Translations under genes and position numbers: made by a program
Shown here: piece by piece, positions 1-64,000 of the stretch
Layout of the letters: every line of letters starts with the position of its first letter
Numbering within the stretch: the first letter of the stretch is position 1
Notes under the pieces: model-generated
What the model was told of the DNA's origin: nothing
Database searches by the model: none
The model's input: the letters and a program-made list of their open reading frames with translations, nothing else
Origin: Fischerella sp. JS2
Lineage (GTDB): Bacteria > Cyanobacteriota > Cyanobacteriia > Cyanobacteriales > Nostocaceae
Reading direction: 5' to 3'
DNA length: 64,000 nucleotides
Assembly (NCBI RefSeq): GCF_032393985.1
Contig: NZ_CP135918.1
Location: forward strand, 1,984,001-2,048,000

Positions 1-26
1 TACTTGATAAACTGACGACGATCCAT
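1..26 (-). CDS. 5' end of a gene running off the left edge; Tat-like N-terminus
   Basis: Only the first eight codons are inside the window. They read MDRRQFIK from an ATG at position 26 on the minus strand. A twin arginine followed by Q-F-I-K right after the start is the pattern of a twin-arginine (Tat) signal peptide, so the product is probably a periplasmic or membrane-anchored protein exported folded. Nothing more can be said about its function. The next ~590 bases upstream contain no gene, so its promoter should lie there. Confidence 0.45.
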
Positions 27-615
27 ATTTATTGCTGATCCGCACCTGTTAAAAATATTTCTCTTTGTGGTAGTAAATAAGTAGTAGATGCAATTTTTAA
101 TTACATATTTGCTAGATTGTAGCTTTTGTTTTTGCGATTAATATACCTAAATTTTAAATAATCACAAGTTATTTTAATTACTTTAATAAATAGTTATCCC
201 ACTTAAAAAAAAGAATACAACATATAATTAATATAAGACCCCATCCCAACCCTCCCCTTTCTAAGGGGAGGGTACCGTTAGGCGGGTGGGGTTATCTGCT
301 GCAAACATTATTTGAATTGGTATTAGTAATCAGTAATACATTGAATTAACATATTTTTTAACGTAGAGCAACGCAGAGTTTTTGGACTCATCAGTTGACC
401 AATATTTAGAGTGTATAGCAATGGTGTGTCAGATTTTGTAGGTTGAGTCGAGTTTACAAGACCCAAAATTGTCTGGATAAGTTGGGTTTCGTTCCTCAAC
501 CCAACCTACCCTTAATTTACTATTTTAGTTGTGCCACGCTACTACAAGTTTCAGAATTAATTCATACATTATTTCTTAATTCTTGACTTGTGAATCAATT
601 TTAAGTTGTATCTAA
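27..615. other. intergenic region with small inverted repeats
   Basis: No coding sequence is supported. The spacer is AT-rich. It holds a C-rich/G-rich imperfect palindrome at about 240-294 (CCCCATCCCAACCCTCCCC paired with GGGGAGGG and GGGTGGGG) and a second hairpin at about 480-507 (GTTGGGTTTCGTTCCTCAACCCAAC). Both look like dispersed cyanobacterial intergenic repeats. The latter could also serve as a bidirectional terminator. Confidence 0.5.
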
Positions 616-987
616 TTATCTAAATAGCAAATATCGTAAACCAATTAGTAATAAAAACACGCCATACAGCTTTTTCATCAATTCACTACTAACAAATGGC
701 TGATTGGCAAATAAAGCCCCAAACAAATTGCCAACGATTAAACCAACTGCAATAATGAATGCATATTTGATATTAAGATTACCGTTACGGTAGTAAACTA
801 TTGCAGCTAAAATACCGATAGGCAATATTTGAGCAGCGATAGAAGTACCAGTAGCAAACTTTTGATCCATGCTCATGAGTAAAACCATAGCTGGAACCAT
901 AATTGCACCACCACCAATACCAAACATACCGCCAGCTACACCAGCCACAAGACCAATTATCAACAATTGAATGAGTATGTTAGACAT
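616..987 (-). CDS. half-size TauE/SafE (TSUP) family permease
   Basis: This 123-residue membrane protein has about four hydrophobic segments and the glycine-rich TauE/SafE signature near the start (GGMFGIGGGAIMVPAMVL). The family (TSUP, DUF81) exports sulfite, sulfonates or other organic anions across the plasma membrane. Full-length members are about 250 residues with two homologous halves. This one corresponds to a single half, so it would have to dimerise or work with a second half encoded elsewhere. The reading frame is intact and the start is a clean ATG, so it is probably a real short gene rather than a truncation. Substrate is unknown. Confidence 0.8.
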   Translation of the reverse strand: MSNILIQLLIIGLVAGVAGGMFGIGGGAIMVPAMVLLMSMDQKFATGTSIAAQILPIGILAAIVYYRNGNLNIKYAFIIAVGLIVGNLFGALFANQPFVSSELMKKLYGVFLLLIGLRYLLFR

Positions 988-1148
988 AAAATCTACTGTA
1001 AGTTAATTAACTGCACTTGATCTACAGCAATAAATTTATAGTAAAAACGACCTGGATAAATATTATTTGCACAATAACAGATTATCTGTGTTTATCTGTG
1101 TGCATCAGTGGTCGATTTTACCTAAATACTTTTAGTTGTAGTTTAAAT

Positions 1149-2123
1149 TCATATTAGTGATAAATTTATCTCTCCTGAGAAAACAGATTTTGGTAACATT
1201 CCATGCACACCTTTATGGGGAATATTAACAACTTGAGTAATGCGAAAATTCACTGCTAAACTACATAATACATAGGCATCTTCTGGTGATATTTTTGTCA
1301 ACTTTACCAAAAAATCAATCATGTTGTTTAAAGCTTGTTCTAAGGCTGCATCTAACGTCTCACCAAATCCCATTGTGATAATATCGGTGCTAGTTTCAGC
1401 GATCGGTGCAGTTAGTTGCAAATCCTTGCGAATTGTTAGTTGAATCCTACCATTCATAGATGTTTCGATCGCAGTCACATTAACTTCACCATCTCCCTGT
1501 GCTGCATGTCCATCACCAATCGAAAATAAAGCACCAGGAACAAAAATAGGCAAGAATACTCTGGAACCTGCTTGTAGTTCGCGGTTATCGATATTACCAC
1601 CATAACAACCAGGAGGAATCGAAGAACGTTGCGTTTCGGGTGTAGCAACGCCAAGAATACCAAAAAAAGGTCTGAGGGGAATTTTTATGCCACTATTGAC
1701 AGGAAATTCCGCAACGTTATTTTCTAAATCTAAGGGAATAAATCTCAAAGCTGGTTGAGTAAACTGGTGTGGTAAAGCACCCCATCCTGTCCGAATAGCA
1801 TTAAAACCAACAGGTAAACTTGGTTTAATAGCTTCCAATTTGACCTCTAAAATATCTCCTGGTTCTGCTTCGCGCACATAAATAGGCCCTGTAAGCAAAT
1901 GCGGCCCACCTGCTATTTTGCGTTCTGGCGGTAGGTTCTGGCAAATATCAACAAATTCTGGCGTGAGAAATTCTGGTGGTGCTTTGTCGTAAATATAATA
2001 ACCAGTGTAAGTTTCTACATCTACTGTATCACCAGATTCAATCATCAATACTGATTCTATTTCATGGGAAAACCCACCTAGATGCACAGTATTTGAAGTT
2101 GCTTTAATAATGTGATGAGTCAT
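1149..2123 (-). CDS. acetamidase/formamidase family protein
   Basis: This 324-residue cytosolic protein resembles the FmdA/AmdA family, which hydrolyses formamide or acetamide to ammonia and the acid. Family features are the early region with G-D-T-V and E-T-Y-T-G-Y-Y, the stretch GPIYVREAEPGDILEVKL, the P-C-Y-G-G-N-I-D-N motif and a G-D-G-H-A-A-Q-G-D-G-E metal-site region. Length is slightly short of the ~310-400 range of bacterial members but complete. The gene stands alone, about 160 bases from the upstream edge of the TauE-like gene. The real substrate is not deducible; a role in nitrogen scavenging is an inference. Confidence 0.85.
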   Translation of the reverse strand: MTHHIIKATSNTVHLGGFSHEIESVLMIESGDTVDVETYTGYYIYDKAPPEFLTPEFVDICQNLPPERKIAGGPHLLTGPIYVREAEPGDILEVKLEAIKPSLPVGFNAIRTGWGALPHQFTQPALRFIPLDLENNVAEFPVNSGIKIPLRPFFGILGVATPETQRSSIPPGCYGGNIDNRELQAGSRVFLPIFVPGALFSIGDGHAAQGDGEVNVTAIETSMNGRIQLTIRKDLQLTAPIAETSTDIITMGFGETLDAALEQALNNMIDFLVKLTKISPEDAYVLCSLAVNFRITQVVNIPHKGVHGMLPKSVFSGEINLSLI

Positions 2124-2404
2124 TAATCTTTTGGTACTTAATTCTGTAAGTAAGTCGCCACAAATAAAGCTAACTAGTTGGGGTCGTCATTTGTCTTTTG
2201 TTATTTGTTAGTTGTAAATTGTCTATTCCTTGGCTATCAGACAATGCTATGTCTTAAGTATTTATAACTAAGCAATGGCATTGTATCATTTTATTTACAT
2301 AAAAGCTAATTTTTGTTGAAAATATTACCTTTATCTCTGTATTTCAAGTTAAAACAACTAAACACCTGCAATTGTTCATTTTTAATTTTATTTAGAGAAT
2401 AACA

Positions 2405-2803
2405 ATGCTTTTCCAAATCTATAATTTGAGTTTTATCTACTTTATTGCCCAGGCTAATCGCTCTGGTGGTGCTGGAGGATTTGTTGGCTTTATTATTGGG
2501 ATTGCTGCTTATCTTTTTGCTTCTTATTGCTTCTACAAAATCTATCAAAAGTTAGGAGAACCAAATGCTTGGTTTGCCTGGGTTCCTATTCTAAATAACT
2601 GGATTATGTATAAAGCTGGCGACCAATCACCTTGGTGGATTATTGGACTCTTCATCCCTTTTGTAAATATTGTTGCTGCTGTCTTTTTAATTATTGCTTT
2701 TGTTAACATTTTGAAAAAATTAGGCAAGAATCCTTGGCTAATTTTGTTGATGATAATTCCTATAGTTAACTTTGTAATATTATACCAATTTGCCTTTGGT
2801 TAA
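2405..2803 (+). CDS. small membrane protein, DUF5684-like
   Basis: The 132-residue product has about four hydrophobic segments. The conserved block contains Y-K-I-Y-Q-K-L-G-E-P, then W-F-A-W-V-P-I-L-N, then I-P-I-V-N-F-V, which is characteristic of the DUF5684 family as I remember it. The repeated 'PI/FVN' turns between helices suggest an internal duplication. Function is unknown in the literature I can recall. It is transcribed alone, away from the acetamidase gene, which lies upstream on the other strand. Confidence 0.75.
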   Translation: MLFQIYNLSFIYFIAQANRSGGAGGFVGFIIGIAAYLFASYCFYKIYQKLGEPNAWFAWVPILNNWIMYKAGDQSPWWIIGLFIPFVNIVAAVFLIIAFVNILKKLGKNPWLILLMIIPIVNFVILYQFAFG

Positions 2804-3144
2804 CTTAACCGGAAGTCAGAGTAGCAATTTATTGGAAAACAATAAACCTGGTATTTTGAGCAATCAGGTTTATACCTTGTATTCGGAAAAATAAAGCTTA
2901 ATGAATATAGCCTGAAACGAATTTATCTGCCCTTCGGGCAAGGCAGAAGGCACCAGGGCAGGAGGCTCAGTTGGGAAGAAAAGTTTGAAGATATGCCTTT
3001 TGCCTTGACCAAATTGGGTTTAAGACCCCCACCAAATCGCAGATTTGGTGGTCTACAATTACTGGGGGTCAGAATCCCCCAGGAACATTGAACCTTCTGC
3101 CAACTGAGCCTCCTGCCTTCTTCAATTAGATAGATAAACTATTA
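2804..3144. repeat. nested inverted-repeat element (core 2957-3117)
   Basis: This spacer contains perfect 18-base terminal inverted repeats, GGCAGGAGGCTCAGTTGG at 2957-2974 and its reverse complement at 3100-3117. Between them lies another hairpin with arms CCACCAAATC (3029-3038) and GATTTGGTGG (3042-3051), plus GACCCCC (3024-3030) against GGGGGTC (about 3063-3070). The whole 160-base unit could fold into a cruciform. No reading frame of note is present. It resembles a MITE-like or palindromic repeat; no matching transposase is seen in the window. Confidence 0.7.
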
Positions 3145-3404
3145 ATGAATAGCAAATTACTGTATTTATTAACTGCTATCATTACTGTTGTCCCAACTAT
3201 TGCAGCCCAAGCAGCGCAGGTAGAATTAGGTGTTTTTAAATCTGTTAATGCACCTGAAAAAATTGTCCTCAAAAAGTAGTTGTGATAGAGCAAAATGCAC
3301 CTTACTAGGAAGGAGGATACACAATTAATGGTCAGGCAAAATTAGGTTCTTTCGCTGGATCATTTGCGATCGCCCCTGTCATTCCAAATCCAGGAATCCG
3401 ATGA
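3145..3404 (+). pseudogene. remnant of a small secreted protein
   Basis: An ATG at 3145 opens a frame with a clear signal peptide (MNSKLLYLLTAIITVVP, then A-A-Q-A-A-Q) that stops at 3277-3279 after 44 codons. Shifting frame just before that stop continues a plausible protein (VVIEQNAPY, an in-frame TAG, then EGGYTINGQAKLGSFAGSF) to a TGA at 3402. One frameshift and one nonsense codon therefore break what looks like a short exported protein. The family was not recognised. Confidence 0.5.
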
Positions 3405-3424
3405 TACTGTTGGCGAAACATTGC

Positions 3425-4318
3425 TTAACTTTCTTCTTTCCAAGTTTGTAACTGCAAATATACTAGTATCAGTGTTACCGCAAATAGTACTGTTGCTGCT
3501 GCTGCTGCATAACCAAAATCAAATTGAGCAAAAGCCTCTTGGTAAATGTAGTAAACCATTAAATTAGTAGAATTCAAAGGCCCACCACCAGTAATTACAT
3601 ACACTTGCTCAAAACTCCGCAATGTGAAAATCATGGTGGTAACAATTACAAATATTAAAGTTGATTGCAATCCAGGTAGGGTAATGTACCAAAACTTTTG
3701 CCAAGCATTAACACCATCGAGTTCCGCAGCTTCGTATAGACTCGGGGGAATTGTTTGTAACCCTGCTAAAAATACTACCATGTTAAAGCCGAGTTGTTTC
3801 CAAATACTTAAGATAATTAATACTGGCATTGCCCAAACAGTACTACTCAACCAGGAAATGTCTTTAATACCTATGACATCTAACAACGAATTTATAGCAC
3901 CATCGTTTTGAAATAACCAGCGAAATCCCAATCCAGCAGCAACTAAAGAGATAATTGAAGGTAAAAAATATACACTTCTCAGCAGTCCGCGTAAAGGCAA
4001 AGCCTGGTTTAACAGTACCGCTAGTCCCAAAGGGATAACCAAACTAGGAATAACAGTAGCAAGAGTAAAATAAATAGTATTAAAAATAACTTGCCAAAAA
4101 TCTGAGTTAGATAGCAAGCGCCAGTAATTTTTTAAGCCTATCCAATGTATGCCACCAGAAGTGAACATACCACTAGTAAAACTGAGATAAAACAAGTAGG
4201 CAATGGGCCAAAGGATAAAAAGACTCAATAAAATTAGTGCTGGAGTGAGAAAAATCCAAGCAGCAACGGTATCGTTATCCAACCACGACTGACTAGATTT
4301 ACTATATATTTTTGGCAT
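3425..4318 (-). CDS. carbohydrate ABC transporter permease (MalF/UgpA type)
   Basis: This 297-residue inner-membrane protein has six predicted helices and the binding-protein-dependent permease EAA loop (E-A-A-E-L-D-G-V-N-A-W-Q-K-F-W-Y-I-T-L-P), which contacts the ATPase subunit. Family: sugar permeases such as MalF, UgpA and LacF, which pair with a second permease, an ATPase and a solute-binding lipoprotein. None of these partners is adjacent, so it is a scattered ABC component, as is common in cyanobacteria. It is divergent from purN with only 20 bases between start codons, so the two promoters must overlap the neighbouring coding ends. Sugar specificity is unknown. Confidence 0.9.
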   Translation of the reverse strand: MPKIYSKSSQSWLDNDTVAAWIFLTPALILLSLFILWPIAYLFYLSFTSGMFTSGGIHWIGLKNYWRLLSNSDFWQVIFNTIYFTLATVIPSLVIPLGLAVLLNQALPLRGLLRSVYFLPSIISLVAAGLGFRWLFQNDGAINSLLDVIGIKDISWLSSTVWAMPVLIILSIWKQLGFNMVVFLAGLQTIPPSLYEAAELDGVNAWQKFWYITLPGLQSTLIFVIVTTMIFTLRSFEQVYVITGGGPLNSTNLMVYYIYQEAFAQFDFGYAAAAATVLFAVTLILVYLQLQTWKEES

Positions 4319-4338
4319 CTATAAATTAACCTGTCGTT

Positions 4339-5001
4339 ATGACACTCCGCCCTGATTCTACCGCTAGCCTGGTTTCTCCTCAAATTCAAGATGCATTTGC
4401 TCAAAGCACTCCTTTAAAATTGGGAATTATGGCTTCGGGAAATGGCAGTAACTTTGAAGCAATTGCCCAAGCTATCAAAGACGGGAAACTTAACGCCCAA
4501 ATTCAAGTATTAATTTACAACAACCCAGATGCTTATGCCGCAGTCCGGGCTAGTTATTGGGATGTACCTGCCGTACTTCTCAACCACCGTGACTACAATA
4601 GCCGTGAAGAATTTGATCAGCAAATTGTCCAAACTCTACGGCAGTATGATGTGGATTGGGTAATTATGGCTGGTTGGATGCGACTAGTAACAGAAGTATT
4701 AATTGATGCTTTTACAAATAAGATTATTAATATTCATCCCAGCTTATTACCTAGTTTTAAAGGTTCCCGTGCCGTGGAACAGGCCCTAGCTACTGGTGTC
4801 AAAATCGTCGGCTGTACAGTGCATTTAGTTTGTTTGGAAATGGACAGTGGCCCGATTTTAATGCAGGCGGCGGTTCCCGTCCTACCGGAGGACACACCCG
4901 AAACCCTCCACGCCAGAATTCAGGTGCAGGAACACAGGATATTACCACAAGCGATCGCACTTGCGGCACAACAATTTACAACCCATTACCCATCAAAATA
5001 A
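4339..5001 (+). CDS. purN: phosphoribosylglycinamide formyltransferase
   Basis: This 220-residue cytosolic enzyme transfers a formyl group from 10-formyl-tetrahydrofolate to GAR in step 3 of purine synthesis. Recognisable parts are the N-terminal GAR-binding loop IMASGNGSNFEAI, the catalytic N-I-H-P-S-L-L-P-S-F segment (catalytic Asn and His) and the downstream Asp region (EMDSGPILMQAAVPV). The start at 4339 gives an N-terminal extension of about 27 residues before the Rossmann strand, usual for cyanobacterial PurN. It stands alone rather than in a pur operon, as is typical for cyanobacteria. Confidence 0.96.
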   Translation: MTLRPDSTASLVSPQIQDAFAQSTPLKLGIMASGNGSNFEAIAQAIKDGKLNAQIQVLIYNNPDAYAAVRASYWDVPAVLLNHRDYNSREEFDQQIVQTLRQYDVDWVIMAGWMRLVTEVLIDAFTNKIINIHPSLLPSFKGSRAVEQALATGVKIVGCTVHLVCLEMDSGPILMQAAVPVLPEDTPETLHARIQVQEHRILPQAIALAAQQFTTHYPSK

Positions 5002-5095
5002 ATGGTGCCCAGTAGTAGGGGTGGCTGAAGTCAATATTAGATGGTTGTTTTGTTGTTCCCTGTTTACCCAAAGTCTGGTAACTACCAGTAAGCAA

Positions 5096-5243
5096 TCATA
5101 TTTGTGCTTCTCTAAGGACTTCAGCTTTGGTGATGTTTGGTTTTTGCAATAGGCTATAGAAAGCGTTCATCAAGCTTTGTGTACTACCATCGTTAACAGA
5201 CCACAAACTAGCAATAGCGGTTTTAGCTTGGGTGCGTTGCATT
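5096..5243 (-). pseudogene. remnant of a CHAT-domain protease C-terminus
   Basis: On the minus strand this stretch reads TQAKTAIASLWSVNDGST, then Q-S-L-M-N-A-F-Y, then NITKAEVLREAQI and a TGA. This matches the C-terminal end of CHAT (caspase-like) domains, for example the intact gene at 26628-29207 (ARSTIASLWQIDDESTAQF ... NITKAEALRRAQ). The upstream part with the catalytic His and Cys is missing, and an in-frame TAA precedes it within about 20 codons. It is a decayed fragment, not a gene. Confidence 0.75.
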
Positions 5244-5299
5244 TGGTAGTCTTACAGGCTACACTCGCAACCTCGCAAAAATACGGTCGAAAAAATTTG

Positions 5300-5593
5300 A
5301 TGAGTATAAAAACATCCTTAATGAGTTTTTACATCTCACTTATAAGCATTAAAAACTCGTCAACAAGTATCAAAACCTTGTGAACGAGTGCTAGAATTTC
5401 AAACGTGAGTCTCAGAACTGTATAAACGAGTGTTAGGAACTTGTTAGCGAGTCTTAGAACTTCATCAACGAGTCTCAGAACTTCATCAACAAGTATCAAA
5501 ACCTGGTGAATGAGTCTCAGAACTTCGTCAACGATTAGTAGAACTTTATCAGCGAGTGTCAAAACTTCGTGAATGAGTCTTAGAACATTACAG
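5300..5593. repeat. 21-bp tandem array, 14 units
   Basis: Fourteen consecutive units of exactly 21 bp start at 5300 and every 21 bases after it. The consensus is about ACGAGTCTCAGAACTTCATC followed by A. Units differ by several substitutions but never by length. Because 21 bp is seven codons, every frame repeats as a heptad. The minus strand is open and reads like V-D-E-V-L-R-L repeats, but there is no convincing ribosome site, and the open frame is probably a by-product of the periodicity. It lies between the CHAT remnant and the glyoxalase-fold gene. Confidence 0.9.
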
Positions 5594-5622
5594 CTGATAT
5601 CAAAAATTACTCTACTTAATAT

Positions 5623-5988
5623 TTACGGACGGGTTAACAATTCCAAATTATGACCGTCGGGATCATAGAAATAGAAACCACGTCCTCCATTTCTATGATT
5701 GATTTGGTTTTTATTTCGGTGCATGGGATCGCTACTATATTCCAATCCTGCTTTTTTGATGCGTGCGAAGATTGCATCAAATTCCTCATCACTCACATGG
5801 AATGCATAGTGGTGCGACTCAAATTCCTCTCTATCGTCAAAGTCAAGGGTGAGAGTATCATTGACACGTACAGCAGCAAAGTGACCTACAGAAGGCTCAA
5901 CTTTTAGACCAAATATTTGTGCAAAAAACCGTGCTGCTGCTTCTTTGTCACGTGCAGGTACTATGGTGTGATTTAAAGTAATTGTCAT
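5623..5988 (-). CDS. VOC / glyoxalase-fold protein
   Basis: The product is a 121-residue single-domain vicinal-oxygen-chelate protein. The start is set at 5988 because a strong ribosome site (GGAGG, 6-7 bases upstream) precedes this ATG; a longer frame to 6045 would read through that site. Features are N-H-T-I-V-P-A-R-D at the start, H-Y-A-F-H-V near the middle and F-Y-F-Y-D-P-D-G-H-N-L-E-L-L at the end, which gives the metal-binding His/Glu set. The family includes glyoxalase I, dioxygenases and antibiotic-binding proteins. The true substrate cannot be told. It is probably cytosolic. Confidence 0.88.
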   Translation of the reverse strand: MTITLNHTIVPARDKEAAARFFAQIFGLKVEPSVGHFAAVRVNDTLTLDFDDREEFESHHYAFHVSDEEFDAIFARIKKAGLEYSSDPMHRNKNQINHRNGGRGFYFYDPDGHNLELLTRP

Positions 5989-6077
5989 TTCATACCTCCA
6001 GGGAAGAGTGGGGGAGTATGAGGAGTGTGGGGAGTGTGTAGACACGCAAGTGGCTTAAGGTAAGAGTAGGGTGTAGT

Positions 6078-6236
6078 TCAGTTATCAGTTATCAAATTCT
6101 ATTACTCACTGTACCCTACGGGAAGCCTATGAGCGCGTCTACACTGTTTACTGATTCCTAACCACTAACCACTAATGTACAGACGCGAGGAACATCGCGT
6201 CTGTACCCACTACCTACTAACCACTAACTACTAACA
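6078..6236. repeat. dispersed ~150-bp composite repeat, copy 1
   Basis: The spacer contains CAGTTATCAGTTATCA, then AAATTCTATT, ACTGATTCCTAAC, a hairpin (GTACAGACGCGAGG / ATCGCGTCTGTAC) and CTAACCA/CTAACTA heptamers. The same modules occur in the same order at 22625-22778. It sits between two co-oriented minus-strand genes. The heptamers are STRR-type short tandem repeats known from heterocystous cyanobacteria. Confidence 0.75.
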
Positions 6237-6237
6237 A

Positions 6238-6801
6238 TTATGCAGTTTGGTCTGAAGGATTTAAAGCAGAACGTCCATTCAATGACAGCATCACACGAGA
6301 AACACCAGTGAATAGAACACTAGCACCAAGCAGTGTTCCCAGCAGCCAAGGTGCATTGAAAGGCCACTGGAACCAAATCATTCCACCTAAAATGAGGGTA
6401 ATAATACCATCAGTGAGTACCCAAGTCCAGTTTTGTTGTGGACGTAACTTGAATGCTAGGATCAACTCAAATACAGCTTCGGTTAATAAGAAGCTACCTA
6501 GTAACAGAGTGAGTGTCAGAATACCTGTGCGAGGATAAATAAGTAGCATGATACCAGTAGCGATGTAAAGGCCGCTTAGTAATAGTTTCCAAACAAAGCC
6601 GCCTTGATCGCGAGTATTATATGCATAGAATAGTTTGGCAAACCCGGCAGAAGCTAGGATTACTGCAAACCAGGTTTCAGCGAAAATAGTTGTGACAACA
6701 GGTAGTGCGATCGCAATTATTCCCAAAACAATTAGGATAATACCCATCCATAGCGATCGATTATTATTTTTGCTGATTTCATTAGGAACGTTGGTTGTCA
6801 T
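6238..6801 (-). CDS. HdeD family (DUF308) membrane protein
   Basis: This 187-residue protein with about six transmembrane helices is typical of the HdeD/DUF308 family (named for an E. coli acid-resistance membrane protein). The start is placed at the ATG at 6801 (MTTNVPNEISKNNNRSLWMG), which has AAGGAA upstream; an extra 12-residue extension is possible. Characteristic stretches are L-W-M-G-I-I-L-I-V-L-G-I-I-A-I, A-F-K-L-R-P-Q-Q-N-W and W-P-F-N-A-P-W-L-L-G. The biochemical role in cyanobacteria is unknown; some homologues are stress induced. Confidence 0.88.
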   Translation of the reverse strand: MTTNVPNEISKNNNRSLWMGIILIVLGIIAIALPVVTTIFAETWFAVILASAGFAKLFYAYNTRDQGGFVWKLLLSGLYIATGIMLLIYPRTGILTLTLLLGSFLLTEAVFELILAFKLRPQQNWTWVLTDGIITLILGGMIWFQWPFNAPWLLGTLLGASVLFTGVSRVMLSLNGRSALNPSDQTA

Positions 6802-6837
6802 ATAAATTTTTTCCTTAGCTGAGAATAAACCTAACAA

Positions 6838-7454
6838 TCAGGCTAGAAAATTTCTCAGCAAGTAGGGTATAACCCTAAGATAGAGTCCGGGTTGCTTTTG
6901 GTACTATCTTTAACTCTACTTTATGGAGTAACTTTATGGAGTAGACTACAAGGCTTCTTTTTAACACTGGGGGCTGCTATCAGCTTTGGCAATGATAAGA
7001 ATCTTTGTATTCTTTTTCTTCTGCTTTCAAATTTAATTGCCAAAGGTAGCGTATTTGCCAACTTTTCTAAAGTTACTTCAGGGAATTGACTGTAACAGAT
7101 TTTTCAATGTTTTTAGCAACAGATATTCTGTTAAACTCAATTGACTTTTTAAGTGCTTTTGGTATGCAATAGCTCCTATTCTCATTAAGAAGATATTATT
7201 AACAAAATTAGACTTACTTTTTTGCTCACAAAACGCTACCCACCTTACACACCAAGCTTTTTAGACTGTTTGGTCTCCCCTCCAGGAATAAACAATAAAC
7301 AAATTTCTTTGTGTTCTGTATAGTCATTTTCTTTCCCCATTCATCCTTCATCCTACTCTACCTTGAAGCCTATGAGCGTACGGTAGATGACGCCACGTGC
7401 TTTATGCCGGGAGAAGAGTCCACCGCACTGCCTCGTCTACACCCTTCACCCTTC
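6838..7454. other. intergenic region, no gene seen
   Basis: About 617 bases separate two minus-strand genes. Short open frames on the plus strand lack ribosome sites and family resemblance. There is a duplicated TTTATGGAGTA (about 6910-6944). Near the right end is a fragment of the GAAGCCTATGAGCG / CGTCTACAC type of dispersed repeat also seen near 6120. The promoter of the HdeD gene should lie at the left end. Confidence 0.5.
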
Positions 7455-8036
7455 TTAATACCTTCCTACTTTCCACAAATAACTAGAAACGATATTGGTA
7501 AATACATGAGCAATAATTGGCACTAACAAATTACCACTGAGGAGAGCGCTATATCCTAATATTAGTCCAACAATACTTGCCCAAATCACATATGGCCATT
7601 GTTGCGAACCACTCAGATGCAAAACACCAAAGCAAAGACTGGATACGATTACAGCAGCATCATCTAATCCAAAAGCTGGCAACATTACACCACGAAATAA
7701 TAATTCTTCACTCAATCCTGGTAATAACCCCAACCAAATTAAATCAGGTAAAGCAAGGGGTTTGAGAACTATTTCTAAGTAATAATTGGCGCTTTTCCGG
7801 TAGGGGGGACAAAGTTGATAAGCTAAACCACTCAAACCAGTAATACTTAAGCCTAAACCCACACCTAAAAGCAAATCCCTGGAATTCCAAGTTAAAGGCA
7901 TCAGGGTAAAATTGCCAAAATACAACCATAATTTGGCAATCATCCATAAAACTACAGCAGTTACTGCCATCGCCACCAGTACTTGGGTGCGTGTTAGATA
8001 GGGTATTTCTGGCTCTTGTTTTTCTGGTTGAGTCAC
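7455..8036 (-). CDS. CPBP family intramembrane glutamic protease
   Basis: This 193-residue membrane protein has the three hallmark motifs of the CPBP/Abi (CAAX protease, Rce1-like) family: E-E-L-L-F-R-G (motif 1, catalytic Glu pair and Arg), F-G-V-L-H-L (motif 2, His) and H-V-F-T-N (motif 3, His/Asn). The family cleaves prenylated or other membrane-embedded substrates. In bacteria it is often linked to bacteriocin immunity or stress, but the substrate here is unknown. The G-rich spacer upstream (8040-8110) has AGGACAAGG repeats. Confidence 0.92.
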   Translation of the reverse strand: MTQPEKQEPEIPYLTRTQVLVAMAVTAVVLWMIAKLWLYFGNFTLMPLTWNSRDLLLGVGLGLSITGLSGLAYQLCPPYRKSANYYLEIVLKPLALPDLIWLGLLPGLSEELLFRGVMLPAFGLDDAAVIVSSLCFGVLHLSGSQQWPYVIWASIVGLILGYSALLSGNLLVPIIAHVFTNIVSSYLWKVGRY

Positions 8037-8163
8037 GGAGTTGGGGACTGGGATTGGGAGGACAAGGAGGACAAGGAGGACAAGGAAGACAGGAGAGTGT
8101 GGGGAGTGTGGGGACTACAATCACCAAAAAACAACGAACAACCACTAACCACTAACTACTAAA

Positions 8164-9225
8164 CTAATTATTTAAACAACGTAATGGCAAGATTTCAGGA
8201 TTAAGGGCATATGGGTTAATGCCAGCTTTATGGGCAACTAATACACCCACTGCTTCTAAATATGAGTTTACCTGTACTGATTTTATCCCCAAAGGTTGGG
8301 GAAGAACTTGGATAAGAGTATGATTTTCCTGAACTGTAACTATCAAAGATTTACTTTGGCTGAGACTCAGTAAGGCGCTACTGCCACATGCGCTTGCTGG
8401 CACAATTATGGCGTCTACTTGATTAGCCCAAATATCTGTTGGTTCAGCCTTTTGCTCAGTCTCCCTTACAATAAATTGGGGTGCGCGGCTTAAACCAACA
8501 AGAACGCTTGGTAGAAAAGTATAACCTAATTCTTCGGCAGCTGAACGGGGAGATAAATCTGGATCTAGGGATGGAGGTAAAAAGGCTGGAGAATGGGCGC
8601 AAGGAATGTGAAACTGTCGCACTACTAAATGGCTAATCACAGCTTCAGCCCCGGCGATGGGATCTACGCCTTTACCATGACGGTAGTTTTGGTCTGCTTG
8701 TTCATCAATATTATCGGGGAAACGAGCCACAACTGCGATCGCTTCTGCTCCTGCTTTGTTAATTAATATTTCCGCCGTCCGCAGTAAACTATCTGGATTA
8801 CCTATAGTTCCCCAACTGACACCAGAGGCAGAGGTACGTAATTGTACGTCTAAAGGCGCATCAGTTATTACATAATCAGTTAAAGACAATCCTAGAGTTG
8901 TCCTAGCTGCATCGGCTGCTTGCAGGTGTCGCAGGCGCAATTCTGGTTCTATTCCTTGGTCTAAAAGTAAACCAATACGATTTTGATGGATGGGGCGTAA
9001 TCCCCAGCATCCAGAGGCAAATTTGTCAAGCCCATAACCTTCGACATAGAAAGCATTGGGGAGATTCCAATATAGAATCGCACCATTCATGACATTGGGG
9101 TGGGTGATCAGGCGATCGCAAACCTGGGCAAGAGTTTTCGCAACTGGTAATGCATCACCTGCATAACCACCAATTGCAGCCCCAATGCCAGTTGGTACAA
9201 TTAGAATAGAAGTATATGGGCGCAT
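8164..9225 (-). CDS. DUF3326 domain-containing protein
   Basis: This 353-residue cytosolic protein belongs to the DUF3326 family, which is common in cyanobacteria and plants. Recognisable parts are the N-terminal S-I-L-I-V-P-T-G-I-G-A-A-I-G-G-Y-A-G-D-A, then N-G-A-I-L-Y-W, and the central G-K-G-V-D-P-I-A-G-A-E-A. The start is an ATG with no competing upstream start. No enzymatic activity is established as far as I know. It is followed on the same strand by the CPBP protease, about 130 bases away. Confidence 0.88.
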   Translation of the reverse strand: MRPYTSILIVPTGIGAAIGGYAGDALPVAKTLAQVCDRLITHPNVMNGAILYWNLPNAFYVEGYGLDKFASGCWGLRPIHQNRIGLLLDQGIEPELRLRHLQAADAARTTLGLSLTDYVITDAPLDVQLRTSASGVSWGTIGNPDSLLRTAEILINKAGAEAIAVVARFPDNIDEQADQNYRHGKGVDPIAGAEAVISHLVVRQFHIPCAHSPAFLPPSLDPDLSPRSAAEELGYTFLPSVLVGLSRAPQFIVRETEQKAEPTDIWANQVDAIIVPASACGSSALLSLSQSKSLIVTVQENHTLIQVLPQPLGIKSVQVNSYLEAVGVLVAHKAGINPYALNPEILPLRCLNN

Positions 9226-9283
9226 GAAAAATTATTTAATTATGAATTATAAATTTTTTAATTCATAATCCCTGATTCGTTGT

Positions 9284-9466
9284 TTACTGATTTTCTTGCT
9301 TGGTGACGACAGCTTCGACGGTTGCTTTTTGTTGTGGAACATTCACAGAAGTGATTGCCCAACGAAGCGGTTCACCTTGCTTTTTCAGTTCTGCTTCAAT
9401 TGTTTTTTGTAATTCTGTAGGAGTTTCTTGAAGATTAATTTCTGTGGTGATGAAATGAGTTGTCAT
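9284..9466 (-). CDS. small conserved hypothetical protein next to ferredoxin
   Basis: The 60-residue product starts MTTHFITTEINLQETPTELQ and ends K-Q-E-N-Q. The frame can be read back to 9550, but that extension is only STRR repeat (QQSTTNYQQSTINHQ), so I place the start at 9466. The sequence looks like one alpha/beta unit (TELQKTIEAELKKQGEPLRW, then ITSVNVPQQKATVEAVV). It lies 107 bases downstream of the ferredoxin gene on the same strand, so co-expression is plausible. Function is unknown. Confidence 0.65.
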   Translation of the reverse strand: MTTHFITTEINLQETPTELQKTIEAELKKQGEPLRWAITSVNVPQQKATVEAVVTKQENQ

Positions 9467-9573
9467 AGTATTTGTTGGTAGTTGGTGGTTAATGGTTGAT
9501 TGTTGGTAGTTGGTGGTTGATTGTTGATGATTTTCCCAATCAACAAACAACGAACAACAAACACCTATCTATA

Positions 9574-9894
9574 TTATTTCCCAAATTGTAATTGATAAAC
9601 CGTATCTTCTTTTTCTGTGGCAATTTTTAAATCAGAACGAGGATAGGCTACACAAAGTAAGACGTAACCTTGTTTTTGGAGTTCTGGACTGACACCCATG
9701 CCATCAGTTTGATCTACTGTACCGGAAATAATTTGACCAGCACAAGTTGTACAAACCCCTGCATGACAAGAACTAGGTAATTCTAAACCAGCCGCATCTG
9801 CAACTGATAAAATTGTTTGATCTTCGGAAACTTGTAAGGTATGAGTTTTGCCTTGATGGTGAATTTCAACCGTATAAATATTGGACATATACAA
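9574..9894 (-). CDS. plant-type 2Fe-2S ferredoxin
   Basis: This soluble ferredoxin of 104-106 residues has the ligand pattern C-x4-C-x2-C in S-S-C-H-A-G-V-C-T-T-C-A-G and a fourth cysteine in L-L-C-V-A-Y-P. That is the beta-grasp PetF type that carries electrons from photosystem I or serves special partners. Either the first ATG (9894) or the third codon can be the start. It departs from the major photosynthetic PetF in its C-terminus (EKEDTVYQLQFGK), so it is more likely an accessory ferredoxin. The partner enzyme is not indicated by neighbours. Confidence 0.92.
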   Translation of the reverse strand: MYMSNIYTVEIHHQGKTHTLQVSEDQTILSVADAAGLELPSSCHAGVCTTCAGQIISGTVDQTDGMGVSPELQKQGYVLLCVAYPRSDLKIATEKEDTVYQLQFGK

Positions 9895-10183
9895 ATTCCA
9901 AGACTAATGCAGCAAACAAATCTAATATTTTATCTTAAAAATAGCGAATACCCAAACTTACGAGTGCAAACTAAATAAATATTCTCTTGTCAGAGTTATA
10001 TATGCAATAGTAACTGTAGGGGATAATTATAAATCCTGACAGACAGAAACTTGAGTTTGTCACCTCAACTTTGAGGAATTAGTAGGGGATGAGGTGATGA
10101 TTCTCCCCACCTTCCCATCTATAAGAGTAAGGAAGTGATCACAAATACAAGCGAATTTTTTGCCTGAACCTTTGGAGAGTAAA

Positions 10184-12853
10184 ATGCTGGAATCATACCG
10201 CCAACATGTTGCTGAACGCGCTGCTTTAGGAATTCCCCCGCTACCCTTAGATGCAAAGCAAACATCTGAATTGTGTGAATTACTGAAAAAGCCACCTGTG
10301 GGAGAAGAGGAAACATTATTAAATTTATTGCGCGATCGCGTACCTCCCGGAGTCGATCCAGCAGCTTACGTCAAAGCCGGATTTCTCACTGCTATTGCCA
10401 AAAAGGAAATCACCAGTCCCCTAATTTCACCAATCGCAGCAGTACAATTGCTAGGAACAATGGTAGGTGGTTATAATGTTCAATCTTTAATCGAACTACT
10501 ACAAACTGCCACTGTATCCTTCTCTAATTCTTCCGAAACACCGCTAGTTATGGGGGGAGAAGGCAAAGAACCGATTGCAGCTTACGCCGCCGCCGCTTTG
10601 AGCAAAACACTGCTAGTGTACGATGCTTTCCACGATATTTTGGAATTATCCAAAGTCAACCCCTTTGCCAAACAGGTAATTGATTCTTGGAAAGAAGCAG
10701 AATGGTTTACTAGTCGTCCTGAAGTACCCGAAGCCATTACTGTTACTATCTTCAAAGTTCCCGGTGAAACCAACACTGACGACTTATCCCCCGCTACCCA
10801 AGCCACAACCCGCCCTGATATTCCTTTACACGCCTTAGCAATGCTAGAATCGCGCATGCCTGGAGCGTTGGATACCATCGCCGAATTGAAGAAAAAAGGA
10901 TACCCGGTTGCCTACGTGGGAGATGTAGTAGGTACTGGTTCCTCTCGTAAATCAGCCATTAACTCGGTATTGTGGCACATTGGCGATGATATTCCTTATG
11001 TTCCCAATAAGCGATCAGGTGGATATATTTTAGGTGGTACGATCGCCCCTATCTTCTTCAATACTGCTGAAGATGCTGGTGCTTTCCCCATCCAGTGCGA
11101 TGTCACCAAGATGGAGACTGGTATGGTGATTACCATTCATCCTTACAAAGGTGAAATCACTAACGAAGCAGGGGAAGTAATTTCCACCTTTACCCTTAAA
11201 CCTGATACTATTTTGGATGAAGTGCGTGCTGGCGGACGCATTCCTTTATTAATTGGACGCACTCTCACCGATAAAACTAGACTTGCGTTAAGTTTAGAAC
11301 CCAGTCCGATTTTCACCCGTCCGCAACAACCTGCCGACACTGGTAAAGGTTACACCCTTGCCCAAAAAATGGTGGGTAAAGCTTGTGGTTTACCCGGTGT
11401 CCGTCCTGGTACTTATTGCGAACCGATGATGACTACTGTTGGTTCCCAAGATACCACCGGGCCAATGACGCGGGATGAATTGAAAGAACTCGCTTGTCTA
11501 GGTTTCAGTGCAGACTTAGTAATGCAGAGTTTTTGCCATACCGCCGCCTATCCCAAACCAGTTGATATCAAAACTCAACACGAACTACCAGACTTTTTTG
11601 CCTCTCGTGGTGGCGTCGCCTTGCGTCCTGGTGACGGAATTATCCACTCGTGGTTAAACCGGATGCTGTTACCAGATACCGTGGGAACTGGCGGTGACTC
11701 TCACACTCGCTTCCCCTTGGGTATTTCCTTCCCTGCTGGTTCCGGGTTAGTAGCCTTTGCAGGGGCGTTGGGTGTGATGCCTCTAGATATGCCAGAATCT
11801 GTTTTGGTACGTTTCCAAGGGGAATTGCAACCAGGTGTGACTCTACGGGATATTGTTAACGCTATTCCTTACGTAGCTATTCAAAAAGGTTTGCTCACAG
11901 TAGAGAAACAGAACAAGAAAAATGTCTTTGCTGGGCGGATAATGGAAATAGAAGGCTTGCCTGATTTGAAAGTTGAGCAGGCTTTTGAACTTACCGATGC
12001 TACAGCCGAACGTTCTTGTGCTGGTTGCACGATTAAACTGAGTATTGAGACAGTTTCCGAATATCTGCGTTCTAATGTTGCTTTGTTGAAAAACATGGTA
12101 GCGCGTGGTTATGGCGATGCTAAAACTATCCTGCGTCGCGTTGCCAAAATGGAAGAATGGTTAGCAAACCCTGTGTTAATGGAAGCAGATCCTGATGCTG
12201 AGTATGCGGAAATAATCGAAATTGATTTGAACGAAATCAAAGAACCAATTGTGGCAGCACCGAATGATCCTGATAATGTGAAATTATTATCGGAAGTTGC
12301 AGGCGATCGCGTTGATGAAGTGTTCGTTGGTTCTTGTATGACGAATATTGGTCATTATCGCGCTACAGCTAAAGTTTTGGAAGGTGCAGGCGCAGTCAAA
12401 ACCCGTTTGTGGATCTGTCCACCAACTCGTATGGATGAACACCAATTAAAAGAAGAAGGTGTGTATGGTGTTTTTGGTGCGGCGGGTGCGCGGATGGAGT
12501 TACCTGGTTGCAGCTTGTGCATGGGGAACCAAGCGCGGGTTGCTGATGGTGCAACGGTGTTTTCCACCTCTACGCGCAACTTCAACAACCGTATGGGTAA
12601 GGATGCGCGAGTGTATCTTGGTTCAGCTGAATTAGCAGCAGTTTGTGCGTTATTAGGACGAGTTCCCACAGTGCAGGAATACATGGACATTGTGGCAACT
12701 AAGATTCATCCTTTTGCTGGGGAATTGTACCGATATTTGAATTTTGATCAAATTGCTGGTTTCGAGGATGAAGGTAGGGTGATTGCGTTGGAAGATATGC
12801 CTAAAATTGAGGATATTTTGGGTATTCCGGCTGGTACGTTGCGTACTCCATAA
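10184..12853 (+). CDS. acnB: aconitate hydratase B
   Basis: This 889-residue AcnB is the bifunctional aconitate hydratase 2 / 2-methylisocitrate dehydratase of the TCA cycle. The frame can be extended to a TTG at 10160, but GGAGAG sits just before the ATG at 10184, so that start is preferred. The N-terminal HEAT-like domain is followed by the swivel domain ([12 protein letters not shown]) and catalytic domains. The 4Fe-4S cysteines are visible in [10 protein letters not shown] and P-G-C-S-L-C-M-G-N. Length matches the family (about 865 in E. coli). It is monocistronic, with a hairpin terminator just after it. Confidence 0.97.
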
Positions 12854-12870
12854 TTTGCGTACTCCATAAT
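12839..12870 (+). repeat. perfect 16-bp tandem duplication across the acnB stop codon
   Basis: TTGCGTACTCCATAAT occurs twice back to back (12839-12854 and 12855-12870). The first copy contains the last sense codons and the TAA stop of acnB. It is a simple replication-slippage duplication, and the protein is unaffected. Confidence 0.9.
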
Positions 12871-12876
12871 TAAAGT

Positions 12877-12903
12877 TAGGGTGGGCGATGCTCACCCTAT
12901 TTT
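12877..12903 (+). terminator. Rho-independent terminator of acnB
   Basis: Arms TAGGGTG (12877-12883) and CACCCTA (12893-12899) are separated by nine bases and followed by TTTTG. The position, 24 bases after the acnB stop, supports a terminator. Confidence 0.7.
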
Positions 12904-12999
12904 GTGAGTGGGAATGAAAGTGTGTATTTTTGAAACACTAAGACACAAAGAAGATAACTTTATAGAATTTCCACTTTAACGGAGTAATTGATACTTATA

Positions 13000-14140
13000 C
13001 CAATTTGAAAAAAGAATGCGACAGATGGTAAAAATAGACAGAAGTAGCATTCAGGGTATGTGATGGTAGGGGTAACACAGATCGAGATAGTTGATAGTGT
13101 CGAGGAACTAGAGAAGTTGCTCAGACATCAAAAACAGTCTCGGAGCAAAGAACGTATACAAGCCCTATATCTGATTAAAGGGCAAGAAATGAGTGTAAGT
13201 GAGATTGCTAAAATCTTGGGAAAACATCGAGCTACAGTACATCGATGGTTGGCAGATTATCGAGAAGGAGGAATTGAGGCGGTTGTTGAATTTGGAACGA
13301 GTTCAGGTCGAAAAAGAGCAATACCAGATTGGGCTGTATCGAGTTTGAAAAAACAACTCGAACAACCAGAAGGTGGGTTTCAACGGTACACACAAATACA
13401 ACATTGGTTAGAAAAAACCTTGGGTGTGCAAGCTGAGTACGCAACTGTACATCATCTGGCACGTTACAGGCTCAAAGCCAAGCTGAAAGTCCCACGTCCG
13501 CGTAACCGAAAACAGGACGAAGAAAAACTAGAGTCTTTTAAAAAAAACTCGGTGATGACTTGCAATTAATTGCTCAATACAGTGCCATTATCTTGCCCCA
13601 GTACGAAAATATTCGTTATTTTGTACAAGATGAGAGTCGATTTGGACTCAAAACCATTGAAGGACGTAAAATTACTCTTCCCGGAGTTAAGCCTATTGGT
13701 GATTGGCAGTGGCAATTTAAAGCGTTCTGGCTATATGGAGCAGTTGAACCACTTACTGGGGAAAGTTTATTTTGGCAGTTTTCTCATGTTGATACCGAAT
13801 GCTACCAACAATTTTTGAACGAGTTCGCTGCCTGTTATCCCAAATCACTTAACATTCTCCAAGTTGATAACGGCTTATTTCATAAAGCTAAACGTTTACA
13901 AATTCCAGAGAATATTGTTCTTTTGTTCCAGCCTGCTCATTCTCCTGAACTGAATCCCATAGAGCGCGTTTGGGAATATCTCAAGCAAGACTTGAAATGG
14001 GAGCTATTTGATCACCTGGAGCATCTGCAAACCAAGGTTGCTCAACTCCTAGCTCTCCTCACTCCTCAAATTGCTGCTTCTTTGACTGGTTATGACTTCA
14101 TCCTCAATGCCTTATCTGTCGCAAACATTTTTTGAATTGG
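13000..14140 (+). mobile_element. IS630-family insertion sequence, copy 1 (1141 bp)
   Basis: The element runs from CCAATTTGAAAAAAGAATGC to TTTTTTGAATTGG and is flanked by TA on both sides (12998-12999 and 14141-14142), the usual IS630 target duplication. Terminal inverted repeats of about 28 bp (CCAATTTGAAAA...GCGACAGAT against CCAATTCAAAAA...GCGACAGAT) are imperfect. It contains one frameshifted transposase gene. An identical-length copy lies at 58139-59279 in the opposite orientation. Confidence 0.93.
13060..14135 (+). CDS. IS630 transposase, two frames joined by -1 slippage
   Basis: The first frame (13060/13063-13569, 169 residues) holds helix-turn-helix DNA-binding domains (S-V-S-E-I-A-K-I-L-G-K-H-R-A-T-V-H-R-W). 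The second (open from 13542, to 14135) holds the RNase-H-like DDE core: V-Q-D-E-S-R-F-G (D), L-Q-V-D-N-G-L-F (D) and N-P-I-E-R-V-W-E (E). A run of eight A residues at 13540-13547 lies in the overlap. A -1 slip there gives a continuous protein through K-K-K-L-G-D-D-L-Q. Both copies in the window have the same structure, so this is programmed frameshifting rather than damage. A GTG at 13060 is directly followed by ATG at 13063. Confidence 0.93.
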
Positions 14141-14164
14141 TATTACTTAATATGAAGAATTAAT

Positions 14165-14417
14165 ATGTCAAAACCAATTAAGACAAAGTGCTGGCTATTG
14201 GGTTGCTTTGTGTCTAGAAAATGGAATTGTAGGGCAGGGGAATACTCAAGAAGGTGCAGTTAGCAAGTTAAAAGAAGCAATTGATTCTTTTGAAGATGTG
14301 TATGAAACTGAGATCAATATTTATAAAGCACCTATTTCTATAAAAGAATTACATGAATTTTTAACTATAGAAGAACAAAATTCGGAAATTTATGAATTAA
14401 GGAAAGTCTATGCCTAA
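14165..14417 (+). pseudogene. HicB-like antitoxin, frameshifted
   Basis: An ATG at 14165 reads MSKPIKT. The rest of a HicB-type protein, R-Q-S-A-G-Y-W-V-A-L-C-L-E-N-G followed by I-V-G-Q-G-N-T-Q-E-G-A, continues in a different frame to 14417. A few bases appear lost around 14183-14190. The remainder (A-I-D-S-F-E-D-V-Y-E-T, S-I-K-E-L-H-E-F-L) is well preserved. HicB neutralises the HicA mRNA interferase. The next gene overlaps the stop in the canonical hicB-hicA manner. Translation from an internal TTG (14208) is conceivable but would lack the N-terminal strand. Confidence 0.75.
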
Positions 14418-14505
14418 AAACATTCCCTTTCTAAAACCTAAAGAGTTGATCAAGATTTTAGAGAAAGCAGGCTGCACGTTTCATAGAGAGGGAAAAGGTC
14501 AATAA
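14410..14505 (+). pseudogene. HicA-like toxin, truncated
   Basis: ATG at 14410 overlaps the hicB stop. The product reads MPKNIPFLKPKELIKILEKA, then G-C-T-F-H-R-E-G-K-G-Q and stops after 31 residues. HicA toxins are about 60-80 residues with a catalytic His in the H-R-x-x-G-K-G-D-H region. Here the frame ends exactly where that His would follow, so the toxin is dead. What follows is unrelated sequence and a tandem repeat array. Confidence 0.8.
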
Positions 14506-14588
14506 TTTTATCAGTAACTTTTGGCCTAAGTATCCGCACTGTCATTTTTTGAACGTTTCGAGGTGTGAAAAATTCACCGTGATTGTCT

Positions 14589-14735
14589 TCAGAACTCGAA
14601 ACGTCGAGTGTTTTACTTGAAACATCAGCTTCAAAACTCGAAACATCGAGCTTTTTACTCCAAAAATCGAGATCAGAACTCGAAACATCAAGCAATTTAC
14701 TTCAACATCCAAGTTCTGAGCTTCAACATTACACC
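14589..14735. repeat. 21-bp tandem array, 7 units
   Basis: Seven units of exactly 21 bp start at 14589. Odd units look like TCAGAACTCGAAACATCGAG plus one base; even units are more divergent (for example GTTTTACTTGAAACATCAGC plus T). The plus strand is open as S-S-E-L-E-T-S-type heptads. It lies between the dead hicBA and the rRNA operon. Unit sequence resembles the arrays at 5300 and 37605. Confidence 0.8.
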
Positions 14736-14763
14736 TCGGAAAGGACAATTATCGAGCTATTTT

Positions 14764-14901
14764 CTACAACGCTGCTGCTTGAGACTTGGATTTGCGAGAT
14801 TTTCGTGCGAATCTTTGCCCCATTTCCTCAACTACTGCATCTAATCCTGATCCTTGTCCACTAGCTTTGGTATGGTTATACATCTGCCCAACAAGTATCA
14901 T
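14764..14901 (-). CDS. short unidentified open frame or gene fragment
   Basis: ATG at 14901 opens a 45-residue frame starting M-I-L-V-G-Q-M-Y-N-H and ending with a basic tail (ARKSRKSKSQAAAL). The mix of an amphipathic stretch (LDAVVEEMGQRF) and a lysine/arginine-rich end looks like the C-terminus of a larger DNA- or RNA-associated protein. The upstream frame stops after seven codons. I do not recognise it; it may be a relic. Confidence 0.3.
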   Translation of the reverse strand: MILVGQMYNHTKASGQGSGLDAVVEEMGQRFARKSRKSKSQAAAL

Positions 14902-15063
14902 CGACCAACTCTTGCAACTATGTCAACCATAGCAACAACTTTTGGTAAAAGGCGATCGCGATCACCTGAAGCTCTAAAATTAAAATGTCACCCACACATA
15001 GGATTACGCTGTAATACACATTAATACACATAATTCATCTAAGCTACAAAAAACAAATAAATA

Positions 15064-15100
15064 ACAAAAGCCTCCCTTTGTGGTGTGGGGAGGCTTTTGT
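15064..15100 (-). terminator. rRNA operon terminator
   Basis: On the minus strand, ACAAAAGCCTCCCC pairs with GGGAGGCTTTTGT around an 8-10 base loop just after the 5S gene. The strong GC stem with A/T-rich flanks is typical of the end of an rRNA operon. Confidence 0.85.
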
Positions 15101-15111
15101 ATGAAAAAAAG

Positions 15112-15230
15112 TCCTGGCATCGAGCTATTTTGACAGGAGGCAACCCTCCAACTATCGTCGCCGCAGCAGCGTTTCACAACTGAGTTCGGGAAGGGTTCAG
15201 AGTGGTTCCACCGCGCCATAGACACCAGGA
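15112..15230 (-). rRNA. rrf: 5S ribosomal RNA
   Basis: The minus strand begins TCCTGGTGTCTATGGCGCGG and ends with the complementary GATGCCAGGA. These closing stems, the length of about 119 nt and the position after 23S identify 5S rRNA. The conserved internal CCGAACTC segment is present. Confidence 0.95.
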
Positions 15231-15350
15231 AAGGCTAATGGGTAATTGGTAATTGGTAATATTTAGTTGGAGCTATTACCAATGAGCAATTAGCAATCAA
15301 CAAAACCCTGAAGACTGCATAGAATGTTGAAGCGAAACAATGTTAAAGGT

Positions 15351-18176
<2,826 letters not shown>

Positions 18177-18393
18177 TTACATTGGTGTTTGTTCAGTTTT
18201 CAGTTTTCAGTTCCCACCTTACCAGTTTTTCTACTGATTAGTGTTCACTGACATTACTGTTCACTGACTACCTACTTTCGCTTCTCTATGCAGTTTTCAA
18301 GGTTCTGGCTGGATTTACACCCAGCAGCCTGAATTTGTTTGTTCAGATGCTAGATTTCTCTCCAAATCTGTGAGTGCAGTTTGTGAGTCCAGG

Positions 18394-18466
18394 TGGAGGT
18401 TAGGAGACTCGAACTCCTGACATCCTGCTTGCAAAGCAGGCGCTCTACCAACTGAGCTAAACCCCC
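18394..18466 (-). tRNA. tRNA-Ala (anticodon TGC)
   Basis: This is a 73-nt cloverleaf in the 16S-23S spacer. The acceptor stem is GGGGGTT/ACCTCC with discriminator A, the D arm is AGCTCAGTTGGTAGAGC, and the anticodon loop CTTTGCAAA gives TGC. The TTCGAGTC T-loop is present and CCA is not encoded. It lies 3' of tRNA-Ile in transcription order, the usual arrangement. Confidence 0.96.
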
Positions 18467-18549
18467 TTGAAAAATGAAAAATTCTGAATTCTGAATTCTG
18501 ATATTTTTGACTTCATCATTCATTATTCATCATTCAACATTTTCTTAGG

Positions 18550-18623
<74 letters not shown>

Positions 18624-18628
18624 ATCAT

Positions 18629-18656
18629 CCGAACCTTTTCATAGTTTGAAAGCCAT
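18629..18656 (-). promoter_or_regulatory. 3' half of the pre-16S processing stem
   Basis: In the RNA this segment contains ATGGCTTTCAAACTA (18642-18656) and GGTTCGG (18629-18635). Both are exactly complementary to the leader at 20387-20420, on the other side of 16S. The pairing would bring the two ends of 16S together as an RNase III-type processing stalk. Confidence 0.7.
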
Positions 18657-18787
18657 ATATCTATCAATCCTGCGACCGACCTCGGGATGACTCAATTTTA
18701 GATTTTTGAAAACAGCCGATTTCGGATTGATTGTCTTTCAAATCTCAAATCCAAAATCTTAAATCTAAAATCGGTTGGGTCTCCCTT

Positions 18788-20277
<1,490 letters not shown>

Positions 20278-20386
20278 TTGTTTCTACAAACAAAACAAAC
20301 ACTGTTTGTTTAGCTCTTATCCGGCTTTTGTTTTTTGACCTTAGCCTTGGTCTATTTCTTTACTGACGCAGGCTTTTTTATGTATA

Positions 20387-20420
20387 ATGGCTTTCAAACT
20401 ATACAATTTTCATGGTTCGG
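20387..20420 (-). promoter_or_regulatory. 5' half of the pre-16S processing stem (leader)
   Basis: The leader RNA carries CCGAACC (20414-20420) and TAGTTTGAAAGCCAT (20387-20401), the reverse complements of the two spacer segments at 18629-18656. The order is correct for a single long stem with a small internal loop enclosing 16S. Confidence 0.7.
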
Positions 20421-20469
20421 TTGCCCTCGAGCTTCGCTTTGCAGCGCCTTGCTCATTTGGCACTTTCTT

Positions 20470-20498
20470 ATAGTAGCTACCCTCCACTTCTTTGTCAA
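20470..20498 (-). promoter_or_regulatory. sigma-70-type promoter of the rRNA operon
   Basis: On the minus strand a perfect TTGACA (20493-20498) is separated by exactly 17 bases from TACTAT (20470-20475). It lies about 190 bases upstream of 16S. The near-consensus boxes and optimal spacing fit a strong rRNA promoter. Confidence 0.8.
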
Positions 20499-20499
20499 C

Positions 20500-20902
20500 T
20501 ACTTTTACTTAAAATTTTTTGAACAGCCAACAAACCCCACATATCATTCAGTTGAACCTTAGATTAACCTGAGTTCGGGTTAAGCAGATAGAGGTAAAAG
20601 CCACTCCAGCTGAAGGCTGGGTTTCTTGGGTTGATGACAATAAGCAATTAATCAGCACAGAACGTTGACGCAATAATTCACAGGACTACGATGTCTGGAA
20701 TGTTCAATTTGGGAAATATTCTTGAGTTGGTTGTTAATGGTCGATTTTGTAAATGCAATTATATTCTCGATGCCGTGAACGCGCGTTTCGTCATCAAGCA
20801 TAATGTGAAGAACTCCCGAAGTGATCGTACATTTCCAGGTAGAGTGGAAAAGCAATGAGAAACTGTCGGGCTCTGATGCTTATTAGTGCGATGAACAACT
20901 AA
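20500..20902. other. intergenic region with a possible gene relic
   Basis: No intact gene is supported. On the plus strand 20582-20668 reads K-Q-I-E-V-K-A-T-P-A-E-G-W-V-S-W-V-D-D and then stops after about 28 residues, with no start or ribosome site. It looks like a protein tail but was not identified. The rest is unremarkable. Confidence 0.35.
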
Positions 20903-21640
20903 TTAAGTTAATACTTTAGCAAGAAGGTCAGGACAAGACAGATGTGGACAATGTCCGGAAGCTAGTTCAATGGCATCGACTCCTAAGCGCTTGCGTGCAG
21001 CGTAGCATGACCATGTAGGAGATATAATTCGGTCATTAGTACAAACAATATATTGACGCTCAACCTTTGGCAAAGCTTTTAGAGAATTTGTTTCAAATAT
21101 ATATGCCATAGATTGTTGCGAACAACTTTTCGAGATTGCCCACTGTGCTACATCCGGTTGACAATCATGAAAGAACAAATCCATTAATACTGCTTCGTCT
21201 GAAAAATCTTTCCCTACGGACGCTGGTTCAAACATACCAGGTTCCGAGTGGAACTGTTGGAGTTTACTAGGGTCTTTTAGCTGGTAATGTAATGATTTGA
21301 GCGTATCAGCATCAAGATGATGAGAAAATTGGTCGAGTGTACTGATTCCAGGGTACGGAATCAGCCCAGCCACAAACACTAGTTGACGCACTTTGACTGC
21401 TTCTGCAACTAGGGGAATTATCGTACCAGCCATAGAGTGACCTACTAGCACAATATCATCATCAGTTTTTGGCAGTGCTTGAATTACTACATCCGCAAAT
21501 TGGGACAAAGTAGCAGATGCATTTTCAATTGGTAAATCCATTGCTACAGTTTTGTGACCCTGTGCTTTTAAGTAGGGAATTAGCAAATCCCAACACCAAG
21601 CGCCTTGGAAGGCACCATGAACTAGACAAAAAAGACTCAT
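20903..21640 (-). CDS. alpha/beta hydrolase
   Basis: This hydrolase of about 245 residues resembles the EstC / plant methylesterase and hydroxynitrile-lyase group. The start is placed at 21640 (MSLFCLVHGAFQGAWCWDLL), because the longer frame begins in a CCAAAAT repeat (I-Q-N-P-K-S-K-I). The nucleophile elbow is V-G-H-S-M-A-G (Ser), the oxyanion region is H-G-A-F, and the C-terminal histidine lies in S-G-H-C-P-H-L-S. The substrate is probably a small ester but is unknown. It is the last gene of a minus-strand run that includes DUF928 and the CHAT-CHASE2 gene. Confidence 0.88.
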   Translation of the reverse strand: MSLFCLVHGAFQGAWCWDLLIPYLKAQGHKTVAMDLPIENASATLSQFADVVIQALPKTDDDIVLVGHSMAGTIIPLVAEAVKVRQLVFVAGLIPYPGISTLDQFSHHLDADTLKSLHYQLKDPSKLQQFHSEPGMFEPASVGKDFSDEAVLMDLFFHDCQPDVAQWAISKSCSQQSMAYIFETNSLKALPKVERQYIVCTNDRIISPTWSCYAARKRLGVDAIELASGHCPHLSCPDLLAKVLT

Positions 21641-21663
21641 ATCAATTGAAGAGTAGTAGTAGT

Positions 21664-21705
21664 GAATTATACCAATTTTGGATTTTGGATTTTGGATTAA
21701 AACCA
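21664..21705. repeat. CCAAAAT-type heptamer repeat
   Basis: TTTTGGATTTTGGATTTTGG is a short tandem repeat of period 7 just upstream of the hydrolase start. The same heptamer is embedded inside the TPR-CHAT gene near 28164-28195 and in the 16S-23S spacer near 18700-18770. Confidence 0.7.
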
Positions 21706-21785
21706 TTGATCAATAGGCTATTCAAGAATCTTGAAAAAGACTCCCGCGTGCCTATTTGGTATTAGATATAACTTGAGAAGAAAAT

Positions 21786-22583
21786 TCATGGTTGAACCAA
21801 TGGTTCAACCGCCAACTCACCCAAGCCAACCCCAGCTAATAAATCTCTCCACTGTGTTTGCAATGTACGATTTTGAGGATTTGTCTGGCGCAATTGTCCT
21901 AGTGTAGTGAGGGCATCGTACCAAAAGCCATTCTCAGCATAAATCGCAACCTGTTGTAATGGCTGTGCTTTTTGTAACTGCTTAACTAAGCTTTGATTGG
22001 GGTTTAGGCGGACAATTACTCCTTCTATATAAATTGGGGTTGATTGCTTTTGGGGATCACAGTAAATATTCAAGAACCAACGGTACTGTTTACCTACTTG
22101 CAATGACGGAGTGTTTTCGGGTACGGGAACTTTGATAATACCTGCTTTTGCTGGTAGAGCGATCGCACTGTTATAAACAGAATCTTTTGTTTGATCATCA
22201 AGTAGGACAAACTCCGCTGGATAACCAGAACTTTTGGTGTAGGGTAGATAAAACCATAGCTGAGGGTGTGCTTGTGTGGTTAAACCCCAAACATTTGTTA
22301 CCGAGGCTGGCTGTTCAGTCAGAGGTACTAAAGCAGTTAAGGGCAGTTTAACATCGGGACAACTGCCTCTTCTAGCTCCACCAAAACGACGACCTCCAGG
22401 AGCAGGTCCAGGTGGCAAATTGGGTAAATTAACCTTTATAGTTCCGCTTTTAGGAGGCTGAGGTGAGGTTGGTTGTGAAGGTTGAGTTGGCGTTGACTGC
22501 GCTACAACCAACGAAAAACTACTCAGTAAGCTGGTACTACTAAGAGCAAATACCAAAACTAGATGGCTTAAATTTAAGTTCAT
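21786..22583 (-). CDS. DUF928 domain protein, exported
   Basis: This 265-residue protein has an N-terminal signal peptide (hydrophobic L-V-F-A-L-S-S-T-S-L-L-S-S-F-S-L-V-V-A, cleavage after A-Q). A Pro/Gln/Ser-rich linker is followed by the DUF928 region: R-R-G-S-C-P-D near the start, L-W-F-Y-L-P-Y, and Y-R-W-F-L-N-I-Y-C with a paired cysteine. It should act in the periplasm. DUF928 genes commonly sit with DUF1822 and CHASE2 genes in cyanobacteria (recalled context), as here, which suggests a shared pathway. The molecular role is unknown. Confidence 0.9.
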   Translation of the reverse strand: MNLNLSHLVLVFALSSTSLLSSFSLVVAQSTPTQPSQPTSPQPPKSGTIKVNLPNLPPGPAPGGRRFGGARRGSCPDVKLPLTALVPLTEQPASVTNVWGLTTQAHPQLWFYLPYTKSSGYPAEFVLLDDQTKDSVYNSAIALPAKAGIIKVPVPENTPSLQVGKQYRWFLNIYCDPQKQSTPIYIEGVIVRLNPNQSLVKQLQKAQPLQQVAIYAENGFWYDALTTLGQLRQTNPQNRTLQTQWRDLLAGVGLGELAVEPLVQP

Positions 22584-22624
22584 AAAATCTCCGTAATTTA
22601 GTGTTTTTTATAGAAGAAAACGTA

Positions 22625-22778
22625 ATTCAGTTATCAGTTATCAGGTATCAAATTCTATTCATCCCTGCGGCTGGTACTGATTCCTAACAACCAACTACTA
22701 ACCACTAATGTACAGACGCGAGGAACATCGCGTCTCTACCCACTAACTACTAACTACTAACCACTAACCACTAACCAA
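22625..22778. repeat. dispersed ~150-bp composite repeat, copy 2
   Basis: The same module order occurs as at 6078-6236: CAGTTATCAGTTATCA, AAATTCTATT, ACTGATTCCTAAC, the hairpin with GTACAGACGCGAGGAACATC, then CTAACCA/CTAACTA heptamers. It fills the spacer between two co-oriented minus-strand genes. Confidence 0.75.
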
Positions 22779-22785
22779 CAACAAA

Positions 22786-25119
22786 TTATTTTGACTCTTG
22801 ACTAATTGCTGTCATACCTGCTGTTCCTATGAGTGCCAAAGCTGATGGAACAAAAGGAACCCAATACCCTTGAAGGAAGAAACCAAAGCAGAAAATATAA
22901 AGAATACCGCAGCCAACTACAACAAAAATTAGCAAGCGTATCAAAGAGTACCGTATTTGCCAAGCTAGTAATCCTCCTGCTATTGACCAAACCCAAATCC
23001 ACATCACTTCAGCAAAGGGATTCCATGACCGCAGTAGTGGACGACCGTCTAGAACAGCACTGAGAATTTGGCTAACCATGTGAGCTTGTACCAATACTCC
23101 TGGCATTTGTTGGTCTAACTCAGTACTATAGGGTGTAGCCCAATAATCTGGAAAATCACCTTTAGCAGTTACACCAATCAAGACTATTTTGTTTTTGATC
23201 GCGTTGGGGTTAATTGGAGCTGACAAAAGTTGTGTCAATGACACTTGTTCTGCAATTCGTTTTGATGAACGGTAATTGAGTAAAATTTGACCACCATTGG
23301 CATCAATGCCTTGATAACCGCCTGTTCGTGGTTTTAAGAGTTGGAAATTAACATCACCAATTTGGAAATCGCCTCTGGGAGTCAACTTTGATTTGATTCC
23401 TTTAGCCTCTAAATAGCGCAGTGCTAGTTGTAAGCTGAGAGAATAAGGAGCAGGACAGGGTGAGGTTGCTTCTTGGTTCATAAATAGCAAGTGCCGACGT
23501 ACTACTCCATCAGCATCATGAACGAAGTCACTAAAACCTAAGCGGGATTGGGGAATTTCTGGTGGTGGTTCAATACCACTAGTATTGATTGTTGTATCGC
23601 TACCTTTGCAGACTCCAATTAAATTGTCAGTTTGCTGGAAACTTTTATGTAAATTTGCTGTTTCTGTTGGGAAATCACGGTAAATATCTAGACCGATGAC
23701 TTGTGGCTGATGCTGCTGAAGTTTCTCCAAAACTTTGTTAAGAGTTTGATCAGACACAGATGTTCCTTTCAAAAATTCGCCTCTGCGGCGCTGAGCTGCA
23801 ATATCAGCATCTCCAACGGTTACTAATAATAGACGTGGGTCAGGATCTTCATTGATAAAAACTGAACGCGATCGCATCATCAGATCAAAGGCTTGTAAAT
23901 CCCAATTTTGTAGGACTTCTAAAAATTTCAAGCCAGTAGGAATTGCAGTAATAAATACACTATTAATTAGAAAACAGATAATTATACGTACTAGATTAGA
24001 AAAATTATAACTTTGTTTGCCAGACTTGTTTGGATGAATCCAACCCGTGAACTCTTGCCAAGTGGGTGGTATTTCTGCCAGATTCTGACAAATTACCGGT
24101 AGCCAAGTAGCACAGGGAAATCTATCTTCCAGTCCTTGCAATCTTTCTCGTGCCTCTCGCACTGCTAAGTATAAAGGTTCACCATTAGCAAACCCACCGA
24201 GAAAATACTTCAAAAATTCCTGTGCGACCAAATCAGGAACGGGTTCACGCATCACGATCATCTGAGGAATGTGCAGATTGGCTAGTTTTTCTGCCAATCC
24301 CAAACCATCACAGGAATTGAAAATTGCCAACTGCAAGCCTCGTTCCACTGCTTTTTTTAAGGCGTATTTTAATTCGTCAATCGTAAGACTATCAGTTTTA
24401 TTTAAATAAATCTTGCCGACACCATTATTTCCCTGACTAGAACTGTGTCCAGCGAAAAACAGGATATCCCAAGTTTTTTGCCAGAGACAATCATTTAATT
24501 CCTTACGCTGTGGTTCAACTAAAAAGCTGACTTCCGCTGTGGGTAAAGCTTGGAGTAAAGCTTTATCTGCCTGAGTATTAATTCCTTGACTATTACCAAT
24601 AATTGCTAAGATATTTACTTTTTTATTATGGGTTTTCTTGACAGCAATGCGCTCGTATCTTGGAGGTGCAATAGCAATTTCCGCCTTGGGGTAACGTTCC
24701 AACACGTCCCAAAGATGCCAGGGCAAACGCTGCAATTCGCGATTTTCTGTTTGTAAAATGACTCGCACTATATCCGTAGGCAACAATCTTTCTAGCCATT
24801 TCTCACGGACAGGACGAAACTCCGCAGCTAGTAGCCAGGAATTAAGATGCGATCGCAACACATACGCAGTTTGATCACACTCTTTGACTATTGATACATT
24901 CGTTACTTGTACTTTGTCAGCAGATAAGCGATAACGATTGTCTAATCTCGAATAGCTAGACTGCCATTCTTTATACTTGTGTAATAATTCCGTTGCTGGT
25001 GGTAGTCTACCTGCAATTTCGGAATCAGGTAACTTACCTTCTTCACCAATTTGTAGGGTAACGGCAAATCCTTGCTCAAAGCTACCGTCAGCAAATTTTA
25101 GAACTACTAACTTACCCAT
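22786..25119 (-). CDS. CHAT-CHASE2 membrane protein
   Basis: The 777-residue protein begins with a cytoplasmic region of about 160 residues and then a CHAT (caspase-like) protease domain. Its likely dyad is His225 (F-F-A-G-H-S-S) and Cys270 (F-N-S-C-D-G). A transmembrane helix near residue 375 leads to a periplasmic CHASE2 sensor domain (about 395-680, with W-D-L-Q-A-F-D and V-I-G-L-D-I-Y-R-D-F). Two or three helices close the C-terminus. CHASE2 normally senses extracellular signals, so this looks like a receptor whose output is a protease rather than a kinase. It is flanked by DUF1822 and DUF928 genes on the same strand. Confidence 0.9.
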   Translation of the reverse strand: MGKLVVLKFADGSFEQGFAVTLQIGEEGKLPDSEIAGRLPPATELLHKYKEWQSSYSRLDNRYRLSADKVQVTNVSIVKECDQTAYVLRSHLNSWLLAAEFRPVREKWLERLLPTDIVRVILQTENRELQRLPWHLWDVLERYPKAEIAIAPPRYERIAVKKTHNKKVNILAIIGNSQGINTQADKALLQALPTAEVSFLVEPQRKELNDCLWQKTWDILFFAGHSSSQGNNGVGKIYLNKTDSLTIDELKYALKKAVERGLQLAIFNSCDGLGLAEKLANLHIPQMIVMREPVPDLVAQEFLKYFLGGFANGEPLYLAVREARERLQGLEDRFPCATWLPVICQNLAEIPPTWQEFTGWIHPNKSGKQSYNFSNLVRIIICFLINSVFITAIPTGLKFLEVLQNWDLQAFDLMMRSRSVFINEDPDPRLLLVTVGDADIAAQRRRGEFLKGTSVSDQTLNKVLEKLQQHQPQVIGLDIYRDFPTETANLHKSFQQTDNLIGVCKGSDTTINTSGIEPPPEIPQSRLGFSDFVHDADGVVRRHLLFMNQEATSPCPAPYSLSLQLALRYLEAKGIKSKLTPRGDFQIGDVNFQLLKPRTGGYQGIDANGGQILLNYRSSKRIAEQVSLTQLLSAPINPNAIKNKIVLIGVTAKGDFPDYWATPYSTELDQQMPGVLVQAHMVSQILSAVLDGRPLLRSWNPFAEVMWIWVWSIAGGLLAWQIRYSLIRLLIFVVVGCGILYIFCFGFFLQGYWVPFVPSALALIGTAGMTAISQESK

Positions 25120-25252
25120 AGTTGAAAAAGGTGGAGAGGTGGGGAACTCACCGACCCCTAGTGGGGATTAGGGGAGGTGGGGAGATGAGGGAGTGGAGAA
25201 CAATTAAGAACTTTTGACCGTTGACACTTGACCATTGATCCTTGACCCTTGA

Positions 25253-26221
25253 CTAAATTACAAAATGTTCTTTTACACAGGCATCATAGAGTGCTACTTG
25301 AACGGTAAATTCTTCTTTGGGTTCTCCTCTAAACTTTAATTGAATATAATTATCTGCACTTCTAGCTTGGGCTTCTAAAAATACTGCTCCTGATTTGTCT
25401 AAAACAGTGAGTTGCACTCCTGGGGTGAGGTAATTTTGATTGTTAGCAGGGTACAGTTGTACGAGAACGCTGGTTTGTTGATCTGCTTGGGGGCTAATTT
25501 CTACAACCAACATAACGAATTGGTTGGCAATCTGGATTCCTAAGTCAATTAATTTTCCTCGTCTCACCACTGTTTCTTGCTGATTATTAGTTTCATCTTC
25601 GAGCAAGTTGCCACTTCTGAACGCAAAAGCTGGAGCTATTTCTGGTTGATTCCACAAGGATTCTATGGTTTGCCATCCTGCCTCAAATATACCTGTAAAC
25701 CATTGGCTCAAATTTACCAACTCTGGAACTGATAATGTGAAAGCAGGTGCTAGGTGTTCAATTAAACCCTCTAGAGGTTGCAGTTGAGTTAAAGGTATCT
25801 CTTCGGTGGCGACATTAGGGACAAATCCTAGTAATTTTGCTTCTTGCAGAGATTCGTCTACTTGCACAAACACGTAACCTACTCGTTCTTCCCAAGTTTC
25901 AGGCGGAACATAACCAATTTGTTGATCCAATAGTACAGGGCGACATTCCAAACGCCCAATTCCTGGCAACTCCAAATCAGCTACATCAGCACACAAACGC
26001 ATAATCGGATTCCAACTGTCGCTTGCTTCCAAAACAGTAGGAATACCCATCATTTGTAAATAATCCTTAACTGCTAATATACACAGGGTATTTAAACGGA
26101 CTCGTTCCGCAATTTGAGGATATGGCAGTTGATGAGCAAACTGCTGGGCAGTAGTGCGGGTCGCTTGAGTGATGGGCAGTGTTAAAGCAATATCATCAAG
26201 ATTATAAGTTTGGTGTGACAT
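25253..26221 (-). CDS. DUF1822 family protein
   Basis: The 322-residue cytosolic protein matches the cyanobacterial DUF1822 family. Features are an N-terminal region after the start (Q-T-Y-N-L-D-D-I-A-L-T-L-P-I), the N-T-L-C-I-L-A-V-K-D-Y-L-Q-M-M-G-I segment, G-Y-V-F-V-Q-V-D, and a C-terminal part rich in beta strands (R-R-G-K-L-I-D-L-G-I, then V-Q-V-A-L-Y-D). Function is unknown. It lies 133 bases upstream of the CHAT-CHASE2 gene and is probably co-transcribed with it. Confidence 0.9.
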   Translation of the reverse strand: MSHQTYNLDDIALTLPITQATRTTAQQFAHQLPYPQIAERVRLNTLCILAVKDYLQMMGIPTVLEASDSWNPIMRLCADVADLELPGIGRLECRPVLLDQQIGYVPPETWEERVGYVFVQVDESLQEAKLLGFVPNVATEEIPLTQLQPLEGLIEHLAPAFTLSVPELVNLSQWFTGIFEAGWQTIESLWNQPEIAPAFAFRSGNLLEDETNNQQETVVRRGKLIDLGIQIANQFVMLVVEISPQADQQTSVLVQLYPANNQNYLTPGVQLTVLDKSGAVFLEAQARSADNYIQLKFRGEPKEEFTVQVALYDACVKEHFVI

Positions 26222-26627
26222 AGATCATTCCCCAAGGTTTAATGCTGCTGTATATAAGTCGCGCTTAATTACAAAAATTACGCAAAAAAATAATTTTAGT
26301 TTTAAGTAATTGGTGATTAGTAGTTTGTAGTTATTAACTAGTAACTAATTTACGTCTAATGTGAATTGAAGAAGCAACATAAATGGGTGTGGGGGTGTAA
26401 GGGTGTAGGAAAAGTCAAATTTTCATGCTCTTGTGGTGGGCATAATTGCCTGTGGGGTCTTGCACCTAGACCTGGCAATGTTCATCATCGCAGTGCAAGG
26501 TATCAGGTTAACGAACACAGATGAACACAGATGAACACAGATAGATTATCAATGTGCCATGAGTGTACCTACACCGTAGATACGGATTCGTGCTTCTGCC
26601 ATCTGCCCTCTGCCTTCTGCCTTCTAC
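26222..26627. other. intergenic region with short direct repeats
   Basis: About 400 bases lie between TPR-CHAT and DUF1822. GAACACAGAT is repeated three times at 26514-26544. A TCTGCC/CCTTCTGC repeat lies at 26590-26620, near the end of the TPR-CHAT gene. The right part of the DUF1822 promoter should lie around 26240-26340, which is AT-rich. No gene was seen. Confidence 0.5.
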
Positions 26628-29207
26628 TTACAACCAATTTCCAATCAGTACGTAAGCTGACCAAAAGCTAGGCGCATTATAGTTGGGATGTTTGAGCAAT
26701 TGTAGCTGGGCGCGACGCAAAGCTTCGGCTTTGGTAATGTTGGCTTCTTTGAGTTCTCGGTAAAAAGCACCAACAAATTGAGCAGTGGATTCGTCATCAA
26801 TCTGCCACAGAGAAGCGATCGTGCTGCGTGCGCCTGCACGTACAGCTGCTCCCGCTAAACCAAGAGCTGCACGTTTGTCTCCTACTGCTGTCTGACATGC
26901 ACTTAACACTAGTAGTTGTAATGCTTCGGGTCTGATATCATCCCGATTACGAAGGATACTGTCAAATTGAGTCACGTTAATTGGACCATCGGCAGCCAAG
27001 ATAAATGTTTGATCAGCACGGGAACTAAACTGACCGTGAGTTGCTAAATGCACTACGTTAAAAGGTGTAGTGTTTACTTTTTTCTTTAGTTCTTTACTTG
27101 TAAATTGTCGATCTAATAGGTTGGTTGTTGATATGCCTGCTTCACTAATTAACTCAATTTCTGTCCTGATCGCGGGTAGGGGTGCGAAGTCGGAGTATGC
27201 TTGTGGTGGATAAGTTAATCCGGCAGTTAAGGCTTGCAGCTGGTGTCGCTGTAATGGTTTGGGATCAAGGAGTTGCAAACCGACACTTAGGGCAGTTGCG
27301 TATTTTTCTACTAAATATTGTTGACCATCATATAGAGAAGACATTGGTAAATTACGCAATGCTCCATCTAGTACAAATACTAAAGTGTTTACCCCACTAG
27401 CTGATAATTGTGATGCAATTGGTTTGATTAGCCAGTTGTAAACTTGCTGTGACTGGGTGCGCGTGGCTTTGATTGCTGCCGGATTAACAAGATTTTGCCG
27501 CAGTTGGCTAACTATTTGCTCTACTTCTGTTTGGGAAATCTGGGTGCTGTAGTGTCGTAGGGGTTGTTTAGGAATTTTAACTATTACCTGTAGTTCGTCA
27601 GGAAGAATAATTGGGTATAGAATGGTAGCCGTCGGATTTTCTTTATCTACGACTTGGTCTAATAGTATACGCTGTCCTTGAAGACATGCTTCACGGAAGA
27701 AGTTATCTAATTCGGCGATTTGCAGGGCTTCAATCCTTTGGCGTGCTTTTTCTAAAGTTTTTTCTTCTGGTTGTGTTTGTTGAGTATCTAACAGTAATTG
27801 TACTGATTCTCGATACACTGGTTCGACGCTGTCGCGAAAGCTAAATTGTACTTCTCGGTTGACTGCTACCAAGTCGTTACGAATCGATTCGAGGGTTTGG
27901 ATTGCTAAATCATAGGCTGCGATCGCTTTGGGAATATCCCCTTGTACTTTGAGTAATCTGCCTAACTGCCATTGCCATTTATAGGCTATATCAGGTGCAT
28001 TACTACTCTGCGCTAAAAATAACGCTTGCTCGGTCAGCTTTTGTGCCTCAGGCCATTGTTTGTTATATTCATACAGACTACCTAGAGTTCCCAAAGCATA
28101 AGCTAAGGAGCGTTGATCGTTTAAATTGCGTGCTTGTTGTACGGCTTTGGCGAGAATTTTAGCAATTTTAGATTTTGGATTTTGGATTTTAGATTGGTTC
28201 TCTACCGAATATAAAATCAAAAGGCTTTGAGCAAAATTAATCTGGGCGTAAACGCTGGCGCGGCTGGGAGGGAGTTGGTCGAGTTGGGATTGAATTTGTG
28301 GTACTAAATTTAAAGCAGCTGTTGGTTTTTGCTCCTCAATAAGCAGACTGAGAAGATTAAGCTGGGCTTGAACCTTTAACAGAGGCGAGGAAGGTTCTTT
28401 AACTGTTTGTTGATAAAAGTTAATTGCTTGTTGCGTTTGTTGGCGATCGCGAGCGTTGTTACCTAAACTGAAAAGACTTGCGGCAATATAATTAGGTGAT
28501 TGCAAGCGTTTGGCTACTGCCAAACTTTCTTCAAGGACTATATGAGATTGTTGTAATTTGCCTACTAATTGGAGGACATCCCCTAGCGATCGCAACATCA
28601 CTGCTTTTTCTAGGGAGTCGTTTTGCGATCCCAATGTCTGGTTTACTTGTAATAGTGTTGCTTCTGCCCGACGATAAAATCCATTCGAGATTAATGCTTG
28701 GGCTTGATTGATTTGCGATCGCACTACACTATTTTGATCATTTGCTTTGCTATAAATATCTGCTGAGCGCTGCCAAGTCTGCAAGGCATTTTCTGATTCT
28801 CCCATTGCAAGTTGCAGACGTCCTTGAATGTCGAGAGTTTGAGCTAAAATTTTGCGATCGTCTATGTTTTTGAGAAGATTGAGACTTTCTGTAATTGCTT
28901 GCTTGGCTTGATTCCATGCACCAAGTTGTTGGTAAGCAAGAGAAAGGTTACTCAATGTCACGGCAAGTCTTTTTGTATCACTCTGCTGACGATAATTTTG
29001 GGCTGCTTGCTGCAACACCTGTACTGCTTGTGCAAACTGTCCACTGTCGTAGAGTGTTTTCCCTTGTTGTAAAGCAGAAGAGATTGTGGGGGAAGTAGAA
29101 GGATTGGGATTAGGAACTTTTGCTAATACTGGTGAAATTCTGATGCATAGTAAAGTAGCTATCAGAACCAGTGCTAAGAAGCGGAATGTCTTCTTTTTTA
29201 ATATCAT
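26628..29207 (-). CDS. TPR-CHAT protein (caspase-like protease with TPR repeats)
   Basis: The 859-residue protein has an N-terminal signal peptide or anchor (F-R-F-L-A-L-V-L-I-A-T-L-L-C-I). About ten tetratricopeptide repeats follow (for example Q-G-K-T-L-Y-D-S-G-Q-F-A-Q-A-V, and later L-A-Y-A-L-G-T-L-G-S-L-Y-E). A C-terminal CHAT domain carries His724 (H-L-A-T-H-G-Q-F) and Cys771 (L-S-A-C-Q-T-A). This is the HetF-like architecture from which CHAT takes its name, but it is not HetF itself as far as I can tell. A short CCAAAAT repeat inserts K-I-Q-N-P-K-S-K-I-A-K near residue 345. It lies upstream of DUF1822 and CHAT-CHASE2. Confidence 0.93.
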   Translation of the reverse strand: MILKKKTFRFLALVLIATLLCIRISPVLAKVPNPNPSTSPTISSALQQGKTLYDSGQFAQAVQVLQQAAQNYRQQSDTKRLAVTLSNLSLAYQQLGAWNQAKQAITESLNLLKNIDDRKILAQTLDIQGRLQLAMGESENALQTWQRSADIYSKANDQNSVVRSQINQAQALISNGFYRRAEATLLQVNQTLGSQNDSLEKAVMLRSLGDVLQLVGKLQQSHIVLEESLAVAKRLQSPNYIAASLFSLGNNARDRQQTQQAINFYQQTVKEPSSPLLKVQAQLNLLSLLIEEQKPTAALNLVPQIQSQLDQLPPSRASVYAQINFAQSLLILYSVENQSKIQNPKSKIAKILAKAVQQARNLNDQRSLAYALGTLGSLYEYNKQWPEAQKLTEQALFLAQSSNAPDIAYKWQWQLGRLLKVQGDIPKAIAAYDLAIQTLESIRNDLVAVNREVQFSFRDSVEPVYRESVQLLLDTQQTQPEEKTLEKARQRIEALQIAELDNFFREACLQGQRILLDQVVDKENPTATILYPIILPDELQVIVKIPKQPLRHYSTQISQTEVEQIVSQLRQNLVNPAAIKATRTQSQQVYNWLIKPIASQLSASGVNTLVFVLDGALRNLPMSSLYDGQQYLVEKYATALSVGLQLLDPKPLQRHQLQALTAGLTYPPQAYSDFAPLPAIRTEIELISEAGISTTNLLDRQFTSKELKKKVNTTPFNVVHLATHGQFSSRADQTFILAADGPINVTQFDSILRNRDDIRPEALQLLVLSACQTAVGDKRAALGLAGAAVRAGARSTIASLWQIDDESTAQFVGAFYRELKEANITKAEALRRAQLQLLKHPNYNAPSFWSAYVLIGNWL

Positions 29208-29284
29208 AGGTTTGAGTCAGTCTCTTCCCACTCACAGAATAGCTATTTCACGAACCGCGAAGACGCGAAGGACACAAAGATTCA

Positions 29285-29347
29285 AAGTAGTTAGTAGTTA
29301 GTAGTTAGTGGTTGGTGGTTAGTGGTTAGTGGTTAGTAGTTAGTGGT
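29285..29347. repeat. heptamer short tandem repeats (TTAGTGG / TTAGTAG)
   Basis: About nine copies of TAGTAGT/TAGTGGT-type heptamers lie in the spacer between MscS and TPR-CHAT. They are the same family as those at 8135, 22740, 44005, 49560, 51430 and 61335. Confidence 0.85.
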
Positions 29348-29404
29348 TGTTCACTACCCCTAACACTCCCCACACTCCTCATACTTCCCACACTTCCCAA
29401 TCCC

Positions 29405-31024
29405 CTACTTCATCGATTTACCATTTCCATTCACTCCTTGAGTTAAGCGCAATAATGCTTGTTCTATTTCTGGTGAAAGTTTGATGGGTAAATCGCCTGT
29501 ACGCATATTCAAGTCTCTTTGGGGGAAGGGAACTTCAATATTGTGTTTTCGCAAGGAGGCTTCGATGAGAAAATAGATGTCGCTTTTGATTGGTGTTTGT
29601 AGGTGGGGTTTATCAATCCATACTAAGAGTTCAAAGTCTATAGCGCTTTCACCAAAACCTTTGAAGAATACTTGAGGTTGGGGTAGTTTTAAAATTTCAG
29701 GATGAGCAACAGCTGCTTCAATGAGTGCTGTTTTTACCAAGTTTACATCTGAACCGTAGGCAAGACCTACTGGTAAATGAATGCGAGAAACAGGGTTGCG
29801 ATGACTCCAGTTAATGACTTCTGTTTCTAAGAAGCGGGAGTTGGGGACGATAATAGAAATACGATCTAGGGTGCGAATTACTACACTACGCGCTCCTATA
29901 TATTCTACTGTTCCCATGTATTCGCCTACTTCGATGAAGTCACCGACTTGGATGGGACGTTCAAATAACAGTACTATTCCACTACCAAAGTTTTTAGCAA
30001 TGTCTTGGAAACCAAAACCAATTCCTACACCCAAGGCGCTGGCTACAATTGTTAGAGAACTAAGATCTAGTCCCCAAATTTGTAGCAAAACAATCGTACC
30101 AAAACTAATAAAGGCATATTTGCAAATAACTGCGATCGCTTCTTGCGCTCCTCTACTGATGCGTGTCCGATGTAAAATGCGAGAGCGTAATAAATTTGTT
30201 GTTGCGCCTGCAAAGATAATTAGCCCCAAAAGCAAGACAATTAAGATAAAGATGTCTGTGAGTGAATAGGCTTTTTGTCCCAGGGAAAAAATGGGAGAGG
30301 TGAGACTGCTAATTATTCTGATGGTGATGTTATAACTCCACTCACGGGTGAGGGGAAATAGATTCGTAATGTAAAGGGAAACTCCCACCCAAAGTAGTAC
30401 CCGCGCTGAAATTAATATTGCTTTGAGAAGAAAACGTGATGTATTTTGGACTTGGTTGTCACTTGAGGAGTTAGCCGAAACTAGCATTTGCGAGACTCGG
30501 TGCTGAGTGAGTTGCCATAAAATTCCTAACAACCGATTTACGCCGACGGCCATCAACACAATCACAACACTGAGGATCGATGTATTGCGAATAAACTCTG
30601 CGCCTCTCTCGCCTTGGGCTTTTTGGATCGCATCTTCAATTTGTTGAACCCAAACCCTAGCTTGTTCTTGTGGACTATCAGCAGAATCTATATCGTTCTG
30701 GGTGACAGTTAACAAGTACCGACCATTAACTAAAATAATTGGAGAATCATTACGTTGTTCAATCCTGATATCAGGCGCTTCATGGGATTTTACAACTGCT
30801 TGCAATTGAGAAGTAATGAATTTAGCCCTTTCTTGAGCTTTCGATTGTTCGTTACTGCTGACTCGAAAAACCAGCCGACCATCTACAGCAACTGGTGCAT
30901 ATTTTACTGCGGATTGTGCTTGTACAGATGTTAACAGGAAACTGATCAACAATACTAATACAATCAGAGTTGTCTGAATCAGTTGGGAGTATCGAGTCTG
31001 ACGGAACTTACGATTTTTTCTCAT
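29405..31024 (-). CDS. mechanosensitive ion channel family protein (MscS)
   Basis: The 539-residue protein has a signal peptide (L-I-Q-T-T-L-I-V-L-V-L-L-I-S-F) and a periplasmic N-domain to about residue 150. Four to five transmembrane helices follow, then the MscS pore and beta domain: V-G-I-G-F-G-F-Q-D-I-A-K-N-F-G-S-G, then E-R-P-I-Q-V-G-D-F-I-E-V-G. The C-terminal alpha/beta domain ends with V-P-F-P-Q-R-D. Such channels release solutes on hypo-osmotic shock. It is about 200 bases upstream of TPR-CHAT but separated by tandem repeats, so co-transcription is uncertain. Confidence 0.94.
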   Translation of the reverse strand: MRKNRKFRQTRYSQLIQTTLIVLVLLISFLLTSVQAQSAVKYAPVAVDGRLVFRVSSNEQSKAQERAKFITSQLQAVVKSHEAPDIRIEQRNDSPIILVNGRYLLTVTQNDIDSADSPQEQARVWVQQIEDAIQKAQGERGAEFIRNTSILSVVIVLMAVGVNRLLGILWQLTQHRVSQMLVSANSSSDNQVQNTSRFLLKAILISARVLLWVGVSLYITNLFPLTREWSYNITIRIISSLTSPIFSLGQKAYSLTDIFILIVLLLGLIIFAGATTNLLRSRILHRTRISRGAQEAIAVICKYAFISFGTIVLLQIWGLDLSSLTIVASALGVGIGFGFQDIAKNFGSGIVLLFERPIQVGDFIEVGEYMGTVEYIGARSVVIRTLDRISIIVPNSRFLETEVINWSHRNPVSRIHLPVGLAYGSDVNLVKTALIEAAVAHPEILKLPQPQVFFKGFGESAIDFELLVWIDKPHLQTPIKSDIYFLIEASLRKHNIEVPFPQRDLNMRTGDLPIKLSPEIEQALLRLTQGVNGNGKSMK

Positions 31025-31169
31025 TTTTACCGAGAGTTGCTGACGAGTGCGATCGCGTTTGATGGAATTTAGGTTCCATCATTCAAAAAGCCTGACAGTT
31101 CACTTCCTCAAAAGTTTCTCATTTTTTGCTCCTAAGTTGGAAATTGATTCCAACTGGAGTTAAATCTAT

Positions 31170-31999
31170 ATGTTGACAAAAATCTTATTTAATATTGCGG
31201 TATTACTGGCGATCGCATTTTTGATGTTGGTAGTTGTAAGAATTAAAAATGACAACAAACTCAGTAAAATCTGGCTAGAACTTACAGATTTACCCACAGA
31301 AAATGTTTTTACAGAAGACATGGTTGCTGGTTTACCCAACTCAGTGCAGCGCTACTTCTTACATGCGATCGCACCAGGAACCCCTTTGGCGTCTTCGGTA
31401 ACTTTGGAAATGAGTGGTAGTTTTCGGTTGGGAGAAGATAAACCTTGGGTTCCAATGCAGCCAAACAGAGAATTTCACTGCTAAAGGGATTTGTTTGGCA
31501 AGCTACAGTTGGACGTGGTTTGTCTCAATTTATGGGTGCTGATTACTACATTCATGGAACGAGTAGAATGCGGTTTTCTCTGTGGGGACTTGTTCCTTTA
31601 GTAAATGCTCACACGCACGATGTTGCTCGTTCCAGTATTGGCAGACTTGCAGGCGAGTTTGTCTGGCTACCTTCTGCGTTGTTGCCTCAACAAGGTGTTA
31701 TTTGGCAGGCTATTGATGAGAGGACTGTGCAAGCAAATTTTGTTATTGATGATGAACCTGTGACACTAACGCTGGTTGTAGACAGCAATGGCAAACTTTT
31801 AAAGCTTTCTCTGCTACGTTGGGGAGATAAGACAGAGGATAGTAGTTGGAATTATATCCCATTTGGCGTAGAATTTCAAGCAGAACAAAAGTTTGGTGGC
31901 TTCACAATTCCATCCCAAATGAACGCGGGTTGGTGGTTTGGTACAGAACGTTATCTGGAATTCTTTCGCGCCACGATTGCAAAGGCTGAGTTTGAGTGA
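31170..31999 (+). pseudogene. DUF6544/DUF6920-like gene with a frameshift
   Basis: The 5' part (31170-31484) encodes an N-terminal helix and a region ending G-S-F-R-L-G-E-D-K-P-W. The rest (K-G-F-V-W-Q-A-T-V-G-R-G-L, G-A-D-Y-Y, S-L-W-G-L-V-P-L-V-N) continues in another frame to 31999. The junction is within about 31455-31480. Together they make one protein of about 275 residues of a family I recall as DUF6544. One indel separates the halves. The rest is well conserved, so the break is recent, or a sequencing error. Confidence 0.75.
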
Positions 32000-32040
32000 A
32001 AGTTAGAAGAGGAGAGATGGGGATTAATCCATTGATTTAA

Positions 32041-32484
32041 ATGCCCGTTTTCAGTTATAAACATTTATGCTGGAATGCTCGTGAGATGATGAGAGAATCT
32101 GGTAACTGCAACCTGACGATTAGTATCGATGGGTTAAAAAATCAGCGAGGTCAAATCTGCCTGAATTTATTCTCTAATAGTGAGGGCTTTCCCACTAGTG
32201 GCGATCGCGCTTTGCAATCTGCGTCTATGAAGATTACAGACACTACACCTACTGTTACGTTTCAGAATTTACCAGCAGGCAAGTACGCGGTTGCTGTGAT
32301 TCATGACGCTAATTGTGACGGTAAACTCAATTGTAATTTTTTAGGCATTCCTACTGAAGGTTTCGGGTTCTCCCGTAACCCCAAAATTCGCATAGGTTCA
32401 CCTGAATTTGCAGAAGCTGCGATCGTTGTGGAAGGTGCAAATACTCACATTCGGATTCAGATGCGGTATCTGTTGGGTAATTGA
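32041..32484 (+). CDS. DUF2141 domain protein
   Basis: This protein of about 130-147 residues has the DUF2141 pattern: C-N-L-T-I-S-I-D-G-L-K-N-Q-R-G at the start, F-Q-N-L-P-A-G-K-Y-A-V-A-V-I-H-D-A-N in the middle (the conserved H-D-x-N) and G-I-P-T-E-G-F-G-F-S. The family consists of small beta-sandwich proteins, usually exported. Here no signal peptide is visible, and the true start may be 32083 or later, so the N-terminus could be damaged. It is 41 bases after the frameshifted DUF6544-like gene. Function is unknown. Confidence 0.8.
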   Translation: MPVFSYKHLCWNAREMMRESGNCNLTISIDGLKNQRGQICLNLFSNSEGFPTSGDRALQSASMKITDTTPTVTFQNLPAGKYAVAVIHDANCDGKLNCNFLGIPTEGFGFSRNPKIRIGSPEFAEAAIVVEGANTHIRIQMRYLLGN

Positions 32485-32547
32485 GGGGTAATGTTAAGCT
32501 GCTCTAGACTTAGAATGGTACTACGTAGTCTATAAACATTGTTTGTG

Positions 32548-32843
32548 TTAGGTTCGCGTCTGCCATGCTTTTGGATCTCTCCGGGCGTGAAAAATTGCTG
32601 TTATAATCACCCGACTCGATACAATACGGTAGTACACAGCATACGGAAGCGTCGTACTACAGCCCGTCGTACATCACGATAGACAACTGCGTACGACTCT
32701 GGCATCTGGCAAATTCGATTTAGCATTTCATCCACACAGTCTAAAAACTCGTCGCCAAGTCCTGGCTGCTGGTTGTCTTACCAAGTATATGCCTCATTGA
32801 GTTCTTCGCGAACTTCTGGACGAAACACCAATACATAATTCAT
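32548..32843 (-). pseudogene. RelE/ParE-type toxin, inactivated
   Basis: Starting at ATG 32843 the frame reads M-N-Y-V-L-V-F-R-P-E-V-R-E-E-L-N-E-A-Y-T-W and hits TAA. After the stop it continues D-N-Q-Q-P-G-L-G-D-E-F-L and M-P-E-S-Y-A-V-V-Y-R-D-V-R-R-A. One more frameshift is needed to read Y-A-V-Y-Y-R-I and V-I-I-T-A-I-F-H-A-R-R-D-P. That is a ParE/RelE-superfamily toxin with one nonsense codon and one indel. Its start overlaps the antitoxin stop (ATGA). Confidence 0.8.
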
Positions 32844-33060
32844 TGTTGACTCTTGATCGAAGCCTTAATATCTTCCCATGTCAGGACATCATCGGGATTA
32901 GCCTCATAGTCATTCGGCGATCAAGTTCCCGTTTTTGCACCTCCGTCAGATCAGGAGAAGCTTGCTCTGCGGCAATACTATCCCAAATCGCTTGCACAAG
33001 ACGAATCCGATCTTCAACGCTAAGGGCTGTAATCTCGTTTAAAGTAGCTGTGATGTCCAC
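32840..33060 (-). pseudogene. addiction-module antitoxin (PF09720-like), frameshifted
   Basis: A GTG at 33060 opens V-D-I-T-A-T-L-N-E-I-T, then S-V-E-D-R-I-R-L-V-Q-A-I-W-D-S-I. After E-L-D-R-R the frame is lost and resumes as D-Y-E-A-N-P-D-D-V-L-T-W-E-D-I-K to TGA at 32840. It matches the short putative addiction-module components whose genes precede RelE/ParE toxins. The pair is a dead toxin-antitoxin locus. Confidence 0.8.
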
Positions 33061-33128
33061 AATAACTTACCTAAATGTAAATAACAGGCAAATGAACATA
33101 TTAAATATAACGGACAGGGTTTTGCCCA

Positions 33129-33540
33129 TCAAATTGAACGCTGCAATTTACAATATGAGCGCCTTAGATCATCAGTCTCTGCAAATAGATGATCCACTAA
33201 AGAGTTTGCAAAAAGACGTATTCTTTCATAAACTCCCCCTGTAATCGCTGACTCCGTATCCAGAGTTACCGCTAGCATACGCTCAACTTCACGTTTAATT
33301 TCCTCTGGAGTTGAAGTATCTGGATCTAAACCCAATGAAAGTCTATAGATAACAACTAAGCGACTATCACGAGAAATTAAATTAAGATTCTGAATATTTG
33401 CAAAGCCATCAGACTGCTTGCTCAGACTAAGATAAACTTCAATATATTCGTTGCATAGCAGCAAAAGCTACTTTGTAAAGAGTATTAGATTCTGTAATCT
33501 CAGTCTTGCTAGTCTCAGAGAACTCCAGGTCTTCTTCCAT
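33129..33540 (-). pseudogene. unidentified gene, frameshifted
   Basis: ATG 33540 opens M-E-E-D-L-E-F-S-E-T-S-K-T-E and K-V-A-F-A-A-M-Q-R-I-Y. A frameshift near 33440 leads into I-E-V-Y-L-S-L-S-K-Q, V-V-I-Y-R-L-S-L-G-L-D and E-E-I-K-R-E-V-E-R-M. Together about 130 residues are recoverable. I do not recognise the family. Its ATG lies inside the end of the remnant upstream, as in a translationally coupled pair. Confidence 0.45.
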
Positions 33541-33685
33541 TGTCTCCAATTGGTGTACCTGCACCTTCACGTTTCGATAAAATCCAACGGCTTCCTCTAG
33601 TTCTCAAGAGCTTGATTTGTGTTTTCTTGAAACCTATTTTTTCCAGCAAAGATAGAGTAAGTTGACCTGTGGGAATATGTATTCC
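33515..33685 (-). pseudogene. C-terminal remnant of an unidentified protein
   Basis: The minus strand reads G-I-H-I-P-T-G-Q-L-T-L-S-L-L-E-K-I-G-F then L-R-T-R-G-S-R-W-I-L-S-K-R-E-G-A-G to a TGA at 33515. There is no start, and the upstream part is missing next to the IS605-type element. The R-G-x-R-W-x-L-x-K-R-E-G-A-G ending faintly recalls DNA methyltransferase tails, but I cannot confirm it. Confidence 0.35.
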
Positions 33686-33813
33686 ATAAAGATCTTAGAT
33701 ACATATAGATACAAATTCAGGCGAATATCCAGCGATAAAATTTGCCCATCTGTGAATAGGATGACGTGAGCTTTTGAGCCACTCCCCCGTTTTGAAAACG
33801 GGGGATTCAGGCA

Positions 33814-34938
33814 TCAAACAGAGATTGCAGTCTGAGACTGTCTAACATCTCCTACGCCTAGAGTCGAACTCCCGACTCTTTTAATATTAAGACTGGCGTT
33901 TTCATCTCTATCATTTTCAGATTGACATGAAGGACAACGCCAGCGTCTAATCGACAAATCCAATTTTTCTAAAATGTGTCCACAGCTAGAACAAGTTTTT
34001 GTGGATGGATACCATTGATCTACAAACACTACTTGTTTATGCTTCTTCTTAGCAATCCATTCTAGAATTTGCAGAAATTCACGCCTCGCCAAGTCTGATA
34101 TTTTCCTACCCCAAAGACGTTGCATTCCTTTAAGATTTAAGGTTTCAAAACAAAGCACATCAAAATTATCTGTTAATTTATGAGCGAGTTTCCAAAACCA
34201 ATCACGTCTACGATGAGAAATATCCTCATATTTGCGAACTAGATTTTTTCTAAATCGCTCTCTGTTTGATGAACCTTTGAGTTTTTTAGAATGCTGTCGG
34301 CTAGCTTTCCTAATGGCATTTAATGATTGTTTTAAAAATTGGGGAGACTCAATTTTTGTTCCGTCCGAGCAAGTGAGGAATGTTTTTAATCCAAAATCAA
34401 ATCCCGCTATTCTACCAGTCGCAAACTTGATTTTTGAATTAGAACAATCATCAACAACTATAATCATAAATAGCTCGCCTAAAGGAGTGCGTTTTATGGT
34501 TAAGGTTTTGACTGTTCCCTCTATCTCTCTCGACTTCCAAAATTGATAAACTTTGTTCCCAATCTTGACTCGATTTCCACCTAAAAACTTGTATCCAGAT
34601 TGTTTAAGAGTGAATGATTTGTATTTCTTAACTTTTTTAAATCCTGGCGGTCTAACTCCTTTTTTGTTGTGTTTAAAAAATAATTGGTAGGCTTTCTCAA
34701 TGCGTTGACAAATATCTTGTACTGATTGAGAACCTACTGTTTGCCAAAATGGATTACATTTCCGCAGTTTGGCAATATGAGATTGAAGTTTTGCACAGCT
34801 TAAGTGTTTGCCCCACATTCGATAGTAGCGTTTGTGTAGGGCAATACAATGATTGTAGATTATCCCACTCGCGTTAATCATGCGCTTGAGGAATCTATTT
34901 CTTTTGTGCTGATACAGTTTAAACTTCAGGGTTTTCAT
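33814..34938 (-). CDS. tnpB: TnpB, RNA-guided nuclease of IS200/IS605 elements
   Basis: The 374-residue protein has an N-terminal OrfB helix-turn-helix/wedge region (M-K-T-L-K-F-K-L-Y), a split RuvC nuclease and a zinc ribbon. The catalytic acids are in G-F-D-F-G-L-K-T-F (Asp), C-F-E-T-L-N-L-K-G-M (Glu) and D-R-D-E-N-A-S-L-N-I (Asp). The zinc ligands are C-S-S-C-G-H and C-P-S-C. TnpB uses an omega RNA from the element's right end to cut the empty donor site. All key residues are present, so it may be active. It is divergent from tnpA with 46 bases between. Confidence 0.95.
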   Translation of the reverse strand: MKTLKFKLYQHKRNRFLKRMINASGIIYNHCIALHKRYYRMWGKHLSCAKLQSHIAKLRKCNPFWQTVGSQSVQDICQRIEKAYQLFFKHNKKGVRPPGFKKVKKYKSFTLKQSGYKFLGGNRVKIGNKVYQFWKSREIEGTVKTLTIKRTPLGELFMIIVVDDCSNSKIKFATGRIAGFDFGLKTFLTCSDGTKIESPQFLKQSLNAIRKASRQHSKKLKGSSNRERFRKNLVRKYEDISHRRRDWFWKLAHKLTDNFDVLCFETLNLKGMQRLWGRKISDLARREFLQILEWIAKKKHKQVVFVDQWYPSTKTCSSCGHILEKLDLSIRRWRCPSCQSENDRDENASLNIKRVGSSTLGVGDVRQSQTAISV

Positions 34939-34984
34939 GTGATTATGATATCATCAGTGGTGTAGATAATCAATACTCATCTAC

Positions 34985-35386
34985 ATGAAAACTGTTTATA
35001 ATCATTACAATCATGCTGTTGGATTAGCTACTGTCCATTTAATCTGGATACCATGCAGACGCGCTCGTGTATTCGCTAATAACGAAAACTTAAAACTTCG
35101 ATGCATTGAAGTATTCCAGTCTGTTGCTAATGACAAGAAGTGGATTATCAAAGCATTAGAAGTTGCGCCGGATCATATACATCTACTAGTTGAATATGAT
35201 CCGCACCACTCAATATCTCAAATAGTTAAAGCTTTTAAAGGAAGGTCATCAAGACTACTAAGAAAAGAATTTCCAGAATTATTGAGATTACCTAGCTTAT
35301 GGACACATTCTTATATGTTTGACACGACTGGAAAGATTAGTACTCAGAAGGTTTTAGAGTATATTAATGACCCCCTTCACGGATGA
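34985..35386 (+). CDS. tnpA: IS200/IS605 transposase TnpA (HUH, Y1)
   Basis: The 133-residue Y1 transposase nicks and joins single-stranded DNA. The HUH motif is H-I-H-L-L-V-E-Y (A-P-D-H-I-H-L). The catalytic tyrosine is probably in W-T-H-S-Y-M-F-D-T. The C-terminal helix K-V-L-E-Y-I-N-D-P matches the family. It is intact and of normal length. It is divergent from tnpB; a stem-loop follows its stop. Confidence 0.93.
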   Translation: MKTVYNHYNHAVGLATVHLIWIPCRRARVFANNENLKLRCIEVFQSVANDKKWIIKALEVAPDHIHLLVEYDPHHSISQIVKAFKGRSSRLLRKEFPELLRLPSLWTHSYMFDTTGKISTQKVLEYINDPLHG

Positions 35387-35458
35387 ATAAATTCATCATG
35401 TTCGCTTATATCCGCCCTTTAGAAAAAGGCGGCTTTACGCATCACGATTCGTAATAAT

Positions 35459-36256
35459 GTGGAAGCGAGACTCAAGCAAATTTGTGATGCTGTGCAACCA
35501 GATGATTTACTCTGGGTGCATTTTGCTTGTCATGGGATTGTGGTGAAGACAGCAGGGAATCATAAAGAACCTGTTTTAATTACTTGTGATACTCAGCGAA
35601 ACCTATTAGAACAGCAAGCGCTTCCTGTGGCTAAGGTAGAGCAGTATATGAAAGGTAGTAGAGCACGACGCTTGCTATTAACTTTGGATGCTTGTCACAC
35701 TGGTTTAGATATTGGTAGAGATTTATTAGCTGATCCAGAGTTTATTCATAATGTTTACGAACAGGCTGAGGGTTTTGCGCTAATTGCAGCCAGCACAGCT
35801 CAACAAAAGGCTTTTGAATGGCAAGAAAAACAGCATGGTGTGTTTACCTATAATTTATTAGAAGGGCTAAGTGGTCAAGCTGATCGTGCAGGTAAGAATT
35901 TTGTCACCGTTGATGATTTGAAAAATCATGTGTTGGATGGTTTGCGGCGTTGGGGTGTAAAAAATGACGTTTTGCAAGAGCCGACAGCCCGTACGGAAGG
36001 ATTGGGCGATATGATTTTGGCTGATTATCGGGATAATCCAAAGCAGCAAACTAAATCAGGAGGTTCTGATGTGAGTCAAGCAAATAAACTGGAAAAGCAA
36101 CAATTACAACAAGAATTTGATAGTCTGAGTGAAGAGTACATGGTTGTCAATAAGCAACTCAGACAGGCGTTAAATGCTAGAGAACGTTTGCTGCTGAATA
36201 AACAAGCTGATGATATTTTGCAGCAAATGAAAGAAATTGAAGCGAAGTTAAAGTAA
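35459..36256 (+). CDS. caspase-family protease (5' truncated) with C-terminal adaptor
   Basis: Peptidase C14 (caspase p20) domain with the dyad His25 (H-F-A-C-H-G) and Cys79 (L-D-A-C-H-T-G). The N-terminal strand with the usual L-L-I-G-V-S-x-Y is missing. The frame can be read upstream to about 35423, where it meets the IS605-type element, so the 5' end is lost. A GTG at 35459 is the only internal start near by. Residues about 201-265 form a helical hairpin (L-E-K-Q-Q-L-Q-Q-E-F, E-E-Y-M-V-V-N-K-Q-L, then a Q-rich coil) matching the N-terminus of the next gene. This looks like an effector-associated adaptor domain. The protein is probably inactive or mis-expressed. Confidence 0.88.
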   Translation: MEARLKQICDAVQPDDLLWVHFACHGIVVKTAGNHKEPVLITCDTQRNLLEQQALPVAKVEQYMKGSRARRLLLTLDACHTGLDIGRDLLADPEFIHNVYEQAEGFALIAASTAQQKAFEWQEKQHGVFTYNLLEGLSGQADRAGKNFVTVDDLKNHVLDGLRRWGVKNDVLQEPTARTEGLGDMILADYRDNPKQQTKSGGSDVSQANKLEKQQLQQEFDSLSEEYMVVNKQLRQALNARERLLLNKQADDILQQMKEIEAKLK

Positions 36257-36273
36257 CTAAGTTGAGCTAGTTT

Positions 36274-37416
36274 ATGGCAGAGACGTTTAACACACGCGAT
36301 ATTCAAGCACAAGTGCTGAAGGAACGCTTCGCAAATTTATGCGAAGAGTATCTCGCAGTTAATAGGCAATGGAGTCAAGTGTATGATGAGCGTAACCGTC
36401 TGCTGCTTCAAAAACAGGCTAAGGATTTAGTAGAGCAAATGCAGCAAGTAGAGGCTGAGTTAAAACAGGTACTGGGACAACAAGAGTCAGTAAATGCAAT
36501 TCCTCACTGGGAAGATGTAGTAGAACAAGCGCAACAATCACAAAATTCTTTACCATCTTTACGAGATTTTGAGTTTGAAGTGGTGCGGATAGAAAACAAA
36601 GGTTTATTTGGTTTCCGTAAAGAACATCGTCATGTAGGAACTGCTAAATACTTTGCCGAAGATTTGGGACAAGGTATAAGTTTGGAGATGGTGGAAATTC
36701 CTAGTGGTAGATTTACAATGGGCGCACCGATAGAAGAAAGTCCTACTATGTACGAACAAAGACCGCAACATAGAGTCATCATTTCTACTTTTTTTATGGG
36801 TAAATACCTCATCACTCAAGCCCAATGGCGAGCAGTAGCCGCATTACCGAAAATTAATCGTGATTTAAAACCTGATCCATCCAAATTTAAAGGCGATAAC
36901 CGACCTGTAGAATCTGTATCTTGGTATGATGCAGTCGAATTTTGTGCCAGACTTTCCAGAAAAACAGGACGAGAATATCGACTAGCAAGTGAGGCTGAGT
37001 GGGAATATGCTTGTCGTGCTGGGACGACAACACGGTTTTATTTTGGTGAAACGATTACTACTGATTTGGCAAACTATGACGGTAACTGCATCTCTGGCGA
37101 TGCGCCTAAAGGAAAGTATCGAGAAGAAACAACGCCTGTAGGATATTTTCCACCTAACGCCTTTGGTTTATACGATATGCACGGCAATGTTTGGGAATGG
37201 TGTGCAGATTCTTGGCATAATAACTATGCAGGAGCGCCAGCTGATGGCAGTGCATGGCAAGGTTTGAATGATGAAGATCGAGTGCTGCGCGGTGGTTCGT
37301 GGCACAGCCATCCTCGGAACTGTAGTTCTGCCAGCCGCCTCTCCTATTTTCCCGACAACGTCGTCAGTTACCTCAACGGTTTTCGTGTTGTGTGCGGTGT
37401 TGCGCCGAGGACTTAG
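36274..37416 (+). CDS. FGE-sulfatase (C-type lectin fold) protein with N-terminal adaptor
   Basis: The 380-residue protein starts with a helical adaptor (about 1-70; E-E-Y-L-A-V-N-R-Q-W, R-L-L-L-Q-K-Q-A-K-D-L) homologous to the end of the caspase 17 bases upstream. A linker leads to a formylglycine-generating-enzyme-like domain (about 125-380). Motifs are M-V-E-I-P-S-G-R-F-T-M-G, R-L-A-S-E-A-E-W-E-Y-A-C-R-A-G, D-M-H-G-N-V-W-E-W-C and R-V-L-R-G-G-S-W ... G-F-R-V-V. In true FGE the segment after G-G-S-W carries two active-site cysteines; here it is H-S-H-P-R-N-C, with only one, so it is a binding rather than catalytic domain. The C-terminus looks like a DGR variable region. Confidence 0.9.
   Translation: MAETFNTRDIQAQVLKERFANLCEEYLAVNRQWSQVYDERNRLLLQKQAKDLVEQMQQVEAELKQVLGQQESVNAIPHWEDVVEQAQQSQNSLPSLRDFEFEVVRIENKGLFGFRKEHRHVGTAKYFAEDLGQGISLEMVEIPSGRFTMGAPIEESPTMYEQRPQHRVIISTFFMGKYLITQAQWRAVAALPKINRDLKPDPSKFKGDNRPVESVSWYDAVEFCARLSRKTGREYRLASEAEWEYACRAGTTTRFYFGETITTDLANYDGNCISGDAPKGKYREETTPVGYFPPNAFGLYDMHGNVWEWCADSWHNNYAGAPADGSAWQGLNDEDRVLRGGSWHSHPRNCSSASRLSYFPDNVVSYLNGFRVVCGVAPRT
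37285..37413 (+). other. candidate DGR variable region (VR)
   Basis: The last ~43 codons of the FGE-like gene encode R-V-L-R-G-G-S-W, then H-S-H-P-R-N-C-S-S-A-S-R-L-S-Y-F-P-D-N-V-V-S-Y-L-N, then G-F-R-V-V-C. In cyanobacterial DGR targets of this fold, the varied residues come from AAC/AAT codons of the template. Here several expected Asn positions are CAC, AGC, CAT, CTC, TCC, TAT, TTT and GTC, the outcome expected from substitutions at A. The 3' end (about 37378-37413) is GC-rich and constant, like an IMH. No template repeat or reverse transcriptase is in the window. Confidence 0.6.
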
Positions 37417-37604
37417 TGGCCCTTGACACTTTTGCCTTTTTGCCCTCTGCTCTTTTTTCTTTTCCCTTTGCCTTTTGCGATCGCAGCGATCTCGATTTAT
37501 TTTTACAGTTATCAGTTATCAGTTATCAGTGAACAGTTAAAGGGAACGGGAAGAAACAGGGAACGGGGAACTTGAAGATTGTGTATGTATTAGGCTTGAT
37601 ATTA

Positions 37605-37919
37605 AGTGAAATTGCGATTCGCATTGAGTCACATTAAGATCGCATCGAGTGACATTGCGATTGTATCGGGTCGCATTGCGATCGCATCGACTTGCATTAA
37701 GATCGCATCAAGTTACATTGCGATCGCATCGACTTGCATTAAGATCGCATCAAGTTACATTGCGATTGTATCGGGTCGCATTGCGATCGCATCGACTTGC
37801 ATTAAGATCAGATCGAGTTTCATGAAGATCGAATCGAGTTTCATGAAGATCGGATCAAGTTCTATTAAGTTTAAATCGAGTTACATTGCGATCGCATCAA
37901 GTTATAGCAATCTTAAATG
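37605..37919. repeat. 21-bp tandem array, 15 units, HIP1-rich
   Basis: Fifteen exact 21-bp periods start at 37605. The consensus is GAGTTACATTGCGATCGCAT plus C, and variants have GACTTGCATTAAGATCGCAT. Several units contain the HIP1 octamer GCGATCGC. The plus strand is open as I-A-S-S-Y-I-A heptads, but no ribosome site supports translation. It lies 189 bases downstream of the FGE-like gene and before the PIN toxin locus. Confidence 0.92.
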
Positions 37920-37942
37920 AGTTGTGAATATTGAGAGAGTCA

Positions 37943-38003
37943 GATCCCCGACTTTTACCCTCCGGGAAGCCACCCTACGGGTGTCTACAAAAAGTCGGGG
38001 ATC
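37943..38003. repeat. 61-bp palindromic repeat, left copy
   Basis: The outer arms GATCCCCGACTTTT and AAAAGTCGGGGATC surround CCCTCCGGGAAGCCACCCTACG. The same sequence occurs inverted at 38844-38904. It may terminate the minus-strand toxin-antitoxin operon. Confidence 0.85.
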
Positions 38004-38019
38004 TTGTCGTTTACGAATG

Positions 38020-38349
38020 TTATGTTTTTGAGCGTTCATGTATTCGCTGTTGAAGACGATTGATAACTTCAGAACTTAACTCTGCTTCTGGTTCAACTTT
38101 TTCTCGTTCAGCCAAAGTTGATTCAATTTCACTAGGAGAAGCCTGTCCTAACTTGTCTAAAAGTGCTGCGAAAGATTGCTGTTGCTGTGTAACTTCTTCT
38201 TCAGATATCGGCTGAATTGAATAAGCTAGTGTGACTTGTCGAGTCAGAGCATAAATTATATATTGATTGAGAGAAATACCTTCCCCTTCGGCCAAGTGAA
38301 TTAGTTGCTGATGAAGTGTTTCAGGTAAACGAAGTGTTAATCGGCTCAT
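38020..38349 (-). CDS. ribbon-helix-helix antitoxin (HicB-fold / RHH)
   Basis: The 109-residue protein has an N-terminal RHH DNA-binding motif (S-R-L-T-L-R-L-P-E-T-L-H-Q-Q-L, then G-I-S-L-N-Q-Y-I-I-Y-A-L). A charged, helical C-terminus would bind the toxin. It is 11 bases downstream of the PIN toxin gene on the same strand. The pair therefore has the toxin gene first, which is less common. It probably represses its own operon. The frame is intact. Confidence 0.88.
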   Translation of the reverse strand: MSRLTLRLPETLHQQLIHLAEGEGISLNQYIIYALTRQVTLAYSIQPISEEEVTQQQQSFAALLDKLGQASPSEIESTLAEREKVEPEAELSSEVINRLQQRIHERSKT

Positions 38350-38360
38350 TGTTAACTCCT

Positions 38361-38786
38361 TTAAGAAGCGAGTTTGATTACTAACTCAACAGGTGTAATA
38401 ACTTTTAGACCTAGTGATTTGCTTGCTCTTTGAAAATCACGAATATTTGATGTGACTATCATTGCACCTGCATTCATTGCACAATCAATGACAAGATCAT
38501 CTCCAGGATCAGGTGAAGTTGGTCGCCATGAGTAGTAGATTATTGTCATTTGAGCATGGTTGAGAAGTTCTCCTAAAACAGATTGAAGTTTTTGCCAACG
38601 AGTTTCTGAAAGCTTACGAGACAAAACATCTTCATATTCATAAGCCAACGCATTAGAAACACAGACTGTTAATAAATCAGCTAGCCATGCATCAATAATT
38701 AGACCAGCAGCACCACCCTGCTTGGTTAAGCCCTCAAATACTACGTTAGTGTCGATAACGACACGAGACAACGATACACTAGACAT
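38361..38786 (-). CDS. PIN-domain toxin (COG1569-type)
   Basis: The 141-residue PIN ribonuclease has acidic residues in V-V-I-D-T-N-V-V (Asp), Y-E-Y-E-D-V-L (Glu region) and D-D-L-V-I-D-C-A-M-N-A-G-A (Asp), followed by I-V-T-S-N-I-R-D-F (Asn/Asp). These are the toxin components of VapC-like modules that cleave RNA. It is intact and paired with the RHH antitoxin. It is the only apparently functional toxin-antitoxin pair in the window, alongside two dead ones. Confidence 0.9.
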   Translation of the reverse strand: MSSVSLSRVVIDTNVVFEGLTKQGGAAGLIIDAWLADLLTVCVSNALAYEYEDVLSRKLSETRWQKLQSVLGELLNHAQMTIIYYSWRPTSPDPGDDLVIDCAMNAGAMIVTSNIRDFQRASKSLGLKVITPVELVIKLAS

Positions 38787-38843
38787 GACACCACTATAGC
38801 ACTACCTATAGTGTCACTGTTTGCTAGTAACTAGAAAAATTCA

Positions 38844-38904
38844 GATCCCCAATTTTTTGTAGACACCCTTACGGTGGCTTCCCGGAGGGTAAAAGTCGGG
38901 GACC
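38844..38904. repeat. 61-bp palindromic repeat, right copy (inverted)
   Basis: This segment is the reverse complement of 37943-38003 with a few mismatches (GATCCCCAATTTTTTGTAGA ... AAAAGTCGGGGACC). The two copies flank the toxin-antitoxin genes symmetrically. It could also terminate malQ transcription, since malQ ends at 38952. Confidence 0.85.
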
Positions 38905-38951
38905 TTGTTGTTTAGATATTTAGAAGTCTCCCGACTTCTACAAGAAACTGT

Positions 38952-40475
38952 TTACCGACTGTAGAGTTGTGTCATCTCTAACAATCTTTGACTTAATTCT
39001 GATGTGAGTAAATCCGAACTGGTGTAACGCCAACGCCAGTTACCCGCGTTCACACTCGGATCGTTCATCCTAGCGCTGTTATCCAAACCCAAAATATCTT
39101 GGAGGGGAAGAATTGCTAAATCAGCAACAGAAGCTAATGCTGTACGAATAAACTCCCAATTGATTTCTAATATTTCTTCTGGCGAATCGTAACCGAGATA
39201 TTTCGCAACCATTTGCTTTTCTTCGGGTTTAGATCCATCTTGCCACCAACCTAGTGTAGTTTCGTTGTCGTGGGTTCCTGGATAGACAACGCAATTTTTC
39301 ACATAATGATGGGGTAGATAAGCATTGTCAGAACCACCACCAAAGGCAAATTGCAAGATTCGCATTCCTGGAAAATCAAAGCGATCGCGCAATTCTTCTA
39401 CTTCTGGTGTAATAATACCTAAATCTTCTGCCATCACGGGCAAACTACCTAAAGTTGCTCCTAAAGTTTCAAAAAATTCGACTCCTGGTGCTTTCACCCA
39501 CTCGCCATTGATAGCTGTTTCTTCCCCGGATGGTACGCGCCAGTAAGCTTCAAAACCCCGGAAATGATCAATCCTGACAATATCTACGTATTGTAATGTG
39601 GCTCGGAAACGTTCGATCCACCAGGCAAAGTTGGTTCGCTGCAATTTTTCCCAGTCGTATACAGGATTACCCCACAATTGTCCAGTTGCACTAAAGTAAT
39701 CTGGTGGCACACCTGCAATATAAGCAGGTTCTAAGGTTTGGGAGTCGAGTTGAAAAATCTCAGGATTTGCCCACACATCAGAACTGTTGTGACAAACGTA
39801 AATTGAGATATCCCCGACTATTTGGATGTTTTTGCCGTTGGCGTAGGCTCGCAGGTGTGACCACTGCTGAAAAAATTTAAATTGTAGAAATTTATGATAT
39901 AGTATACTGTCATGAAATTCTTGGGCTGCGGCTTGCAAGGCACTAGGTTCACGGCGAGCGATCGCACTTTTCCATTGGCTCCAAGGTTTGCCATCGTTTG
40001 CTTCTAGTAGTGCCATGAACAAGACGTAATCGTCGAGCCAAGCCGATTGCATCTGACAAAATTGTTCATATTCAGGGTTCGATTTCTCGCTTAAGGAATG
40101 TTGAAAGCGTTCATAAGCAAGACGGAGAATACTTATTTTGTGAGGAATGACTACATCGAAATTAACTCTATTAGGGTTGTCATCTGCACTTTCCGGTGGC
40201 AGCGTCAATTCCTCTTGGGATAGTAAATTCTCTTGTACCAACTGCTCTAGACTGATCAGCAGTGGATTTCCAGCAAAAGCACTAAAATTCATTGTATAGG
40301 GTGAATGCTCATAGCCAGTGGGCCCCAAAGGCAATATTTGCCACAGTCTTTGGCCACTTCTCTGCAAGAAATCCACAAACTCGTAAGCCGAATGACCTAA
40401 ATCACCAATGCCAAATCGACTGGGCAGACAAGTTGGATGTAACAAAATTCCGCTTGCTCTTTGAAAGCTCATCAC
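38952..40475 (-). CDS. malQ: 4-alpha-glucanotransferase (amylomaltase)
   Basis: This 507-residue GH77 enzyme transfers glucan segments between maltodextrins and releases glucose. The opening G-I-L-L-H-P-T-C-L-P-S-R-F-G-I-G-D-L-G is typical. Catalytic residues are in V-R-I-D-H-F-R-G-F (Asp nucleophile), V-M-A-E-D-L-G (Glu) and P-G-T-H-D-N-E-T-T (Asp). Length is normal. It is divergent from treS, with about 110 bases between them, so the two may share a regulatory region. Role: recycling maltodextrins from glycogen turnover. Confidence 0.97.
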   Translation of the reverse strand: MMSFQRASGILLHPTCLPSRFGIGDLGHSAYEFVDFLQRSGQRLWQILPLGPTGYEHSPYTMNFSAFAGNPLLISLEQLVQENLLSQEELTLPPESADDNPNRVNFDVVIPHKISILRLAYERFQHSLSEKSNPEYEQFCQMQSAWLDDYVLFMALLEANDGKPWSQWKSAIARREPSALQAAAQEFHDSILYHKFLQFKFFQQWSHLRAYANGKNIQIVGDISIYVCHNSSDVWANPEIFQLDSQTLEPAYIAGVPPDYFSATGQLWGNPVYDWEKLQRTNFAWWIERFRATLQYVDIVRIDHFRGFEAYWRVPSGEETAINGEWVKAPGVEFFETLGATLGSLPVMAEDLGIITPEVEELRDRFDFPGMRILQFAFGGGSDNAYLPHHYVKNCVVYPGTHDNETTLGWWQDGSKPEEKQMVAKYLGYDSPEEILEINWEFIRTALASVADLAILPLQDILGLDNSARMNDPSVNAGNWRWRYTSSDLLTSELSQRLLEMTQLYSR

Positions 40476-40583
40476 AAAATCCTCAGTTTTTCGGTATCAG
40501 GTAATACAAAAAGGTCTAAAAATTCAAACAAAGCTGCGAGTCCCCCTTGTACAATAACTTATTGCCAATAGGTTGTATAAACT

Positions 40584-43500
40584 ATGCAAAATCCGATTTT
40601 GAAGGACGATCCGCTTTGGTTTAAAGATGCTGTAATCTATGAAGTGCCTGTACGTGCTTTTGCCGACAGTGATAGCGACGGCATTGGCGATTTTTGTGGG
40701 TTAACGCAGAAGTTAGATTATCTGCAAGATTTGGGAGTCACAGCAGTTTGGGTGCTGCCCTTTTTCCCCTCGCCACTGCGCGATGATGGCTACGATATTT
40801 CAGATTACACTAGTGTCAACCCCATCTACGGTAATCTAGAAGACTTTAAAGCTTTTTTGACAGCTGCCCATGAGCGTGGGATTCGCATTATTATTGAGTT
40901 AATTATCAATCACACCTCCGACCAACACCCTTGGTTTCAACGGGCAAGGCGATCGCCTGCGGGCAGTTCCGAAAGAAATTTTTACGTTTGGAGTGACACT
41001 CCTGAAAAATACCAGGACACGCGGATCATCTTCAAGGATTTTGAAACTTCTAACTGGACATGGGACCCGGTAGCAAAAGCCTATTATTGGCATCGCTTTT
41101 ATTCTCACCAACCAGATTTAAACTTTGAAAATCCAGAGTTACAACAAGCACTGTTTAATGTTGTTGATTTTTGGTTAGAAATGGGCGTTGATGGTCTGCG
41201 TTTAGATGCAGTGCCTTATCTTTATGAACGTGAAGGAACTAACTGTGAGAATTTACCAGAAACCCACGAGTTTTTGAAGAAATTGCGGCGACATGTAGAT
41301 GCTAAGTTCCCCAACCGGATGTTACTGGCGGAAGCAAATCAGTGGCCCGAAGATGCAGTAGAGTATTACGGACAAGGGGATGAGTGCCACATGGATTTTC
41401 ACTTTCCCCTAATGCCACGTTTGTATATGGCGTTGCATATGGAAGATAGCTTCCCAATCATTGACATTTTGCAACAGACGCCACCCATTCCCGATAACTG
41501 TCAGTGGGCGCTATTTTTACGTAACCACGATGAACTGACTTTGGAAATGGTCAGTGATGAAGACCGGGATTACATGTACAAAGTTTACGCCCAAGATCCC
41601 CAAGCCCGGATTAATTTGGGTATTCGTCGCCGTCTCGCGCCGTTGATGGGTAATAATCGTCGCCGGATTGAGTTGATGAATGCTTTGTTAATGTCTTTAC
41701 CAGGAACACCCGTATTGTATTACGGTGATGAGATTGGTATGGGGGACAATATTTATTTGGGCGATCGCAATGGTGTGCGTACGCCGATGCAGTGGAGTCC
41801 TGACAGAAACGGAGGTTTTAGCAGTGCCAATCCCCAAAGGCTTTATGCCCCTTTGATTGTAGACCCAGAGTACCACTACGAAGCGGTCAACGTGGAAGCA
41901 CAACGGGCAAACCCAAATTCTCTGTGGTGGTGGACTAAACGACTAATTGCCACCAGAGGACGTTATCAAGCTTTTGGTCGGGGTACGTTTGAATTTTTAT
42001 ATCCAGAAAACCGCAAAGTCCTAGCTTTTACTCGCAACTACAACGATGAACACATTCTCGTTGTCGCTAATCTCTCGCGGTTTGTGCAGACTGTGGAATT
42101 GGATCTATCTGCATTCAATGGTATGGTTCCGGTAGAAATTTTTGGTCGCAATGCTTTTCCGGTAATTAGTGAATCTCCTTACTTCCTTAGCTTGGGACCC
42201 CATGCATTCTATTGGTTTACCCTGCAACTGCAACCCAGCTTTACCTGTCCGATTCGCAATCCCAACCAAATACCTAAACTCATAGTCAGTGGCAAATGGC
42301 AGAATGTTTTTGCCAAAGGTGAGGCGAGAACGGCACTTGAAAGTATACTGCCAGATTATCTGTGTAGTTGTGCTTGGTTCGATGGCAAAACACGCATTAT
42401 CCAAGCTACCCATGTTATGGAAGCAATTCCTGTGAGTCACGATGAGACCCAAGCATATATTATTTTACTGCGGGTAGACTACACAGAAGGCGATCCCCAA
42501 ACTTATGTTCTCACCCTTGCTTACGAGACAGATGGCGTTGGCAGCGATCGCTTTAGCACTCACATCGAACAAATTGTAGCCCAGATATATGTCCAGGGTA
42601 AACAAGAAACCGGAGTCTTATTTGATGCTTTAGGACAAAAAGACTTTTTAAATATCCCCTTGGATGCGATCGCTCATCATCATACCTACGAAGGTATGCA
42701 AGGTAAATTGCTGGCAACATCCACAGAACATTTTTCGGAAATTCTGACTTCCGTTAGCGAACACAGCAGTAATGTTTCTTTGGAACCGCATTTACTCAAA
42801 GGTGAACATACTAACACAGGCATTATCTATGGCGATCGCCTGATCTGTAAAATCTTCCGCAAAGTTGAGGCTGGTATTAACCCCGACCTCGAAATAGGTC
42901 GCTTTCTCACCGAAACTTCAGCTAAAAAAGGCATACCCCAATTAGACCACTTAGCCCCCGTCGCCGGTGCATTAGAATATCACTGTAAAGGTTCTGCACC
43001 AATGACATTGGGGATCTTGCGAAAATATATCCCTGAGATTCGCGATGCTTGGTCTTATACCCTAGACAGCTTGCGTGACTTTTTTGAACTAGTTCTGCCA
43101 AAATACGCAGATATAACTGATATTGAACTACCCCCCTCCTTGTTGCAAGCAGCGCTATATATTCCAGTCCCGGAAATGGCTCAAGAATTTATGGGTAATT
43201 ACCTATTGGCTGCTGAATTGCTGGGACAACGAACTGCCCAATTGCACATAGCACTGGCATCAGACCTGGAAAACGCAGACTTTGCACCAGAGCTATTTTC
43301 TTCCTTCTACCAGCGCTCCATCTACCAATACATGCGGAATCAGGCAGGGCAGACCATATTGCTATTGAATAAACATTTGCAGCAATTGCCTAATAATGTC
43401 CAACCTTTAGCAAAATTGGTAATCAACCAACGCGAGTTGATTTTGGGGCGCTTTCAGGAAATCTTAAACCACAAAATCACTGCCATGCGGATTCGGTGTC

Positions 43501-43958
43501 ATGGCAACTATTCCTTAGAGGAAGTGTTGTACACAGGTAAAGATTTTATCATCATTGATTTTGAGGGTAACTCAGAACGTCCTTTGAGTGAACGCCGGAT
43601 GAAGCGATCGCCCCTACGGGATGTTGCCTCAATGATCGGATCTTTTTACTATGCCAGCCGTGTTGCTTTGCGTAACGAAGAAGAAAGCGGTATCCTGCGT
43701 CCTGATGAGTTACCACTGGCAGAACACTGGCAGCAGTTCTTTTTCTGCTGGTCTAGCGTCGCCTTTTTAAAATCCTATCTGATCACCTCAGATCACGCAG
43801 CCTTCATACCCAAGCATCCTAGAGAGTTACAAGTCCTCCTTGATGCTTTCTTGTTAGAAAAAGTCATCCTGGATTTAGACTACGAACTCAGAAACCGTCC
43901 GGATTGGCTCGAAATTCCTTTACAGCGAATTTTGGATTTGTTACAAAACTCGAAGTAA
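40584..43958 (+). CDS. treS: trehalose synthase fused to maltokinase
   Basis: The 1124-residue fusion has two parts. Residues ~1-560 are GH13 trehalose synthase (maltose alpha-D-glucosyltransferase): D-G-L-R-L-D-A-V-P-Y-L (Asp), L-L-A-E-A-N-Q-W (Glu), L-R-N-H-D-E-L-T (Asp). Residues ~575-1120 are a maltokinase (Pep2/Mak) with L-H-I-A-L-A-S and catalytic-loop segment I-R-C-H-G-N-Y-S-L then I-I-D-F-E-G-N. It interconverts maltose and trehalose and phosphorylates maltose to maltose-1-phosphate, the donor for GlgE. GlgE is not in the window. Cytosolic. Confidence 0.96.
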   Translation: MQNPILKDDPLWFKDAVIYEVPVRAFADSDSDGIGDFCGLTQKLDYLQDLGVTAVWVLPFFPSPLRDDGYDISDYTSVNPIYGNLEDFKAFLTAAHERGIRIIIELIINHTSDQHPWFQRARRSPAGSSERNFYVWSDTPEKYQDTRIIFKDFETSNWTWDPVAKAYYWHRFYSHQPDLNFENPELQQALFNVVDFWLEMGVDGLRLDAVPYLYEREGTNCENLPETHEFLKKLRRHVDAKFPNRMLLAEANQWPEDAVEYYGQGDECHMDFHFPLMPRLYMALHMEDSFPIIDILQQTPPIPDNCQWALFLRNHDELTLEMVSDEDRDYMYKVYAQDPQARINLGIRRRLAPLMGNNRRRIELMNALLMSLPGTPVLYYGDEIGMGDNIYLGDRNGVRTPMQWSPDRNGGFSSANPQRLYAPLIVDPEYHYEAVNVEAQRANPNSLWWWTKRLIATRGRYQAFGRGTFEFLYPENRKVLAFTRNYNDEHILVVANLSRFVQTVELDLSAFNGMVPVEIFGRNAFPVISESPYFLSLGPHAFYWFTLQLQPSFTCPIRNPNQIPKLIVSGKWQNVFAKGEARTALESILPDYLCSCAWFDGKTRIIQATHVMEAIPVSHDETQAYIILLRVDYTEGDPQTYVLTLAYETDGVGSDRFSTHIEQIVAQIYVQGKQETGVLFDALGQKDFLNIPLDAIAHHHTYEGMQGKLLATSTEHFSEILTSVSEHSSNVSLEPHLLKGEHTNTGIIYGDRLICKIFRKVEAGINPDLEIGRFLTETSAKKGIPQLDHLAPVAGALEYHCKGSAPMTLGILRKYIPEIRDAWSYTLDSLRDFFELVLPKYADITDIELPPSLLQAALYIPVPEMAQEFMGNYLLAAELLGQRTAQLHIALASDLENADFAPELFSSFYQRSIYQYMRNQAGQTILLLNKHLQQLPNNVQPLAKLVINQRELILGRFQEILNHKITAMRIRCHGNYSLEEVLYTGKDFIIIDFEGNSERPLSERRMKRSPLRDVASMIGSFYYASRVALRNEEESGILRPDELPLAEHWQQFFFCWSSVAFLKSYLITSDHAAFIPKHPRELQVLLDAFLLEKVILDLDYELRNRPDWLEIPLQRILDLLQNSK

Positions 43959-44004
43959 TTGGGTTGGTGTAGATCAACGTATTTCTCGTGTTCGCTATTA
44001 GTGA

Positions 44005-44060
44005 TTAATGGTTAGTAGTTAGTGGTCAATAACCAACTACTAACTATTAACTGGTAGATA
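44005..44060. repeat. heptamer repeats (TTAGTAG / CTAACTA)
   Basis: Both orientations of the heptamer occur close together (GGTTAGTAGTTAGTGG and CCAACTACTAACTA), so this piece could form a hairpin downstream of treS. It is followed by CGCAAAGGGA-type repeats at about 44078-44118. Confidence 0.7.
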
Positions 44061-44155
44061 ATGTAAGTTTTTTAAACGCAAAGGGACGCAAAGGGAAGCG
44101 CGGAGGGACGCAGAGTTTTTATATAAACTTTTGTTTGAAAGGAGATGAATAATTT

Positions 44156-45078
44156 GTGAGACAATTCTCATTGTTGTTTAATCCAGCTAGACACTACCCG
44201 CTTTTGCCATTAGGCTGGAATGCTAGCAAAGCCCAACAAACAGTTGTTGATATTGTCAATGAGACAACATCTTACTTGGAGAAAGCAGCCTCTTTTCCAG
44301 TTCATCCAATGGATGAGTATGGGTTTGGTAATGATCTATACTTTGGAACGGCTGGAGTTCTTTGGGCGATCGCTTATTTACAGAATGTGGGGGCTATTGA
44401 TTCAACTTTGGATGTCGGCTCGTATTTAGACACACATTTATAACAAAATTGCAGAGATTATTAGAAGCTGCCCTATCCAAATAATTCATCTTTTTTGTTT
44501 GGTGAACTACCGATTTTGCTGCTGCAATAATCAGATTGCACCCTCTGAGGAAAAAGTCACAGAAATTATACAATCAGTGCAGAAGAATAATGAGCAACCC
44601 ATACGAGTATTAATGTGGGGTATGCTAGGTTCAATGTTGGCTACTTATTTCATGTATGAATGGACACTGGACTGGTGATCTCGATTTAGCAATTTATTTA
44701 TGGGATTGTATGCAAGCTCAAGCCAAGTTTCCCACGATTGATGTTTTTTAAAATCCAAAATTGCTTGAGTGATACTTCTTTGATGCTATAAGTCCCTAGA
44801 TTTTTCTATGAAGCCAATCCAAAATTCAAAATTGTATAAGTGCTAACTTAGTTTGTATCTTTTCCAGACAATATCGTGGTAATGATGTTTTTCATGGCAC
44901 GTATATTTTGTCGGCGATCGCATTGCTAGGACAAACTACTTTTCAAGTAGACTTTTTGCGGAATCGCCATTTTTATATTTGTAGGTTTGATAAGAATTAT
45001 TTACATAATTACCAGCTAATTGAGCAATGGCTGGAAAGCAACGATGTTCCCCAAAATGGGGAGATAAATAAGCTATAG
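44156..45078 (+). pseudogene. LanC-like (lanthionine synthetase C) pseudogene
   Basis: The first frame (GTG 44156 to 44443) reads P-L-L-P-L-G-W-N-A-S-K-A and G-F-G-N-D-L-Y-F-G-T-A-G-V-L-W-A-I-A-Y-L. Later pieces in other frames are V-L-M-W-G-M-L-G-S-M-L-A-T-Y-F, T-G-D-L-D-L-A-I-Y-L-W-D-C and G-N-D-V-F-H-G-T-Y-I-L. These are LanC-fold segments around the inner barrel. At least three frameshifts or stops break it, and part between 44760 and 44875 looks like inserted repeat sequence. No lantibiotic precursor or LanB is near. It probably had a LanC-like regulatory role. It is dead now. Confidence 0.75.
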
Positions 45079-45167
45079 GTATTTTTCTAAATTGAATGGT
45101 CTGGCTATCGGTAAAACCAGTTGAGTAAGAAACTTTGTCGAATTATATCACTGGAGTTTAGTAAATA

Positions 45168-46085
45168 ATGCAAACAATCTTAATTTTGACAGCGAATCCT
45201 CAAGGCACTTCACGATTACGTTTAGATCAGGAGGTACGAGATATTGCAGAAGGATTAGAGCGAGCAAAAAAACGCGATCAGTTTATTCTAGAGTCAAAGT
45301 TAGCAGTACGACCGAGGGACATCCAACGGGCAATGCTAGAGATCAATCCTTCTATTGTTCATTTTTCTGGACATGGGACGGGGGATGAGGGTTTGGTATT
45401 TGAAGATGAAACAGGTTTAGCAAAGCTAGTTGATGGAGAAGCGTTAGCGGGACTGTTTGCACTGTTTGCAGAGGAAGTTGAGTGTGTTGTTCTAAACGGC
45501 TGTTACTCAGATGTGCAAGCTTCGGCGATCGCTCAACACGTTAACTATGTGATTGGCATGAAAAAAGCGATCGCAGATAAAGCAGCAATTGAATTTGCTG
45601 TGGGTTTTTATGATGCTTTAGGATCTGGGAAAACTGTGGAATTTGCCTACAAATTTGGTTGCGCTGCCATTAATTTGGCAGGTATTCCAGACCAACTCAC
45701 CCCGACTCTGAAGAAAAAATCAAATATTGAGGAGACGGTTGTTAACAGGTTGCTTGAAAAGCAAGTAAATGAACATACATCTGAGGACTTTCAGGAACTC
45801 AGCAACTCTGATAGAGAAATACTTACAGAACTCCTGACACGCAGTGGACGTGCTGAACCTTCGGCACGAAAAGCACTGTGTATAAAAATTGGAATTGAAC
45901 CCAATCAACTTACATTTCTCAGACAATCAACTGATGCTGACTTTGCCTTAGAGCTAATTACTTATTTGCATATTACCGATGATCAACAAGCTCTTTGGAA
46001 AATCTGTAAGGAACTTGAAGTTGTATTTAAAAGAGGGAAGTACGCAGCTGATTTGGAAAGTATTAAATCAAAACTCAAAACTTAA
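45168..46085 (+). CDS. CHAT protease with C-terminal EAD1-like domain
   Basis: The 305-residue cytosolic protein has a compact CHAT domain at residues 1-185, with probable catalytic His69 (V-H-F-S-G-H-G) and Cys112 (V-L-N-G-C-Y-S-D). After a short linker, residues ~215-305 form a helical domain (L-C-I-K-I-G-I-E-P-N-Q-L, FLRQSTDADFALELITYL, G-K-Y-A-A-D-L-E-S-I-K-S). This matches what I remember as effector-associated domain 1 (EAD1), which couples effectors to partners by like-with-like binding. The neighbour 27 bases downstream carries the same domain at its N-terminus. Both active-site residues are present. Confidence 0.92.
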   Translation: MQTILILTANPQGTSRLRLDQEVRDIAEGLERAKKRDQFILESKLAVRPRDIQRAMLEINPSIVHFSGHGTGDEGLVFEDETGLAKLVDGEALAGLFALFAEEVECVVLNGCYSDVQASAIAQHVNYVIGMKKAIADKAAIEFAVGFYDALGSGKTVEFAYKFGCAAINLAGIPDQLTPTLKKKSNIEETVVNRLLEKQVNEHTSEDFQELSNSDREILTELLTRSGRAEPSARKALCIKIGIEPNQLTFLRQSTDADFALELITYLHITDDQQALWKICKELEVVFKRGKYAADLESIKSKLKT

Positions 46086-46112
46086 TTATAAGTAATATTA
46101 GGAGTAGCAAGT

Positions 46113-46901
46113 ATGACAACTCAATTCCTTTTGGATGAAGATGATATAAAACAATTAACAAAACTAATGTTACTAATGACCGAGACCCAAGAGTCAAGAA
46201 AACAACTATGTAGAGACCTTGGCATCAATCCCCAGGAAGTCTCGTTTATCAGAGATTCTTCCGATGATACATTTTGTACAGAGCTAATTGACTGTTTAAA
46301 TCGCTATGGCTATCAAGAAAATTTATGTAAGCTTTGTTGCAATAAATTGTTTCCTATTTTAAATAAATCAGTATATAGCCATCGTATATCCATTTTAAAA
46401 AAGATTATAGAAAAACTCAATTGCAATTGTAATTTTAATCAAGCCCAACAGAATCATCCAATACCAACTGTCACTAATCCATATGCATTAAAACCTGAAT
46501 CATGGTTGACAAAAATCAGTAACGTTAACAAAAAACTACTTGCAAGTGGTGCAATTATGCTAATTGGGTTAGCAGGATTTTCCATCGGGCAAATCGGGCA
46601 ATCTCATAAAACTGCCATAGCTGGTTGTCCTGCTTCTTATCCGTGGGAATTTGGCTGGGGATTAAGTTCTAAAAGTTTTGCAGGAGAGTGGAATCAGAAC
46701 AGAACTTATATCAAGATTGACGGGAATAAAGTAATTGTCTTTCAATCTGAAGCTTCCCGTCGCCCAAATGGAGAAGGTGAGGTAATTTCCGAGAATCCTC
46801 CAAAAATCCAGGTGAATTATCCTGATGACAGGACACTTAGAGGTGAACTCGTTCAGTCAAATTGCATAAAGTGGAATGATGACACTTTTTGGAGCCGCTA
46901 A
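46113..46901 (+). CDS. EAD1-like domain, transmembrane helix and extracytoplasmic domain
   Basis: The 262-residue protein begins with an EAD1-like helical domain (about 8-100; L-C-R-D-L-G-I-N-P-Q-E-V, FIRDSSDDTFCTELIDCL). It continues through a linker to one membrane helix (about 143-162; L-L-A-S-G-A-I-M-L-I-G-L-A-G-F-S-I-G). It ends with about 95 extracytoplasmic residues (F-A-G-E-W-N-Q-N-R-T-Y-I-K-I-D-G-N-K-V-I-V, two cysteines C-P and N-C), which look like a small beta-sandwich or lipocalin-like sensor. In operon order it follows the CHAT-EAD1 gene. A sensor-anchor for the protease is an inference. Confidence 0.85.
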   Translation: MTTQFLLDEDDIKQLTKLMLLMTETQESRKQLCRDLGINPQEVSFIRDSSDDTFCTELIDCLNRYGYQENLCKLCCNKLFPILNKSVYSHRISILKKIIEKLNCNCNFNQAQQNHPIPTVTNPYALKPESWLTKISNVNKKLLASGAIMLIGLAGFSIGQIGQSHKTAIAGCPASYPWEFGWGLSSKSFAGEWNQNRTYIKIDGNKVIVFQSEASRRPNGEGEVISENPPKIQVNYPDDRTLRGELVQSNCIKWNDDTFWSR

Positions 46902-47283
46902 ACTAACTGTAATTTGGTAGTACTAACTTTTAAGAATTTGAACTTTACTTAACAAACTTACGCATATTGTCAAGAAATCTTAAAAATTGGTGAATGATTA
47001 TTTGAATTGTGAGTGTTAAGCGATCGCTTGACTCTGCTTAGGGATGTAGCAAAATCGTCTACGCGATCGCAGAAAAAGTTTGACAAAATTAACTATTTAT
47101 GGGGTTGTCATTCTGGAGTGAGTGAGTAAAATTTCTGTCAACAGATTGAGTTACAAAACTTTTTATTTGGCTTAATATTTGAAAGATTGTGAGAAGCTAG
47201 GGCGTGTTGTGCTTAGCAATCTTTTGTAACACGCGTTAGCTCAATTATCCTGCCTGATAAATCTGTAACAGGAGCTTGACCGT
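46902..47283. other. intergenic region upstream of glgX
   Basis: About 380 bases with two GCGATCGC sites (47020 and 47065 region). No gene or strong hairpin was seen. The ribosome site AGGAG lies about 8 bases before the glgX ATG. The glgX promoter should be here; no confident boxes are called. Confidence 0.5.
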
Positions 47284-49434
47284 ATGTACTTCTCACTCTG
47301 GCCTGGTAGACCATATCCTTTGGGAGCAACCTGGGATGGTAAGGGTACAAACTTTGCTCTTTTTTCTGAACATGCTACAGGAGTGGAATTGTGTCTGTTC
47401 GATCAAAAAGGGCGAGAAACTCGACTAGAACTTAAAGAAGTCACAAACTTTACTTGGCATGGTTATGTCCCTGGTATTGGCCCTGGTCAAAGGTACGGTT
47501 TTAGAGTACACGGCCCTTTTGCTCCTGAAGAAGGACATCGCTTTAATCCCCACAAACTACTAATTGATCCCTATGCCAAGGCAATTGATGGCGATGTTCG
47601 TTTTGGTGAAGAAATTTTTGGTTATCGTTGGGGTGATCCAAATCAAGACTTGGGATTTTCTGACCTTGATGACGCTCATTTAGTTCCCAAATCAGTTGTT
47701 GTGGATCAGTCTTTTGATTGGGAAGGAGACGAGTTACTGCAAACTCCTTGGCATGAGACGATTATTTATGAAACTCATGTCAAGGGATTTACGAAGCTAC
47801 ACCCAGAAATTCCCCCTAAGCTACGTGGAACTTACGCTGGACTCGCCCATCCGGCAGCGATTTCTCATTTGCAATCTTTGGGTGTGACGGCAGTGGAATT
47901 AATGCCGATTCATCATTTTCTCGCCTATCCTGGACATTTGGTAGACAAAGGTTTAAAAAATTACTGGGGCTACGATTCTCTTTCCTACCTGGCTCCCTAC
48001 TCTGGTTATAGTGCCAGTGGTTCTCTAGGGCAGCAGTTGAGAGAGTTTAAGCAGATGGTGAAGGCATTACACAATGCTGGCATAGAGGTGATCTTAGATG
48101 TGGTTTACAACCACACAGGTGAAGGTAATCATCTTGGGCCGACTCTTGGACTACGTGGTATTGACAACGCTGCTTACTACCGCCTAGTTGATGGCAATTA
48201 TCGTTACTACATGGATTTTACTGGTTGCGGTAATTCTCTCAACGTCCGCCATCCCCAAGTGCTGAAATTAATTATGGATAGTCTACGTTATTGGGTGTTG
48301 GAATGCCATATTGATGGTTTTCGTTTTGACTTAGCATCGGCGTTAGCTAGGGAATTATACGCAGTTGATCGTCTGGCAGCATTCTTTGATATCATTCACC
48401 AAGATCCAGTGATAGCAGATGTGAAATTAATTGCTGAACCTTGGGATGTAGGTGAAGGAGGCTACCAAGTAGGCGAATTTCCACTGTTGTGGTCAGAGTG
48501 GAATGGTAGGTATCGCGATACAGTGCGGGAGTTTTGGCGTGGGGTAGACAGCCGCATGGCAGAGTTTGCTTATCGGTTTACAGGCAGTTCTGATTTGTAT
48601 CAGTTTAACGGTCGCAATCCTAGTGCCAGCATCAACTTTATCACCGCTCACGATGGTTTTACTCTTTACGACTTAGTGAGTTACAACGAAAAGCACAACG
48701 AAGCTAATGGTGAAGATAACCGAGACGGAGAAAGTCACAACCGTTCGTGGAATTGTGGTGTGGAAGGTGAAACAGATAACCTAGAAGTTTTGCGTCTGCG
48801 GAGAAAACAACTGCGGAACTTTTTGGCAACACTGTTTCTTTCCCAAGGTGTACCCATGTTGGTAATGGGTGACGAAATGGGACGATCGCAACGCGGTAAC
48901 AACAACCCCTACTGTCAAGATAACGAAATTTCCTGGCTCGACTGGGACCTACAAGAAGAAAATGAAGCACTGTTAGATTTCACCCGCCAATTAATTGACT
49001 TACGTCGCAGACATCCTGTGTTCCGCAGACGTAAATGGTTCCAAGGGCGTGCTATTCATGGTTCTGGTGTACATGATATCTTATGGTTTAATCCCGACGG
49101 CGGCGAAATGACAGAGGAACAATGGAATGATGGTTTTACCAAAGCGATCGGCATTTTCCTCAATGGCGAAGAAATAGCCACACCAGGGCCAAGGGGTGAA
49201 CGTATCATTGATGAAAGCTTTTTATTATTCTTCAACGCCCACTACGAAATGGTGGAATTTCAAATTCCCCATAGACTACAAGATTGGGAATGGCTGACTA
49301 TTATTGATACTACCAAACCCCGTTTTGTGCAACGCGGTAAACGTTACATCGAAGATAAACCTGTACAAGTAGAAGCGCGATCACTTGTTATGTTGCAACG
49401 TATGGGCAAAGTTTCTCGTGATGACGAGGATTAA
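47284..49434 (+). CDS. glgX: glycogen debranching enzyme (isoamylase type)
   Basis: The 716-residue GH13 subfamily 11 enzyme hydrolyses alpha-1,6 branches of glycogen. An N-terminal CBM48 (about 1-160; [14 protein letters not shown]) precedes the barrel. Active-site residues are in [10 protein letters not shown] (Asp), L-I-A-E-P-W-D-V (Glu) and I-T-A-H-D-G-F-T (Asp). Length matches GlgX. It starts a plus-strand run glgX-treZ-treY, supplying linear maltodextrins for TreY. The downstream spacer holds tandem repeats, so the run may not be a single transcript. Confidence 0.97.
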
Positions 49435-49435
49435 A

Positions 49436-49578
49436 GGGGATCGGGGACAAGGGAGATACGGGGGACAAGGAGGACACGGGGGACAAGGGAGAACATCTCC
49501 ACTCCCCACACTTCCCACACTTCTCACACTTCCCCCACTCCCCCCACTCCCTTATACCTAACCACTAACCACTAACTA
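49436..49578. repeat. GGGGACAAGG and CTCCCCACACTTCC repeats plus heptamers
   Basis: GGGGACAAGG-type units (49438-49490) are followed by CCACACTTCC units (about 49500-49545) and CTAACCACTAACTA heptamers just before treZ. A similar composite exists near 8044-8160 with opposite phase. It occupies the whole glgX-treZ spacer. Confidence 0.7.
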
Positions 49579-49580
49579 AC

Positions 49581-51410
49581 ATGCATATCGGTTCTCAATA
49601 TTTAGGCGATCGCACTTGCAATTTTACTCTCTGGGCGCCTTTAGTTGGCGAGGTTGCTGTTCACCTTGTCGCCCCAGAAGAAAAAATTATCCCCCTCCAA
49701 AAGGATGAACGAGGTTATTGGCACGGAACCGTCAATAACGTTGAGCCTGGTTGTCTCTATTTTTACCAGTTGGATAGGCAAAAAGACACAGCCGATCCCG
49801 CTTCTCGTTTTCAACCGGAAGGGGTTCACGGGGCTTCACAAGTGATTGACCACAGTAGCTTTACTTGGAATGACAGCAAATGGCGAGGAATTCCCTTAGA
49901 GCAAATGGTCATCTACGAATTGCATGTAGCCACTTTTACTTCAGAAGGGACATTTGAAGCAATAATTCCTCGGGTTCCCGAATTGCTAGAGTTAGGTGTG
50001 AATGCCATTGAAATCATGCCTGTTGCCCAATTTCCAGGCGATCGCAACTGGGGTTACGACGGTACTTTTCCCTACGCGGTGCAAAATTCCTATGGTGGGG
50101 TTGATGGTTTAAAGAAATTGGTTGACGCCTGCCATCAGCAAGGTATGGCTGTAATTTTAGATGTTGTATACAACCATCTTGGCCCAGAAGGAAACTATCT
50201 TTGGGGGTTTGGTACTTATTTTACAGACCATTACAAAACTCTTTGGGGCAGTGCGGTTAATTTTGACGGTCCTTACAGCGATGGTGTACGCAATTACTTT
50301 ATCCAAAATGCCCTTTACTGGTTAGAAACTTTCCATATCGACGCTTTGCGTCTTGATGCAGTTCACGCGATTTATGATTTTGGTGCTAAGCATATTTTGG
50401 CAGAGATTGCCGCAGCAGTCGCCCAACTTTCGCAACAAGGATATAAACGCTACCTGATTGCCGAAAGTGATTTGAATGATCCCCGCATTATCCGTCCTCT
50501 CCAGGTAGGTGGCTACGGAATTGACGCTCAGTGGAGTGATGATTTTCACCATGCTTTACATACTGTACTGACAGGAGAAAATCAAGGATATTACAAAGAT
50601 TTTGGTCAACTAGAACAGCTTGCCAAAGCCTACCGCCACAGCTTTGTCTACGCCTGGGATTACTCCCCCCATCGCCATCGCTACCACGGAAATGATGCCA
50701 GTGATTGTCTGTCTCAACAATTTGTAGTCTGTTCTCAAAATCACGATCAGGTAGGTAACAGGATGATGGGCGATCGCCTTACCTCCCTAATCTCCTTTGA
50801 GGGGTTAAAATTAACTGCGGCAGCTGTTCTGCTATCCCCCTATGTTCCCTTGTTGTTTATGGGTGAAGAATATGGCGAGACTGCTCCTTTTCTCTATTTT
50901 GTGAGTCATAGCGACCCTGACCTGATCAAGGGGGTAAGGGAAGGTAGAAAAGCAGAATTTGCTGCTTTTTTTGAGATTTATGGTCAAGAAGCACCAGATC
51001 CGCAAGCAGTAGAGACAATGGAGCGATCGCGCCTCAATTGGGAAAAGCGTCATGAGGGCAAAAACCGGATGTTATGGTTGTTTTATCAAAAGTTACTCAA
51101 ACTACGCAGAACCATTCCTGCACTTGCTAACTTAGATCGCAACAACTTAGAAGCGTCGGTAATAGCACCAGAAAAGGTTTTACAGCTGCGACGGTGGTGT
51201 GATGGTAATCAAGTGTTATGCTGGCTGAACTTTAGCCCAGAAGTTGTTAAAATTAAAGCAAATATACTTACTGGAACCTGGAAAAAACAACTCGACTCGG
51301 CTGACCCCGCTTGGGGTGGTGATAATTCCCTATTACCCGAAATACTAAACACTGAATCCCAGTCAACATTTGCACTTCATCCTGAGAGTGTAGTTGTTTA
51401 CTGTCAATAG
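49581..51410 (+). CDS. treZ: malto-oligosyltrehalose trehalohydrolase
   Basis: The 609-residue GH13 subfamily 10 enzyme cuts trehalose from the maltooligosyl-trehalose made by TreY. An N-terminal CBM48-like domain (Q-Y-L-G-D-R-T-C-N-F-T-L-W-A-P) is followed by the barrel. Catalytic residues are in D-A-L-R-L-D-A-V-H-A-I (Asp), L-I-A-E-S-D-L-N-D (Glu) and S-Q-N-H-D-Q-V-G-N-R (Asp). Length is normal. It lies 148 bases from treY in the common treZ-treY order. Confidence 0.97.
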   Translation: MHIGSQYLGDRTCNFTLWAPLVGEVAVHLVAPEEKIIPLQKDERGYWHGTVNNVEPGCLYFYQLDRQKDTADPASRFQPEGVHGASQVIDHSSFTWNDSKWRGIPLEQMVIYELHVATFTSEGTFEAIIPRVPELLELGVNAIEIMPVAQFPGDRNWGYDGTFPYAVQNSYGGVDGLKKLVDACHQQGMAVILDVVYNHLGPEGNYLWGFGTYFTDHYKTLWGSAVNFDGPYSDGVRNYFIQNALYWLETFHIDALRLDAVHAIYDFGAKHILAEIAAAVAQLSQQGYKRYLIAESDLNDPRIIRPLQVGGYGIDAQWSDDFHHALHTVLTGENQGYYKDFGQLEQLAKAYRHSFVYAWDYSPHRHRYHGNDASDCLSQQFVVCSQNHDQVGNRMMGDRLTSLISFEGLKLTAAAVLLSPYVPLLFMGEEYGETAPFLYFVSHSDPDLIKGVREGRKAEFAAFFEIYGQEAPDPQAVETMERSRLNWEKRHEGKNRMLWLFYQKLLKLRRTIPALANLDRNNLEASVIAPEKVLQLRRWCDGNQVLCWLNFSPEVVKIKANILTGTWKKQLDSADPAWGGDNSLLPEILNTESQSTFALHPESVVVYCQ

Positions 51411-51423
51411 TCATGTGTTGTTT

Positions 51424-51500
51424 GTTGATTGTTAGTAGTTAGTGGTTAGTAGTTAGTAGTTGGTTGAACCACTAACCACTATCCACTAACTACTAACCAA
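51424..51500. repeat. heptamer repeats in both orientations
   Basis: TTAGTAGTTAGTGG copies (51435-51462) face CCACTAACCACTATCC and CTAACTACTAACC (51466-51500). They form a potential long hairpin between treZ and treY. TGACGATTGACG-type repeats follow up to 51545. Confidence 0.75.
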
Positions 51501-51558
51501 TGACGATTGACGATTGACAATTGACGATTAACAATTGACCATTGACTAATAACTAATC

Positions 51559-54378
51559 ATGCAAATACCTATAGCAACATACCGGATACAATTCACTCCT
51601 AGTTTTGGTTTTGAACAAGCCAAAGCGATCGCTTCTTACCTATCAGAGTTAGGAATTTCAAATTTATATGCCTCCCCAATTTTAACAGCGAGAAAAGGCA
51701 GCACCCACGGTTACGATACAGTTAACCCGAATGAAATTAATCCAGAATTGGGTGGAAAAGAAAAATTTGCAGAATTAATTGCAGAACTCAACCACCATCA
51801 TATTGGCTGGGTGCAAGATATTGTCCCTAACCACATGGCATTTGATAGTCAAAACCACATGCTGGTAGATGTTCTCGAAAACGGTTCTGACTCTCAATAT
51901 CGAGGCTTTTTTGATATTAATTGGCATCATCATTATCCCGAAAATCAAGGCAAAGTACTTGCACCTTTTTTAGGTAAATTTTGTGGCGATTGCTTAGAAA
52001 GTGGTGAATTACAACTCCAATATGAAGAAAATGGTTTAACTATTAATTACTACTCACTAAAATTCCCCATCCGCATCGAATCTTACTCTCAAGTTTTTAC
52101 TTATGATTTGGGACGTATACGCGATAAATTAGGTAGAGATCATCCCAATTTCATGAAACTTCTGAGTGTTCTCTATATGTTGAAATATATTCCATCAGGA
52201 GAGGAAGGCAGAGAACGCTACGACCAAATAGTGATTATCAAACGCATGTTATGGGAACTCTGGAATGATAGTCATGAAGTCAAGGAATTTATAGAAGAAA
52301 ATATTCGTATCTTCAATGGTGAATTTGGAAAACCGGAAAGTTTTAATCTCTTAGAGAACTTACTCGCTGAACAATTTTTCCGCCTCGCTTACTGGAAAGT
52401 TGGCAATGAAGAACTCAATTACAGACGTTTTTTTACTGTTAATGATCTAATTTCGCTCAAAATCGAAGACGAACAAGTTTTTGAAACAACACATTCCTGT
52501 ATCTTGAAATTAGTTCAAGAGGGAACAATTAACGGATTAAGAATCGACCATATTGATGGTCTTTATGACCCAGCCCAATATCTCAATCGACTACGTGAAC
52601 ATGCCCCTGAAGTTTACCTAGTTGTGGAAAAAATTCTTGAACCTCATGAAGAATTGCCAATTAACTGGCCAATTCAAGGCACAACAGGTTATGACTTTCT
52701 CAATCAAGTCAATGGTATTTTCTGCCAACAATCAACAGCAGCTGAATTTGATACTATTTATCAGCGTTTTTTGGGCAGAAAAGTTTCTTGTGAAGAATTA
52801 ATTGACCAAAACAAAAGGTTGATTATTAGTAAACACTTAGCAGGAGATATTGATAATTTAGCCCACTTACTCAAGCAAATTTCCGGTCGCTATCGCTATG
52901 CTAGCGACTTTACTATGTATGGCTTAAAAGCTGCTTTAGTAGAAATTTTGGCGCTGTTTCCTGTTTATCGCACCTATATTAATAGCGCCGGGGCTAGCAA
53001 AGCAGACCGGGAGTATATTCAGCAAGTGATGACGCAAGCTAAAAAGAATATTCCCAACTTCCTTAATGAATTAAACTTTATTGAAAAGTTTCTCATCCTA
53101 GACATTGACGAACACCTCTCCCAAGAAGATCAGGAACAATGGTTGCATTTCTTGATGCGGTTGCAACAATTTACCGGTCCATTGATGGCGAAAGGTGTAG
53201 AAGATACAGTTTTGTATGTCTACAATCGCCTGATCTCCTTAAATGAAGTTGGTTCTCATCCCACACATTTTGGTATTTCTCTAGAAGATTTCCATATCTT
53301 TAATCAACAGCGTTCTTCTCAATGGCCCCATGCCATGAATGCTACTTCTACCCACGATACTAAACGTGGTGAAGACATGCGCGCGCGTATTAATGTTTTG
53401 TCGGAAATTCCCCAAGAGTGGGAAAATCATCTCAAAGAATGGCGGGAAATCAATGCTTCCCACAAAGAAACTGTAAATGGACAGGATGTACCAACTCCCA
53501 ACGATGAGTACTTTTTCTACCAATCGTTAATCGGGGCTTTTCCTTATAAAGACGAAGAGTATCCTGGCTTTGTAGAACGGATGCAGCAATATATTATTAA
53601 GGCAATTCGTGAGGCAAAAGTCCACACAGCCTGGCTTAAACCAGATACAGCTTATGAAAATGCCTTCACTAATTTTGCCGATCGCGTCTTGAAAGACCCC
53701 CAGAATAACCCATTTCTTGAAGCTTTCCGTCCCTTCCAGCGCAAAATCCAACACTACGGCATTTTAAATTCTCTCTCTCAAACATTAGTGAAAGCTACTG
53801 CCCCGGGTTTGCCAGATTTTTATCAAGGATCGGAACTTTGGGATTTGAGTATGGTAGATCCAGATAACCGTCGTCCGGTGGATTTTGAAATCCGGCAAAA
53901 ATATTTGCAAGACATTAAAACTAAAGCAGCACAAGATATCTCAGGCTTAATCACACAACTGCTGCAAACCCCGGAAGATGGACGAGTGAAGCTATTCCTG
54001 ACTTATAAACTTTTGCAAGCAAGGCAAGAACACTTAGATGTATTCCAAAAGGGAACCTATGTCAAATTGTCAGTTGCAGGTAGTTTAAAAAGTCATATTG
54101 TCACATTTGCTAGAGAATTACCAGATAAGAGAATAATTGCGATCGCTCCTCGTTTTCTCACCTCCCTGGTTAAAGAAGGCGAGTATCCCTTAGGTGAACA
54201 AGTTTGGCACGAAACCCGCATTGTTCCCCCGGCTGGTTCCTCTGATGTTTGGTATGACGCCATCACCGGACAGCAAGTGCAAGGTGAGGATACCCTCTGG
54301 CTACGGGAAATTTTGCAACAGTTTCCCGTAGCATTGTTGGTTAATCAAGCAGAAGCACCACAAGAAACAGAGAGCTAA
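51559..54378 (+). CDS. treY: malto-oligosyltrehalose synthase
   Basis: The 939-residue GH13 subfamily 26 enzyme converts the reducing end of maltodextrins to a trehalose unit by intramolecular transglucosylation. The opening I-P-I-A-T-Y-R-I-Q-F and Y-A-S-P-I-L-T-A-R-K-G-S-T-H-G-Y-D are typical. Catalytic residues are in L-R-I-D-H-I-D-G-L (Asp), V-V-E-K-I-L-E (Glu) and T-S-T-H-D-T-K-R-G-E-D (Asp). Length fits the family. TreY and TreZ together make trehalose from glycogen, linked to desiccation tolerance in Nostoc-type cyanobacteria. Confidence 0.97.
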   Translation: MQIPIATYRIQFTPSFGFEQAKAIASYLSELGISNLYASPILTARKGSTHGYDTVNPNEINPELGGKEKFAELIAELNHHHIGWVQDIVPNHMAFDSQNHMLVDVLENGSDSQYRGFFDINWHHHYPENQGKVLAPFLGKFCGDCLESGELQLQYEENGLTINYYSLKFPIRIESYSQVFTYDLGRIRDKLGRDHPNFMKLLSVLYMLKYIPSGEEGRERYDQIVIIKRMLWELWNDSHEVKEFIEENIRIFNGEFGKPESFNLLENLLAEQFFRLAYWKVGNEELNYRRFFTVNDLISLKIEDEQVFETTHSCILKLVQEGTINGLRIDHIDGLYDPAQYLNRLREHAPEVYLVVEKILEPHEELPINWPIQGTTGYDFLNQVNGIFCQQSTAAEFDTIYQRFLGRKVSCEELIDQNKRLIISKHLAGDIDNLAHLLKQISGRYRYASDFTMYGLKAALVEILALFPVYRTYINSAGASKADREYIQQVMTQAKKNIPNFLNELNFIEKFLILDIDEHLSQEDQEQWLHFLMRLQQFTGPLMAKGVEDTVLYVYNRLISLNEVGSHPTHFGISLEDFHIFNQQRSSQWPHAMNATSTHDTKRGEDMRARINVLSEIPQEWENHLKEWREINASHKETVNGQDVPTPNDEYFFYQSLIGAFPYKDEEYPGFVERMQQYIIKAIREAKVHTAWLKPDTAYENAFTNFADRVLKDPQNNPFLEAFRPFQRKIQHYGILNSLSQTLVKATAPGLPDFYQGSELWDLSMVDPDNRRPVDFEIRQKYLQDIKTKAAQDISGLITQLLQTPEDGRVKLFLTYKLLQARQEHLDVFQKGTYVKLSVAGSLKSHIVTFARELPDKRIIAIAPRFLTSLVKEGEYPLGEQVWHETRIVPPAGSSDVWYDAITGQQVQGEDTLWLREILQQFPVALLVNQAEAPQETES

Positions 54379-54411
54379 TAAATAGCAGGCGAAGTCAAAT
54401 AAATCATCTTG

Positions 54412-54461
54412 TTTCCACGCAGAGTATTATTGTTGCCATGCTCTGCGTGGAAATTTTATTT
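54412..54461 (+). terminator. Rho-independent terminator after treY
   Basis: Perfect arms TTTCCACGCAGAG (54412-54424) and CTCTGCGTGGAAA (54441-54453) surround a 16-base loop and are followed by TTTTATTT. The position is 34 bases after the treY stop. Confidence 0.8.
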
Positions 54462-54704
54462 AGGTAATCGTAATGGATAATTGGTAATTGGGGTAAAAAT
54501 CTGGTAGCGTGCGTTATTAGATATTAGTTCTAACGCACCAAAAATCACTACTTATTGCCTAATAGTTGCGATCGCAGGACTGCTGTCTTAGAAAATAAAA
54601 AACAGTAATTGAATGTTACAACTAACAATCGCAAAGTTACGGTTGAGAAGAAAATTGAATTGCTTATCATGGAACTGGACGACTCTAAATAGTCCGGAGA
54701 TGCC
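54454..54704. other. intergenic region before psiE-like gene
   Basis: About 250 bases after the treY terminator. It has an imperfect repeat (GCGTGCGTTATTAGATATTA / TTCTAACGCACC) that could form a hairpin near 54508-54540. No gene was seen. The psiE promoter should lie here. Confidence 0.4.
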
Positions 54705-55208
54705 ATGCCCAAACGCCTGATCACAGGGTTAAATTCTTGGTTCCAGCGAGATAAAATTGTAGCTAACTTAGAGGTTTTTCAAGACTTTATTGTCATCTCG
54801 CTTTGTCTTGGTTTATTTTGTGTAATGCTGATCAGATTGGGAGATATGTTTTTCTCTCTTTTGCATCCATTAGATTTACGGCAAGTCACATCTGATATTC
54901 TGTTTATTTTGATTCTGGTAGAATTATTTCGCCTGTTAATTGATTACATACAACAACAGCAAATCTCTGTAGTAGCGGCAGTGGAAATTACAATTGTTTC
55001 TGCTTTACGAGAAGTGATTTTACGTGGTGTACTGGAAATTCCTCGCGACCAAATTATTGGAATATCTATATTTTTAGTAGTTTTAGGAGTAATTCTCATT
55101 GCTATTCCTTGGATGTCTCACTTTTTTGAACACATTAAAATTAATCAACCCGAAGCAACAGAAATAAGTACTCAATTATTGACTGACGATTCTCTTTCCT
55201 CTAATTAA
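54705..55208 (+). CDS. PsiE family membrane protein
   Basis: The 167-residue protein has four hydrophobic segments and the phosphate-starvation-inducible PsiE family pattern (F-R-L-L-I-D-Y-I-Q-Q-Q, V-E-I-T-I-V-S-A-L-R-E-V-I-L-R-G). The ATG at 54705 follows GGAGATGCC, a reasonable ribosome site. Function is unknown. In some bacteria psiE is induced by phosphate or carbon starvation. No phosphate genes are near. Confidence 0.9.
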   Translation: MPKRLITGLNSWFQRDKIVANLEVFQDFIVISLCLGLFCVMLIRLGDMFFSLLHPLDLRQVTSDILFILILVELFRLLIDYIQQQQISVVAAVEITIVSALREVILRGVLEIPRDQIIGISIFLVVLGVILIAIPWMSHFFEHIKINQPEATEISTQLLTDDSLSSN

Positions 55209-55598
55209 TTGTAAATGCGAATACAGCATATTTCCTTAATTGACTTTATATTTATTTGCTTTAATTTTCTTCTAAAAAAAGATCCTCAAATTAGATAGCT
55301 ATATTAAGTTTTTTTAACATTTAAAATCGCCAAATAGTTTGCGATATGCTATGCTGACGTTAGGGGAAATCAAAAATATGGGTTACAAGCGTACTTTCTT
55401 ATAAACAAAAAGATAGTGTCGAAGATATATCACCTTTATGTAGACAAAGAAGACGCTGTAAATAACTCAATAAAATAGGTTATATCACTTGATTTATGCA
55501 GTAAGCTTTAAGAGTCAATAGTCATATTGAGTGTAAATTTTGAAATTTTGACTCACTTCATAATTCACAACTCCTAACTTCAGGAGAGGATCATTAGA
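55209..55598. other. intergenic region upstream of nifX
   Basis: About 390 AT-rich bases with no gene or clear hairpin. The strong ribosome site AGGAGAGG lies about 10 bases before the nifX ATG. I looked for an NtcA-type GTA-N8-TAC box and did not find a convincing one. Confidence 0.45.
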
Positions 55599-55979
55599 AT
55601 GAAAATAGCCTTCGCAACCAGTGATAGAGTCCATGTTAATGCTCACTTTGGATGGGCGCAAGAAGCAGATATTTATGAAATCTCAGATGCTGGTTATAAA
55701 TTTATAGAAACTCTCAAGTTTGCTGGTAGTTCTAATAAAGATAAAGATGCTGAAAGTGAAGATAAAACAGCATCCAAGATTGAGGCATTAGCTGACTGTA
55801 AGATTGTCTATGTGGCATCAATTGGTGGTATTCCTGCTGCAAAGTTAATTAAAAGAGGTATTATGCCAGTAAAGCCACAATCAGATGAAGAAGAAATTAT
55901 CAGTATTCTGAATAAATTAGTGCAAACTCTCAAAGGCAATCCTCCACCTTGGTTACGTAAAGCTATACAAAAAAGTTAG
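55599..55979 (+). CDS. nifX: NifX-like FeMo-cofactor biosynthesis protein
   Basis: The 126-residue protein of the NifX/NifY/NifB C-terminal family carries FeMo-co precursors between NifB/NifEN and nitrogenase. The start K-I-A-F-A-T-S-D-R-V-H-V-N-A-H-F-G-W-A is characteristic, as is the C-terminus G-N-P-P-P-W-L-R-K-A typical of cyanobacterial NifX. It is away from any nif cluster, with psiE upstream and an ISL3 remnant downstream, so it is either a second copy or a relocated gene. Supports a diazotrophic host. Confidence 0.88.
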   Translation: MKIAFATSDRVHVNAHFGWAQEADIYEISDAGYKFIETLKFAGSSNKDKDAESEDKTASKIEALADCKIVYVASIGGIPAAKLIKRGIMPVKPQSDEEEIISILNKLVQTLKGNPPPWLRKAIQKS

Positions 55980-56165
55980 TTGATATGACATCTGTCAATT
56001 TGTGATTGCTTTCAAGTTTGTAGCGAATGTTGTCGTGTTCATAAACAACGTCAAGACGTTGGTCACGAATGTCTTGATGTTCTCTATGGATGGAATGATC
56101 TTGATGATGAATGCTGATTTAGAAAGTGCGTAGACCGACTTTTTGGAACGCGATCGCTGACAAGA

Positions 56166-56303
56166 AGTAGTGAAGGAAATACAAGTGGTGTCGTTGAGGG
56201 TATCAATAACAAGCTCAAGTTAATTAAACGCTTGGCTTATGGATTTAGAAACTTTGAAAACTTTTGAGTGAGATGTTTATTAAGTTGGCATTTTAATTTT
56301 TAG
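56166..56303 (+). pseudogene. ISL3-family transposase remnant
   Basis: The plus strand reads S-S-E-G-N-T-S-G-V-V-E-G-I-N-N-K-L-K-L-I-K-R-L-A-Y-G-F-R-N-F-E-N-F, TGA, then V-R-C-L-L-S-W-H-F. This is the conserved C-terminus of ISL3-type transposases, with a nonsense codon. The rest of the gene is missing or scrambled upstream. Confidence 0.75.
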
Positions 56304-56418
56304 TTTTGCATAACAAGTACTGAACAACCATAAAAATAAATAAAAAACAGAAAAATTTTGCCCACTGAATATCATATTTAATATCTATAGGACTACTATT
56401 TGGTTTTTGAAAAGATAT

Positions 56419-56486
56419 GTAGGGTGTGTTAGTAACGCACCATTCTATTTTTTTGGTACGTTACGCTATACGATAACACACCCTAC
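56419..56486. repeat. palindromic repeat (13-bp arms)
   Basis: GTAGGGTGTGTTA (56419-56431) and TAACACACCCTAC (56474-56486) are perfect inverted arms, with a secondary GTAACGCACC/GGTACGTTAC pairing inside. This type of GTAGGGTGTGTTA hairpin is a frequent dispersed element in cyanobacteria. It may terminate the radical SAM gene. Confidence 0.8.
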
Positions 56487-56547
56487 GTGTACTTAGATTT
56501 TTTCGATAATCAAACTGGATTCCTATACTATAGTGGACAAAGTTTTT

Positions 56548-58128
56548 TTAAACTGTGACTAAATCTTGTTCCACAGTATTAGGCATAGTCATTGGATCAA
56601 ATCCTAACTGCTCAGTAATCCGCTCTCTAGCTAAAATCCGATATTGCCAAAAATGTTCACCAGCAGCACATAAACCCAAATACATATTCAGGAATTTGGG
56701 CTTAGTGCGAAGAATCGCCCACAGTTGTTGCCAAAACTGAAGACGAGTTTCCCGGCGTTGCCAGCCTTGACGCCAAAGTAACTGGATGACTAGCCTGATT
56801 CCTTTTCCAGGAGGGAAATACACTGTTTGCTGGAGGTAAGGATTGGGTGTAATGCTGAGGCATTGTTGAAAACAACGTCGCAGATAGTTTTTGGGTTCGT
56901 ACATTGTCCACATTGCCTTTACATATTCTCTGGCAACTTCAGCCATTGGGCGAGTCGGGACAAAGTTCATTAAGGCATTTTGATCTCCCACCTGTTCACC
57001 ACCAAAACCTTCTAATAATCGCTGTTCCTGTTTTAGTCTTTGCCACAGCGCTGTGTTAGGGACAGCTTGTAAAATTCCTAGCATGGGTTGAGCAATGCTA
57101 GTTTGTTCTACAAAGGCTTGAATTCGCTCACCTGCACCACTGCGTTCGCCATCGAAGCCAATGATAAATCCTGCATAAATAAGTAATCCAGCTTGATGGA
57201 TTTTCTGACAGGCTTCTACTAAGGGATTGCGGGTATTCTGATACTTGCGAGTCACTTGCAGACTGTCTTGATCGGGGGTTTCTATACCAAGAAAAACTGC
57301 GTAGAATCCAGCTTGAGCCATTAAGTCCAATAACTCTGCATCTTCTGCGAGATTGACAGAAGCTTCAGTCCAAAAAGTAAAGGGATAATTGCGTTCCTTC
57401 ATCCAAGGAATTAACTCTCGTAGCAGGCGTTTAACATTGCGCTGATTGCCAATAAAGTTGTCATCCACCATAAAGATTGACCCACGCCAACCTAAGTCGT
57501 AGAGGGTTTGGAGTTCTGCTAGAGTTTGACTTGGTTCTTTGGTACGGGGTTTGCGACCATAGAGATTGATAATGTCACAGAATTCGCAGTTAAAAGGGCA
57601 ACCCCGAGAAAACTGTACCGCCATCATAAAGTATTTATCTCGCTTGAGTAAGTCAAACCGAGGCATTGGACTTTGAGTTACATCTGGTTTTTCACTGGCG
57701 CGGAAGATACCTTGCTCTTGATTTTGAGCGATCGCTTCTAAAAATTGCGGAACTGTAATCTCGCCTTCGTCTAAAATCAGGTAGTTGGCTCCTGCATTGA
57801 GGGCAGCTTCTGGTATTGAAGTCGGATAAGGCCCACCTACTGCTACTTTTTTCCCTAGCTGTGCTGCTTTGTGAATCTGGGCAAGAAAATCTTCTTTTTG
57901 GGCAATCATTGCAGAAAGAATCACAATATCACACCATTGCCAATCAGCATCTGTTTCTGGACTAACATTGCGATCATAAAACCGAATTTCCCATTCTGTC
58001 GGTAGCATAGCAGCGACAGTAATAATACCCAGGGGTGGAATAGATGCCTTGAGTCCTGCGATCTTCATAAATTCATCGTAAGACCAAAAAGTTTTAGGAA
58101 AGCGGGGATAAAGTAACAGTGTTTTCAT
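56548..58128 (-). CDS. B12-binding radical SAM protein (DUF4070)
   Basis: The 526-residue enzyme has an N-terminal cobalamin-binding domain (about 1-150; P-P-L-G-I-I-T-V-A-A-M-L-P). The radical SAM barrel (about 165-370) has the cluster motif C-P-F-N-C-E-F-C-D and the G-I-E-T-P-D motif. A C-terminal DUF4070 region follows. Related proteins modify lipids or tetrapyrroles (hopanoid HpnJ-like, or BchE-like), but the substrate here is unknown. An IS630 copy lies 10 bases upstream of the ATG, separating the gene from its own promoter. Confidence 0.92.
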   Translation of the reverse strand: MKTLLLYPRFPKTFWSYDEFMKIAGLKASIPPLGIITVAAMLPTEWEIRFYDRNVSPETDADWQWCDIVILSAMIAQKEDFLAQIHKAAQLGKKVAVGGPYPTSIPEAALNAGANYLILDEGEITVPQFLEAIAQNQEQGIFRASEKPDVTQSPMPRFDLLKRDKYFMMAVQFSRGCPFNCEFCDIINLYGRKPRTKEPSQTLAELQTLYDLGWRGSIFMVDDNFIGNQRNVKRLLRELIPWMKERNYPFTFWTEASVNLAEDAELLDLMAQAGFYAVFLGIETPDQDSLQVTRKYQNTRNPLVEACQKIHQAGLLIYAGFIIGFDGERSGAGERIQAFVEQTSIAQPMLGILQAVPNTALWQRLKQEQRLLEGFGGEQVGDQNALMNFVPTRPMAEVAREYVKAMWTMYEPKNYLRRCFQQCLSITPNPYLQQTVYFPPGKGIRLVIQLLWRQGWQRRETRLQFWQQLWAILRTKPKFLNMYLGLCAAGEHFWQYRILARERITEQLGFDPMTMPNTVEQDLVTV

Positions 58129-58138
58129 GGTTGTAATA

Positions 58139-59279
58139 CCAATTCAAAAAATGTTTGCGACAGATAAGGCATTGAGGATGAAGTCATAACCAGTCAAAGA
58201 AGCAGCAATTTGAGGAGTGAGGAGAGCTAGGAGTTGAGCAACCTTGGTTTGCAGATGCTCCAGGTGATCAAATAGCTCCCATTTCAAGTCTTGCTTGAGA
58301 TATTCCCAAACGCGCTCTATGGGATTCAGTTCAGGAGAATGAGCAGGCTGGAACAAAAGAACAATATTCTCTGGAATTTGTAAACGTTTAGCTTTATGAA
58401 ATAAGCCGTTATCAACTTGGAGAATGTTAAGTGATTTGGGATAACAGGCAGCGAACTCGTTCAAAAATTGTTGGTAGCATTCGGTATCAACATGAGAAAA
58501 CTGCCAAAATAAACTTTCCCCAGTAAGTGGTTCAACTGCTCCATATAGCCAGAACGCTTTAAATTGCCACTGCCAATCACCAATAGGCTTAACTCCGGGA
58601 AGAGTAATTTTACGTCCTTCAATGGTTTTGAGTCCAAATCGACTCTCATCTTGTACAAAATAACGAATATTTTCGTACTGGGGCAAGATAATGGCACTGT
58701 ATTGAGCAATTAATTGCAAGTCATCACCGAGTTTTTTTTAAAAGACTCTAGTTTTTCTTCGTCCTGTTTTCGGTTACGCGGACGTGGGACTTTCAGCTTG
58801 GCTTTGAGCCTGTAACGTGCCAGATGATGTACAGTTGCGTACTCAGCTTGCACACCCAAGGTTTTTTCTAACCAATGTTGTATTTGTGTGTACCGTTGAA
58901 ACCCACCTTCTGGTTGTTCGAGTTGTTTTTTCAAACTCGATACAGCCCAATCTGGTATTGCTCTTTTTCGACCTGAACTCGTTCCAAATTCAACAACCGC
59001 CTCAATTCCTCCTTCTCGATAATCTGCCAACCATCGATGTACTGTAGCTCGATGTTTTCCCAAGATTTTAGCAATCTCACTTACACTCATTTCTTGCCCT
59101 TTAATCAGATATAGGGCTTGTATACGTTCTTTGCTCCGAGACTGTTTTTGATGTCTGAGCAACTTCTCTAGTTCCTCGACACTATCAACTATCTCGATCT
59201 GTGTTACCCCTACCATCACATACCCTGAATGCTACTTCTGTCTATTTTTACCATCTGTCGCATTCTTTTTTCAAATTGG
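58139..59279 (-). mobile_element. IS630-family insertion sequence, copy 2 (1141 bp)
   Basis: Same length, ends and transposase as the copy at 13000-14140 but inverted. TA dinucleotides flank it (58137-58138 and 59280-59281). The predicted proteins of both copies are identical, so they are recent sister insertions. Insertion is immediately upstream of the radical SAM gene. Confidence 0.93.
58144..59219 (-). CDS. IS630 transposase, copy 2, -1 frameshift
   Basis: The first frame (59219/59216 to 58710) gives the 169-residue HTH part. The second (open from about 58737 to 58144) gives the DDE catalytic part. The eight-A slippery run is read as T residues on the plus strand at about 58732-58739. 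Residues are identical to the copy at 13060-14135, including D-E-S-R-F-G, Q-V-D-N-G and P-I-E-R-V-W-E. It is expected to be active if the frameshift works. Confidence 0.92.
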
Positions 59280-59414
59280 TATTAGATAGATACGATTATT
59301 TTCTTAATACTTGATGTCTTGTATAAGCAATAGGTATGCTTGCCATAGAGGTAAGGCTGAAATCAGTGATCAGTTATTAGTAAATTTGTTGGCTGGGATC
59401 TGGTAACTGGATAA

Positions 59415-60545
59415 ATGTTAAATTCTGAAGGCAAAAAACGCGTGAACTTGGAACTGTCTACCCCTCTAGAATTAATGGGACGTTCAGCAGAATTTCAGCG
59501 AATAGTAGAAGTTCTGGCAGCAGATGGTGACTTGTTAATTGCAGGAGTACCAGGAAGTGGACGGCGTACTTTGGTACGGAGGGCTGCTTTAGCGGTGGGG
59601 GCAATTATCCTAGAGATAGATTGCATCCGCGCCACAGATGGAGAAAGATTTGTGCAGTTAATGGCGGAGGCGATCGCTCAAAATTTTGATGCAGTCAAAA
59701 TTCAAGATTGGGTTGCTAGCAGTGGCAAAGAATTTTTTCGCTTCCAAATGGAAGAGGACTCCTCAATCCCTACTGGTAAACTAACACCAATGCGTTTTCT
59801 CAATCCAAAACAGCTGTGGCAAGCATTTGAGCTTTTGCTGGGATTACCCCAAATTTTGGCTGCATCTCAGAATCAGCGAGTTGTGATCATATTGCAGAGT
59901 TTCCCTCATATCCGCTCATGGGATCGTCACAGTTTATGGGAAATTACATTTAGACGAGAAATTAATCAGCAAACTCATGTCAATTATGTACTCATAGCAA
60001 CTATTGCCGAGACAACTCACTACTCTGAAGAGACTAACTACCCACTGGAGACTATACAGTTATCACCGCTAGCGAGAGATGTTGTAGCAGTATGGGCAAG
60101 GGAGATTCTACAGACAGTGGGACTAACATTTGATTCCCGTTCCAAAGCCATGCAACTATTTTTAGATGCTGTCCAAGGACACATCGGCGATGCAGTGGCA
60201 ATAATTCGTCGTCTGCAAGCTTTACGTCGCCCTGATGGGTTAATTACTGAACAAGAAGTACAACAGGCGATTGAAGAACTACTTAAGGATTTATCTATCA
60301 CCTTCGAGTCCTTACTAATGTTACTTCCAGGTAATCAAGTTCATCTTTTGGAATGTCTAGCAACAGATCCCACGGAAAAACCTCAAAGTAGAGAGTATAT
60401 TCAAAAACATGGACTTTCTCGTGGTGGCAGTCTTCAGGGCGCACTCACTGGACTTCAACACAAAGGCTTGATTTACGGGGCTGAACAACGGTATAAAATG
60501 GCATTGCCTTTACTAGCTTTATGGTTACGTCAGCGTTTAGGCTAG
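59415..60545 (+). CDS. AAA ATPase (ORC/Cdc6-like P-loop protein)
   Basis: The 376-residue cytosolic protein has a Walker A G-V-P-G-S-G-R-R-T-L. The preceding L-M-G-R-S-A-E-F-Q-R-I is the N-terminal signature of ORC/STAND-type ATPases. A possible Walker B is V-V-I-I-L-Q-S-F, where the usual acidic residues are replaced by Q-S, which is odd. The C-terminal region (about 295-376; H-L-L-E-C-L-A, Y-I-Q-K-H-G-L-S-R-G-G-S-L-Q-G-A) is a winged helix. Such proteins can be stress or signalling switches. Function is unknown. It is convergent with devA. Confidence 0.82.
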   Translation: MLNSEGKKRVNLELSTPLELMGRSAEFQRIVEVLAADGDLLIAGVPGSGRRTLVRRAALAVGAIILEIDCIRATDGERFVQLMAEAIAQNFDAVKIQDWVASSGKEFFRFQMEEDSSIPTGKLTPMRFLNPKQLWQAFELLLGLPQILAASQNQRVVIILQSFPHIRSWDRHSLWEITFRREINQQTHVNYVLIATIAETTHYSEETNYPLETIQLSPLARDVVAVWAREILQTVGLTFDSRSKAMQLFLDAVQGHIGDAVAIIRRLQALRRPDGLITEQEVQQAIEELLKDLSITFESLLMLLPGNQVHLLECLATDPTEKPQSREYIQKHGLSRGGSLQGALTGLQHKGLIYGAEQRYKMALPLLALWLRQRLG

Positions 60546-60615
60546 GAACTGAAATTTGGGATTTTACGAAAAGTTTGTAGAAGTAGAGACGCGCTATAGC
60601 GCATCTATACATTAG

Positions 60616-61338
60616 TTAATAAACTTTACCTTGGACAACTGCACCTTGGTATTGACGTACTAAAATACCATCTTCCATTTCGACGATGCGATCAGCAATG
60701 TCTAAAATCCGGTTATCGTGAGTCACCAACAAAATCGATGTTCCTTGTTCTTTTGCAAGACGCTGCATTAATTCCACAACATCGCGTCCTGATTGTTTGT
60801 CTAAGGCTGCTGTTGGTTCGTCTGCTAAGACTAATGCTGGATTATTAACCAAAGCACGAGCGATCGCTATTCTTTGTTTTTGTCCTCCAGATAAACTATC
60901 TGGATAGTAGTTAATTCTCTGTCCTAAACCAACTGCTCTGAGTATACTTTCAGCTTTAGCAATAGCTTCTTTTTGAGATATATGTTTGTTCAATTCTACC
61001 GCCATTTGTACGTTTTGTCTTGCGGTTAAAAATTCTAATAAATTATGGGCTTGAAAAATATAACCAATATTACGCCGAATATTGACCAATTTTGTTTGGC
61101 TAGCTCGATATAATTCTTTACCTAAAAATTTTAAGCTGCCTTCTTGCACAGACCGCAAACCACCAATTAAGCTTAGTAATGTTGTTTTACCTGACCCCGA
61201 AGGGCCAGTCATCAATACGATTTCTCCTGGATAAATTTCTAGATTAATATCAAATAGAATTTGTCTTCTCAGCGCGCCTTTACCATAATAATGATTAATA
61301 TGTTGAATAGAAATTACAGGTTCTTGTTTCATAGTCAA
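60616..61338 (-). CDS. devA: DevA-type ABC transporter ATP-binding protein
   Basis: The 240-residue MacB-like ATPase has a Walker A G-P-S-G-S-G-K-T-T-L-L, the signature L-S-G-G-Q-K-Q-R and a Walker B A-L-V-L-A-D-E-P-T-A-A-L-D. It is the last gene of a devB-devC-devA operon; DevBCA works with TolC to export glycolipids or other lipids, in Anabaena those of the heterocyst envelope. Several DevBCA paralogues exist in filamentous strains, so the cargo is uncertain. A repeat-rich spacer of about 130 bases precedes it. Confidence 0.93.
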   Translation of the reverse strand: MTMKQEPVISIQHINHYYGKGALRRQILFDINLEIYPGEIVLMTGPSGSGKTTLLSLIGGLRSVQEGSLKFLGKELYRASQTKLVNIRRNIGYIFQAHNLLEFLTARQNVQMAVELNKHISQKEAIAKAESILRAVGLGQRINYYPDSLSGGQKQRIAIARALVNNPALVLADEPTAALDKQSGRDVVELMQRLAKEQGTSILLVTHDNRILDIADRIVEMEDGILVRQYQGAVVQGKVY

Positions 61339-61339
61339 T

Positions 61340-61468
61340 AGTTAGTAGTTAGTGGTTAGTGGTTAGGGTTAGTTGTTTGTCATTGGTCATTGGTCATTTA
61401 TTGGTAGATAGTAGTTAGTAGTTCGTTATTACCAATTACCAATTACCAATTACCAATTACCCATTACC
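61340..61468. repeat. heptamer repeats between devC and devA
   Basis: GTTAGTAGTTAGTGGTTAGT-type heptamers, CATTGGT repeats (61381-61395) and ACCAATTACCAATTACCAAT (61430-61460) fill the devC-devA spacer. All have period 7 and could weaken polarity within the operon. Confidence 0.85.
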
Positions 61469-61470
61469 CT

Positions 61471-62628
61471 TTAAAAAATATCTGCTGGGTCGGCATATCG
61501 TAATTTTCTGACAGCGATCGCACCTGAGATAAAGCACATAATAATTGTTAAAATCAGTACTTGTATTGCTCGTGCAGCACTCATATAAACTGGTAATAAA
61601 GTTGCTTGTCTAGCCTGTTGATAAAGAAATAAAGAAAAAGCCAGTCCTGGTATATATCCTAAAATTGCTAAAATCAAAGCTTCTTGCAAAATCACAATTA
61701 GTAAGTATTCTTGTGCATAGCCAATCGCTTTGAGAGTGGCATATTCAACTAAATGATCTGCTACTTCTGTATAAAGGATTTGGTAAACAATCACAGTGCC
61801 AACAATAAAACCCATGATTGTTCCCAAAGTAAAAATAAAGCCGATCGCTGTACTACTTGCCCAGAAGTTTCTCTCTTGATCAATATATTCTTGCTTCGTT
61901 AAAACTCTTACATCAGGTGGTAAATAATTCCTTAATTCTTTAGCTACAACATCTGCATTTGCACCTGGTTTGAGCTTAATTAAACCAATATCAATTAAAC
62001 CTGGCTGTCGATTAAAAAATATTCGTAAAAAGTTTACATCGCTCGTAATTAAATTACCATCTGCACCAAATGATGCTCCTAAGGTAAATAATCCTCCTAC
62101 CTTAACTAATCTTCTTCTCACTTCTGCAGTAACTAATTTACCTTGTTCAAATTTCGCTGCTATTGGCCCATACTCTTGTCGTGATGACCTATCATACAAA
62201 ACTACATCGGGTATTTTAATTTTATCTAAATTCTCTTCCAGACCCTCAAGTTTTAATACGTTAGATTGGGGATTAAAACCAATGATAAGTAAGTTGCGAG
62301 GGATACCTGTTATGGGATTTTTCCAGCTAGTATAGTCTAAATATATAGGATGTACTGATTGTACCGCTTGTAAATCTAAAGCTCTATATAAGCGTCTCTG
62401 GGAAATGGGCTTCATCGATAGTAAGGCACTAGATTGGGGATTAATTAAAACAATGTCGCCCTGTAAGCTACTATGAAATCTCACGTTACTATAGTACAGA
62501 GAATCCCGAAATCCGAGTTGCATAAACATCAAAATATCGGCAAAAGCAATTCCTGCCAAAGCTACAGCAAGTCGCGTTTTTTCACGTTTTAATTGTAGCC
62601 AAGCAAGAGGAATTTTGCTGCCAAACAT
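61471..62628 (-). CDS. devC: DevC-type ABC transporter permease
   Basis: The permease of about 385 residues is of the FtsX/MacB family. The start is at 62628 (M-F-G-S-K-I-P-L-A-W-L-Q-L), the usual DevC start; the frame reads back further but lacks family likeness. One N-terminal helix (R-L-A-V-A-L-A-G-I-A-F-A) precedes a large periplasmic loop (about 45-250) and three C-terminal helices, including I-G-F-I-F-T-L-G-T-I-M-G. Lies between devB and devA. Confidence 0.93.
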   Translation of the reverse strand: MFGSKIPLAWLQLKREKTRLAVALAGIAFADILMFMQLGFRDSLYYSNVRFHSSLQGDIVLINPQSSALLSMKPISQRRLYRALDLQAVQSVHPIYLDYTSWKNPITGIPRNLLIIGFNPQSNVLKLEGLEENLDKIKIPDVVLYDRSSRQEYGPIAAKFEQGKLVTAEVRRRLVKVGGLFTLGASFGADGNLITSDVNFLRIFFNRQPGLIDIGLIKLKPGANADVVAKELRNYLPPDVRVLTKQEYIDQERNFWASSTAIGFIFTLGTIMGFIVGTVIVYQILYTEVADHLVEYATLKAIGYAQEYLLIVILQEALILAILGYIPGLAFSLFLYQQARQATLLPVYMSAARAIQVLILTIIMCFISGAIAVRKLRYADPADIF

Positions 62629-62722
62629 GATGTTTATCTCCAAGCATTTTATATAAAAATAATTGCAAGCAAATTTCAAATTTATAAACTAAGCTATGAT
62701 TTTAATTTCATAATTCATAATT

Positions 62723-64000
62723 TTAAAGATTGATGCCTACAACTACCTTGGCATAAGTTAAACCTGCTACTTTAGCGCTATCTTCACTAGATAAAGCTAT
62801 TTTGACTTCTACAACTCTTGCATCTACATCTGCGGCGGGATCTGTATTGAGTACATCTTTTTTACCAACTTTTCTACCAATCTCAGTAACTGTTCCCTTT
62901 AATTCCCCGCTAAAAGCTCCATTTTCACTCTTTATAGTTGCTTCTTGACCAAGACGCACTCTACCGATTGTGTCTTCAGAAACTTCAGCAACAACTACCA
63001 TCTGATCAGTTTTGCCGATCTCAGCAATACCATCTACGCCCATTGTTTCCCCAGCCTGAGTATGAACTTTTAAGACTTCTCCGGCTATCGGTGCTTCAAC
63101 ATAGCTTAAGCGTAGTTGTGCTTCTGCTTTTCTGAGATTAGCGATCGCATTTCCATATTGAGCTTGTACTATTTGCAAATTAGTAGGACGAGTATCTAGA
63201 AGTCTTTGCAATCTAGCTCTTTCTTCATCAATTTGCTGTTGCAAAATAGCTATAGTTTTATCTCGATTGACTTTAGCTTCTGCAATTTGTTGTTGCAAAG
63301 TTGCAATGGATTGTCTACGTGTGGCTTGGGTTTCAGCTAATTGTTCAGTAGCTGTGACTGCACTCAAGCGTCTGTTGTCACGTTCTTGCTGAGAAATTGC
63401 GCCTTCTCTGTATAACATCTCATAACGTTGAGCATCAACTTGAGCATTACGTTGCTGAGCCTGAATGCGGGCTATACTGGCTCCCAAAACATCTGTTTGT
63501 CCCCTTAATTCTGCTTCTATACGGTTGATCAAGGCTCGTTGAGCAATGCTTTCGCCACGCAACTGAGCGTTTAAGCGAGCAATAACGGCTCTTTGAGCTT
63601 CAATGTCTTTTGGCAAAGTTGCTCGAATTTGTTCTAAATTAGCACGGGCTTCTTGGACTCTAGCTCTGGCTTCTTCTAATACAGCTTTGTTATTGCCAAA
63701 GCTATCCAAAAGCGCGATTACTTGACCTTTTCTAACACGTTCCCCTTCTTTAACAAAAAGTTGTTCAATTCGCGAAGTTCCTTGTATTCCTGTGGGAGCA
63801 GAAAGTTTTACCACATCTCCTCGCGGTTCTATGCGTCCCACAGCATGAACAGTAGTGACAATTGGTGCGCTGGCTACTGGTTCGGTCTGCTTCAACTGAT
63901 CCATTTTGGCCATCGTCAGCAACCCAGCCGCAACTGTAACTGGTAGAGCGATCGCGATCGCCCACCAAAGCTGAGGTTGTTCTCTAAATGCTGATTCCTC
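62723..64000 (-). CDS. devB: DevB-type membrane fusion protein, 5' end cut by window edge
   Basis: The frame runs off the right edge. Inside the window the N-terminal helix (A-I-A-I-A-I-A-L-P-V-T-V-A-A-G-L-L) is followed by a lipoyl/hairpin region. A long coiled-coil (about 100-265; L-Q-Q-Q-I-A-E-A-K-V-N-R-D) precedes a C-terminal beta-barrel (M-V-V-V-A-E-V-S-E-D-T-I-G-R). This is a HlyD-like periplasmic adaptor that links the DevAC pump to TolC. It overlaps no other gene; about 95 bases separate it from devC. The start codon lies outside the window. Confidence 0.94.
   Translation of the reverse strand, partial: EESAFREQPQLWWAIAIALPVTVAAGLLTMAKMDQLKQTEPVASAPIVTTVHAVGRIEPRGDVVKLSAPTGIQGTSRIEQLFVKEGERVRKGQVIALLDSFGNNKAVLEEARARVQEARANLEQIRATLPKDIEAQRAVIARLNAQLRGESIAQRALINRIEAELRGQTDVLGASIARIQAQQRNAQVDAQRYEMLYREGAISQQERDNRRLSAVTATEQLAETQATRRQSIATLQQQIAEAKVNRDKTIAILQQQIDEERARLQRLLDTRPTNLQIVQAQYGNAIANLRKAEAQLRLSYVEAPIAGEVLKVHTQAGETMGVDGIAEIGKTDQMVVVAEVSEDTIGRVRLGQEATIKSENGAFSGELKGTVTEIGRKVGKKDVLNTDPAADVDARVVEVKIALSSEDSAKVAGLTYAKVVVGINL

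Follow-up and report, generated by a model that had tools for sequence, protein, structure and literature searches.

One adaptor domain in adjacent caspase and lectin-fold genes of Fischerella suggests a split sensor-protease

Two adjacent genes of Fischerella sp. JS2 carry the same adaptor, an effector-associated domain of the EAD9 family. One encodes a caspase with EAD9 at its C-terminus, the other an FGE (C-type-lectin-fold) protein with EAD9 at its N-terminus (Table 1). Both lie in the window, the stretch of 64,000 nucleotides that we analysed (1984001-2048000 of a single-contig 7.02 Mb genome). By comparing sequences we find both EAD9s, privately matched evolution of such pairs within their loci, an intact version of the pair in a second genome, an alternative form in which caspase and lectin are fused, and a truncation of the caspase gene in the window. 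The arrangement suggests that the adaptor clips a sensor and a protease together.

We propose, with a probability of roughly 60%, that the two genes together represent a single sensor-protease in split form. The FGE protein would sense a ligand and the caspase would act as the effector. The EAD9 hairpins at the caspase tail and at the lectin head would bind each other, and this contact would stand in for the peptide bond through which fused relatives hold the same domains together. A ligand bound by the lectin would gather the caspase and activate it, and the infected cell would probably be killed or arrested. We infer three parts of this scheme: the binding of EAD9 to EAD9, activation of the caspase rather than restraint, and a role in defence.

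EADs have been proposed, on the basis of domain context, to act as homotypic bridges in systems that correspond in bacteria to apoptosomes and inflammasomes. In the pair described here lectin and caspase are linked with no NTPase core, which usually lies between the two. The question of EAD bridging is thereby narrowed to a pair of small proteins, with a fused form as control.

Table 1. Positions of the features in the window (position 1 is its first nucleotide)
Feature	Position	Strand	Details
IS200/IS605-type element	about 33773..35454	.	TnpB 33814-34938 (-); Y1 transposase TnpA 34985-35386 (+)
5'-truncated caspase gene	35459..36256	+	265 aa ORF from GTG; orthologue's first 62 residues missing
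Block absent from caspase-FGE fusions	36032..36533	+	Caspase tail, EAD9, stop, gap, start, EAD9; about 500 bp
EAD9 at caspase C-terminus	36077..36253	+	PF19962, residues 207-265 of 265-aa ORF; 51.6 bits, E 8.2e-14, cut-off 25 (Pfam)
Gap between caspase and FGE genes	36257..36273	+	17 bases, from sequence
EAD9-FGE gene	36274..37416	+	380 aa; lectin-fold protein with retroelement-diversified relatives
EAD9 at FGE N-terminus	36292..36468	+	PF19962, residues 7-65; 54.3 bits, E 1.1e-14, cut-off 25 (Pfam)
FGE-sulfatase / C-type-lectin-fold domain	36685..37392	+	PF03781, E 4.2e-55
Variable region with homology to target and template of the DGR in this genome	37285..37395	+	19/37 identical to the F. 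muscicola pair (L100)

One adaptor in two adjacent genes

A preliminary description of this DNA had noticed a gapless similarity of about 50 residues between the two proteins, in genes 17 bases apart. Both ORFs are where it placed them, and the shared stretch comprises 52 residues without a gap, 26 of them identical. The alignment has a BLOSUM62 score of 136. Among 5000 plain shuffles of the stretch the best score is 66. If residues are shuffled within the heptad register, the best score is 79, and none of 5000 shuffles reaches 136. Hence the similarity exceeds what a generic coiled-coil provides. The preliminary description had taken the stretch for an EAD that joins a caspase to an FGE-like protein, and had proposed a profile search with the EAD families. 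That search confirms the idea and names the family: EAD9 exceeds the cut-off in both genes (Table 1).

The description had itself raised the alternative that the similarity is that of a generic coiled-coil. Helical hairpins are indeed predicted for both stretches. In AlphaFold2 models (three-row alignments, single chains) each EAD9 forms a pair of long helices, for the most part at pLDDT 60-90; the mean pLDDT of the two models is 47.6 and 40.6, with low confidence outside the hairpins. The heptad-register shuffles speak against a generic coiled-coil, and so does the curated EAD9 model. At the level of sequence this alternative is already refuted, and we give it next to no credence.

Elsewhere in the window, at 45168-46901, a CHAT-domain gene lies ahead of a second gene, and by eye the N-terminus of the latter is similar to the C-terminus of the CHAT protein. 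This is perhaps another adaptor-linked pair. Pfam matches CHAT alone in the first of these genes and nothing in the second.

Caspase and lectin in truncated, intact and fused forms

The caspase gene in the window is cut on its 5' side by an IS200/IS605 element. DNA similarity to the orthologous locus of Fischerella muscicola starts at 35450, where the element ends. The Peptidase_C14 catalytic domain is incomplete, with a Pfam match that covers only positions 49-202 of the 233 in the profile; in the orthologue the match lies at 1-201. The motifs HFACHG (His) and LDACHTG (Cys), which we take to be those of the caspase dyad, are kept. The genome holds seven full copies of the element including this one, at 100% identity and with nearly the same ends. 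Its TnpA matches Y1_Tnp (E 8.1e-33, Pfam) and its TnpB exceeds the cut-off of the family model guided_TnpB. The window also contains two identical copies of a two-ORF transposase (13060-14135 and 58144-59219), in opposite orientation and about 45 kb apart.

A search of the 64,000 nucleotides did not recover the lost 62 N-terminal residues, and a search of the genome produced nothing better than weak hits in two other caspases (best E 0.03). A 124-aa Peptidase_C14 fragment at 756272 was compared as a candidate for the missing N-terminus and is not it. Because the first part of the Peptidase_C14 domain is missing, the caspase copy in the window is probably broken and inactive. The damage looks recent, since the residues were lost beside an IS element with seven identical copies; the module in the window is probably a recent casualty.

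It is likely, then, that the module is a dead relic in this genome, or that the headless caspase persists only as a protease-inactive, EAD9-bearing partner of the lectin. The lost N-terminus and the adjoining multicopy element favor such a fate. However, the remaining ORF is open, and the caspase domain is 94% identical to that of F. muscicola with a dN/dS of 0.11, a value that mostly records the period preceding the loss. The relic reading concerns the window copy only and is compatible with a split sensor-protease in the intact version. As the caspase half lacks its N-terminus in this genome, the working version would be that of F. muscicola. PADLOC matches the caspase to its generic caspase model only, and the FGE protein to no model.

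Fischerella muscicola SAG 1427-1 (G505) has an intact orthologue of the caspase with EAD9 (L100, 5188-6168). It is 327 residues long, 62 more at the N-terminus than in the window. An EAD9-FGE gene of 383 residues follows, and then the same malQ and treS-type genes as in the window (neighbours identified from their ORFs and from the similarity of the DNA to that of the window). C14, EAD9 and FGE all exceed their Pfam cut-offs. This intact orthologous pair is new here, and its position in the same place beside malQ counts in favor of the split sensor-protease. The co-occurrence in other genomes that mattered to the preliminary description is hence real in this one locus but rare: among the 217 genomes of the family, a whole-length caspase match including EAD9 occurs in F. 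muscicola as the only other genome. A plasmid search with the caspase found no place covering 80% of it. Downstream of the FGE gene in the window lies a tandem array of a 21-bp repeat (37604-37923, 13.6 copies); similar arrays stand downstream of two loci in F. muscicola, the pair (8 copies) and a fusion (L101, 15 copies).

This fusion is one of two further close caspase matches that stop before EAD9. One is in genome G504 (L082, contig C126, 553 aa), the other at a second locus of F. muscicola (L101). At both loci the frame runs directly from the caspase into the FGE domain, and the caspase domain is about 92-93% identical in nucleotides to that of the window. Aligning the DNA of the window, the intact pair and both fusions leaves one difference between the fused and the split layout: a single block of about 500 bp, whose ends in Table 1 are good to a few bases as read from the alignment. 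The fused and the split version of this putative sensor-protease are thus close relatives that are set apart at the junction by the block with the adaptors. In G504, one of the genomes with a fusion, EAD9 has no match at E 0.001. The split pair is seen in only two genomes and the fusion in two; F. muscicola holds both. Protein and DNA trees give no direction, be it from split to fused or from fused to split; the FGE tree leaves out 10 of 33 loci, which have no FGE by the motif used. Also new here is that this caspase and this FGE lectin are fused directly to each other, in two genomes.

Other single chains count for the split sensor-protease as independent forms. A trypsin, EAD9 and iSTAND share one chain at L052. 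At L141 EAD9-VMAP stands behind a trypsin-like tail, in a frame that begins at a contig edge; the tail has no Pfam trypsin match. The genome's own DGR target, likewise a caspase-FGE fusion, is also in its favor. The L101 fusion counts against it, in that its FGE frame is broken upstream of the variable region.

The lectin itself has solved relatives such as Treponema denticola variable protein 1 (2y3c, E 1e-21). Its C-terminal variable region is related to the template of the DGR at 6.53 Mb in the same genome (match at 6537945-6537995, E 5.2e-6). This DGR (L008:5429-9073) consists of the fusion target, bAvd, a reverse transcriptase and the template. In comparison to the F. muscicola lectin, 181 of 211 positions are identical in the rest of the domain, against 19 of 37 in the variable region. 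The dN/dS is 0.47 in both parts, hence the excess in the variable region lies in the rate and not in the ratio.

Over 25 unambiguously aligned codons (75 bases), the target of the DGR in this genome departs from its template at 9 of 14 adenines and at none of the 61 other sites. The differences of the window lectin from the template are not confined to adenines (8 of 14 adenines, 12 of 61 other sites). Between the window lectin and that of F. muscicola the counts are 9 of 14 template adenines and 10 of 61 other sites (p 0.0007). A search of this genome found no template nearer to the window lectin, and a search of the draft F. muscicola genome at E 1e-20 found no relative of the DGR reverse transcriptase. 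The variable region looks like a former retroelement target, with diversification in the past but not recently. Thus, of the diversified lectin in the preliminary description, the past retroelement-type variation stands, enriched at template adenines; current diversification is not shown, because 12 of 61 non-adenine sites also deviate from the template, the single one that the genome search found.

EAD9 pairs in related genomes

EAD9 is found in 60 of 388 genomes of the order at E 0.001 and exceeds the cut-off in 48. Across the phylum it occurs in 15 of 386 genomes at E 1e-5, and 14 of these 15 belong to this order. Forty EAD9 stretches selected from the order survey give, together with the window, 71 frames with EAD9. 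The adaptor stands behind its partner domain in 38 frames (26 Trypsin_2, 5 CHAT, 2 TIR_2, 2 PNP and, in the window, 1 Peptidase_C14). It stands in front in 33, 28 of them at E 0.001 for EAD9 (16 iSTAND, 5 VMAP-C and, in the window, 1 FGE). The usual partners are a trypsin with iSTAND or VMAP, and caspase with FGE is the exception. Therefore, the lectin of the window pair occupies the usual place of iSTAND or VMAP. The genome survey that the preliminary description had suggested has yielded this catalogue and, through the search with the caspase, the second caspase/FGE pair.

Relatives of the caspase differ in their partner or adaptor. Genome G408 (L084) has a 70%-identical caspase with EAD9, followed by EAD9-iSTAND. 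Two more distant caspases that we scanned (L086 and L088) have the death-like domain bDLD1 in place of EAD9. Hence, one caspase subfamily is found with several adaptors.

The prevalence of iSTAND and VMAP partners would fit a pair that serves, as an accessory recruited via EAD9, a MoxR-vWA ternary system encoded at another place in the genome. AAA and FGE genes lie downstream of the EAD9 pair in two related loci, L045 and L078, the latter also with a vWA gene. At L045, trypsin-EAD9 and EAD9-iSTAND are followed by AAA, then by a protein of 958 aa with FGE at its end and last by a reverse transcriptase. (A simple MoxR motif search missed this AAA gene, which Pfam found; we do not count that search as evidence.) In Fischerella sp. 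JS2, however, a whole-genome search finds EAD9 above the cut-off in the two window genes only; a third match sits below it at E 0.05. Pfam detects neither a MoxR AAA ATPase nor a vWA gene among the 15 window proteins scanned, and the ten of these that lie outside the first set of five have no iSTAND, VMAP, vWA or AAA match at E 1e-5. We therefore consider an accessory role very improbable.

To describe how partner EAD9s evolve, we define a pair as two EAD9s less than 400 nt apart in neighbouring frames. The stretches from Cyanobacteriales and the window contain 28 such pairs, and all are tail-to-head: the upstream EAD9 ends 0-11 residues before the end of its frame and the downstream one starts at residue 2-35. 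After dereplication 19 loci remain. Partners are on average 57% identical and non-partners 25% (permutation p 5e-5, the lower limit for 20000 permutations). In 17 of the 19 loci the true partner ranks first. It ranks fifth and tenth in the remaining two, which counts against the split sensor-protease. In the window the partners are 48% identical over the model columns, and the true partner ranks first. Thus, judged by sequence, adjacent genes share one EAD whose partner copies are more alike than those of other loci. These tail-to-head, within-locus matched pairs and their count are new here; within-locus likeness of EADs has been reported as a trend, without this count (Kaur et al. 2020, PMC7159879, in the part considered here).

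Matched partners could instead reflect descent by local duplication, with EAD9 driving assemblies of the same protein (caspase with caspase, lectin with lectin) like death-fold filaments. Homotypic domains can self-associate, and in 5 of the 28 pairs dS is at most 0.4, hence the matching stems in part from recent duplication or conversion. For 15 of the 28, the window and the F. muscicola pair included, dS is saturated or not computable, and the similarity of these pairs is therefore not due to recent copying. In such pairs the protein match is kept, as at L067 with 73% identity. The two caspase-FGE fusions, moreover, unite caspase and lectin in one chain without either EAD9. We regard same-protein assembly as unlikely. 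At L069, L072 and L078 the partners are 85-90% identical, and two of these three have a low dS, as after recent duplication or conversion.

Tail-to-head EAD9 pairs in general may, tentatively, be a clasp for split genes. A chain would be cut and rejoined by a duplicated adaptor, so that the halves could be swapped while each interface stays private. The caspase/lectin pair would be the shortest form, a caspase receptor in two pieces that does without the NTPase core and links the ligand directly to the protease. If this is true, the swappable halves are caspase or trypsin on one side and lectin, iSTAND or VMAP on the other. We hold this generalization more doubtful than the split sensor-protease itself.

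Relation to known systems

We compare the pair with four published accounts, as given in those parts of their main text that we considered; supplements are outside this scope. Within it, an EAD9-bearing caspase/FGE pair is described in none of them (PMC7159879, PMC8195603, PMC10907252, PMC7517822).

In EAD-coupled conflict systems, EADs are predicted from domain context to be homotypic bridges, and EAD9 is described as a recruiter of signalling components for the most part (Kaur et al. 2020, PMC7159879). As here, one EAD occurs on adjacent genes, is more alike within a locus and has a partner of the peptidase class. In contrast, a core component (VMAP, iSTAND, Ubl, GAP1) carries one of the copies in every case there, whereas the partner here is an FGE lectin only.

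DGR sensors include FGE-type C-lectin targets that are linked to peptidase effectors via an EAD, namely EAD8 (Dore et al. 2024, PMC10907252). The target there contains a STAND NTPase and lies within a DGR; the pair described here has no NTPase and no adjacent DGR. Among cyanobacterial variable proteins, orthocaspase-like domains stand N-terminal to a C-lectin, in remote variable proteins too (Vallota-Eastman et al. 2020, PMC7517822). Our L008 and L102 may be compared with these proteins, which are, however, single chains, and the text considered mentions no EAD for them.

In bDLD3-lectin systems, adaptor-lectin and adaptor-effector genes stand in tandem, as in bDLD3-NPCBM with bDLD3-PNPase, and the lectin has been proposed to sense the invader directly (Kaur et al. 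2021, PMC8195603). Since a bDLD3-FGS protein without an NTPase has already been described there, in one case from Symploca, the general adaptor-lectin layout is not new. What differs here is that the adaptor is EAD9, that the effector is a caspase, and that a fused form without the adaptor exists.
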